Origin: Clostridiales bacterium
GTDB lineage: Bacteria > Bacillota > Clostridia > Christensenellales > Aristaeellaceae
NCBI GenBank assembly: GCA_015056395.1
Contig: SVGK01000002.1
Location: 1 to 36,880 of the forward strand
DNA: 36,880 nt
Direction of reading: 5' to 3'
In this document: positions 1 through 36,880 of the stretch, piece by piece
Position numbering within the stretch: position 1 is the first letter of the stretch
How the letters are laid out: each line of letters opens with the position of its first letter
Notes under the pieces: model-generated
Told to the model about the DNA's origin: nothing
Database searches by the model: none
What the model saw: only the letters and a program-made list of their open reading frames with translations
Translations under genes and position numbers: made by a program

Positions 1-29
1 CGAAGGCTTTTTGATCACAAAAAGTTGGC

Positions 30-785
30 TTACATCAAGGTGTGTCCGTGTTGAACTTTAGTGGCCGAGGTAATATAAACATCATGGAACGAAATGTTCA
101 GCCAGGATTCTAGGCTCCCAATGTGCAGATCCGACAGGCTTTTGCAATTCATGAACGCATCCTCGCCGATGCTCGTCAGGCTCTCTGGCAGCGTAACACT
201 CGTAAGACAGCCGCATCCGTCAAACGCATGATCTCCTATGCTTGTCAAGCCATTTGGAAGCGTGATATTCGTAAGACGGCATGCTTGGAACACATAATCG
301 TCAATGCTGGTCAAGCTATTTGGCAGAGTGATGGTCTTAAGGCCGCTGCCTTGGAACGCATTTTTACCGATGCTGGTCAGGCCCTCCTGCAGCGTGATGC
401 TTTCAAGATTATTGCAGTATCCGAATGCATAATCGCCAATACTGGTCACGCTCTTCGGCAACGTAACGCTCGTGATACTGTTGAAGCTTATGAACGCTCT
501 GTTACAAATGCTGGTTACGCCCTCTTCTATTATCACACTCTTAATGGTATTGGAATACTGGTATTTCCACCAACTTCTCGAACTTTCCCATGAAGTGCCG
601 GTGAATTCATTCATTTCCCCGTTGCCGCTGATGGTTAGCTGGCCACTGTCTTCCAACAACCACCAGAACAGGTCGCCCCACGTGCCGTATTCCGCCGCCA
701 TCGCTTGGTCGCACCACAGCGCCGCAAGCAAGGTGAGGACCACGGTCAGACCAAGGAGTTTCCCGATTACAGAGTTCCGCTTCAT
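30..785 (-). CDS. Secreted BspA-type leucine-rich repeat protein
   Basis: A 251-residue exported protein with an N-terminal signal peptide (KR, then a hydrophobic stretch, likely cut after the AMA near residue 30). After a short domain containing LTISGNGEMNEF come about five LRR_5 (BspA/TpLRR) repeats of the form ITLPxSLTSIGxxAFxxC. The start has AGGAGG ten bases upstream. The C-terminal part (IGSLESWLNISF) is the beginning of a module that in relatives continues into further repeats; here it stops at HGHTLM, so the gene looks C-terminally shortened. Such proteins sit on or leave the cell surface and bind proteins; the ligand cannot be read from sequence. It stands alone, downstream of an XRE regulator gene that has its own terminator. 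Confidence 0.85.
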   Translation of the reverse strand: MKRNSVIGKLLGLTVVLTLLAALWCDQAMAAEYGTWGDLFWWLLEDSGQLTISGNGEMNEFTGTSWESSRSWWKYQYSNTIKSVIIEEGVTSICNRAFISFNSITSVTLPKSVTSIGDYAFGYCNNLESITLQEGLTSIGKNAFQGSGLKTITLPNSLTSIDDYVFQACRLTNITLPNGLTSIGDHAFDGCGCLTSVTLPESLTSIGEDAFMNCKSLSDLHIGSLESWLNISFHDVYITSATKVQHGHTLM

Positions 786-880
786 GTGCTTCTATCCTCC
801 TGTCATGGGTCTTTGGCTAAAGAGTCACTCAACAGTGACCTTCCATACCTCCATGATAGGTCGCAACGAGCCAAAAGTCA

Positions 881-930
881 CGCTACAATTCGCCATTTTC
901 GCGCTACATTTTGTTGCGCGGCGTGTAGCA
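881..930. promoter_or_regulatory. Direct and inverted CTACA repeats upstream of the LRR gene
   Basis: Two near-identical decamers, CGCTACAATT and CGCTACATTT, lie 21 bases apart (881 and 902) and are followed by the inverted half TGTAGC. They sit about 100 bases upstream of the LRR start, before a possible minus-strand -10 (TATCAT) near 855. They could be an operator for the LRR gene. The arrangement is visible; the function is inference. Confidence 0.25.
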
Positions 931-956
931 TTATGTTTTTTACGGTTTTCGCAACC

Positions 957-979
957 AAAAAAACGCCCCTCGCGGGGCG
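957..979 (-). terminator. Rho-independent terminator of the XRE regulator gene
   Basis: On the minus strand a CGCCCC-GCGA-GGGGCG hairpin is followed by seven T residues, starting about a dozen bases after the stop codon of the regulator. Confidence 0.9.
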
Positions 980-991
980 CATGATCGTAAA

Positions 992-1762
992 CTAAAACTC
1001 TATTAGACTGTAAAAGACAAGAGGCTCGCCGTTCGCGTCGTTGCCATACACCGCAATGCCTACGCGGGAAAAATTGCCCTTCGGGAAACCGCCGTCAAAC
1101 AGCAGGCTACCATATGGCACGATTTCTGGATTTTTATTGTCAGCCCTTAAATCATTCGGACCATAAGTCGCCGTTCGAACTTTGGTAATGCCCTGCGCTT
1201 GAAGCTCCACTCGTTCCACATCGAAGCCTATACCATTGGTTTCATACATGGTAAATGAATAGCGTTGGAATGTATCGTAGTCGCCCTTTTCGTCCCATGC
1301 GCGATTATCAAAGGTCAGATACGCTTTCTCCGGCTCGTTCGGCGTTTCCTGCTGGTAATACTCAACCGAGAACGTATCGTGTTGATCCTCCGGCGTGGGC
1401 TTGCGCGTCAGCTTCGGAATAAGGATGATCGCCGCGCACGCCACTATGACCGCCGCCGCGCCTATGGCAAGCCATAGCCTTTTTCGCTTGCGGGGTGCGG
1501 TCTGTGCCTCGCTGCTGACAGCCTCCGGCGCGGCCTTTTGCGGCGCAGCCTCCGGCGTGGTTTCTTCAACTGGCGCGGAAATGTCAAAGGTATAATTCAA
1601 CACCTGCGACAACAGGCGAATCGTCTCCACATCGGGCTGAGTGCGCCCACGCTCCCAAGAGGAAATGGTCTGGCGCGATACATTGATCGTGTTTGAAAGC
1701 TGTTCCTGCGTCATGTGCGCCGCGCTACGCGCAGCGGTCAACTGTTCGGCAAATGTCTGCAT
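992..1762 (-). CDS. Membrane-anchored XRE-family regulator
   Basis: A 256-residue protein. Residues 1-60 are a Cro/CI-type helix-turn-helix (LTAARSAAHMTQEQLSNTI, then SRQTISSWERGRTQPD). An Ala/Pro linker leads to one transmembrane helix (LWLAIGAAAVIVACAAIILI) and an exported C-terminal domain of about 120 residues that I do not recognise. The architecture suggests a regulator that senses something outside the cell. I chose MQTFAEQL as start because GAGGGGCGGG precedes it and because an in-frame ATG further upstream would lie outside the transcript predicted from a TTGTCT/TATAAT promoter. Whether it controls the nearby LRR gene is unknown. Confidence 0.85.
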   Translation of the reverse strand: MQTFAEQLTAARSAAHMTQEQLSNTINVSRQTISSWERGRTQPDVETIRLLSQVLNYTFDISAPVEETTPEAAPQKAAPEAVSSEAQTAPRKRKRLWLAIGAAAVIVACAAIILIPKLTRKPTPEDQHDTFSVEYYQQETPNEPEKAYLTFDNRAWDEKGDYDTFQRYSFTMYETNGIGFDVERVELQAQGITKVRTATYGPNDLRADNKNPEIVPYGSLLFDGGFPKGNFSRVGIAVYGNDANGEPLVFYSLIEF

Positions 1763-1798
1763 GGCGATATCCCGCCCCTCATGTGGTAATATGACAAT

Positions 1799-1827
1799 AT
1801 TATACCACCGCGCCACGCATTAGACAA
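1799..1827 (-). promoter_or_regulatory. Sigma-A promoter of the XRE regulator
   Basis: Reading on the minus strand: -35 TTGTCT (1822-1827), 17-base spacer, perfect -10 TATAAT (1799-1804). The expected transcription start is near 1792, about 30 bases before the chosen ATG. Confidence 0.8.
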
Positions 1828-1897
1828 GCAACGGCGGGTAAAAACGCACATCCCTCGGCCGAACAGCATAACAGTGGGGGAAATGTGCTGTAATATG

Positions 1898-1952
1898 GCG
1901 TGAATCCTGCAATCTGCAACCTATAACCATGTAAACACATGATGATTCACGC
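1898..1952 (+). terminator. Inverted repeat followed by T-rich tract
   Basis: GCGTGAATC (1898-1906) pairs with GATTCACGC (1944-1952) around a 37-base loop that itself holds CATGTAAACACATG; GGTTTTTCTGTTTTTT follows. It could terminate a lost upstream gene or be part of an origin-like region. Nothing coding is convincing between the regulator promoter and 2240. Confidence 0.35.
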
Positions 1953-2028
1953 GGTTTTTCTGTTTTTTGCAGGAATTGGCAGCAATAGCTAAGGATGCAG
2001 CTTGCAAATGAGCAACGGCGCAATGTAC

Positions 2029-2120
2029 ATTCGTGCTTATGCGTGTCAATGCGTGTTATTGCATGTTAATGCGCGTCATTGTCATGCAAATGCGCGTCGT
2101 AGTATGGCGTATGCGTGCGT
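2029..2120. repeat. Helically phased 10-base iteron-like repeats
   Basis: Copies of ATGCGTGTTA and variants begin at 2039, 2049, 2059, 2069, 2090 and 2111, with degenerate copies near 2029 and 2080. Spacings of 10, 10, 10, 21 and 21 put all of them on one face of the helix. An exact further copy, ATGCGTGTTA, lies at 2708-2717 on the other side of the tRNA gene. Directly repeated, phased units upstream of a Rep-like gene resemble plasmid or phage iterons, or an operator array. Confidence 0.6.
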
Positions 2121-2135
2121 TACACCGCCGTTTAT

Positions 2136-2220
2136 TTGAGAAACATAAAAATAAATGATAAAATATATATAGAAAATGAGGAAAGGGAAAATCTCTCCGA
2201 CATTTTTAAATATATATTAA
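2136..2220. other. AT-rich stretch between repeats and Rep-like gene
   Basis: About 85 bases of almost pure A/T (runs such as AAAATATATATAG and TTTAAATATATATTAA) in an otherwise GC-rich region, directly between the phased repeats and the Rep-like start codon. It would suit a DNA-unwinding element or a strong promoter region. The role is inference. Confidence 0.4.
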
Positions 2221-2239
2221 ACGGAGGCTTGACAATACT

Positions 2240-2587
2240 ATGCCACGTACATTAGAAAATCAAAGGTGGTTCAGAATCAACGGAACCTCGCTTAAAAACA
2301 ACTTCCTGCAAGTCGCCCACTCAGATTGGATGGGTGTCAACAGGAATGAAGAATTAGGCCCCTTCGGGCTACAGCTTTATCTCTACCTCGCGGGCAACGC
2401 GAACGGTTATGAGTTTGCGCTGTCGCCGCAAGCGGCAAGAGAACAAGCGGGCATTAAAGAAACATCGTTCCGCAAATACTTGAAGCTGCTCGAAAAGCAC
2501 AGCTACATCGTCTGGCGGCGGGGCAAGTACATAAAGAAATTCGTTCGATCTTATTCAGATCGAACGAATTGTGGTGGTGGAGCATAG
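2240..2587 (+). CDS. Rep-like winged-helix protein, C-terminally truncated
   Basis: A 115-residue reading frame. Its first ~100 residues resemble the N-terminal winged helix of plasmid/phage replication proteins and replisome organisers of Firmicutes (LGPFGLQLYLYLAGNANGYE; then SPQAAREQAGIKETSFRKYL as the recognition segment; then KHSYIVWRRG). The last ~15 residues are encoded by the tRNA terminator hairpin and by the 3' end of the antisense tRNA-Ala gene, so they are not original sequence. The gene appears cut where an element integrated at, or was deleted up to, the tRNA 3' end. GGAGG lies 12 bases before the ATG. A DNA-binding regulator of the same fold is an alternative. Confidence 0.6.
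   Translation: MPRTLENQRWFRINGTSLKNNFLQVAHSDWMGVNRNEELGPFGLQLYLYLAGNANGYEFALSPQAAREQAGIKETSFRKYLKLLEKHSYIVWRRGKYIKKFVRSYSDRTNCGGGA
2531..2570 (-). terminator. Terminator of the tRNA-Ala gene
   Basis: A perfect 13-base stem (AATTCGTTCGATC with its complement) with a 7-base loop begins four bases after the tRNA CCA end; TTCTTTAT follows on the minus strand. The stem is AT-rich at its base, so efficiency is uncertain. Confidence 0.7.
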
Positions 2588-2650
2588 CGGATTCGAACCG
2601 CTGACCTCTACAATGCGAATGTAGCGCGCTACCAACTGTGCTAATGCCCC
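2575..2650 (-). tRNA. tRNA-Ala (anticodon CGC), CCA encoded
   Basis: Folds as a complete cloverleaf on the minus strand: acceptor GGGGCAT/ATGCTCC, D arm GCAC-AGTTGGTA-GCGC, anticodon stem CTACA/TGTAG with loop TTCGCAT, T arm AGCGG-TTCGAAT-CCGCT, discriminator A, then CCA. Anticodon CGC reads GCG. The third acceptor pair is G-U, the classic alanine identity element, which supports the assignment. The D stem has an A12-C23 mismatch. The 3' end overlaps the tail of the Rep-like frame on the other strand. Confidence 0.95.
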
Positions 2651-2673
2651 ATGCGTTCCTTGCGAACAGGAAT

Positions 2674-2702
2674 ATATTATCACATCGCATACCAAATTGC
2701 AA
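2674..2702 (-). promoter_or_regulatory. Promoter of tRNA-Ala
   Basis: Minus strand: TTGCAA (2697-2702), 17-base spacer, TAATAT (2674-2679), placed 23 bases before the mature 5' end. Confidence 0.6.
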
Positions 2703-2727
2703 TACATATGCGTGTTAATTTTCCCGA

Positions 2728-2757
2728 TTGCGCACCGCATCCCCTCTGTGGTACAAT
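2728..2757 (+). promoter_or_regulatory. Promoter of the thioesterase gene
   Basis: TTGCGC (2728-2733), 18-base spacer, TACAAT (2752-2757), about 30 bases before the chosen start. Confidence 0.55.
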
Positions 2758-2787
2758 GGCGGCAGCACAACGCAGGAGGTATGGACG

Positions 2788-3231
2788 ATGACCGAAGTGA
2801 CGCGCAGCGTGCAGATCGTACTGCCGCAGCACTGCAACGGCTATGCAAACCCCAGGCTGTTCGGCGGCCAGGTCATGGCGTGGATCGACGTGATCGGCGC
2901 CGTCGCCGCAAGGAGATACGCGCACGGCGCGGTGACCACGGCGTGCGTGGCGCACCTGAGCTTTTTGAACCCCGCGCACCTGAACGACACCGTGGTGCAG
3001 GAGGCGCGCGTGACGTGGACGGGCCGCACATCCATCGAGGTGCGCGTGGACACGTTCGTGGAACAGTTGGACGGCACGCGCAGCACCGTCAACATAGCCC
3101 ACGTGGTCTATGTCGCGCTGGACGACGACGAGAAGCCCCGGCCCGTGCCGCCCTTCGTGCCTGAGACGGACGAAGAGAAAGCGGAGTACGCTGCAGCGTG
3201 CCTGCGCAGGCAGCAGCGCAGCGGCCGCTGA
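2788..3231 (+). CDS. Acyl-CoA thioesterase, single hotdog domain
   Basis: 147 residues with the YciA/BFIT-type hotdog signature: a short strand with HCNGYANPRLFGGQVMAW, then the conserved acyl-CoA thioesterase stretch TTACVAHLSFLNPAHLNDTV and TWTGRTSIEVRV. It would hydrolyse acyl-CoA thioesters in the cytoplasm; chain-length preference cannot be read. AGGAGG lies eight bases before this ATG, whereas an in-frame ATG 60 bases upstream lies at the promoter and has no such site. The C-terminus is a charged tail of about 20 residues. It is a single-gene unit converging on recR with no base between the two stop codons. Confidence 0.88.
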   Translation: MTEVTRSVQIVLPQHCNGYANPRLFGGQVMAWIDVIGAVAARRYAHGAVTTACVAHLSFLNPAHLNDTVVQEARVTWTGRTSIEVRVDTFVEQLDGTRSTVNIAHVVYVALDDDEKPRPVPPFVPETDEEKAEYAAACLRRQQRSGR

Positions 3232-3828
3232 TCACAGCTCGCGCCTTCCCTGGAATGCGCGCAGCAGCGTGACCTCGTCCGTGTACTCCAAATCGCCGCC
3301 CACGGGCACGCCGTGCGCGATGCGCGTGATCTTTATGCCCATGGGCTTGATCAGCCGCGCGATATACGCCGCCGTGGCCTCGCCCTCGACGTCCGGGTTG
3401 GTCGCCAGCACGACCTCCTTCACAGTGCCGTCGGAAAGCCGCTCCATCAGCGGCGCGATGCGTATGTCGTCGGGCCCAACGCCGTTCATGGGCGATATCA
3501 CGCCGTTCAGCACGTGGTACAGCCCGTCGAACGCCTGCATGCGCTCAAGCGCCATCACGTCGCGCGCGTCGCGCACCACGCATATGATGTCGCGCCTGCG
3601 GCGCGGGTCGGCGCAGATCGCGCACGGGTCCACGTCGGTGAAGTTCCCACACACGGGGCAGAAGTGCACCTGCTTCTTGCCGTTGAATATCGCCGCGGCC
3701 AGCGCACGCACGTCGTCCTCCGGCAGGCCTATGATGTGATAGGCCAGCCGCTGTGCCGACTTGCGGCCCACGCCGGGCAGCTTGCCCAGTTCGTTGACCA
3801 GGCGGGAGATCGCTTCGATTTCTGCCAT
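3232..3828 (-). CDS. recR: Recombination mediator RecR
   Basis: 198 residues, the normal RecR length. In order: helix-hairpin-helix (LGKLPGVGRKSAQRLAYHI, residues 14-32), four-Cys zinc motif (CPVC...CAIC, C57, C60, C69, C72), then a Toprim domain (VVRDARDVMALE..., ATNPDVEGEATAAYI). RecR works with RecO and RecF to load RecA at gapped or broken DNA. It follows ybaB closely, as in many bacteria. The dnaX gene that usually precedes this pair is not present upstream here. Confidence 0.97.
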   Translation of the reverse strand: MAEIEAISRLVNELGKLPGVGRKSAQRLAYHIIGLPEDDVRALAAAIFNGKKQVHFCPVCGNFTDVDPCAICADPRRRRDIICVVRDARDVMALERMQAFDGLYHVLNGVISPMNGVGPDDIRIAPLMERLSDGTVKEVVLATNPDVEGEATAAYIARLIKPMGIKITRIAHGVPVGGDLEYTDEVTLLRAFQGRREL

Positions 3829-3838
3829 GACTTATGAT

Positions 3839-3860
3839 GGGGCGGCCTATGCGCCGCCCC
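3839..3860. other. GC-rich hairpin between ybaB and recR
   Basis: GGGGCGGC and GCCGCCCC form a perfect 8-base stem with a 6-base loop just upstream of recR and downstream of the ybaB stop. No T tract follows on the minus strand, so it looks like an RNA-processing or attenuating hairpin rather than a full terminator. Confidence 0.5.
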
Positions 3861-3874
3861 TTCCTCTCTTCCCG

Positions 3875-4216
3875 TCAGAACAGTCCGCCCATGTTCATGC
3901 CGCCGGTGAGCTTGCCCATCTCGCGCTCCATGGTGTCCGCCGCGGTGTGCAGCGCCTCGTTGACCGCCACCATGATCAGATCCTCGAGCATCTCGACGTC
4001 GTCCGGGTCGACCGCCTCGGGCTTGATCGAAATGGAGGTGAGTTCGCGCTTGCCGCTGACCTTCACGGTGACCATGTCGCCGCCCGCCGTGGCCTCGTAT
4101 TCGCGCGCCTCTAACTCCTCCTGCATCTCCGTCATCTTCTGCTGAAGCTTCTGCGCCTGACGCGCCAGCTGCTGCATGTTTCCGCCGCCCATTCCGGGCC
4201 AACCGCCCCTTGCCAT
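3875..4216 (-). CDS. ybaB: YbaB/EbfC nucleoid-associated protein
   Basis: 113 residues. A Gly/Met-rich start ([17 protein letters not shown]) leads into the coiled-coil helix ([20 protein letters not shown]), the small beta sheet ([19 protein letters not shown]) and a C-terminal helix ([13 protein letters not shown]) ending in [14 protein letters not shown]. YbaB dimers bind DNA and are usually encoded next to recR, as here. The start is fixed by AAGGAAGG seven to eight bases upstream; a longer in-frame extension has no such site and lies in intergenic sequence. Confidence 0.95.
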
Positions 4217-4486
4217 AGTTTGCCGCCTTCCTTTCCGCGTGACAGCCGGGCGATGCCGGCCGTGATGTTCATGTGATACCAGGTCATTATACAGGATTTT
4301 CGGAAAAAGGTAAAGGGCGTTTTGGGAAATTCGGGATGAGGGAGCCGGGATCGAGGCCCGACGGACGGGGGCGGGCCTGTGCTTATATGGAAATATGTGT
4401 GTCTTTGGGGAAAGGGATGACATGCGCGCACGCAAAGGCCGTAGTTCGTTTAGGCGCTGTATGGTTCGTGTCGGGATGGGGTTCGC

Positions 4487-4512
4487 GGGCGCCATGGATG
4501 GCGCCCCTACGG
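4487..4512. repeat. REP-like palindrome (GCCATggATGGC family)
   Basis: GGCGCCATGGATGGCGCC followed by CCTACGG. The same core with GCCATGAATGGC and the same CCTACGG tail occurs at 36127-36152, with relatives near 35525 and 36200. The rest of the gap between ybaB and the next gene (4217-4573) holds nothing coding that I can support. Confidence 0.6.
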
Positions 4513-4543
4513 GAGTTCCATCCGCGAACAGCCGCCTCCCACA

Positions 4544-4567
4544 ATTCTTGATTCTGGATTCTGGATT
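4544..4567. repeat. 7-base tandem repeat
   Basis: ATTCTTG-ATTCTGG-ATTCTGG-ATT, three units of seven bases immediately downstream of the next minus-strand gene. One of four such heptamer tracts in the window. Confidence 0.7.
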
Positions 4568-4573
4568 GCCTTC

Positions 4574-5008
4574 TCATCTTCTTCGCCCCAGCGGCTTCCC
4601 CAGCACCTCGCTCATCACTACGGCGCTCTTCATGTCCTTCGCGTCGAAGCGGCGGCGGGACGGCTGCGCGCGCTTTTCCGCGGACGAGGCCTTCTTCTGC
4701 GCGGCGTCCGCGCGGCGCATGTGGCGGGCGTGCTCCTCGGGAGATTCGCCCTCGCCGGTAAAGCGGCGTTCGGCCCTCTCGGGCAGCTTGCCCGCGCCGG
4801 TGTAGCGCTGCGCGGCCTCCTCGGGCGGCACGCCCTCGCCGAAGTAATCAGCCTGCGCCTGCGGCTCGTCCTTCGGCTCCGCTGCGCCTTCCGCTTCATG
4901 CGCGGTGTCGGCCTGTGCGGCCTTCCGCCGGTCCTTCGTCTTCTTGTCCTTCATCATGAGGAAAACGAATATGAGCAACCAGAATACGATCATGACCGCC
5001 GAGCTCAT
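4574..5008 (-). CDS. Small single-span membrane protein with 14-residue repeats
   Basis: 144 residues; function not recognised. Residues 2-20 form one transmembrane helix (AVMIVFWLLIFVFLMM) followed by a Lys/Arg cluster, so the body is cytoplasmic. Residues ~55-96 hold three imperfect 14-residue repeats: DYFGEGVPPEEAAQ, RYTGAGKLPERAER, RFTGEGESPEEHAR. The C-terminal AVVMSEVLGKPLGRRR resembles a tail seen in short hypothetical proteins of other Clostridia, possibly a partner-binding peptide. GGGAGGT lies about ten bases before the start. It is 42 bases behind the caspase-like gene and probably co-transcribed. Confidence 0.75.
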   Translation of the reverse strand: MSSAVMIVFWLLIFVFLMMKDKKTKDRRKAAQADTAHEAEGAAEPKDEPQAQADYFGEGVPPEEAAQRYTGAGKLPERAERRFTGEGESPEEHARHMRRADAAQKKASSAEKRAQPSRRRFDAKDMKSAVVMSEVLGKPLGRRR

Positions 5009-5050
5009 GGCCGTCCCGACCTCCCTTCATCTCGCTTGCATGGTCCGTGT

Positions 5051-7045
5051 TCAGCGATCCCGCGCGTACCACACGAACGTGTCGTGCTCGGGATAGGCGC
5101 ACACGGTCTGTATGTATGCGCTGCCCGCCTCGCGCAGCAGGCGGGGCACGCTCTTCTTCAGGTATACCGTCGTCTCGTCGAGCGTGAGCTTTCCATCGCC
5201 GTCCGCGTCCGCGCGCATGACGGCCTTCTCTCCTTCATCCAGATCCCAGCCGGCCGACTCGCACAGCGCGAGCCCGAACACCGTCGCCATGTCGCTGTCG
5301 TCGCCCATGCGGTAGGAATCCTGGTCCAGGCACGCGCTGGCGATCACGTGTATGCCGCTTCCGGCGAGCGGCGCCGCGCCGCGCAGGCCCGTGAACGCGC
5401 CCGCGATGCCCTCGGTCAGGTCGGTCGGGCTGCTCTCGGCGCCGATCAGCCCGCCGGAGGCGCAGCAGTCCGCCAGCACGACGACGGTCCCCCTGATGTC
5501 CGCAAGCTCTCCCGCCAGGTCCATCGCGGACAGCACGGAGCCGTCCGCCATCACGAACTGCGTCATGCCGGCGCGGTAGAAGCCGTGGCACGTGATGTAG
5601 AGTATCGACACGTCGTCCGCGCGCGCCTCGCCGAACACGCGGCGCAGCGCGGCGATCACGGAATCGCGCGGCGCGTCCATCAGCGCAGTGACGCTGACCT
5701 CCGTGCCGCCGAAGGACGCCGTCCGCAAAAGCGACATGACGCCCTCGATGCTGCGCACGCTGCCCTCGCGCGCCGTGTCCACGTCGATCATGTAGTTCTG
5801 CTCGCCCACGAGCAGCGCGCGATAGCGCCTGCGCGCGGGCTGCACCGTCACGCTCAGTCGCGCGATCAGGCCTCTGTCAAGGCTGGTCGCGAAGATCTGC
5901 GCCGTGCCCGGTCTGAGCGCCGTGAGCACGCCGCTTTCATCTACCTTGACGATGTCCGGGTCCGCCGAATCGTAGCGTATCGAACGCTCCGTGGCGTTGT
6001 AGGGCTCCAATGATGCCGAGACCGCCAGCTGCTCGCCCTCCGCCATGGTCACCTGGTCCCACGGGAAGCGTATGCGCTGCACGTTCACGCGCTCGACCAC
6101 GACGTGGCACGAGACCCGCGCGCCGCCGTAGGCGATGGCCGTGACGATGGCCGTGCCCTCTTCGCGGCCCTCGATGTCCGCCTTTTCTCCGGTGTGTATC
6201 ACCGTGTCGTCGCTGCTGTCCAGGAACAGCAACGGACAAGCGTCCGCCGGCTCGAAAGACACGCCCAGATCCTGCGTGGAACGCCCCGTGACGACCACGC
6301 GCGTGTCCGCCACTTCGATCGCCTTCGCCTCGGTGGTGTTCGCGCTGCGCAGCGCCTCCACGCGCACGCGCCCCGTGCCGCCGCCCGGCGCGCTCATGCG
6401 CAGCAGGTACGTGCGCCCCGCCTCGAACCTGCGCCAGACCACCTGCGCGCCGGAGGGCAGCGCCGCGCCCTGCATGAGCACGCGCCCGCGCGCGTCCATG
6501 AGCTTCAGGTCGAGTTCTATCCCCTCCTCGGAGGTGCAGCTGATCATCGCCGCGCCGCCCGTCTCCGCGCTGATCTGGAACCAATGGTCGTCGCCGGGGT
6601 GGACGACCTGCTTGGTGTAGGCCGCCGCGTCGCGCAGCGTGAGCGGCAGCTCGCAGCAGCGGCTCTTCACGGCGCGGGAGATCTCGAACGCCGTCTTCCC
6701 CGTGCCCGAGACCCTGAGCGTGACGGCCTCGTCCGCGCGAAGGTGCGCCCCGGCCAGCGCCAGCGTGCCGTCACCCGAGGCCAGCAGCTGCGCGCCCATA
6801 TAGAGCTCGGCGCGCACTTCGGCGAAGTCGTCTATAGGGAACGCGCACAGCACGTAGTCGGCCTCGTCCGCGGGCGTGAAGGCGAATTCCCGCGCCCCCA
6901 GGTCCAGATCCAGCTCGACCCACTGGCCCGAGAGTATCTCCTCCATCGCCTCGAACGCCCGAAGAGGCGATTCCGCGCGCGCACACCAAATAAGCCCTGC
7001 CAGTATGAACAGGGTCAGCAATATCGTGCGGCGCTGTCTCGACAT
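5051..7045 (-). CDS. Secreted caspase-like (C14) protein with Ig-like and EF-hand parts
   Basis: 664 residues. Order: signal peptide (cut near ARA, ~24); two beta-rich PPC-like regions (~40-125 and ~130-235); two BIG2-like Ig domains (~245-320 and ~322-403; SADPDIVKVDESGVLTALRPG is the typical BIG2 end); a caspase-like domain (~408-600) with catalytic His in YITCHGFY (H487) and Cys in LADCCASGG (C528); an EF-hand-like loop DADGDGKLTLDE (613-624). Both catalytic residues are present, so an active cysteine peptidase is plausible, perhaps Ca-dependent and acting outside the membrane; its substrate is unknown. The start follows AGGAGG and lies 26 bases after the kinase stop, which suggests an operon. 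Confidence 0.85.
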   Translation of the reverse strand: MSRQRRTILLTLFILAGLIWCARAESPLRAFEAMEEILSGQWVELDLDLGAREFAFTPADEADYVLCAFPIDDFAEVRAELYMGAQLLASGDGTLALAGAHLRADEAVTLRVSGTGKTAFEISRAVKSRCCELPLTLRDAAAYTKQVVHPGDDHWFQISAETGGAAMISCTSEEGIELDLKLMDARGRVLMQGAALPSGAQVVWRRFEAGRTYLLRMSAPGGGTGRVRVEALRSANTTEAKAIEVADTRVVVTGRSTQDLGVSFEPADACPLLFLDSSDDTVIHTGEKADIEGREEGTAIVTAIAYGGARVSCHVVVERVNVQRIRFPWDQVTMAEGEQLAVSASLEPYNATERSIRYDSADPDIVKVDESGVLTALRPGTAQIFATSLDRGLIARLSVTVQPARRRYRALLVGEQNYMIDVDTAREGSVRSIEGVMSLLRTASFGGTEVSVTALMDAPRDSVIAALRRVFGEARADDVSILYITCHGFYRAGMTQFVMADGSVLSAMDLAGELADIRGTVVVLADCCASGGLIGAESSPTDLTEGIAGAFTGLRGAAPLAGSGIHVIASACLDQDSYRMGDDSDMATVFGLALCESAGWDLDEGEKAVMRADADGDGKLTLDETTVYLKKSVPRLLREAGSAYIQTVCAYPEHDTFVWYARDR

Positions 7046-7071
7046 ATTGCGCCTCCTGTGCGATATGAGGG

Positions 7072-8004
7072 TCAAGGGCGTATCTGCCTTGCGATATCCG
7101 CCATGCGGTCAAGGAGATGCCCTTCCGACATGAGCGGCGATACGGTCTCTTCGGCCTCCACGGCGACGGACGCCGCCGCAAGCCCGGCCAGCGCGCTTTG
7201 CTCCATGTCCATGCCCTTTGCCGCGGACCAGGCCAGCGCGGCCGTGAACGCGTCGCCCGCGCCCGTCGCGTTGACCACGCGCGCCGGCACGCCCGGCCAA
7301 TAGCGTATGCGTCCGCTGCGGCCAAAGCACAGCCCGTGCGTGCCGAGCGTGCAGTACACTTCGGCGCAGCCCTGTCGAAGCAGCGCCTCCACGGCGCTTT
7401 CGGCGCTCTCGCGGCCCGTGATGCGCATGCCCGTGAGCGCCTCGGCCTCCACGCGGTTCGGCTTGAAGCGCGCGATGTGGGGCAGCGCGTCCCTGAGGCG
7501 CGCCGCCTTGGCGGTGGACACGGCGTCCGCCACGACGGGCGCCTGCGCGTGCGCCGCCAGATATGAAAGCGTCTCGGCAGGCAAGTTCGCGTCCAGCACG
7601 AAAAGCGCGCTGTCGGAAAGCGCCGTGATCGCCTCCCGCAGTGCGGTGGGCGTCATGCGCTCGTGTATACCCATGTCGTTGACGGCCAGCACCATGTCGC
7701 CGTCGTCCTGCGCTATGAACAGGTATGTCGACGTCGCCTCGTCCGGAAACGTCACGGCGTGTCCGAGCCCCACGCCCGCGCGCGCGCAGTCCTGCGCGAC
7801 CAGCGCGGCGGAATGGTCCGCGCCCAGCGCCGTGACGAGCTCGGTGCGCACGCCCAGCCGCGCCAGATTGCAGGCGATGTTGCGGCCGACGCCGCCCATA
7901 GAGGACCTGACGCGCCCGGGGTTCGAATCCTCGCTCTTGAGCGGTGCGAAGGGAAAGCCTCCGATGTCGACATTGGCCGCGCCGAATACGGCGATACGAT
8001 CCAT
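7072..8004 (-). CDS. psuK: PfkB-family sugar kinase, probably pseudouridine kinase
   Basis: 310 residues of the ribokinase fold: N-terminal strand VFGAANVDIGG, substrate motif SSMGGVGRNIACNLARLG, and the ATP/anion-hole signature NATGAGDAFTAAL with the catalytic Asp. GGVGRN, AVNDMGI, the D-NLPAETL segment and VADAVSTAKA followed by FKPNRVEAE match pseudouridine kinases (YeiC/PsuK) better than ribo- or fructokinases. It would phosphorylate pseudouridine to its 5'-phosphate. The usual partner psuG is not in this window, so another nucleoside or sugar substrate is possible. First gene of its operon, with GAGGGGAG nine bases before the ATG. Confidence 0.8.
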   Translation of the reverse strand: MDRIAVFGAANVDIGGFPFAPLKSEDSNPGRVRSSMGGVGRNIACNLARLGVRTELVTALGADHSAALVAQDCARAGVGLGHAVTFPDEATSTYLFIAQDDGDMVLAVNDMGIHERMTPTALREAITALSDSALFVLDANLPAETLSYLAAHAQAPVVADAVSTAKAARLRDALPHIARFKPNRVEAEALTGMRITGRESAESAVEALLRQGCAEVYCTLGTHGLCFGRSGRIRYWPGVPARVVNATGAGDAFTAALAWSAAKGMDMEQSALAGLAAASVAVEAEETVSPLMSEGHLLDRMADIARQIRP

Positions 8005-8040
8005 AGGAAGGCACTCCCCTCAGTATGATCTGATACAAGC

Positions 8041-8069
8041 ATTATAACACTTTCGCACAGATGGCGCAA
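8041..8069 (-). promoter_or_regulatory. Promoter of the psuK-like/caspase operon
   Basis: Minus strand: TTGCGC (8064-8069), 17-base spacer, TATAAT (8041-8046). Confidence 0.75.
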
Positions 8070-8105
8070 GGACCGTTTGCGCCCACGGAACGGGCATCCG
8101 AACTC

Positions 8106-8134
8106 TTGTATTCTTCACGGAAAACGTGTATGAT
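8106..8134 (+). promoter_or_regulatory. Promoter of the SRAP gene
   Basis: TTGTAT (8106-8111), 17-base spacer, TATGAT (8129-8134). It is divergent from the kinase promoter, with the two -35 boxes 36 bases apart. Confidence 0.65.
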
Positions 8135-8170
8135 AGGAGCGGGACATATGACGTGCGGAGGTGGATGGAC

Positions 8171-8752
8171 ATGTGCGGACGCTACAGGCTGCCGGAGGAC
8201 CCGGACGAGCTGCTCGAACGCGTGCTCGAGGATCTGAACCGCGCGCCGGTCAAGGCCTCGGGCGAGGTGTTCCCATCGGACGTCGTGCCCGTGATGGCGC
8301 GAAGCCGGTCCGGAAACGCCAGGGGCTTCGCGATGCGCTGGGGCTTCGAAGCGCAGGGACGGCTGATCATAAACGCGCGCAGCGAGACGGCGGCGCAGAA
8401 GCCCCTGTTCCGCGAGAGCGCGGCGCAGAGGCGCTGCCTGGTGCCGCTTTCAGGCTACTACGAATGGCACCGCACGGGCAGCGGCGCGAAGTACTTCATC
8501 GCGCCTGGCGAGGCCGCGTGGCTGGCGGGACTCTACAGGCTCACGGACGCGGGCCCCGAGTTCACGGTGCTGACGCGCGCGCCGGGCGACGGCATCGCGT
8601 GGCTGCACGACAGGATGCCCGTGCTGCTGCCGCGCCGCGCCTGGGACGGATGGCTCGACCCGCACAGTCCCTTTTCCGAAGCGCTTGACCATGCCGTGAC
8701 GGACGTGCGGTACGAGGCGGCGGGAGACATACAGCTGGCGATGGACCTGTGA
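8171..8752 (+). CDS. SRAP-domain protein (YedK/HMCES family)
   Basis: 193 residues. It starts MCGRY, so Cys2 becomes the N-terminal nucleophile after Met removal. Other active-site parts are visible: NARSET (68-73), GYYEW with the conserved Glu (E98), and LHDRMPV with the His (H146). The family forms a covalent thiazolidine crosslink to abasic sites in single-stranded DNA and shields them. I chose this start because Cys must be residue 2 and because GGAGGTGG lies six bases upstream; earlier in-frame ATGs lack both. Confidence 0.93.
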   Translation: MCGRYRLPEDPDELLERVLEDLNRAPVKASGEVFPSDVVPVMARSRSGNARGFAMRWGFEAQGRLIINARSETAAQKPLFRESAAQRRCLVPLSGYYEWHRTGSGAKYFIAPGEAAWLAGLYRLTDAGPEFTVLTRAPGDGIAWLHDRMPVLLPRRAWDGWLDPHSPFSEALDHAVTDVRYEAAGDIQLAMDL

Positions 8753-8772
8753 CTTGACGAGGAGGCAATGAC

Positions 8773-9204
8773 ATGGAGACGAGGGATCTGATATTCGGAC
8801 TGGCGCACATAGGCATCAACGTACCTGACCTGGAGGCTTCCGTCGCGTTCTACCGCGACCTGTTCGGCTTCGAGGTGACGCAGACCAACTATGACGCGGA
8901 GGGTCGGCCGCACATCATATTCATGAGCAAGTGCGGCGTGGTGCTGGAGCTGATCCACGTCGCGCAGGAGGAGGTGCGGGCGACCGTCGACGCGGCCGCG
9001 GCGACGAACAACCACGTAGCGCTGGCGTGCGCGGACACGGCCAGGTTCATGGAGACGCTCAGGGCCAGGGGCATACCCTGCGAGACGGACGCGCCCAAGG
9101 TGGTCGAAAACTTCGGCCGGCCGGACGTGGACATACACGTGGTGTTCCTGCGCGGCCCCGCGGGCGAGCGCGTCGAGGTGTTCCAGCAGGTCACGAAGTG
9201 GTGA
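8773..9204 (+). CDS. VOC/glyoxalase-superfamily protein
   Basis: 143 residues with two beta-alpha-beta-beta-beta modules. The first holds the metal His in LAHIGINVPDLEASVAFYRD; the second begins NNHVALACADTARFMETL, and a late Glu appears in GERVEVFQQ. This matches metal-dependent lactoylglutathione-lyase-like or methylmalonyl-CoA-epimerase-like members; the substrate cannot be decided. GAGGAGG is placed eight to nine bases before the start. It follows the SRAP gene by 20 bases and precedes alr by 18, so the three are probably co-transcribed. Confidence 0.85.
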   Translation: METRDLIFGLAHIGINVPDLEASVAFYRDLFGFEVTQTNYDAEGRPHIIFMSKCGVVLELIHVAQEEVRATVDAAAATNNHVALACADTARFMETLRARGIPCETDAPKVVENFGRPDVDIHVVFLRGPAGERVEVFQQVTKW

Positions 9205-9222
9205 CAGCGCGGGTGATTTATC

Positions 9223-10320
9223 ATGGTACATATGACTGATGAACGCTTTTCCCGCTGCTGGGCGGAGATCGACGCGGAGAGGCTCAGGGAGAACTACCGC
9301 TCAGCAAGGCGGCGCGCGGGCGGCGCGCGCGTGATCTGCGTGCTCAAGGGCAACGCCTACGGCCTCGGCGCGGCGGAGGCCTGCCGCGCGCTCAAGCAGG
9401 CCGGCGCGGACATGTTCGCCGTCGCCTCCGGCGGCGAGGCCGAGGCGCTGCTGGGCGTGTTCCCCGGAACGGACGTGCTGGTACTGGGGCTGGTGGGCGC
9501 GGTGCAGGCCGCGCGGCTGATCGGCATGGGCGCGGTGTTCACGCTGTTCAGCCGGCACTATGGCGATATGCTCGCGGACGCGGCGCAGCGCGCCGGACGA
9601 CCCGCGCGCGTGCACATCAAGGCGGAGACGGGCCTCATGCGGCTGGGCCTCACGGACGCTGCGGAGCTCGACGGGCTGCTCCCGTCCCCCCATCTCAGGG
9701 TCGAGGGCCTCTTCACGCACCTTGCGCTGCACGACCGCACGGCGGACGAGGCGCAGTTTTCCGCGCTTGACCGCTTCGCGGAGGCGCTTGGGGCGCGGGG
9801 CATTGCGCCCGGCATGGTGCACGCGCTGGATTCGATCGGCCTCGTGCGCTACCCGGAGCGCGCGATGGACGCCGTGCGCGTGGGCGCGTGGCTCTACGGC
9901 GTGCGCCCGCGCGGCTGCCCGGAGGACCAGGCGCGCCCGGTCGTGACGCTGAAGACGCGCGTGGCGCAGCTGCACGCCGCGAGGAAGGGCGCGCGCGTGG
10001 GCTACGACGACGACCATTTCCTTTCTCGAGACAGCGTGATCGCGACGCTGTCCGCGGGCTATGCGGACGGCGTGCCGCGCTACAAAAACACCGGCGCGGT
10101 GGTGATACGCGGCAGGCGCGCGCCGGTCAGGGGCCTCGTCTGCATGGACCAGATGATGGTGGACGTGACCGACATACCCGATGTGCGCGAGGGCGACGCG
10201 GCGACGCTGCTGGGCGACAGCATAGACATAGAGGAATACGCAGCCTGGGGCGGCATGAACCACAACGAGGCGCTCGCGCGCCTGGGGACGAGGGTGGAGA
10301 GAGTTTGGAGGGAGGAGTGA
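9223..10320 (+). CDS. alr: Alanine racemase
   Basis: 365 residues, PLP-dependent, giving D-Ala for peptidoglycan. The PLP lysine is K42 in VLKGNAYGLG (usually VVKANAYGHG), the opposing catalytic Tyr is Y280 in SAGYADGVPR, and the signature CMDQMMVDVT is intact. An N-terminal TIM barrel and a C-terminal beta domain are present and the length is normal. The Gly after the PLP lysine and the Leu in place of His in the first motif are mild departures. Start chosen at the first ATG, about nine bases after GGGTGAT; MTDERF three codons later is the alternative. Convergent with the repressor gene. Confidence 0.94.
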   Translation: MVHMTDERFSRCWAEIDAERLRENYRSARRRAGGARVICVLKGNAYGLGAAEACRALKQAGADMFAVASGGEAEALLGVFPGTDVLVLGLVGAVQAARLIGMGAVFTLFSRHYGDMLADAAQRAGRPARVHIKAETGLMRLGLTDAAELDGLLPSPHLRVEGLFTHLALHDRTADEAQFSALDRFAEALGARGIAPGMVHALDSIGLVRYPERAMDAVRVGAWLYGVRPRGCPEDQARPVVTLKTRVAQLHAARKGARVGYDDDHFLSRDSVIATLSAGYADGVPRYKNTGAVVIRGRRAPVRGLVCMDQMMVDVTDIPDVREGDAATLLGDSIDIEEYAAWGGMNHNEALARLGTRVERVWREE

Positions 10321-10323
10321 AGG

Positions 10324-10983
10324 TCAACGAACTGCCATGCCCTTGCGCACGCCCTTGAGCGGGTCGCTCTTATACACCCTCATGTATCCCACCACGACGC
10401 CCAGTATCCTTATCACGTCATGCTCGCTCAGCCTGAAGCGCATGGGCGGATAGGCGGGGTTGTCGCTGGTCAGCGTCACGCCGTCGGCTTCGTGGTACAC
10501 GTGCTTTACGGAGGCGCTGTCGTCCACCAGCACCACCGCCACCGTGCCGTTGTCCACGTCCGGCTGCTCGCGCACGAACAGCACGTCGCCGTCCAGATAC
10601 GTGGGCGCCATGCTGTCGCCGCGCACGGTCAGCGCGTAGTCGGCGCGCAGCGTGTCGTCCGCGTCGACCCACGCCTCGTAGTCCTGCTCCGCCAGTATCG
10701 GCACGCCCGCGGCGACCTCGCCAATCAGCGGTATCGCCTGCCGCTTCATCGAAGCGAGAGGCCTGAGCCCCTCGGGCCACTCGTCCTCCCAGCCCATGAG
10801 CCACGCCGGCGCGACGCGCAGCGCGCGCGAGATCGGCTGCAGCTTGTCCGCGCGCATGTGCGATATGTCCCCCGCCTCGTAGCGGTAGATCGTCGCCGGC
10901 GAAAGGCCCGTGCGCTCTGCCAGCGCCTCGACCGTCAGCCCGAGCGCCTGCCTGCGCTCCCTGATGCGTTCTCCCGGGGTCAT
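10324..10983 (-). CDS. XRE/S24 autocleaving repressor (CI/LexA-like)
   Basis: 219 residues. An N-terminal Cro/CI helix-turn-helix (LTVEALAERTGLSPATIYRY) joins a C-terminal S24 peptidase-like domain with Ala92-Gly93 as likely cleavage site (EVAAGVPIL), Ser124 in GDSMAPTYLDGD and Lys160 in SASVKHVY, the Ser/Lys dyad of LexA and phage CI. It should repress until activated RecA triggers self-cleavage. True LexA is unlikely because the DNA-binding domain is XRE-type, not winged helix. AAGGAGGT is eight bases before this ATG; the longer frame runs through the promoter. Its promoter overlaps one of four operator-like palindromes, so autoregulation is likely. Confidence 0.92.
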   Translation of the reverse strand: MTPGERIRERRQALGLTVEALAERTGLSPATIYRYEAGDISHMRADKLQPISRALRVAPAWLMGWEDEWPEGLRPLASMKRQAIPLIGEVAAGVPILAEQDYEAWVDADDTLRADYALTVRGDSMAPTYLDGDVLFVREQPDVDNGTVAVVLVDDSASVKHVYHEADGVTLTSDNPAYPPMRFRLSEHDVIRILGVVVGYMRVYKSDPLKGVRKGMAVR

Positions 10984-11015
10984 CACGGCATACCTCCTTG
11001 AATCTCTTTTCAAGC

Positions 11016-11044
11016 ATGATAGCACATTTCTCGCATAAATGCAA
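11016..11044 (-). promoter_or_regulatory. Promoter of the repressor gene
   Basis: Minus strand: TTGCAT (11039-11044), 17-base spacer, TATCAT (11016-11021). The first operator-like palindrome covers its -35 box. Confidence 0.75.
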
Positions 11045-11139
11045 GCAATTTGCACAAATATTCGCGGATACGCGATTTTCCCGTTGACAATTCGCATTTC
11101 CGCGGTTATAATGACGTCATGATTTCGCGTAAACGCGAA
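11030..11139. promoter_or_regulatory. Four operator-like palindromes in the divergent switch region
   Basis: Sites start at 11030 (CTCGCATAAATGCAAG), 11061 (TTCGCGGATACGCGAT), 11091 (TTCGCATTTCCGCGGT, weaker) and 11124 (TTCGCGTAAACGCGAA, perfect dyad). Spacings are 31, 30 and 33 bases, about three helical turns. Site 1 covers the repressor -35, site 3 fills the spacer of the rightward promoter, and site 4 lies just after its expected start. This is the layout of a phage-type control region. Confidence 0.7.
11084..11112 (+). promoter_or_regulatory. Consensus sigma-A promoter of the sigma-like gene
   Basis: TTGACA (11084-11089), 17-base spacer, TATAAT (11107-11112). Both hexamers are perfect, so expression should be strong unless repressed. 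Confidence 0.92.
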
Positions 11140-11163
11140 CAAAACCCACAGAGGAGGTGCTCC

Positions 11164-11562
11164 ATGACGAACGAGAACAGGCCCGCGCGCATGCTGTTAG
11201 GCGCATGGGCGAACGTGCCCGCGCGCACGAAGGAGCTGGAGCAGGAGCGCGCATGGGCGCTCGCGCAGCGCGACCGCGCCGAGGACGAGGAGGGCCAACA
11301 GGCGTGGACGGAGCTGGCCGCATCTGTCGAGCGCGAGCTCGCGCAGTGCGCGCGCCTCAGGCAGGCCGTCGACGAGGTGCTCGGCGCGATGGAACCAGCG
11401 TACAGGGACGTGGTGCGCCTGCGCTACGAGAAGGGCATGCACTACGCCGCCATTGCGCGCGCCACGCACTACTCCGTAGACCACGTGCGTCACATCAAAT
11501 CCAACGCGGACAGGGCTGTGGCAAGGGCGCTGCTCACAGATGCGCCAAAGTCCGATTCTTAG
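11164..11562 (+). CDS. Sigma-70 region 4-like / ArpU-type regulator
   Basis: 132 residues. The middle is a charged coiled coil (ELEQERAWALAQRDRAEDEE). Residues ~75-115 resemble sigma region 4: MEPAYRDVVRLRYEKGMHY, then AAIARATHYSVDHVRHI as the helix-turn-helix. Such short proteins are common in Firmicutes prophages and mobile elements as late-gene activators (DUF1492/ArpU-like). The start follows GAGGAGGTG with a five-base gap. Being divergent from a CI-like repressor and under a consensus promoter with operators suggests an inducible activator. No phage genes follow; the next gene is a secreted LRR protein 81 bases downstream. Confidence 0.75.
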   Translation: MTNENRPARMLLGAWANVPARTKELEQERAWALAQRDRAEDEEGQQAWTELAASVERELAQCARLRQAVDEVLGAMEPAYRDVVRLRYEKGMHYAAIARATHYSVDHVRHIKSNADRAVARALLTDAPKSDS

Positions 11563-11643
11563 CGTGAACTTAACCATCACGACACACATCACAAGGCTGT
11601 TTGTGTTAATATAAGATGAATAATTAGCGAAAGGATGGTTTCT

Positions 11644-12852
11644 ATGCGCAAAAGCCTCATGATGATCGCGCTGTTGGCCTGCGCGTTTGCCCTGATACTG
11701 GGCTGTACGGCGCTGGGAGAGGATGATCGCGTCGAACGCGCCTCCTACGTAAGGATCAACTCAACGAACTTCCCGGATGAGTACTTCAGGGATTACGTTT
11801 CGGATTACTGCGATTCGAACGGGGATGGGAAGCTCTCGTCCACCGAGATCGCGGCGGTCAAGGAGATCGACCTCATGTACGAGGGTTGTGAATCTCTCAA
11901 GGGCGTCGAGTATTTCACCGCACTTGAAGTCCTTGACGTGACGGAGAATGAGCTGACGAGCCTGGATGTCAGCAAGAACGTCAACCTGCGCGATTTGGGC
12001 TGCGCGATCAACTCGCTTGCCCGGTTGGACCTTACGAAAAATACAAAGCTGGAATCTCTCTCATGCAGTGGCAATCAGCTAACATCGCTTGATGTCAGCA
12101 ACAACACACAGTTAGAATGGCTGGAGTGTCAGTACAATTTCCTGACCAGTCTGGATGTGACGAACAACACACAGCTGACCGATCTCTGTTTTACCAGTAA
12201 TGAAATCAGTTCCATTGACTTGAGCAAGTGCATCGCATTGGAATCCCTTGAGTGTGGTGGGAACCGACTCACGCAACTTAATGTCACGAAGCTGACGAAG
12301 CTCACATGGTTAGATTGTTCCGAAAACAAACTGACCTCGCTGGATGTGAGTAAATGTACTAAACTTGAATACCTCGCATGTCCTGGGAACAACATAAAGT
12401 CGCTCAATGTGGTCACTTGCCCGAACCTGGTCAAGGCCGTAATGCACGGAAAGTATACGAACTACGGCTCCTACGGCTGCTCCTACTCGTGGACAAACAA
12501 CGACGACATATGGTATGACCTCTATTTCGACGAAGGCACCACCATAACAGCCTCCATCATGTCCACCCCCGATTTCATCATACCCGCCAAGGCCACCAGC
12601 ATACAGGCCGAGGCGTTCATGAAGGCCGGTATGACCGTGGTCGTCTGCCCGAACACGCTGAAGACGATAGGCGCAAGGGCCTTCGCGAACTGCACGGCCC
12701 TTAAACAGATCTACATCCCCGCGACCACCACCGCCATCGCCGATGACGCATTCAGCGGCTGCACGGGCCTTACGATCTACGCGCCCGCCGGAAGCGCCGC
12801 AGCGGCGTTCGCAAGCGACCATGATATCAAATTTATTTCATATGTCCGCTGA
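11644..12852 (+). CDS. Secreted EF-hand/LRR protein, paralog 1
   Basis: 402 residues. Signal peptide (MRKSLMMIALLACAFALIL...); GCTALG could be read as a weak lipobox but the paralogs use plain signal peptidase sites. Next is the domain INSTNFPDEYFRDYV with an EF-hand loop DSNGDGKLSSTE, then about 7.5 LRR units of 21 residues (LTSLDVSxNTxLxxLxCxxN, usually a Cys in each), then a BspA-type LRR_5 cap ending IYAPAGSAAAAFASDHDI. Probably exported and released or loosely wall-bound, for Ca-dependent protein or glycan contact. The second of two near ATGs is chosen for RBS spacing (AAAGGATGG) and agreement with the MRK/MRR start of the paralogs. Confidence 0.88.
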   Translation: MRKSLMMIALLACAFALILGCTALGEDDRVERASYVRINSTNFPDEYFRDYVSDYCDSNGDGKLSSTEIAAVKEIDLMYEGCESLKGVEYFTALEVLDVTENELTSLDVSKNVNLRDLGCAINSLARLDLTKNTKLESLSCSGNQLTSLDVSNNTQLEWLECQYNFLTSLDVTNNTQLTDLCFTSNEISSIDLSKCIALESLECGGNRLTQLNVTKLTKLTWLDCSENKLTSLDVSKCTKLEYLACPGNNIKSLNVVTCPNLVKAVMHGKYTNYGSYGCSYSWTNNDDIWYDLYFDEGTTITASIMSTPDFIIPAKATSIQAEAFMKAGMTVVVCPNTLKTIGARAFANCTALKQIYIPATTTAIADDAFSGCTGLTIYAPAGSAAAAFASDHDIKFISYVR

Positions 12853-12966
12853 TGTTGTCATAATAAAGTTACAATTTATTTAAATGCACAAAATACTTTC
12901 ATCGATTTAACCCCATAGTTTTTTAGTAGACTGTGTTTGGGTGAAATCATTCTGGAGGTATCGTGC

Positions 12967-14175
12967 ATGCGCAAATATCCGTTCTCGCTGATATCGGCCG
13001 CTGTCGCCTTCATGCTGCTGCTGGGCGGCAGCGCGCTGGCGTCCGTATCGATCAGTTCCTCTCACTTCCCGGACGAGACGTTCCGCGACTACATCACCGA
13101 GGAGTTCGATCTGGATTTCAGCGGTTCCCTCTCGAACGACGAAATCGAGGCCGCCACGGATATCAACATACAGGAAAGCGACATAACGTCACTGGAAGGC
13201 ATCGAATACTTCACGTCGCTTGTGGTGCTGGACTGCAGCCTGAACGACCTGGACGAGCTGGATGTCTCCAAAAACACGCTTCTTGAGGAGCTCTACTGCG
13301 ACGGCAACAGCCTGTCGAGCCTCGACGTGTCGAACTGCGCGTCCTTAAGGATACTCTCCTGCGCCGACAATGACCTCTCCGCGCTGAACGTGTCGAAATG
13401 CACGGAGCTTACCGAGCTGACCTGCGGCTTCAACAAGATCACATCGCTGAACGTCGCAAGCTGCCCCGACCTCATGACGCTCAGCTGCGAGGGCAACCGG
13501 CTCACCTCGCTGAACGTCACGGGCAACGGCGCTCTCATGTTCCTCGCCTGCGGCTACAACAGCCTCGGCAGCCTCAACGTGAAGAGCTGTCCCGACCTTG
13601 CGGAACTCTACTGCGAGAGCGCGGGGCTGACCGCGCTGGACATCACGAACAACGGGGCGCTCACGATGCTGTACTGCTTCGGCAACGCGATATCGCGCCT
13701 GGACCTGACCGAATGCCCGAACCTGCTGCGCTGCGCGACGGAGGGCGAGGTGCTCCTGAGCGAGGTCGAGTACGACGCAAGCGGCGCGGAGACGCTGTCC
13801 TCGAACGTGTACTGGCTGGACGAGGAGGACCTCTACTGCGAGATGCGCGTGCATCCCTCCACCTCGCTCATGACCACAGTGATGTCCACGCCGGACTTCA
13901 CGCTGCCCTCGGGCCTCACGGAGATCGGCGCACAGGCCTTCACGGGCGCGGACATGACCGTGGTGCTCTGCCCGAACGGGCTGAAGACCATAGGCGCAAA
14001 GGCGTTTTCGGACTGCGCGGGACTTCAGGAGATCTACATACCCGCATCCGTGGTGGCGATCGCCTCCGACGCGTTCTCCGGATGCTCCGGGCTCACGATC
14101 TATGCGCCCGCAGGCAGCGCCGCGGCAACGTTCGCGGCGAACAGGGGATTCGATTGCGTGACTTATACGAGGTGA
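12967..14175 (+). CDS. Secreted EF-hand/LRR protein, paralog 2
   Basis: 402 residues with the same plan as its neighbour: signal peptide ending GGSALA, domain SSSHFPDETFRDYI with loop DLDFSGSLSNDE, about 7.5 Cys-containing 21-residue LRRs (LSSLDVSNCASLRILSCADN), and an LRR_5 cap (MTVVLCPNGLKTIGAKAF; IYAPAGSAAATFA). Cys replaces Asn at several SNC/SKC positions. TGGAGGTA lies before MRKY; an upstream in-frame ATG lacks a site. It is GC-rich throughout, unlike the middle of paralogs 1 and 3. The 114-base gap before it shows no terminator, so read-through from paralog 1 is possible. A strong hairpin ends it. Confidence 0.88.
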   Translation: MRKYPFSLISAAVAFMLLLGGSALASVSISSSHFPDETFRDYITEEFDLDFSGSLSNDEIEAATDINIQESDITSLEGIEYFTSLVVLDCSLNDLDELDVSKNTLLEELYCDGNSLSSLDVSNCASLRILSCADNDLSALNVSKCTELTELTCGFNKITSLNVASCPDLMTLSCEGNRLTSLNVTGNGALMFLACGYNSLGSLNVKSCPDLAELYCESAGLTALDITNNGALTMLYCFGNAISRLDLTECPNLLRCATEGEVLLSEVEYDASGAETLSSNVYWLDEEDLYCEMRVHPSTSLMTTVMSTPDFTLPSGLTEIGAQAFTGADMTVVLCPNGLKTIGAKAFSDCAGLQEIYIPASVVAIASDAFSGCSGLTIYAPAGSAAATFAANRGFDCVTYTR

Positions 14176-14189
14176 CGCACAGGCGCGTC

Positions 14190-14232
14190 ATGACGGTGTG
14201 CGGCGAAGCACTTGCTTCACCGCACACCGTCA
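14190..14232 (+). terminator. Strong hairpin terminator after LRR paralog 2
   Basis: An 18-20-base stem with one mismatch (GACGGTGTGCGG... with its complement) and a 4-base loop, followed by TTTTG. Confidence 0.8.
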
Positions 14233-14335
14233 TTTTGTATACTTGTCATCTTTATTTAATATTCATGTTATCATATATCAATGTCTCCATTGTATAATTA
14301 TTGCATATTGAGTTTTTAATGGGAGGACGATCCGG

Positions 14336-15661
14336 ATGCGCAGAGGACTTTTGATGGCGCTGTTGTTTATCGCGCTGTTTACGCTTGCCATGGCGCCCGC
14401 GACGCTGGCTGAGGACGCCGTGCCGCGCGCAAGCTCGGTCACGATCAACTCGACCAACTTCCCGGACAGCATCTTCAGGCAGTACGTTAAGGCTGAGTTC
14501 GACGCAAACGGCGACGGGAAGCTGTCGTCAACGGAGATTGCTTCGGTAAAAGCGATCGAACTGGTTGAAGTCCCTGATATGAAAACCATGAAGGGAGTCG
14601 AATACTTCACTTCTCTGGAAGAGCTGTATATCGAAGAATCCAGCATCTCCAGCATCGACGTGTCCAAGCTGACAAAGCTGAAACGCCTTGGTGTCTGGGG
14701 ATGCGAACTAACAAAGCTAAACATCACAAGTCTTGTAAATCTAACGTATCTCGAGTGCAGCTGCAATTCTCTGACTTCGCTCGACATTTCAAAAAACACA
14801 AATCTTGAGTATCTGAGTTGCACATATAACAACCTGACAAAACTCGATGTATCAAAGAACATAAATCTGCAAGAACTCTGGTGTGGCGGCAACAAACTGA
14901 CCAGTCTGAACGTTTCAACACTGACAAAGCTCGACGCACTCGGCTGTTATGATAACGCCTTGACAAGCCTGGATATGACAAAGAACACATATCTGACCTG
15001 GCTGGACTTCGATATGAACAGCATCAAGACGATCGACCTGAGTATGAATGCGAACCTGACATACCTCAACTGCAGCATGAATAAACTCACAAGCCTTAAC
15101 ATCAGTAAGTGCACAAAGCTGGAAAGGCTGATAAGCTACGACAACAGCTTTACAACACTGGATATCTCCAACTGTCCCAACCTCGTAACCTGCGTACAGA
15201 AGGGAACCTACGAAGTCAACCATATAGACTGGGATAACTACTATCTGGACGAGTGGGATCCCTATGGTGAATTCAACTTCACAGCCGTCGGTTACATATA
15301 TGATTCAGACGATTATGATAACTATACTGTCTGCTATAACAGCACCGTCAAGCTCACCTATAACGCCCTCCCCGCGGCCGACTTCGTGCTGCCCGCAAAG
15401 CTGACCACGATACAGACCGAGGCCTTCCGCGGCGGCGCGATGACCATGGTGATTTGCCCGAACACGCTTAAGTCCATAGGCGCAAAGGCATTCATGAACT
15501 GCACGAAACTCAAGGGCATATACATACCCGCCTCCGTCACGTCGATCGCGCCCGACGCGTTCTCCGGCTGCTCCGGCTTCACGATCTACGCGCCCTCCGG
15601 CAGTGTGGCCGAAGTGTTCGCGGAGAACAAGGACTATGACTACGTGGCCTACACAAGATAG
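14336..15661 (+). CDS. Secreted EF-hand/LRR protein, paralog 3
   Basis: 441 residues: signal peptide ending PATLA, domain INSTNFPDSIFRQYV with EF-hand loop DANGDGKLSSTE, about 8.5 LRRs of 21 residues (LTSLDISKNTNLEYLSC), then an insert of ~45 residues rich in Tyr/Asp/Trp (DWDNYYLDEWDPYGEF) before the LRR_5 cap. The paralogs have a shorter, unrelated linker there. The LRR array and insert are clearly AT-richer than the gene ends. GGGAGGA precedes the start. A TATAAT box lies at about 14294. A separate transcript is likely because a strong terminator precedes it. Confidence 0.88.
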   Translation: MRRGLLMALLFIALFTLAMAPATLAEDAVPRASSVTINSTNFPDSIFRQYVKAEFDANGDGKLSSTEIASVKAIELVEVPDMKTMKGVEYFTSLEELYIEESSISSIDVSKLTKLKRLGVWGCELTKLNITSLVNLTYLECSCNSLTSLDISKNTNLEYLSCTYNNLTKLDVSKNINLQELWCGGNKLTSLNVSTLTKLDALGCYDNALTSLDMTKNTYLTWLDFDMNSIKTIDLSMNANLTYLNCSMNKLTSLNISKCTKLERLISYDNSFTTLDISNCPNLVTCVQKGTYEVNHIDWDNYYLDEWDPYGEFNFTAVGYIYDSDDYDNYTVCYNSTVKLTYNALPAADFVLPAKLTTIQTEAFRGGAMTMVICPNTLKSIGAKAFMNCTKLKGIYIPASVTSIAPDAFSGCSGFTIYAPSGSVAEVFAENKDYDYVAYTR

Positions 15662-15684
15662 AACATTCGAATGAGCTTTCCGCG

Positions 15685-15709
15685 CCCGGCGCATCCGCGC
15701 CGGGTGATT
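15685..15709 (+). terminator. Terminator after LRR paralog 3
   Basis: CCCGGCGC-ATCC-GCGCCGGG hairpin followed by TGATTTTTC, about 25 bases after the stop. Confidence 0.9.
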
Positions 15710-15714
15710 TTTCA

Positions 15715-15743
15715 TTTACAAAGTACGGAAGCAGGTGTATAAT
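15715..15743 (+). promoter_or_regulatory. Promoter of LRR paralog 4
   Basis: TTTACA (15715-15720), 17-base spacer, TATAAT (15738-15743). Confidence 0.75.
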
Positions 15744-15778
15744 ATGAATGCAATATTCATAACACGGAGGTATCACAT

Positions 15779-17434
15779 ATGCGTCGCTTCATATCCACAC
15801 TCTTCTTCGTACTGTCGCTCGCCGCACTCGCGCTTCCCGCCGCGCTCGCGGAAGGCGCCGTTCCCTTGGACGAGGCACACTTCCCGGACGAGACCTTCCG
15901 ACATATCGTCGCGGATAACTTTGACGCGGACGGGGACGGCGCGCTGTCCGAAGGCGAGATCGCGCAGGCGAGCGAGATCACGATCGGCGACTATCAGGAG
16001 GTCGAGAGCCTTGAGGGCGTGAAGCATCTCACCTCCTTGACCGCGCTGCACTGCCCCGGTTCCGGAACGATCACTGAAATCGACGTAAGCGGCTGCGCGG
16101 CGCTTCAGACGCTCGAATGCTACAGCTGCAGGGCGCTCAAGCGCGTGAACGCGGCCGGCTGCGCCGCGCTTGAGACGCTGGACTGTGCGGAATGCGAAAG
16201 CCTCTTGAAGCTCACGTTGACGGGCTGCGCGGCCCTGGAGCATCTCAACTGCATGGGCTGCGTCCTGACCTCGCTGAACGTGTCCGACTGCGGCGCGCTC
16301 AGGACGCTCAACTGCGGCTGGTGCGCGATCAAGTCGCTGGATGTCTCCAACTGTCCGCAGCTGAACGAGCTCAGCTGCTTCGGCAGCGCGCTGACTTCGC
16401 TTGATCTGAGCGCCTGTCCCGCGCTCACAAAGCTCAACTGCGCGATGTCCGCGCTCACCGCGCTGGACGTGAGCGGCTGCGCGGCTCTTGAGGAGCTGAC
16501 GTGCAACGAAAACGCGCTCACATCGCTCGATCTGCGCGACTGCGCGGCGCTCACCGAGCTGAACTGCTATGAAAACAGGCTGACATCCGTCGACCTGCGC
16601 GGCCTCACGCAGCTTACACATTTCGACTGCAGCCACAACCTGCTGACCGAGCTGGACGTGGAGGACTGCATGGCGCTGATCGAGTGCAACTGCGCGGGCA
16701 ATGCCCTGACCGCATTGGATGTAAGCGACCATACCCGACTCTCCTATCTTTCATGCGGCGACAACGCGCTTGCGACGCTCGACGCGGACGGCTGCACGGG
16801 CCTTCAGCTTTTCTACTGCGACCGAAACGACCTGACTGAGCTCGACCTGCGCGACTGCGCCGCGCTGACCGAGGTCTCATGCAGCTCGAACGGCCTGTCC
16901 CGCCTCCTGCTCGGCCAGTGCCCCAAGCTCGCCAGCCTGTCAAGCTACAAAAATGCCCTGACAGGCCTTGACATACGCGGATGCGCGACACTGGTCAAAG
17001 GCGTGCTCAACGGGGGTTACGTTCACGACAAGCCGCGCTCCGGCCAGCCCGACGTTCTGACGGACGAATATACCTGTTCCACACCCTCCGCATACGTGCG
17101 CATCACGATCGACGCAGCGACCACGCTGCAGGTCCTCGACCTGCCCGAGGTCGACTTCGACATGCCCGGGGACCTCGTGTCGATCGAGGAGGGCGCGTTC
17201 CGGGCCGCGGACATGACGTGCGCCGTGTGTCCCGAAGGCCTTGCGGAGATAGGCCCCATGGCGTTTGCGGACTGCGTGCGGCTCAGGGTCATATACATGC
17301 CCACCTCCGTGACATCCATCGCAGGGGACGCCTTCTCCGGGTGCGGCGACGTGGCGATATACGCGCCGGCGGGCAGCGCGGCGCAGGCTTTCGCGCTGGA
17401 GAACGGCATGAAGTATGTGCCGCACATGATGTAA
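15779..17434 (+). CDS. Secreted EF-hand/LRR protein, paralog 4 (long)
   Basis: 551 residues, the longest of the four. Signal peptide ending PAALA, domain DEAHFPDETFRHIV with loop DADGDGALSEGE, then about fifteen 21-residue LRRs, many of the form LTSLDLRDCAALTELNC with two Cys per unit, and an LRR_5 cap. The array has expanded relative to the 7-9 units of its neighbours. GC content is high throughout. CGGAGGT is placed eight bases before the ATG. It has its own promoter and is bounded by hairpins on both sides. Confidence 0.9.
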   Translation: MRRFISTLFFVLSLAALALPAALAEGAVPLDEAHFPDETFRHIVADNFDADGDGALSEGEIAQASEITIGDYQEVESLEGVKHLTSLTALHCPGSGTITEIDVSGCAALQTLECYSCRALKRVNAAGCAALETLDCAECESLLKLTLTGCAALEHLNCMGCVLTSLNVSDCGALRTLNCGWCAIKSLDVSNCPQLNELSCFGSALTSLDLSACPALTKLNCAMSALTALDVSGCAALEELTCNENALTSLDLRDCAALTELNCYENRLTSVDLRGLTQLTHFDCSHNLLTELDVEDCMALIECNCAGNALTALDVSDHTRLSYLSCGDNALATLDADGCTGLQLFYCDRNDLTELDLRDCAALTEVSCSSNGLSRLLLGQCPKLASLSSYKNALTGLDIRGCATLVKGVLNGGYVHDKPRSGQPDVLTDEYTCSTPSAYVRITIDAATTLQVLDLPEVDFDMPGDLVSIEEGAFRAADMTCAVCPEGLAEIGPMAFADCVRLRVIYMPTSVTSIAGDAFSGCGDVAIYAPAGSAAQAFALENGMKYVPHMM

Positions 17435-17449
17435 GGCCCATTGCGTCAC

Positions 17450-17480
17450 AAAGGAGCTCCGACGGCGTCGGGGCTCCTTT
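17450..17480 (+). terminator. Hairpin after LRR paralog 4
   Basis: AAAGGAGCTCCGAC pairs with GTCGGGGCTCCTTT (14 pairs, one G-T) around a 3-base loop. The A and T runs form the stem base, so it may act in both directions. Confidence 0.7.
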
Positions 17481-17549
17481 GCGGTCCCGGTGGTTTCGGA
17501 ACGTCCGCGGCAATTGGTCTTTACCGTCGTTCATCGCGTCATATCCCCA

Positions 17550-17578
17550 TTGAACAAATCGTCTCGGAGTGGTATAAT
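17550..17578 (+). promoter_or_regulatory. Promoter of the AI-2E/methyltransferase operon
   Basis: TTGAAC (17550-17555), 17-base spacer, TATAAT (17573-17578). Confidence 0.8.
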
Positions 17579-17625
17579 CGATACATGATCGATCGGCATC
17601 ACATCCGAGGAGGTGGACCGGACCC

Positions 17626-18825
17626 ATGCGCAACCCGATACCGCAGGAAGAACGCGCGCGCGTGCGCGTATACACCGTCATCATCGCCATCGCGGCGCTT
17701 TTCATCGCCGGGCTGATCTACTTGAGCGACATCATGTCAGGCCTTCAAAGGTTCATGACCGCAGTACGGCCCTTCATGGTCGGCGTGGCGCTTGCGTTCA
17801 TACAGTACCCCATCGTCAAGCGCCTGGACTGGCTCATCTCAAAGGCCGTATCCCGCAAGAAGCCGCATCCGCGCCTGAGCCGCGGGATCAGCGCAGCGCT
17901 GTCGCTGATCGTGCTGCTGAGCTTCGTGATACTGTTCATGGTGATACTGCTGCCGCAGCTGTTCAAATCGTTCACACAGCTGTACGATTCGCTGAAGACC
18001 GTACTGCAGCAGAATTCGAACATCGTAAACGACTTCCTGGCCACGCACGACATGGCCTTCATCAACATAGACGGCGAACAGCTGTCCATCGCGTGGATGG
18101 ACATGCTTGCGCAGTTCTCCAGCTATTCCGACTCGGTGTTTTCCTTCATACTGTCCATGTCCACGACCATCACGTCAAGGGTCTACAACACGCTGTATCC
18201 CGTGTTCATAGGCATGATCGTGGCGTTCTACTTCCTGATGGAGAAGGAGCATCTCTGCGCCATAGGCAAAAAGATCAGCTACGCCATGCTGTCCCGCGAG
18301 AGCAGCGAGGCCCTGATCTTCTGGACGCGGCGCGCCACGCGCATATTCTCCGGCTTCATCACGGGAAAGCTGCTGGATTCGCTGGTGATCGGCGTCATAT
18401 GCTACATACTGATGCTGATATTCCGCTTTGATTACGCGCTCCTGATCAGCGTGATCATAGGCATGACGAACATACTGCCGTTCTTCGGCCCGATCATAGG
18501 CGCCGTGCCCAGCGTGCTGATACTGCTGATCGTCGATCCGCATCAGGCGCTGTGGTTCGCGGTAATGATCATCGTGCTGCAGCAGATCGACGGGAACGTG
18601 CTGGGCCCGTTCATACTGAAGGACTACGTCGACATATCGCCCATATGGATACTGGTCTCGCTGCTGGTGGGCGGCGGACTGTTCGGCTTCCTTGGCATGC
18701 TTTTGAGCATACCCACGTTCGCGCTGCTGTATGCCATGGTGCGCGCGGCGCTGGAGCGCAGGCTGATACGCAAGGGCCTGCCGACATCCATGGCCTACTA
18801 TCAGGACAACGACCCCGGAAAATGA
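17626..18825 (+). CDS. AI-2E family transporter
   Basis: 399 residues. Hydrophobic segments near residues 14-34, 45-65, 88-110, 165-195, 240-300 and 300-370 give about eight membrane spans. The conserved end of this family is visible: IGMTNILPFFGPIIGAVP, then QQIDGNVLGPFILKDYV, then GLFGFLGMLLSIP. Members were named for autoinducer-2 export but others carry different solutes or act as Na/H antiporters, so the substrate is open. GAGGAGGTGG lies before the ATG. First gene of a four-gene operon in which the next start overlaps its stop (ATGA). Confidence 0.93.
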   Translation: MRNPIPQEERARVRVYTVIIAIAALFIAGLIYLSDIMSGLQRFMTAVRPFMVGVALAFIQYPIVKRLDWLISKAVSRKKPHPRLSRGISAALSLIVLLSFVILFMVILLPQLFKSFTQLYDSLKTVLQQNSNIVNDFLATHDMAFINIDGEQLSIAWMDMLAQFSSYSDSVFSFILSMSTTITSRVYNTLYPVFIGMIVAFYFLMEKEHLCAIGKKISYAMLSRESSEALIFWTRRATRIFSGFITGKLLDSLVIGVICYILMLIFRFDYALLISVIIGMTNILPFFGPIIGAVPSVLILLIVDPHQALWFAVMIIVLQQIDGNVLGPFILKDYVDISPIWILVSLLVGGGLFGFLGMLLSIPTFALLYAMVRAALERRLIRKGLPTSMAYYQDNDPGK

Positions 18826-20093
18826 GCATGTACGATATACACTTCGTCGAAGAGATGCGGGCGCTGCTGGGGGATCAGCTGCCCGCTTTTCTGGATGCGC
18901 TGGAGCAGCCCTCCACGCGCGCGCTGCGCGTGAACGCGCTGCGCCCAGCCGCATACGCGCACTGCCTGCCCTACATGGGCGACCCCGTGCCGTGGTGCGG
19001 GGACGGCTACTACATCAGGGAAGGCGCGCGCCCCGGCGCATCCGCCGCGCACAATTTTGGCGCGATGTACCTGCAGGAGGCCTCCGCCATGACGGCGGCG
19101 GCCGCGCTTGCACCCGCGCCCGGCGAGCGCATACTCGACCTGTGCGCCGCGCCGGGCGGCAAGAGCACGCAGATCGCCGCGGCGATGCGCGGAGCAGGTG
19201 TGCTGGTCTCCAACGAGATCGTGCCGTCCCGCGCGAAGCTGCTCAGGGAGAATCTGGAGCGCATGGGCGTCACGAACGCCGTAGCGGTGTGCGCCGCGCC
19301 GGACCTGCTGGCAAGGCAGTGGCCCGGCATGTTCGACGCGGTGCTGGTGGACGCCCCCTGTTCCGGCGAGGGCATGTTCCGACGCACGCCAGAGGCGCGC
19401 GGGGAGTGGAAGCCCGAATCGCCGCAGGGCTGCGCGCGCCGCCAGGCGGAGATACTCGATTCCGCCGCGGAAATGGTGCGCTCCGGCGGGCGGCTGGTCT
19501 ATTCCACCTGCACGTTCAACCGCCATGAGGACGAGGGGAGCGTGGCGCGGTTCCTTGAACGCCACGCGGACTTTGCGCCGGAGGACTTCAGCCTGCCGGG
19601 GCTGGGGGCGTCTGAAGGCGGCATGCTGCGTGTATGGCCGCACCTGGCGCGGGGCGACGGCCACTTCGTCGCAAGGCTCAGAAGGGCGCCCGGCCGCGCG
19701 CGTGAGCCCGCGCCCATGCAGGCGTCGAAGGAGCTTGTCTCCCTGTTGGAGCGCTTCAGGGACGAGGTCGGCGCGCCGCCCGACGGCACGCCGATACGCC
19801 AGGGCGACTACGTGCACCTGCTGCCGCACGGCACGCCGTCCCTTGACGGCATACGCACCGTGAAGCCCGGGCTTGCGCTGATGCGCACGGGCCGGAGCCA
19901 CATAGAGCCCCTGCCCGCCTTCGCGCGCGCAGCTGGCGTCGCGCCGAACAGGACTATGGAGATCGACGACGCGCTCATGGAGCGCCTGCGCGCGGGCGAG
20001 AAGCCCAAGCTGACCGGCCCCGCGCCCGGATGGACGCTGCTTGAATGGCAGGGGCTGCCCGTCGCCTATCGCAAGATCGGAAAGGAAGCATGA
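18822..20093 (+). CDS. rsmF: rRNA (cytosine-C5) methyltransferase, NOL1/NOP2/Sun family
   Basis: 423 residues. The SAM-binding motif is DLCAAPGGKSTQIA (about residues 102-115). The two catalytic cysteines are in VDAPCSGEGMFRR and STCTFNRHEDE. An N-terminal PUA/RRM-like part (LRVNALRP) and a C-terminal domain (LLEWQGLPVAYRK) match the Firmicutes RsmF/YebU-like subgroup, which makes m5C in 16S rRNA; the exact position cannot be read. The start overlaps the transporter stop by ATGA; a second ATG two codons later is possible. No strong RBS is visible, so translational coupling is likely. Confidence 0.9.
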   Translation: MSMYDIHFVEEMRALLGDQLPAFLDALEQPSTRALRVNALRPAAYAHCLPYMGDPVPWCGDGYYIREGARPGASAAHNFGAMYLQEASAMTAAAALAPAPGERILDLCAAPGGKSTQIAAAMRGAGVLVSNEIVPSRAKLLRENLERMGVTNAVAVCAAPDLLARQWPGMFDAVLVDAPCSGEGMFRRTPEARGEWKPESPQGCARRQAEILDSAAEMVRSGGRLVYSTCTFNRHEDEGSVARFLERHADFAPEDFSLPGLGASEGGMLRVWPHLARGDGHFVARLRRAPGRAREPAPMQASKELVSLLERFRDEVGAPPDGTPIRQGDYVHLLPHGTPSLDGIRTVKPGLALMRTGRSHIEPLPAFARAAGVAPNRTMEIDDALMERLRAGEKPKLTGPAPGWTLLEWQGLPVAYRKIGKEA

Positions 20094-20095
20094 CC

Positions 20096-20686
20096 ATGGC
20101 CGACCACTACTATTCCGCACAACCCGCATCCGCGCACGACATACGCCGCATAAGCGCCGAATGCCTCGGACTCACGCTCTGGTTCGACACGGACGCGGGC
20201 GTGTTCTCGCGCGACGGCCTGGACCCGGGAAGCCGCACGCTGCTCGAGGCGCTGCCCGCGCTGCACGGGCGCGTGCTCGACCTTGGCTGCGGCTGGGGAC
20301 CCGTGGGCGCGTTCATGAAGCGCGCTCATCCCGACATCGAGTGCGTGCTGACGGACGTCAACCCGCGCGCGGCGGCGCTGGCGCGGGCAAACTGCGCGCT
20401 GAACGGCATAGACGCCGAAGTACTTGAGGGCGACGGCTTCGAAAACGTAACGGGGCGCTTCGACTTCATCGTGACCAATCCGCCCATACGCACGGGCAAG
20501 GACACGATCTACGGCCTGTTCCGCGAGGGCTTCGCGCGCTTGAACGAGGGCGGGCGCATGTACATCGTGATACGCAAGCAGCAGGGCGCGCAGTCCGCGC
20601 TCAAGATGCTCAGGGAGCTGGACGGAGAGGCGCTGGCCGTGGCGAAGAAGGGCGGATACTGGGTGCTGGAGGTGGGGAAGCGGTGA
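20096..20686 (+). CDS. Class I SAM methyltransferase, RsmC-like
   Basis: 196 residues. SAM motif LDLGCGWGPVGAFMKR, acidic motif II region VLTDVNPRAAALARAN, and the N6/N2-type motif FIVTNPPIRTGKD point to a small RsmC/YbxB-like enzyme that methylates guanine N2 in 16S rRNA. It corresponds to the catalytic half of E. coli RsmC, as is usual in Firmicutes. AAGGAAG fits MADHYY (seven bases) better than the ATG two codons earlier that overlaps the previous stop. Its stop overlaps the next start. Confidence 0.85.
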   Translation: MADHYYSAQPASAHDIRRISAECLGLTLWFDTDAGVFSRDGLDPGSRTLLEALPALHGRVLDLGCGWGPVGAFMKRAHPDIECVLTDVNPRAAALARANCALNGIDAEVLEGDGFENVTGRFDFIVTNPPIRTGKDTIYGLFREGFARLNEGGRMYIVIRKQQGAQSALKMLRELDGEALAVAKKGGYWVLEVGKR

Positions 20687-21363
20687 ACGCTTTCGCTTTG
20701 CTGGAAGCGTTCCTCGCGATCCTGACCATCGGCTGTTTCGCGTACACCCACATACGGTCAGAACAGCTCAGGCCCGGCTTCGCAGACGAAAAGCACATAC
20801 CCCTGAGGACGTTTTCGAGAAAGGATCTGATGCTGGTCACAGCAGGCGGAAGGTTCACACTTTTCGTACTGATCACGATGACGCTGATCGTTCTGTTCCT
20901 CGCCATGCACGTGGAAGGCCGAATGAGTGTCGGCGAGACGGTCGGTTCTTCCCTGTTCGTGACCGCGTTCATGGCTCCGTTTGCAGTCAACATCTTCAGG
21001 AACTGCATACTGCCGCTTTTCCCCGTGCTGCATGGAAGAGAACCGCGCGTGCTGCTCTCTCACGTGCGGTTCGGTTTCATACGCGGATTCTGGCAGTATA
21101 TCGACAACGACTGGTTTATTCGCGCGGGCGCCGATACGAGCTGCGCACTGTACGCACCCGATATCGATTTCAGTACGCCGGCGCGCGGGATCCATATGTA
21201 TTACCTCGGATGGAGCACGCGATTTCTTGTTAGTTTTCCGACGCACGGCACCCGTTTCATGAAGACGGGCATGGGTTTCTTGACGGTAAACACCGAACTT
21301 GACGAAGATTTGGAGAAATGGATCGCCGATCACGGCGGTACAGTACATAAAAAGAATAAATGA
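20683..21363 (+). CDS. Conserved membrane protein of unknown function
   Basis: 226 residues, GTG start overlapping the methyltransferase stop, with GGAGGTGGGG upstream. Three hydrophobic spans (residues ~4-22, 56-76, 84-104) are followed by a soluble C-terminal half of about 110 residues containing HVRFGFIRGFWQYI, and ending in a Lys tail. I do not recognise the family. Co-translation with the methyltransferase gene points to a shared transcript but not a shared job. Confidence 0.75.
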   Translation: MNAFALLEAFLAILTIGCFAYTHIRSEQLRPGFADEKHIPLRTFSRKDLMLVTAGGRFTLFVLITMTLIVLFLAMHVEGRMSVGETVGSSLFVTAFMAPFAVNIFRNCILPLFPVLHGREPRVLLSHVRFGFIRGFWQYIDNDWFIRAGADTSCALYAPDIDFSTPARGIHMYYLGWSTRFLVSFPTHGTRFMKTGMGFLTVNTELDEDLEKWIADHGGTVHKKNK

Positions 21364-21369
21364 TAGGCG

Positions 21370-21395
21370 ACGGCAGCGGCGGTGAGAGCTGCCGT
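21370..21395 (+). terminator. Hairpin after the AI-2E operon
   Basis: ACGGCAGC and GCTGCCGT form a perfect 8-base stem, followed by TATATACG. It is a weak terminator or an RNA 3'-end stabiliser. Confidence 0.5.
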
Positions 21396-21427
21396 TATAT
21401 ACGATAGTCGGAAGATTATCGGAGTGA

Positions 21428-21472
21428 AATCTCTCGGGTTGAAAATGCTGAATCTCTCGGGTTGAAATGCTG
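21428..21472. repeat. Tandem 22-23-base repeat
   Basis: AATCTCTCGGGTTGAAAATG and AATCTCTCGGGTTGAAATG, each followed by CTG, lie head to tail and differ by one A. They mark the boundary between GC-rich operon DNA and the AT-richer cluster. Confidence 0.8.
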
Positions 21473-21500
21473 TCGCCTTATCATGATTATTCCGACAACG

Positions 21501-21536
21501 AAAAAGCCGCCATCCTGTAGTTTACAGGCAGCGGCT
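21501..21536 (-). terminator. Minus-strand terminator
   Basis: AGCCGC...GCGGCT outer stem and CCTGTA...TACAGG inner stem, followed on the minus strand by TTTTTCG. It would end transcripts of the small membrane protein upstream. Confidence 0.7.
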
Positions 21537-21676
21537 GGTGTAGGTTCGGGATCAAGCATAGCAAGAACAAAACTGACGAAGCGGCGAGGAATCTGCTTCA
21601 TATCAGCGACACGGTCGATAAGACGGCGGAGAGGTTCCCAGCGCGCTGTGTGTGCTGTGTAAATTGACATGTTCAA

Positions 21677-22102
21677 CTAATCTTCTTCACGCTTCTCTTG
21701 ATATAATGCGAGCTTTTTGACCTGTTCCTCTAAACGACTAACGCCTTTATTGAGATCACGCTGGTAATCAATGAGCCTCTCAATCGTTTCAGTCTGTCGT
21801 GCTACAGTGTCATTCTTCATTCCTGAAAACAAGCTTAGGAAGAATAGCAAAATACCAACAGCTATACTAAAGCATTTCGTGGTGACCACGCTGTTTAAAT
21901 ATCCTGCCTTCAGCGATGCTTCAACGATGTAGTTGTATGCATCTCCGCCAAGATATCCCGCTCCTGTGTTTTCTTTCCAATCACTGTGGTAAGCGGAGCT
22001 TGAACTGCTGACATACACGTATTTCTCAGGAATCGGACAGACAACGCCAAAGATGGTGAGCGCAATCGCAAGAATGACACCCAAGATATGTAGTCTCTTC
22101 AT
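21677..22102 (-). CDS. Small two-span membrane protein with C-terminal coiled coil
   Basis: 141 residues; no family recognised. Residues ~6-24 form a signal anchor (ILGVILAIALTIFGVVCP). An exported segment of about 55 residues (YVYVSSSSSAYHSDW, GAGYLGGDAYNYIVEAS) follows, then a second span (FSIAVGILLFFLSLFSGM), and a cytoplasmic coiled coil (RQTETIERLIDYQRDLNKGV). The start follows AGGGGGGAA with a four-to-five-base gap. Its upstream region is homologous to that of the six-gene secreted cluster at 26.3 kb and likewise has an XRE gene, here decayed, on the other side. It may therefore belong to the same regulatory circuit. Confidence 0.75.
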   Translation of the reverse strand: MKRLHILGVILAIALTIFGVVCPIPEKYVYVSSSSSAYHSDWKENTGAGYLGGDAYNYIVEASLKAGYLNSVVTTKCFSIAVGILLFFLSLFSGMKNDTVARQTETIERLIDYQRDLNKGVSRLEEQVKKLALYQEKREED

Positions 22103-22162
22103 ATATGTTCCCCCCTGTTGCAACGATTGTAATTTGGAGACGAATGAATCTTCCCTTATTCT

Positions 22163-22191
22163 ATATTCTGCTTGTCCTCCCTTATCCCTTA
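22163..22191 (-). promoter_or_regulatory. Diverged copy of the cluster promoter motif
   Basis: On the minus strand, AAGGGATAAGGG and AGAATATAGAAT align with the motif at 26307-26335. An adjoining block, CGCAGTAATTAAAT, is shared exactly by the two regions. Confidence 0.5.
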
Positions 22192-22285
22192 TTATGTATT
22201 TGATTTAATTACTGCGTTAATCCGCGTCATGTGTCTGTGATTTACGACAATTCATCAGATGCGTTCATATTCCGCTCTCAAAAGG

Positions 22286-22350
22286 AGAAAGAGCAAGACG
22301 CAAAAGAGATCGCAGCGATGCTCGGCATGAAACAGCTGCATGATTTTCAG
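22286..22350 (+). pseudogene. Decayed XRE regulator (copy of the intact gene at 26.5 kb)
   Basis: AGAGATCGCRGCGATGCTCG and the bases after it, encoding KEIAAMLGMKQ, match the intact regulator at 26519-26728 almost base for base. Here the start codon reads AAG instead of ATG, about 45 bases encoding the first helices are deleted, and the frame ends in unrelated sequence after MKQ. Homology extends upstream through the promoter (TTTAATTACTGCG, GTGATTT, CATCAGAT). A longer open frame covers the spot but runs on antisense through the terminator and 3' end of the neighbouring gene, so it is not a gene. Confidence 0.8.
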
Positions 22351-22362
22351 GCCTTAAAGGAT

Positions 22363-22396
22363 GGAACAGCCGCAGATCATGACCTGCGGCCGTTCC
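22363..22396 (-). terminator. Terminator of the secreted-protein cluster
   Basis: GGAACGGCCGCAG pairs with CTGCGGCTGTTCC (13 pairs, one G-T) around an 8-base loop, followed by ATCCTTT on the minus strand. Confidence 0.75.
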
Positions 22397-22415
22397 GGTG
22401 TCTGCTTGGAGCCGA

Positions 22416-22928
22416 TCACTCGATCGCCTGTTTCAGGATCTCCACGATATCTTGCGAGGCCTCTAATACTTCGCTCTTGTCGTTTTTGATGAATTCGGCT
22501 GAGTCCATGCTTTCAATGAGCGCCCCCATGAGTGAATCACCCCAAATCTCCTTCACATCTGACGGGAAAGCCTCCTCGTTGACGTAAGCCTTGCCGAGGA
22601 CAGGAGCATAATAGATAAACAGCGTGCCCGTATCATTATATGCCACAAGTGTAAGTATCTGACCGGTCTCCCTGTCCTGTCCGACGTAGCTGGCGTTCAT
22701 CATGTAGCCCGTGTCGATCTCAGGATAGTATCCATCCAGGAGCAGGTCGCCCAGCGCTAAACAGGCAAACAATGCCCTGTTATAGGATGTCGAAAACCAG
22801 CTCGACGACGTCTTGTCGATCGCGTTCAGCATGATAGGTGTGAAGCTGTAATAATCTTCTTCCGCCTGTGCGCCGGCAAGCCCCAGCGCCATGACGATCA
22901 GCACAAGTATGCATAACGCCCTCTTCAT
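22416..22928 (-). CDS. Small secreted protein, NRA family member A
   Basis: 170 residues; family not recognised. Signal peptide MKRALCILVLIVMALGLAGA, cut near AQA. The mature part begins FTPIMLNAIDKTSSSWFSTS, then YNRALFACLALGDLLLDGYY, then NASYVGQDRETGQILTLVAY and NDTGTLFIYYAP, with an acidic helical C-terminus (SEVLEASQDIVEILKQ). It is close to the next gene upstream (NRALF, LALxDLxxDG, NASxVGxD, LVAYND all shared). AGGAGAGGAG precedes the start. There are no transmembrane helices after the signal, and no Cys pair is conserved in the family. Confidence 0.8.
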   Translation of the reverse strand: MKRALCILVLIVMALGLAGAQAEEDYYSFTPIMLNAIDKTSSSWFSTSYNRALFACLALGDLLLDGYYPEIDTGYMMNASYVGQDRETGQILTLVAYNDTGTLFIYYAPVLGKAYVNEEAFPSDVKEIWGDSLMGALIESMDSAEFIKNDKSEVLEASQDIVEILKQAIE

Positions 22929-22958
22929 TTGTTTTCTCCTCTCCTTGCGAGACCCTCG

Positions 22959-23468
22959 TCAGTTCGCAGCGGCCTTCATCAGCTCTGCTAGCGCACCTGC
23001 GGCTTCTGACACATCACTTTGGCTGTTCTTTACATAGTCATATTGGTCGAGAGATTGTACCATCATGTTCATGAGCGAGTCCGTCATGAAATCGGCTTCG
23101 TTGAAGCTGACGATGGCGGTGCCGATATCCGGTGAATAATGCATGGACAGTACGCCCTTGTCATTGTAGGCGACAAGGCTTACGAATAATCCAGTCTCCT
23201 TGTCTTTGCCGACAAAGCTGGCGTTGATCAAAAGGCTCGGGTCCAGTGAATCAAAAAAGCCGTCGACGACAAGATCGGCAAGCGCAAGACAGGAAAACAG
23301 CGCCCTCTGGTATGATGACGATGTCCATGCATACGCCGAATTGTCCATCGCATTGAGCAGCAGCGGCTCGAACTTATGCCCGGACTCCTCAGCCGAAGCG
23401 ATCGCGCACCCCAGTGTCAGCACGAGCGCCACTGCAAGCAGCACACTGATGATCCTCTTCCCGTTCAT
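22959..23468 (-). CDS. Small secreted protein, NRA family member B
   Basis: 169 residues. Signal peptide MNGKRIISVLLAVALVLTLG, cut near ASA. The mature part parallels its downstream neighbour: FEPLLLNAMDNSAYAWTSSS, YQRALFSCLALADLVVDGFF, INASFVGKDKETGLFVSLVA, YNDKGVLSMHYSP, and a helical C-terminus. The two sit 30 bases apart and probably arose by tandem duplication. AAAAGGAGGGG fixes the start; an in-frame ATG upstream is within the leader. A promoter carrying the cluster motif lies upstream, after a 380-base gap with a hairpin. Confidence 0.8.
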   Translation of the reverse strand: MNGKRIISVLLAVALVLTLGCAIASAEESGHKFEPLLLNAMDNSAYAWTSSSYQRALFSCLALADLVVDGFFDSLDPSLLINASFVGKDKETGLFVSLVAYNDKGVLSMHYSPDIGTAIVSFNEADFMTDSLMNMMVQSLDQYDYVKNSQSDVSEAAGALAELMKAAAN

Positions 23469-23521
23469 GGTGATCCCCTCCTTTTCGGATGTACGGACAC
23501 AGAGCATGTCCTCATATCAAT

Positions 23522-23559
23522 ATTCTACATATGTATACACGATTCCTTTACAATATCAA
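23522..23559 (-). promoter_or_regulatory. Cluster promoter motif upstream of member B
   Basis: Minus strand: GTAAAGGAATC (23541-23551), 8 bases, ATATGTAGAAT (23522-23532). Overlapping it, TTGATA (23554-23559), 16 bases, TATACA is a possible sigma-A promoter. GTAAAGGAATC and ATATGTRGAAT recur upstream of the 26.3 kb operon. Confidence 0.6.
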
Positions 23560-23721
23560 AATTTTTATATTTGTTACTATTTGCAATATCTGTCGATATA
23601 TAGCGACAGTTTTAGTGTACAGTTAAGATATGACACTTAAGTTCTGTACTCCATTGCCGACCTGCTTATTTTCAACTCTTTTGTTCTCTTTCTCCATTTT
23701 AAATTGGATCAACTTCAAAAT

Positions 23722-23772
23722 GAAGAGGCTATCTCAAATTGCCTCTTCATGTCATTTTGAGACAGCCTCTTC
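23722..23772. terminator. Long bidirectional hairpin (GAGACAGCCTCTTC type)
   Basis: GAAGAGGCTATCTCAAA pairs with TTTGAGACAGCCTCTTC (16 of 17) around a 17-base loop that contains GCCTCTTC again. It ends the upstream gene's transcript from the minus strand. It also resembles the terminator or MITE-like palindromes common in Clostridia. The rest of the 23469-23850 gap is AT-rich, with no gene. Confidence 0.65.
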
Positions 23773-23850
23773 GTCGTGTCCTTTGTACTCCACCTCACAG
23801 ACATCATGACTATCTGATCATAGATGAAATCCTCATGGATCCAAACGTAC

Positions 23851-24519
23851 TTATTCATTGATGTCGATTGTTTGATGAGGAGTGATTTTCATTATTTGTT
23901 CCTTTGTCGAAAAAGGGGTTCCGACCGATAGCTCATAACAGATGTCTAATTCTATCTTTCCTTCCGAGACCTCTGAGAATTCAACTACTGGTGAATCACT
24001 AAGCCTCTTACCTGCTATTCTGAATCCATCTTTAACGAGTCCATCTTCTATATCTGACGAAATCAGTTCGATCCATTGATCATATACAGTTTTTCCCGTT
24101 TCATAATTGATGATTTCGATATTAACTTGATTTTTGTGCAGGGTGAAAGGTCTCATCCTATACTTTCCCTCTTTAGAGACATACCAACCTTTATATTCCG
24201 GCTTTGGCGTAGGTACTGGTATTGCATCCACCGATAATATAATCCTCTGCGTTTCGGGATCAGCGTTTCCGGTGACTTCCAGGCCATTTAACTTCTGAAA
24301 TGAGGCAACGGCCCACTGTGTCTCTTCTGTGTATTCGCCATTGACAACAGTGATATTGTAGCCCATAGACTTCAGAGCCTGCTGTATTTCCGTTACACGA
24401 TCACCGCTCATCCCACGGATATATGTAACGTCGTCGGTTTCCGCCAAAACAGAGAGCGTGCTCATAGCAACAGCTGTTACAAGGATCAAAATGATCGACC
24501 CAACGATCGTCTTCTTCAT
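23851..24519 (-). CDS. Secreted peptidoglycan-binding-domain protein
   Basis: 222 residues. Signal peptide (cut near VLA, ~26), then a PG_binding_1 domain (residues ~33-95: GMSGDRVTEIQQALKSMGY, then EETQWAVASFQKLNGLEVTG and DPETQRIIL), a Pro/Lys linker (VPTPKPEYKGWY) and a C-terminal beta-rich domain of about 110 residues of unknown type (YRMRPFTLHKNQVNIEIINY). The first domain would hold it in the cell wall; no catalytic domain is seen. It lies between secreted NRA-family genes on the same strand, 64 bases after the preceding one, with AAGGAAGGA before the start. Confidence 0.83.
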   Translation of the reverse strand: MKKTIVGSIILILVTAVAMSTLSVLAETDDVTYIRGMSGDRVTEIQQALKSMGYNITVVNGEYTEETQWAVASFQKLNGLEVTGNADPETQRIILSVDAIPVPTPKPEYKGWYVSKEGKYRMRPFTLHKNQVNIEIINYETGKTVYDQWIELISSDIEDGLVKDGFRIAGKRLSDSPVVEFSEVSEGKIELDICYELSVGTPFSTKEQIMKITPHQTIDINE

Positions 24520-24583
24520 TGTCTTGTCCTTCCTTTCGCATTCTAATCACGTTCGTTCAAATCTTCACCATATGATTCATCCA

Positions 24584-25051
24584 CTAAATCTGATCGATCA
24601 CCGCAGCCAGTTTCTCTTCGTAGAGATCGTACGCTACTGGCCAAACCTCATCGCTAGCCATCATCATCGTTACACGCGCCATGGCGGAATCACAATCGTA
24701 GATCTTCCCGTAGCTCGTACTTGTAGGATTCATCTGGAAAAACACCACTACATAGTCATCTCCCGTCGCGAAAGCGCAGCTCACCGTCGTATCCTTCTTT
24801 CCAACGAAGATTGGCTGTGTGTAATCGATCTCATTCGTATTCGTATAGTAGCAGTATTCCAACGTAAGTAGTGCTGCAAGGATCGCACGGTTCTCTTCCG
24901 CAATCGTAAGGTCCGTTGCGGAATTCAGCTGACTTGCGACAGAATCCATCATCATGTTCGGAAAGGGTTTCAAATCACTCATGCCTTCTGCTGCAAACGC
25001 ACTCATGCAAGACATTGATAGAACTATCACAAGGATCAATACTCTCTTCAT
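24584..25051 (-). CDS. Small secreted protein, divergent NRA family member C
   Basis: 155 residues. Signal peptide MKRVLILVIVLSMSCMSAFA, cut after AFA. The mature part shows the family layout in weaker form: LKPFPNMMMDSVASQLNSAT, EENRAILAALLTLEYCYYTN (the NRA box), IFVGKKDTTVSCAFATGDDY and VVVFFQMNP. ATGGAGGCTT lies before the chosen ATG; the longer frame begins inside the leader. The protein has no membrane helix after the signal. Function unknown; the shared plan with members A, B and D is my reading by eye. Confidence 0.72.
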   Translation of the reverse strand: MKRVLILVIVLSMSCMSAFAAEGMSDLKPFPNMMMDSVASQLNSATDLTIAEENRAILAALLTLEYCYYTNTNEIDYTQPIFVGKKDTTVSCAFATGDDYVVVFFQMNPTSTSYGKIYDCDSAMARVTMMMASDEVWPVAYDLYEEKLAAVIDQI

Positions 25052-25148
25052 TTGCGAAGCCTCCATGTAACTGAAATCGTTCCTTCTGGATATATGTATC
25101 ACATCATCAAGAATGAAAGTATCTATTCTTCCCGGTTTGCTCCGTTTG

Positions 25149-25655
25149 TCATATATTCCCCAGCATATCCACCCAGCTCTTGATATTCTTTGAAGCGTTC
25201 GCATAGTAATCCCCGCCGGTCACAGCTGATACCAAGCTTTCCAGCGATAAGCTATTCGTCTGCTCTCCCGTGAAAAGCGTATAGGTTGCCGAATTTCTTG
25301 ATGCATCATATGAAAATATGATGATATCGCCGCTGAGAGCGCTCGCACCTACGACCAGGCCATCATTGGATTTTCCGCAGTACGAAGTATTGTAAAGGCC
25401 GCCGTAAAACAAATCAGTACTCCCTAAAACAGAATCGGAAGACGCTTCGATCAACAATAAAACGGTTAGGCCAGCGCGATTCTCGCTTGTGCCATACCAG
25501 TCCTTTTCTGTGATGCTCTGTGATTTCCTGAGCGCTGATATCAAGGACGATGTGAAAGACCCCGACTTCGTTTCCGTCAAACCTGTAGTGCTCGATGCGA
25601 GCAGCAGCACGGCGATCACAACCGCACAGACAATCTTCCTGGTTACAGTTTTCAT
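25149..25655 (-). CDS. Small secreted protein, divergent NRA family member D
   Basis: 168 residues. Signal peptide (CAVVIAVLLLASSTTGLTET). The mature part: SGSFTSSLISALRKSQSITE, then WYGTSENRAGLTVLLLIEAS (NRA box), NTSYCGKSNDGLVVGASALS, GDIIIFSYDASRNSATYTLF, and a final helix. It has the same order of elements as members A-C but low identity. AAAGGAGGAA precedes the start. It is 21 bases behind the peptidoglycan-binding gene, so it is co-transcribed from the promoter at 26.3 kb. Confidence 0.75.
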   Translation of the reverse strand: MKTVTRKIVCAVVIAVLLLASSTTGLTETKSGSFTSSLISALRKSQSITEKDWYGTSENRAGLTVLLLIEASSDSVLGSTDLFYGGLYNTSYCGKSNDGLVVGASALSGDIIIFSYDASRNSATYTLFTGEQTNSLSLESLVSAVTGGDYYANASKNIKSWVDMLGNI

Positions 25656-25676
25656 AGATTATTCCTCCTTTACATA

Positions 25677-26255
25677 TCACCGATAAGAAAAACCGCTCTG
25701 ATCGTTCTTGATCACTTTGCCCGTCTTCTCATCAACTGTGAGCATCCATTTGCAGTATTCCATCTTTCCACTCGACATCCGCTGTGAAAAGTCGAACATG
25801 AACACATAGCATCCGTCTCGGTGATCTGACCAGTTCAGGGTATACCGAACTGAACTCGGATCGTTATACTTATACCACATGATTTTGTTGACGGCCGCCT
25901 GATAGCACTCCTCTTTAGAATAGATCTTTGGCGCCGGGGTCGGAGTAGGCAAAGGTTTTAGGCTTATCACGTCATCCGCGTACATCCTCGCGATGGTTTC
26001 TGGATCTGCGATTCCCGTTGCCTCCAAACCATTCGCTTCCTGAAAGGCTTCTACGGCCTCCTTTGTCGCATCATCAAATACGCCCGTTATAGTACTCTCA
26101 AAGTAGCCCATATCGCTGAGACGTCTCTGTAGGATTGCGATCGTTTCTCCTTTATCTCCTAAACCGATGCCTTTATCCTCCGCATTTACCGTCAACGCGG
26201 CGAAAAGCAAGCAAATCAGCATAAGCAGACTCAGCATTCTTCGTGACTCTTTCAT
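25677..26255 (-). CDS. Secreted peptidoglycan-binding protein, first gene of the cluster
   Basis: 192 residues. Signal peptide ending TVNA, PG_binding_1 domain (~30-92: LGDKGETIAILQRRLSDMGY, then DATKEAVEAFQEANGLEATG), Pro-rich linker (PLPTPTPAPKIYSKEE), then a C-terminal domain of ~80 residues (CYQAAVNKIMWYKYNDPSSV, a WSDHRDGCYVFMF strand, WMLTVDEKTGKVIK) with two Cys and a strand-turn resembling PepSY-like or DUF-type export domains. It likely binds the wall. It is divergent from the intact XRE regulator across a 263-base region. Confidence 0.85.
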   Translation of the reverse strand: MKESRRMLSLLMLICLLFAALTVNAEDKGIGLGDKGETIAILQRRLSDMGYFESTITGVFDDATKEAVEAFQEANGLEATGIADPETIARMYADDVISLKPLPTPTPAPKIYSKEECYQAAVNKIMWYKYNDPSSVRYTLNWSDHRDGCYVFMFDFSQRMSSGKMEYCKWMLTVDEKTGKVIKNDQSGFSYR

Positions 26256-26306
26256 CTACATCTTCTCCTTCCTGCTCTGTGAGCAATGAGTATTCTCTTT
26301 ATCTAA

Positions 26307-26335
26307 ATTCCACATATTCGTCCTGATTCCTTTAC
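26307..26335 (-). promoter_or_regulatory. Cluster promoter motif upstream of the six-gene operon
   Basis: Minus strand: GTAAAGGAATC (26325-26335), 7 bases, ATATGTGGAAT (26307-26317). The same two blocks occur upstream of member B with an 8-base gap. A binding site for the divergent XRE protein or an alternative sigma promoter would both fit. Confidence 0.6.
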
Positions 26336-26518
26336 TGCCATATAAATTTAATTACTGCGTATATTTGCATCCTGTGTCCGTGATTTGCGACGATCCATCA
26401 GATAAAGAAGCAATTTATATCCATATAGTTATATTTGTATCATTGTACTACGAATCTGTCGTATTGTCAATATGCCCATTCGGTTATTTCCGAATTCTCT
26501 CTCAAATGGAGGAAAAGC

Positions 26519-26728
26519 ATGACACAATACAGACGCATTCGTGAACTGCGAGAGGATCACGACAAGACACAAAAAGAGATCGCGGCGATGCTCGGCATGA
26601 AACAACCTCAGTATTTCCGCTATGAACAGGGGTATCGAGACATCCCGACGGATATGCTGATCGCGTTGGCGGATTATTATGGGGTCTCTGTAGACTACAT
26701 CCTGGGAAGAACAGATAGGACGACATAG
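26519..26728 (+). CDS. Short XRE-family regulator
   Basis: 69 residues, essentially one Cro/CI-type helix-turn-helix: TQKEIAAMLGMKQPQYFRYE as helices 2-3, then GYRDIPTDMLIALADYYGVS and YILGRTDR, the usual end of this family. TGGAGGAAA lies seven bases before the ATG; a longer frame upstream has no site. It is divergent from the secreted-protein operon, which suggests it controls that operon. A decayed homologue with the same promoter context lies 4.2 kb away. Confidence 0.9.
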   Translation: MTQYRRIRELREDHDKTQKEIAAMLGMKQPQYFRYEQGYRDIPTDMLIALADYYGVSVDYILGRTDRTT

Positions 26729-26752
26729 TTCAATGGACGTATGATGTGGTGA

Positions 26753-26781
26753 TTGATTTCTTTACCATTTCCAATTATAAT
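26753..26781 (+). promoter_or_regulatory. Promoter of dnaN-mnmE
   Basis: TTGATT (26753-26758), 17-base spacer, TATAAT (26776-26781). Confidence 0.75.
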
Positions 26782-26819
26782 AGTATCATCTGACAACATG
26801 TTACGGAGGTCATGCTATC

Positions 26820-27932
26820 ATGCGATTCACCTGTTCCACGCAGCAGCTGATCGAGAGGCTGCAGATCGTCACAAAGGCCATATCCGCCCGCACCACGAAC
26901 CCCGCGCTGGAGGGCATACTGGTCGAGACCGAAAGGGACAACATCGTGCTCACCTGCTCGGACGAACGCATCACCATCGTCACGCGCATGCAGGCCGAGA
27001 TCAAGGAAGCCGGCCGCGGCATCGTGCCGGGCAAGATGTTCTCCGAGATCGTGCGCCGCCTGCCGGAGGACAGCGTCACGATATCCATGAACGAACGCAT
27101 GGTGTTCAACATACGCTCCGGATCGTCAAAGAGCAACCTGTCGGGCATGGACGCCGACCTGTTCCCGCAGCTGCCGCAGCTGGACGACGTCAACGAAATC
27201 GCGCTGCCGCAGGACATGCTGCGCGACATGATACAGAAGACCGAGTTCGCCATCGCGACGGAAGACGCGCGCGAGGTGCTGACCGGCAGCTTCCTGGAGA
27301 TCAAGAACGGCACGGTGTCCATGGTGGCGCTGGACGGCTACCGCCTTGCGCTCAAGCGCGACACGTGCGGCGACGCTGTGAAGGAGCTCTCCGCGATCAT
27401 ACCCGGACGCGCCATAGGCGACATAGGCAAGCTGCTCTCCGACAAGGAGGACGCCTTTGCCGTGCTGTCCTTCAGCGGCAACAAGCTGCACATACGTCTC
27501 GAGGATACGGAGATATTCATCATACTGATCAGCGGCGAATACATCGACTATCACAGGATACTCCCGGCCGAATTCGCCACGCGCGTCACGGTCGAGCTGG
27601 AGCCGCTGCGCCGCTGCATAGACCGCGCCGCGCTGTTCGCACGCGACGGCAACAACAACCTGCTGGTGCTGCGCATACACGACGGCACGCTGGTGATCGA
27701 GGCGCATTCCCAGATCGGCGACGTGCACGAGGAGCTCTACACCGAGCAGGAAGGCGCGGACCTCAACATCGCGTTCAACGTGCGCTACATGACGGACGTC
27801 GTGCGCTACATCGACGCCGAACGCATCGAGCTCAAGATGAACAGCCCCATCGCCCCGTGCATTATATCGCCCGTGGGCGACCCGGACTACCTGCACCTGG
27901 TGCTGCCCGTGCGCACCGGCGCGACCAACTGA
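26820..27932 (+). CDS. dnaN: DNA polymerase III beta subunit (sliding clamp)
   Basis: 370 residues, full length, with the three DnaN domains: MRFTCSTQQLIERLQIVTKA start, middle FAIATEDAREVLTGSFLEIK followed by MVALDGYRLAL, and the C-terminal IAFNVRYMTDVVRYIDAERI then HLVLPVR. The clamp encircles DNA and tethers polymerases. GGAGGT is nine bases before the start. In most Firmicutes dnaN follows dnaA at the origin; here an XRE gene precedes it, mnmE follows four bases later, and no dnaA or DnaA-box cluster is visible. It could be a relocated sole copy or a second clamp. Confidence 0.95.
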   Translation: MRFTCSTQQLIERLQIVTKAISARTTNPALEGILVETERDNIVLTCSDERITIVTRMQAEIKEAGRGIVPGKMFSEIVRRLPEDSVTISMNERMVFNIRSGSSKSNLSGMDADLFPQLPQLDDVNEIALPQDMLRDMIQKTEFAIATEDAREVLTGSFLEIKNGTVSMVALDGYRLALKRDTCGDAVKELSAIIPGRAIGDIGKLLSDKEDAFAVLSFSGNKLHIRLEDTEIFIILISGEYIDYHRILPAEFATRVTVELEPLRRCIDRAALFARDGNNNLLVLRIHDGTLVIEAHSQIGDVHEELYTEQEGADLNIAFNVRYMTDVVRYIDAERIELKMNSPIAPCIISPVGDPDYLHLVLPVRTGATN

Positions 27933-27936
27933 ACCC

Positions 27937-29277
27937 ATGCATGACGACACCATTTGCGCCCTGGCCACGCCGCGCGGCCAGGGCGGCATTGCCATCATAC
28001 GCGTCTCCGGCGACGACGCGCTCAGCATACTGAAGGCGGCGTTCGTGCCGAACCATGTTTCACGCGCCTTCGAACCAAACCGGCTGATGTACGGCCGCGC
28101 TGTCGACGAGAGCGGCGATACCGTCGACCGCGTGATGGCCGTGTACATGAAGGCGCCGCGGTCCTACACGCGCGAGGACGTGGCGGAGATACACTGCCAC
28201 GGCGGCGACGTGACGGCGCGCAGAGTGCTCCGTCGCCTTTGCGCGCTGGGCGCGCGCCCCGCCGCGCCGGGCGAATTCACGAAGCGCGCGTTCCTGTCCG
28301 GGCGCATCACGCTGGCGGACGCCGAGGCCGTGATGGCGCTGGTCGGCACGCAGAGCGAGGCCGCAGCGCGCGCGTCCGTACGGCAGCTCGAGGGCGGCGT
28401 ATCCGGCTTCGTGCGCGACGCGAACAGCCGCATCATGGACATGCTTTCCCTGATCGAGGCCGGCACGGACTTCCCCGACGAAGTCGAGGAGGAGGCGTCC
28501 GCAAAGCAGGTGCTCGCCGGAGCGGAGGCGCTCATGGAGGAGCTCGCACGGCGCGCGCGCCCGGAGGCGGCGCGGCTCATGCGCGAAGGCGCGAGCATCG
28601 CGCTGGCGGGCAAGCCCAACGTGGGCAAGTCGTCTCTGATGAACGCGCTGCTCGAACAGGAGCGCGCGATCGTCACGGAGGTGCCGGGCACCACGCGCGA
28701 CACGCTGACGGAGCGCCTGCAGCTGAATGGCATCGCCGCGGAGATCACCGACACCGCCGGACAGCGCGACACCGAGGACCCGATCGAACGCATGGGCGTG
28801 CAGCGCGCAAGGGATGCCGTGCGCACGGCGGACATACGTGTGTTCGTGCTGGACCGCTCGCGGCCCATGGACGGCCAGGACGAGGCGCTGCTGAAAGGGC
28901 TTCAGCCCGGGGACATCGTCGCCGTCAACAAGGCCGATCTTCCCGCCGCGTTCGACTTCGTGTGCGGCGACGCCCGGATCATAGAGGTCTCAGCCAGGAC
29001 CGGCGAGGGCATAGCGGCGCTGCGCCGGGCGCTTGCCGACAGGCTCACGGTCGAAGCCGGCGACGATCTGATGACCGTCGAGCGGCACATCGCGCTGGCC
29101 GGGAACGCGCGCGAGGCGCTCGAGCGCGCGTGCGAGGGCATACGCGAAGGGCTGCCGCTCGACCTGGCCGCCATCGACCTGAAGGAGGCGTCCAGGCATC
29201 TTTCTGAAATACTGGGCACAGACGCGACGGACGCGCTGATCGACCAGATCTTTTCAAGGTTCTGTGTGGGGAAGTGA
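27937..29277 (+). CDS. mnmE: tRNA modification GTPase MnmE
   Basis: 446 residues. The N-terminal folate-binding domain (TICALATPRGQGGIAIIRVS) is followed by a helical domain split by the G domain: P-loop AGKPNVGKSS (224-233), GTTRD switch I (251-255), DTAGQ (272-276), NKAD (331-334), SAR (352-354). It ends with the essential CxGK as CVGK (443-446). With MnmG it installs carboxymethylaminomethyl groups at U34 of tRNAs. G3 reads DTAGQRDTED rather than the usual DTAGIRxTxD. It lies four bases after dnaN without a visible RBS of its own, so coupling is likely. Confidence 0.96.
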   Translation: MHDDTICALATPRGQGGIAIIRVSGDDALSILKAAFVPNHVSRAFEPNRLMYGRAVDESGDTVDRVMAVYMKAPRSYTREDVAEIHCHGGDVTARRVLRRLCALGARPAAPGEFTKRAFLSGRITLADAEAVMALVGTQSEAAARASVRQLEGGVSGFVRDANSRIMDMLSLIEAGTDFPDEVEEEASAKQVLAGAEALMEELARRARPEAARLMREGASIALAGKPNVGKSSLMNALLEQERAIVTEVPGTTRDTLTERLQLNGIAAEITDTAGQRDTEDPIERMGVQRARDAVRTADIRVFVLDRSRPMDGQDEALLKGLQPGDIVAVNKADLPAAFDFVCGDARIIEVSARTGEGIAALRRALADRLTVEAGDDLMTVERHIALAGNAREALERACEGIREGLPLDLAAIDLKEASRHLSEILGTDATDALIDQIFSRFCVGK

Positions 29278-29281
29278 GCTT

Positions 29282-29719
29282 ATGGACGACAGGACCCTCT
29301 TCTTTCTGGTGCTCTTCCCGCTCGTATCGGTGGGCGGCGTCGCCCTTCTCTGGATCGGCCTGTCCGGGCTGCGCAAAGCGCGCAGGCGGCAGGAACGCGA
29401 GCGAGCGAGCGCCACGGGCGCCGTGGTCGACATCACAAAGCGATATACGCTCAGGCGCGGCATGCTGTACACCTGCCACCCCGTGGTCGAGTTCGATGTC
29501 GACGGGCGGACGCGTCGGCACGAGAGCGAAACAGGCTACTGGCTGGACATGTTCAGGGTCGGGGAACATGTCGACCTGCGCTACGATGCCGACGACCCGT
29601 CGCGGTTCCATCTGGAAAAGGGAGTCGCTTGGCAGGAGAAGGCCGACAGGGCGACCGTCGCGGCCGGGCTCGTCTGGATCGCCGTCGCCGCGGTCGTCGC
29701 GTATATCGTCTCCGGATGA
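29282..29719 (+). CDS. DUF3592-like two-span membrane protein
   Basis: 145 residues. Membrane spans at ~7-29 and ~122-143 enclose a domain of about 85 residues with the DUF3592 look: RASATGAVVDITKRYTL, HPVVEFDVDGRTRRHE, and VGEHVDLRYDADDPSRFHLE. Role unknown. Start chosen four bases after the mnmE stop, with GGGGAAG seven bases upstream. Probably last in the dnaN-mnmE transcript. Confidence 0.8.
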   Translation: MDDRTLFFLVLFPLVSVGGVALLWIGLSGLRKARRRQERERASATGAVVDITKRYTLRRGMLYTCHPVVEFDVDGRTRRHESETGYWLDMFRVGEHVDLRYDADDPSRFHLEKGVAWQEKADRATVAAGLVWIAVAAVVAYIVSG

Positions 29720-29827
29720 CTTTGACAGCTTTAACAAACCCGTGCTTTCGCCAGGGCGGCTTCGTGCTATGATGGAACCGCAGGACCCTTTATACCTCAT
29801 ACGCATCGACCCATACAGGAGACCACC

Positions 29828-31183
29828 ATGCATCACGCCCACAAGACCACCGCCCGCGACATGACGCGGGGCTCTATCGTACAGCAGATCATACTGTTCT
29901 CACTGCCGCTCATGCTGGGCAACATATTCCAAATGCTCTACAACACGGTCGACATGTGGGTCGTTGGGAATTACGTCAGCACGCAGGCGCAGGCTGCCAT
30001 AGGCTCCACGCAGATGATCACGAACATGGCGGTGTTCTTCTTCAACGGCTTCTCGATCGGCGCGGGCGTTCTGATCGGCCAGCGCTTCGGCGCGCGCGAC
30101 ATGGACAGGCTGCACGACGCCATAGAGACCACGATGGCCGCGACGTTCGTGTTCTGCATCGTGTTCACGGCGCTGGGTGCGCTGGGCGCAAGGCCCATGC
30201 TGCGCTTCATGTCCACGCCGGACGACGTGATCGCCGATTCCACGCAGTACCTGACCATATACTTTGCAGGCATATCCGGTCTTCTGATCTACAACATGGG
30301 CAGCGGCATACTGCGCGCCGTGGGCGACACGACGCGCCCGCTGGTGTTCCTGATCATCACGAGCGTGCTGAACATCGTGCTGGACCTCGCGTTCGTGCTG
30401 TGGCTGCACGCGGGCATCGCGGGCGTGGCCTACGCCACGATACTCTCGCAGTTCATCTCCGCGATACTGACGCTCATGCTGCTGACGCGCACGAAGGACA
30501 TCTACAGGCTGGTCTGGCGGGACCTCAGGATCGACCCGCACGTGCTCAGGCGCATATTCGCGGTGGGCCTCCCCGCGGGCATACAGTCCGTCATCACGGC
30601 GTTCTCCAATGTGTTCGTGCAGAGCTATATCAACTTCTTCGGCTCGGCATGCATGGCGGGGTGGAGCTGTTACAACAAGCTGGATTCGTTCATCATGCTG
30701 CCCATGCAGTCCATGGCCATGGCGGCCACGACGTTCGTCAGCCAGAACATAGGCGCGAACCAGAAGGAACGCGCGGACAGGGGCACGCTGACCTCGATAC
30801 TCTTGAGCGTGGGCGTGACGTTCGCGGTCGCGGTCGTGCTGGTGCTGAACGCGCCGAAGGCGGTCGAGATATTCAACAAGGATCCCGCCGTGATCGAGTA
30901 CGGCGCGATGTTCATGCGCGCGAACACGTTCTTCCTGCTGTTCAACTGCGTCAACCACGTATTGGCCGGCGCGCTGCGCGGACGGGGCGATTCAAAGGGC
31001 CCCATGATCATAATGCTCGCGGCCTTCGTGGGCATCAGGCAGGTCTACCTGTTCACGGTCACGCGCTTCTTCGCCAACACGGCGCTGCTGGTGGGTCTGG
31101 GCTATCCGGTGGGATGGACGTGCTGCTTCATCATAGAGACGGCCTATGCGCTCAGGAAGAGGCGGGCAGAGAGCCATATATGA
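29828..31183 (+). CDS. MATE-family multidrug exporter
   Basis: 451 residues and twelve hydrophobic segments. Typical MATE (MepA/DinF-like) pieces: GSIVQQIILFSLPLMLGNIF, YNTVDMWVVGNYVS in helix 1-2, GILRAVGDTTRPLVF in the loop after helix 4, GLPAGIQSVITAFSNVF at the second half, and the late LAGALRGRGDSKGPM. Exports cationic drugs or metabolites using Na or H gradients; the substrate is not readable. AGGAG lies before the ATG, and a -10-like TATGAT occurs at about 29768. A perfect hairpin follows the stop. Confidence 0.94.
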   Translation: MHHAHKTTARDMTRGSIVQQIILFSLPLMLGNIFQMLYNTVDMWVVGNYVSTQAQAAIGSTQMITNMAVFFFNGFSIGAGVLIGQRFGARDMDRLHDAIETTMAATFVFCIVFTALGALGARPMLRFMSTPDDVIADSTQYLTIYFAGISGLLIYNMGSGILRAVGDTTRPLVFLIITSVLNIVLDLAFVLWLHAGIAGVAYATILSQFISAILTLMLLTRTKDIYRLVWRDLRIDPHVLRRIFAVGLPAGIQSVITAFSNVFVQSYINFFGSACMAGWSCYNKLDSFIMLPMQSMAMAATTFVSQNIGANQKERADRGTLTSILLSVGVTFAVAVVLVLNAPKAVEIFNKDPAVIEYGAMFMRANTFFLLFNCVNHVLAGALRGRGDSKGPMIIMLAAFVGIRQVYLFTVTRFFANTALLVGLGYPVGWTCCFIIETAYALRKRRAESHI

Positions 31184-31194
31184 GAGAATATCAC

Positions 31195-31226
31195 AACGGG
31201 GACGCCCGAATGCGGGCGTCCCCGTT
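31195..31226. terminator. Perfect hairpin between convergent genes
   Basis: AACGGGGACGCCCG-AATG-CGGGCGTCCCCGTT, a 14-base stem with no mismatch, immediately after the MATE stop. No T run follows on the plus strand; the minus side reads TTGTGATATTC. Probably a bidirectional RNA end. Confidence 0.7.
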
Positions 31227-31241
31227 GCCGTCAGATCGTAT

Positions 31242-31269
31242 GGACCCGGCGCGGATGCGCGGCGGGTCC
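31242..31269. terminator. Second hairpin between convergent genes
   Basis: GGACCCG-G-CGCG with its mirror around a GATG loop; one G-G mismatch in an 11-pair stem. It lies between the MATE and NodB-like genes and ends the latter's transcript. Confidence 0.55.
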
Positions 31270-31317
31270 GGGGTGATGAGGTGTATACGACAGGCGATCC
31301 CCCTGTGATCTATTCGA

Positions 31318-32688
31318 TCAGTTCCCCGCGGTGAATATCAGCTCGTCCTCAGCGCCATCGTCCGATCCGCCTTCCGTCTCACTGCCTTCCGGCACTGCGA
31401 CGGAATCCGGCGGCAGCGTCTGGTTCTCCTGCGTCGGGACCGGTGTCATGTAGCCGAACGGCGTGGGACTGGGCGTCGGCGCGTCGGTCACGCGCACATC
31501 CGCCTCCTTCACGTCCTCGGAAAAGAGCAGGTTCTGCGTCTCGTGCGACGCGATGCCCGTGGCCGCCTGCCCGTTGTTCGACTGGAACGCGATCAGCGCG
31601 TGTGTGGTCGAATCGCCGAACACGCCGTCCGCGTTGCGCGGCGCAAGGTAGCCCAGCTCCGCCAGCCGGCGCTGTATCAACAGCACCTGCCACGCGCGCA
31701 TGCCCGACGTGAAGTCCGTGTCGGCCAGCGCGAAGTCGTCCGGATAGGGCATGAGCTGCGTCAGTATCTCGCCGTCATACGTCGTCGGCTGCACCGTGCC
31801 GAAGCCCAGCAGCTCGCTCACCGTCAGCACCTCGTAGTGCCGCTCTTCGATGTAGCGCAGGAACGCCGCAAGCTTCATCATGTTGTCTTCGCTGCAGCTG
31901 AACATGTATATCTGTCCCGGCGACAGCGACTTTTCCAGCTCTTCCGTCGTCATCGTGCTGCCGATCACGGACCACGTGACGAAGCCGTCGTAGCCCAGCT
32001 TTTTCAGATAGGCGCACGTCCTGGGGTCGTCCGCGTTCTCGCCGCCGTTCGTGCGGATCAGGTGCATGGGATATTTCATGCCCAGCGCGTATTCCAGCGC
32101 CACCTGCGTGCCCCATATGTCCTTCGCCATGTCGATCGTTTCCTTTTCATAGAGCCGCTCGTTGCTCCATGTGCGGTTCTCGACCTCATAGCCCAGTTCC
32201 GTCACACATGTCCCCAGCAGCGCCGAGGTCTCGGACGCCGTGATGTAGCTGCCCGTGGGGAACAGCGTGAAGCGCGTGCCGAACTGCTTTGTCAGCTCCA
32301 TCGCCATCTTGATGTAGCGCGCGGAGCTCACGGAGTCCAGCGTGATCGCGACGACGTGCTCGCGCGTGTCCGCCTTGCTGAACACGGGCAGCGTCACCGC
32401 CTCCGCAGTCAGCAGCTCCTCGCCCACGGGCGCGGTCGGCTGCGCCGGATACTCGTCCTCAGGCTCCTCGTCGGAAGGCTGCGTCGGCCCCGGCGCCTCC
32501 GTGGACGCCTCCGTCGGTGCGGCGGTGACCGCCGGCGCGGGCGTAATGTCCGCAAGGAGATAGCGGCGCTCGCCCTCCATGCGGTCCTGCATCACGATGG
32601 CCAGCGCGACGATCGCGCCGCTCAGCAGCAGCACGGTCAGCACGACGCGGAAGAGCCTGTCGTGGCGGTCTGATGATCTTCTGGACAT
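31318..32688 (-). CDS. Membrane-anchored, catalytically degenerate NodB-like protein with peptidoglycan-binding domain
   Basis: 456 residues. An N-terminal anchor (14-34), a Pro/Glu/Thr linker, a polysaccharide-deacetylase (NodB) fold (~110-295), a PG_binding_1 domain (333-391) and an acidic low-complexity tail. The NodB motifs are altered: TFDDG reads TLDSV (116-120), HSxxH reads NRTWSN (171-176), and RxPxGxxN reads RTNGGEN (212-218). The metal ligands are therefore missing, and it probably binds glycans or regulates rather than deacetylates. It is the last gene of the response regulator/kinase operon, so it may be a wall-sensing partner. Confidence 0.83.
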   Translation of the reverse strand: MSRRSSDRHDRLFRVVLTVLLLSGAIVALAIVMQDRMEGERRYLLADITPAPAVTAAPTEASTEAPGPTQPSDEEPEDEYPAQPTAPVGEELLTAEAVTLPVFSKADTREHVVAITLDSVSSARYIKMAMELTKQFGTRFTLFPTGSYITASETSALLGTCVTELGYEVENRTWSNERLYEKETIDMAKDIWGTQVALEYALGMKYPMHLIRTNGGENADDPRTCAYLKKLGYDGFVTWSVIGSTMTTEELEKSLSPGQIYMFSCSEDNMMKLAAFLRYIEERHYEVLTVSELLGFGTVQPTTYDGEILTQLMPYPDDFALADTDFTSGMRAWQVLLIQRRLAELGYLAPRNADGVFGDSTTHALIAFQSNNGQAATGIASHETQNLLFSEDVKEADVRVTDAPTPSPTPFGYMTPVPTQENQTLPPDSVAVPEGSETEGGSDDGAEDELIFTAGN

Positions 32689-32702
32689 ACGTACCTCTTC
32701 GA

Positions 32703-32737
32703 GAATTCGGAATTCAGAATTCGGAATTCGGAATCAA
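32703..32737. repeat. 7-base tandem repeat inside an operon
   Basis: GAATTCG-GAATTCA-GAATTCG-GAATTCG-GAATCAA, five units of seven bases in the gap between the kinase stop and the NodB-like start. Confidence 0.85.
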
Positions 32738-32751
32738 TAGCTGATCTGGTT

Positions 32752-34470
32752 TCAGTGCTCTGTCTCTTCTCTGTGCAGCGTGAAGCTGAATTCCGTTCCG
32801 TGGCCCGCTTCGCTCGTGACCCAGATGTCCTCGCCCATGCGCTTGAGCAGCTCGCTGGCTATGGAGAGCCCCAGCCCGCTGCCCTGGCCGCTGTGCGCCT
32901 TGTCCACCTTGTAGAAGCGGTCGAAAATGTAGGGGAGCTCGTCCTCCTCTATGCCCACGCCGGTGTCCTTCACACTGAGCGTCACCTTTTCGTCATCCCA
33001 CGTGCCGGAGATCGCCACGCTGCCTTCCGGCGTGTACTTGATCGCGTTGTCCAGCAGTATGATCAGCAGCTGTTCCACGCGGTCGGCGTTCGTCCAGACC
33101 GTGGGCAGGCGGTCCAGGTCTTCCTGCACCTGAAGCGCCAGGCCGTGCTCCTCCGCGATGGTGCGGTAGCGCTCGCACACGTCATAGATCAGGTCGTCCA
33201 GCGATACGCGGCTCTTCTCTATGGCCAGCGTGCCGGACTGCAGGCGCGAGAGCTCGAGCTGGTCGTTGATCAGGCGGGAGAGGCGCATGACCTCGCGCAG
33301 TATGATGTCGTAGTAGCGCTGCCTGTCCTCTTCGCGCGTGACCATGCCCTCCTTCAGCGGCTCGATCAGCGCGCGCATGGCGGTCAGCGGCGTGCGCAGC
33401 TCGTGCGACACGTTCGACACGTATTCGCGGCGCGTGCGCTCGAGGCGCTCCTGCTGCGTCACATCCGAGAAGAGCCCCACGGCGCCCACGATGGCGCCCA
33501 GCTCGTCCACGATCGGCGTAATCGTGAGCTTCAGGTTCATGTCGCGCACGTCCAGGCTGCGCGTGAGCGTCTCGCCGCTCTTGATGACCTGGTCGAAGTC
33601 CTCCCACACGGAGGCGTCCGGCACGACCTTCATGCGCGGGTCGGGCCAGTGCTGCACGGGCTTCTGGCGCGTGAACAGGCGCTCCAGCGCTGGGTTCGTG
33701 TGCGTGATCTGGCCGGCGCGGTCTATGGCGACGATGCCCTCGCTCAGGCCGTCCAGCATGTTCCTCAGCCTGTTGCGCTCCAGTATCAGCTGGTACATGT
33801 TGCGGGAGAGCTGTGTGGAGACGCGGTTGAGCGACGCGCCGACCTCGCCGATCTCATCGGGCGCGTTTTCGTCGGCGCGCAGGTCCAGGTTCCCCTCCGC
33901 CACGGCGCTGGCCGTGTCGCGCAGCGCCGCCAGTGGCTTCACGATGCCGCCCAGCAGCTTTTCGGAAAGCGGCGCGAACAGCAAAAGCGATATGAGCACG
34001 GCTGCGCCCAGGCCCAGCAGTACGCACGGCACGGCGCGGCCGCCCGCGAACGGCACGACCACGATCACCGCGCCGTCGCCGCCGACAGGCGCCATGGCGC
34101 AGGCCCATTCCTTCATGCCGTCGCGAAAGTCCAGCAGCGCCTCGCCGCCGTTCAGCTGCGCGGCGAGCGCCATCGCCGATCCGGGCAGCGCCGGCGCGCC
34201 GTCGGACGCCTCCGTGACATCGCCGCCCTGCGCGAGCAGGTACGCGCCGCCCTCGTCCTGAAGCACGTCCGCCCGGCCGTCAAAGCGCGCGTCATCCGCG
34301 CGCACGGCGGCCAGCATGCGCGCCCGCGTGAGCGCCATGTCCCGTGCGTCGTTGCGCGCGAACGTGCGGTCGAGCAAAAACGTCGTCAACAACAGGGCGG
34401 CGACCGCAGCCAGCAGCACGATCGCCGTAAACAGCCATGCCCGCTTTACAAGCACGCTATTCTTATTCAT
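32752..34470 (-). CDS. Sensor histidine kinase, PhoR/WalK type
   Basis: 572 residues. Membrane spans ~11-33 and ~146-167 enclose an exported sensor of about 110 residues; then HAMP (~170-225), PAS (~232-340), HisKA with H356 in VSNVSHELRTPL, and HATPase_c with N475 (LLDNAIKY), DTGVGI (502-507), FDRFYKVD and GSGLGL (530-535). All catalytic boxes are intact. It phosphorylates the response regulator encoded 25 bases upstream. The architecture with PAS fits PhoR-like phosphate or WalK-like cell-wall sensing. The genetic link to a peptidoglycan-binding protein favours the wall, by inference. Confidence 0.93.
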   Translation of the reverse strand: MNKNSVLVKRAWLFTAIVLLAAVAALLLTTFLLDRTFARNDARDMALTRARMLAAVRADDARFDGRADVLQDEGGAYLLAQGGDVTEASDGAPALPGSAMALAAQLNGGEALLDFRDGMKEWACAMAPVGGDGAVIVVVPFAGGRAVPCVLLGLGAAVLISLLLFAPLSEKLLGGIVKPLAALRDTASAVAEGNLDLRADENAPDEIGEVGASLNRVSTQLSRNMYQLILERNRLRNMLDGLSEGIVAIDRAGQITHTNPALERLFTRQKPVQHWPDPRMKVVPDASVWEDFDQVIKSGETLTRSLDVRDMNLKLTITPIVDELGAIVGAVGLFSDVTQQERLERTRREYVSNVSHELRTPLTAMRALIEPLKEGMVTREEDRQRYYDIILREVMRLSRLINDQLELSRLQSGTLAIEKSRVSLDDLIYDVCERYRTIAEEHGLALQVQEDLDRLPTVWTNADRVEQLLIILLDNAIKYTPEGSVAISGTWDDEKVTLSVKDTGVGIEEDELPYIFDRFYKVDKAHSGQGSGLGLSIASELLKRMGEDIWVTSEAGHGTEFSFTLHREETEH

Positions 34471-34495
34471 GATATAACTCCGTCTTTGGAAGTCC

Positions 34496-35191
34496 TCAGG
34501 CGTTTACCTCGAAGCGGTAACCCACGCCGTAAACGGTCTTCAGTGCCCACGGCACGCCCTCCTGCGGCAGCTTCTGGCGAATGCGCTTGATGTGCGCGTC
34601 CACCGTGCGCGTGTCGCCGAAGTAGTCGTAGCCCCACACGCGCGAGAGTATCTGCTCGCGCGAGAATACCTGGCCTACGTTCGAGGTGAGCATATGCAAT
34701 ATCTCGACCTCCTTGGGCGTGCAGGGGATGACCTTGCCCGCCGCCTTGACCTGATAGTTCTCCAGGCTGATCTCAAGCTGCGGCAGGCGGATGATCGTGG
34801 AATCCTCGTCCGGCGTCTTCTCGGCAAAGCGGCGCAGCACGGCCTTTATGCGCGCCAGCACCTCGCGCGGGGAGAAGGGCTTGACGATATAGTCGTCCGC
34901 GCCCAGCTCAAGGCCCAGTATGCGGTCGATCTCCTCGCCCTTGGCCGTGAGCATGATGATGGGCAGGGAGCTGGACTGGCGTATCGTGCGGCAGACGTCT
35001 ATGCCGGAGACCTTGGGCATCATCAGATCGAGCACCATGAGGTCCGGATGCACGGATTCCATCATGTCCAGCGCCTGCTGGCCGTCATAAGCGGACTGAT
35101 GCTCGTAGCCTTCGCTCTCCAGATAGAGGCCCAATGACTCGTGTACGACCGGATCGTCGTCGGCGATCAGAATAAGAGGATACATAGACAT
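34496..35191 (-). CDS. OmpR/PhoB-family response regulator
   Basis: 231 residues. Receiver domain with acidic pair D11-D12, phosphorylated D55 (LMVLDLMMPK), T82 (MLTAKG) and K104 (YIVKPFSPRE), followed by a winged-helix trans_reg_C domain (LTSNVGQVFSREQILSRVWG; RTVDAHIKRIRQKL; TVYGVGYRFE). It binds direct repeats in target promoters when phosphorylated. GGGGTGA lies five to six bases before the first ATG; a second ATG two codons later is possible. First gene of the three-gene operon. Confidence 0.95.
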   Translation of the reverse strand: MSMYPLILIADDDPVVHESLGLYLESEGYEHQSAYDGQQALDMMESVHPDLMVLDLMMPKVSGIDVCRTIRQSSSLPIIMLTAKGEEIDRILGLELGADDYIVKPFSPREVLARIKAVLRRFAEKTPDEDSTIIRLPQLEISLENYQVKAAGKVIPCTPKEVEILHMLTSNVGQVFSREQILSRVWGYDYFGDTRTVDAHIKRIRQKLPQEGVPWALKTVYGVGYRFEVNA

Positions 35192-35222
35192 AAAATCACC
35201 CCGGATTCACAATATTAGCACC

Positions 35223-35251
35223 ATTATACCCAACTTCTATTAAGGTTTCAA
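35223..35251 (-). promoter_or_regulatory. Promoter of the two-component operon
   Basis: Minus strand: TTGAAA (35246-35251), 17-base spacer, TATAAT (35223-35228). Confidence 0.85.
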
Positions 35252-35310
35252 TGGTTCGCGGAAACTGTCCGATTATTGTCATTATCAGGGGAAAATGTGG
35301 CAGGAAGTAA

Positions 35311-35338
35311 GACAGTTAACAGTGAACAGTGAACAGAT
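35311..35338. repeat. 7-base tandem repeat
   Basis: GACAGTT-AACAGTG-AACAGTG-AACAGAT, four heptamers. Confidence 0.8.
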
Positions 35339-35365
35339 AGTGGTCGTTTGCGATGGTCGGCTGTT

Positions 35366-35407
35366 GAATGAGGAATGAGGAGTGAGGAATGAGGAATGAG
35401 TAATGAA
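35366..35407. repeat. 7-base tandem repeat
   Basis: Five GAATGAG-type units (third reads GAGTGAG) and a final TAATGAA, with strict seven-base period. It lies 28 bases from the neighbouring AACAGTG tract. Confidence 0.85.
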
Positions 35408-35507
35408 TGGCCGGACGGGACAGGCGGCGGTCGGCAGTTGATGGATCATGTGCGATCGTTTTGTGATGCTGCGCCCAGTGCGTGTCGCGTCGTCGAAGGA
35501 ACGGACG

Positions 35508-35598
35508 GACGCCGAGGCAATGCAGACGCTCCATGGGGCGTCCCTACGGATGCGATCATCGTACCGGCCATGCAAATACCGCCGCAGGGGCGAGGCCT
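35508..35598. repeat. 91-base dispersed repeat, copy 1
   Basis: Aligns without gaps to 36184-36274. It contains GACGCTCCATGGGGCGTCCC, then TACGGATGCGATCATC and TGCAAATACCGCCGCAGGGG, then CGAGGCCT. The last 50 bases are nearly identical in both copies. Confidence 0.8.
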
Positions 35599-35611
35599 TG
35601 TGTATGAATCA

Positions 35612-36044
35612 GCATGGTTTACAAACAGTGCAATAACATGGTTTAAACTCTTCAAAGTTTCGAATCAGTTCCAGGATCATCGAATCTCCGTAACCTCCGT
35701 AGCCCCCGTGACCCCGACCGATCACCTTTGAGCCCCGAGCCACGTGACCCCTCTGCCATCGAGTCATGTACCATCCCAGCCACCGCGCCATAGGCGCGGC
35801 GCCGCAGGCGTCCTTGACGGTTCTCCTACGGTCTGCTACGATCCCGTCGGCGACGGGGAATGGGAGTTTTCCGATCACCCCATCACCCGTCGCCAGTCCC
35901 TGCGACAGCAGACCGTAGGAGGTTCGTCAAGGATGGCGGCCGATCGAAGTACTGTGTTGGTCATACTACTATTCATTCCAAACTGATCCTTCGACCTGAT
36001 ACTGAAATTGTAAACCATGTCCCTGCACAATTTGTAAAGGATGT
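35612..36044. mobile_element. Possible nonautonomous element with 34-35-base inverted ends
   Basis: The left end (35612-35645; CATGGTTTACAAACAGTGCA, then ATAACATGGTTTA) is matched on the other strand by 36011-36044; about 26 of 35 positions agree. The 430-base interior has no gene and carries the 123-base palindromic element. It may be a decayed insertion. No target duplication can be called by eye. Confidence 0.4.
35811..35933. mobile_element. 123-base MITE-like palindromic element
   Basis: 27-base ends (TCCTTGACGG..., CCTACGGTCTGCT inside) match as inverted repeats at 24 of 27 positions. A second nested pair, GGCGACGGG (35849-35857) and CCCGTCGCC (35886-35894), lies within. The single strand would fold almost end to end. 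No coding sequence. Confidence 0.6.
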
Positions 36045-36126
36045 CATTACACTATACAGCCTGCCTCGCCCGGGCCCCGCCTTCACGCCGTAACGCAAGC
36101 ATACCCGCGCCGTCGAACGACCGGAC

Positions 36127-36152
36127 GGACGCCATGAATGGCGTCCCTACGG
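36127..36152. repeat. REP-like palindrome (GCCATgaATGGC family)
   Basis: GGACGCCATGAATGGCGTCC with CCTACGG tail, the same family as the copy at 4487-4512, more than 31 kb away. Confidence 0.6.
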
Positions 36153-36183
36153 AGCGTTTGTTCGCGCAACCAGCGTTCGTGCT

Positions 36184-36274
36184 GACGCCGAAGCTATGTG
36201 GATGCCCTCTGGGACGTCCTTACGGATGCGATCATCATACCGTGCATGCAAATACCGCCGCAGGGGCGAGGCCT
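36184..36274. repeat. 91-base dispersed repeat, copy 2
   Basis: Partner of 35508-35598; followed here by GCCTCGCCCG, which extends GGGCGAGGC into a palindrome (GGGCGAGGCCTGCCTCGCCC). Confidence 0.8.
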
Positions 36275-36329
36275 GCCTCGCCCGCGTCCCCGGCTTCGTA
36301 CCGCACTGCAAGCGTATCCGCCGACGAAC

Positions 36330-36365
36330 GACCGCGTGGACGCCATACACAGCATCCACGCGGTC
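36330..36365 (-). terminator. Hairpin after the acetyltransferase gene
   Basis: GACCGCGTGGA pairs perfectly with TCCACGCGGTC around a 14-base loop, about 30 bases past the stop. No T tract. Confidence 0.5.
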
Positions 36366-36395
36366 GGGCCATGACATACACGCGGATGACAGACC

Positions 36396-36880
36396 TCAAT
36401 CCTCGAATATCTCCGTCTTCATGACCATGCCTTCCATCTCGTGTATGCTTCGGTCGTGATAATAATACTCCTTGTCGCGCTGCGTGATGGGCCTGTGCAC
36501 CCTGCACGGGTTGCCGAACGCTACCACGTTCGCGGGAACGTCCTTCGTCACCACGCTGCCCGCGCCGATCACGGCGTTGTCGCCTATCGTGACGCCCGGC
36601 ATGACCACCACATTGGCGCCGATCCAGACGTTGCTTCCGATCGTGACCTTGAAGGAATACATGGCGCCCGTGGCGCGCAGCTCCGCGTCGACGGGATGGC
36701 CCGTGGTCGATATCGTCACGTTCGGCCCGAACAGCACGCCGTCGCCGATCTCGATCTCGGCGTCATCTATGAACATCGCGTTCGAATTGAAGTAGCAATA
36801 GTCGCCTATGCGGACGGTCTTGCCGCGCATCACGGTGATGGGCTGCTGCACGATGGTGTGTTCGCCGATCGCGCCGAATA
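36396..36880 (-). CDS. Hexapeptide-repeat O-acetyltransferase (partial)
   Basis: About 161 residues; the 5' end lies outside the window because the frame stays open to the edge and codes for [10 protein letters not shown], the expected sequence before the left-handed beta helix. Repeats: [35 protein letters not shown], the active-site His in STTGHPVD, then [20 protein letters not shown] and [20 protein letters not shown], ending [10 protein letters not shown]. This is the LacA/maltose O-acetyltransferase (MAA/NodL) family, which transfers acetyl from acetyl-CoA to a sugar hydroxyl; the acceptor is unknown. The full gene is likely about 195-205 residues. Confidence 0.9.

Follow-up and report, generated by a model that had tools for sequence, protein, structure and literature searches.

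A repressor and sigma-like activator pair without packaging genes, probably a prophage leftover, in a genome of the Clostridiales

Does a phage-like genetic switch that stands without a phage serve its host, or is it what a prophage left behind? The question is raised by contig C76 of a Clostridiales genome assembly (2.82 Mb in 346 contigs, 80% complete), which was analysed as one 36.9-kb stretch of DNA, here called the window. A repressor gene (10324-10983, minus strand) and a gene for a sigma-region-4-like protein (11164-11562, plus strand) diverge across a 180-bp spacer, the G+C content of which is 45% as compared to 68% in the genes. An earlier note on this DNA had described the divergent CI/S24 repressor and sigma-region-4-like genes, and both domain matches were confirmed by Pfam. 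We consider the pair to be, most likely, an intact but orphaned prophage immunity and late-activator module, namely the regulatory head of an element of the temperate-phage type that was stranded without packaging and structural genes.

The leftward gene encodes a CI/LexA-type repressor of 219 aa, with an N-terminal XRE helix-turn-helix (HTH_3, 2.9e-13) and a C-terminal S24 peptidase domain (Peptidase_S24, 2.8e-28). Residues A92-G93, S124 and K160 align with LexA structures as the Ala-Gly site and the catalytic serine and lysine. Judging from these alignments, the repressor retains the site and the Ser/Lys dyad typical of DNA-damage-cleaved repressors, cleavage itself being predicted. Its recognition helix reads ATIYRYE. 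The closest repressor, 70% identical, was found in genome G002 of the same genus, where the sigma-like gene shows about 45% identity.

Four candidate operators occupy the spacer: O1 (CTCGCATAAATGCAAG, 11030-11045), O2 (TTCGCGGATACGCGAT, 11061-11076), O3 (TTCGCATTTCCGCGGT, 11091-11106) and O4 (TTCGCGTAAACGCGAA, 11124-11139), with 6/8, 6/8, 3/8 and 7/8 palindromic matches, respectively. Their centres (11037.5, 11068.5, 11098.5 and 11131.5) are 31, 30 and 33 bp apart and fall near whole helical turns (0, 2.95, 5.81 and 8.95). Four palindromes at this spacing had been claimed earlier; the four sites and their distances stand, and three are good palindromes, but O3 is a half-site because of its 3/8 matches. 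The sites do take the key promoter positions that had been assigned to them. O1 overlaps the -35 element and spacer of a putative PRM-like repressor promoter (TTGCAT-17-TATCAT; 11016-11044, minus strand) and O2 lies between both promoters. The weak half-site O3 falls in the spacer of a putative PR-like rightward promoter (TTGACA-17-TATAAT; 11084-11112, plus strand), and O4 is located just 3' of the expected transcription start. The rightward promoter, previously noted as a perfect one, indeed agrees with the consensus at 12/12 positions.

With up to three mismatches, the O4 sequence has four matches in the window, all of which are O2 or O4 on both strands; the expected number is 0.47, and none of 100 shuffles reached four. 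A degenerate motif yields four sites in the 180-bp spacer, a count equalled by 0/300 shuffles and 4/3000 Markov sequences. A matrix trained on sites from eleven other loci, mostly phages and with the window left out, placed O1 first (21.7 bits), O4 second (16.5 bits), O2 fourth and O3 tenth across the 36.9-kb window. Single sites of the strength of O2 (11 bits) arise by chance in reversed sequence, so that O2 and O3 rest on position, not on score. As a set, the four candidate operators go well beyond chance.

Relatives have sites that agree with these in type and register. Eleven relatives with an (A/T)T(I/V)YRYE helix (viral contigs L016-L019 and L021-L023, and genomes G002, G020, G028 and G113), nine of which have the identical ATIYRYE helix, carry one to four TYGC[A/G]...YGCRA sites in the same spacer. 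Two of the eleven, L069 and L074, have one site each, which is not beyond chance. Several viral contigs again show near whole-turn spacing of the sites (about 21-22, 42-43 and 61-62 bp). Eight loci in the comparison have helices that clearly differ, and their spacers hold no such sites or no more than chance would give; L077, a ninth locus with the helix ATMYRYE, shows two weak ones. Because the motif was picked after viewing these spacers, the site counts are an illustration of the link to the helix and not a test of it. The comparison nevertheless suggests that the operator type goes with the recognition helix ATIYRYE of the repressor.

The product of the rightward gene is a sigma-70-region-4-like protein of 132 aa and of the phage late-activator type (phrog_36, DUF1492/RinA-like). 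It matches Sigma70_r4_2 in Pfam at 9.6e-7 and phrog_36, a family of phage transcriptional regulators, at 1.1e-6; relatives in a terminase context match the latter at 1e-21 and 3e-11. The DUF1492 profile matches these relatives only and does not reach the protein from the window. Single-sequence structure prediction gave confident helices at approximately residues 20-70 and low confidence for the DNA-binding part. Named phage records contain a single weak match to this protein, and no close relatives were found by a scan of the genome contigs. The position directly before a terS promoter, typical of late activators, is not seen here; an LRR gene comes next in the window.

The gene contexts of relatives were obtained from simple ORF calls and by reading translations, with profile libraries used for selected proteins, in a comparison set of one genome per species. 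The order CI, divergent sigma-like gene, TerS and TerL is present in G003 and G001, members of the same genus, and in G034 and G055, members of the same family; in G055, a small Cro-like gene stands first. Portal and/or capsid genes follow TerL in G001 and G003, and the identities of TerS and TerL in G001 are backed by profile matches. The repressors of these four genomes differ from that of the window in recognition helix and in spacer; the wiring is common, the operator code is not. Two of these clusters, in G003 (G003:C38, L076) and G001 (G001:C73, L080), comprise CI, sigma-like, TerS, TerL and capsid genes and adjoin a rarA-type gene, with no integrase in the stretches read. This rarA-adjacent cluster of two species of the genus could be vertically inherited and PBSX- or GTA-like. 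Also, L076, L080, L070 and L071 have in common a TGCTATAAT-type motif, with no clear -35, before TerS and 3' of the sigma-like gene; it is a candidate target promoter of the sigma-like activators of these relatives.

The window resembles the CI switches of temperate phages of Firmicutes, both those on IMG/VR contigs (L016-L018 and L022) and those of the prophages G001:C73, G003:C38 and G034:C5, in its S24 repressor, strong divergent promoter and several candidate operators over both promoters. With the viral contigs it shares the operator type and the recognition helix, but L016, L017, L018 and L022 have a small Cro-like gene first, and the window has none. Instead, the sigma-like gene stands first, as in the prophages of G001, G003 and G034, where the repressor likewise adjoins a sigma-like activator. 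These prophages differ in having another recognition helix and none of the operators of the window, and they run on into terminase genes, which the window does not.

In PBSX-type control, an Xre repressor and the sigma-like Xpf precede the terminase. The likeness to PBSX is that a repressor faces an operon leading via a sigma-like activator to packaging genes; the window, however, has no packaging or structural genes, its repressor carries an S24 domain, and the operon consists of the sigma-like gene alone. In staphylococcal phages, the RinA and Ltr regulators are proteins of some 130 aa whose genes lie immediately ahead of the packaging-gene promoter, and the Ltr families have no sequence similarity to RinA (PMC13123087). 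The sigma-like gene of the prophage versions occupies this same position, whereas the protein from the window, which matches phrog_36 and sigma region 4, is missing its target operon. Grounded or domesticated prophages, whose genes persist in the host although no functional phage is left, are a well-known class (PMC6379469, PMC8987985). The likeness lies in prophage genes residing in a host chromosome with no functional phage; the window differs in retaining the regulatory pair only, and any host function of it is putative.

The absence of other phage genes nearby, stated in the earlier note, was borne out: reading of the ORF list and comparison of selected proteins with family libraries recognised no terminase or structural genes in the 36.9-kb window, including 25 kb downstream of the switch. 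By the ORF list, the downstream region lacks terminase, portal, capsid and tail genes of a complete or PBSX-like prophage. A small protein encoded at 2240-2587, separate from the switch, has weak matches to the phage regulator and replication-initiation families phrog_19047 (7.7e-6) and phrog_270 (6.7e-4). Among the pairs compared, that of the window is the barest version, with an alanine racemase gene on one side and an LRR gene on the other. An empty-site comparison at the alanine racemase gene showed that it has different neighbours in G002 and G003.

Pairs without a terminase nearby also occur in G009, G087 and G002; in G020, G042 and G170, the contig ends soon after the pair, so that the terminase context lies outside view. 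In G002, a small gene and a phage gene for replication initiation (phrog_1408, 4e-19) lie between the two regulators. The replication gene would suit a satellite or integrative element, small and autonomous, with its remaining genes either acting in trans or absent from the assembly. For the window, this is hardly probable at all: the locus has no integrase, no replication gene and no convincing attachment-site repeats flanking the module, and only 3 bp separate the ends of the repressor and alanine racemase genes.

The most likely origin is a prophage leftover in a good state of preservation, not a regulator of a new kind, because in near relatives this switch heads genuine clusters of phage genes. 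Against it speaks the undamaged state of both genes and the operators, which is atypical of old debris. This intactness and the perfect promoter favour, in turn, a domesticated DNA-damage switch, in which the host keeps the pair to turn on its own genes, either the adjoining LRR genes or targets of the sigma-like protein elsewhere. So do the solo pairs of the three other genomes and, in simple pairwise estimates against G002, the smaller number of replacement than silent changes in the repressor (dN 0.235, dS 0.73, dN/dS ~0.3). This past constraint may, however, have acted while the repressor was in phages, and the sigma-like gene appears weakly constrained (dN 0.564, dS 0.84, dN/dS ~0.7). The context is not conserved either: the module in G002 is bordered on both sides by ABC-transporter genes and has no LRR genes.

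A regulon of operator sites was not found in the 80%-complete assembly, which counts against both domestication and the proposed control of genes elsewhere. Across the 2.82 Mb, the operator core TYGCRTNNAYGCRA has four matches, compared with none for the reversed control, and two of these are O1 and O4 of the switch itself. The other two were rejected as targets: one lies inside a coding frame on C341, the other on C211, past the end of a phage head gene in a stretch rich in hairpins. A looser operator motif was not enriched genome-wide (219 versus 283 in the reversed control). The stretch on C211 (G000:C211:270-370) consists of successive hairpins, among them TTTTGCGTTTACGCAAAA and a palindrome with ATTCCGCATTGCC at its end, and may be a small repeat element.

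The idea that the LRR genes are controlled by the switch fared unevenly. The switch is immediately followed by four consecutive LRR genes of the same strand with signal-peptide-like starts (11635-17434), and none of them is preceded by an operator. The first, LRR1, starts about 80 bp past the sigma-like gene, and since no terminator is predicted between it and the switch promoter, read-through into this gene is possible. LRR1 also has, by eye, a plausible promoter of its own (ATCACA-17-TATAAG, upstream of 11635). On the other side of the switch, 1.6 kb from the repressor end and beyond the alanine racemase gene, lies a gene for an SRAP (SOS-response-associated peptidase; 8126-8752), where no operator was found. 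Overall, domestication is unlikely for this locus, and a remnant is judged several times as likely. The switch had rightly been described as one without a phage; that it is domesticated and controls LRR or other genes is unproven.

Other phage remnants exist in the same genome. A terminase search gave matches on two contigs only, C28 and C211, and no complete prophage with the same operators, which the earlier note had named as evidence against its reading, was found in the 346 contigs of the 80%-complete assembly. C28 (L117, G000:C28:3139-8500) carries a TerS-TerL cluster beside a host gene; this contig lacks both a CI and a sigma-like gene. The short contig C211 (L116) holds part of another cluster, namely a TerL fragment, a portal-like gene and a head gene. 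The module on C76 has the only sigma-like gene and close CI gene found in this genome, and it could in principle be one part of a split phage element that still controls both head-gene clusters in trans. Control of the C28 cluster is unsupported because the motif that precedes TerS in relatives (TGCTATAAT..TAG.GT) is absent from the genome, including the promoter region before TerS on C28; the missing motif also argues against domestication. Both clusters are on short contigs, that on C28 is partial, interrupted and decayed-looking, and they may be independent remnants. A trans-acting element is therefore very unlikely.

For the orphaned prophage module, the order of sites suggests how the switch would work. 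Repressor dimers on O3 and O4, in the PR spacer and start region, aided by O2 and in phase with O1, would shut PR, while a dimer bound at O1 would cover the -35 element of the repressor promoter and limit repressor synthesis. Upon DNA damage, RecA-stimulated self-cleavage at A92-G93 would release PR, and the sigma-like protein would be made. In the parent phages, this protein would then turn on the promoter before TerS. That target is gone at the window locus, and the module probably has no role at present; at most, it would confer immunity to phages with similar operators and allow read-through into LRR1.

Several genomes have such solo modules, which might be retained for a use. It seems rather unlikely that the family repeatedly keeps the bare CI and sigma-like pair as a host-owned, DNA-damage-triggered switch, with the sigma-like protein now acting on promoters of the host or, in trans, on head-gene clusters left behind. 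The module offers a clean candidate operator code of the TYGCRWNNWYGCRA type, linked to the ATIYRYE helix, for a little-studied group of Firmicutes phages. It also displays a compact wiring from CI to a putative late activator with no early genes between, and its orphan copies are a simple place to ask whether hosts keep phage switches.
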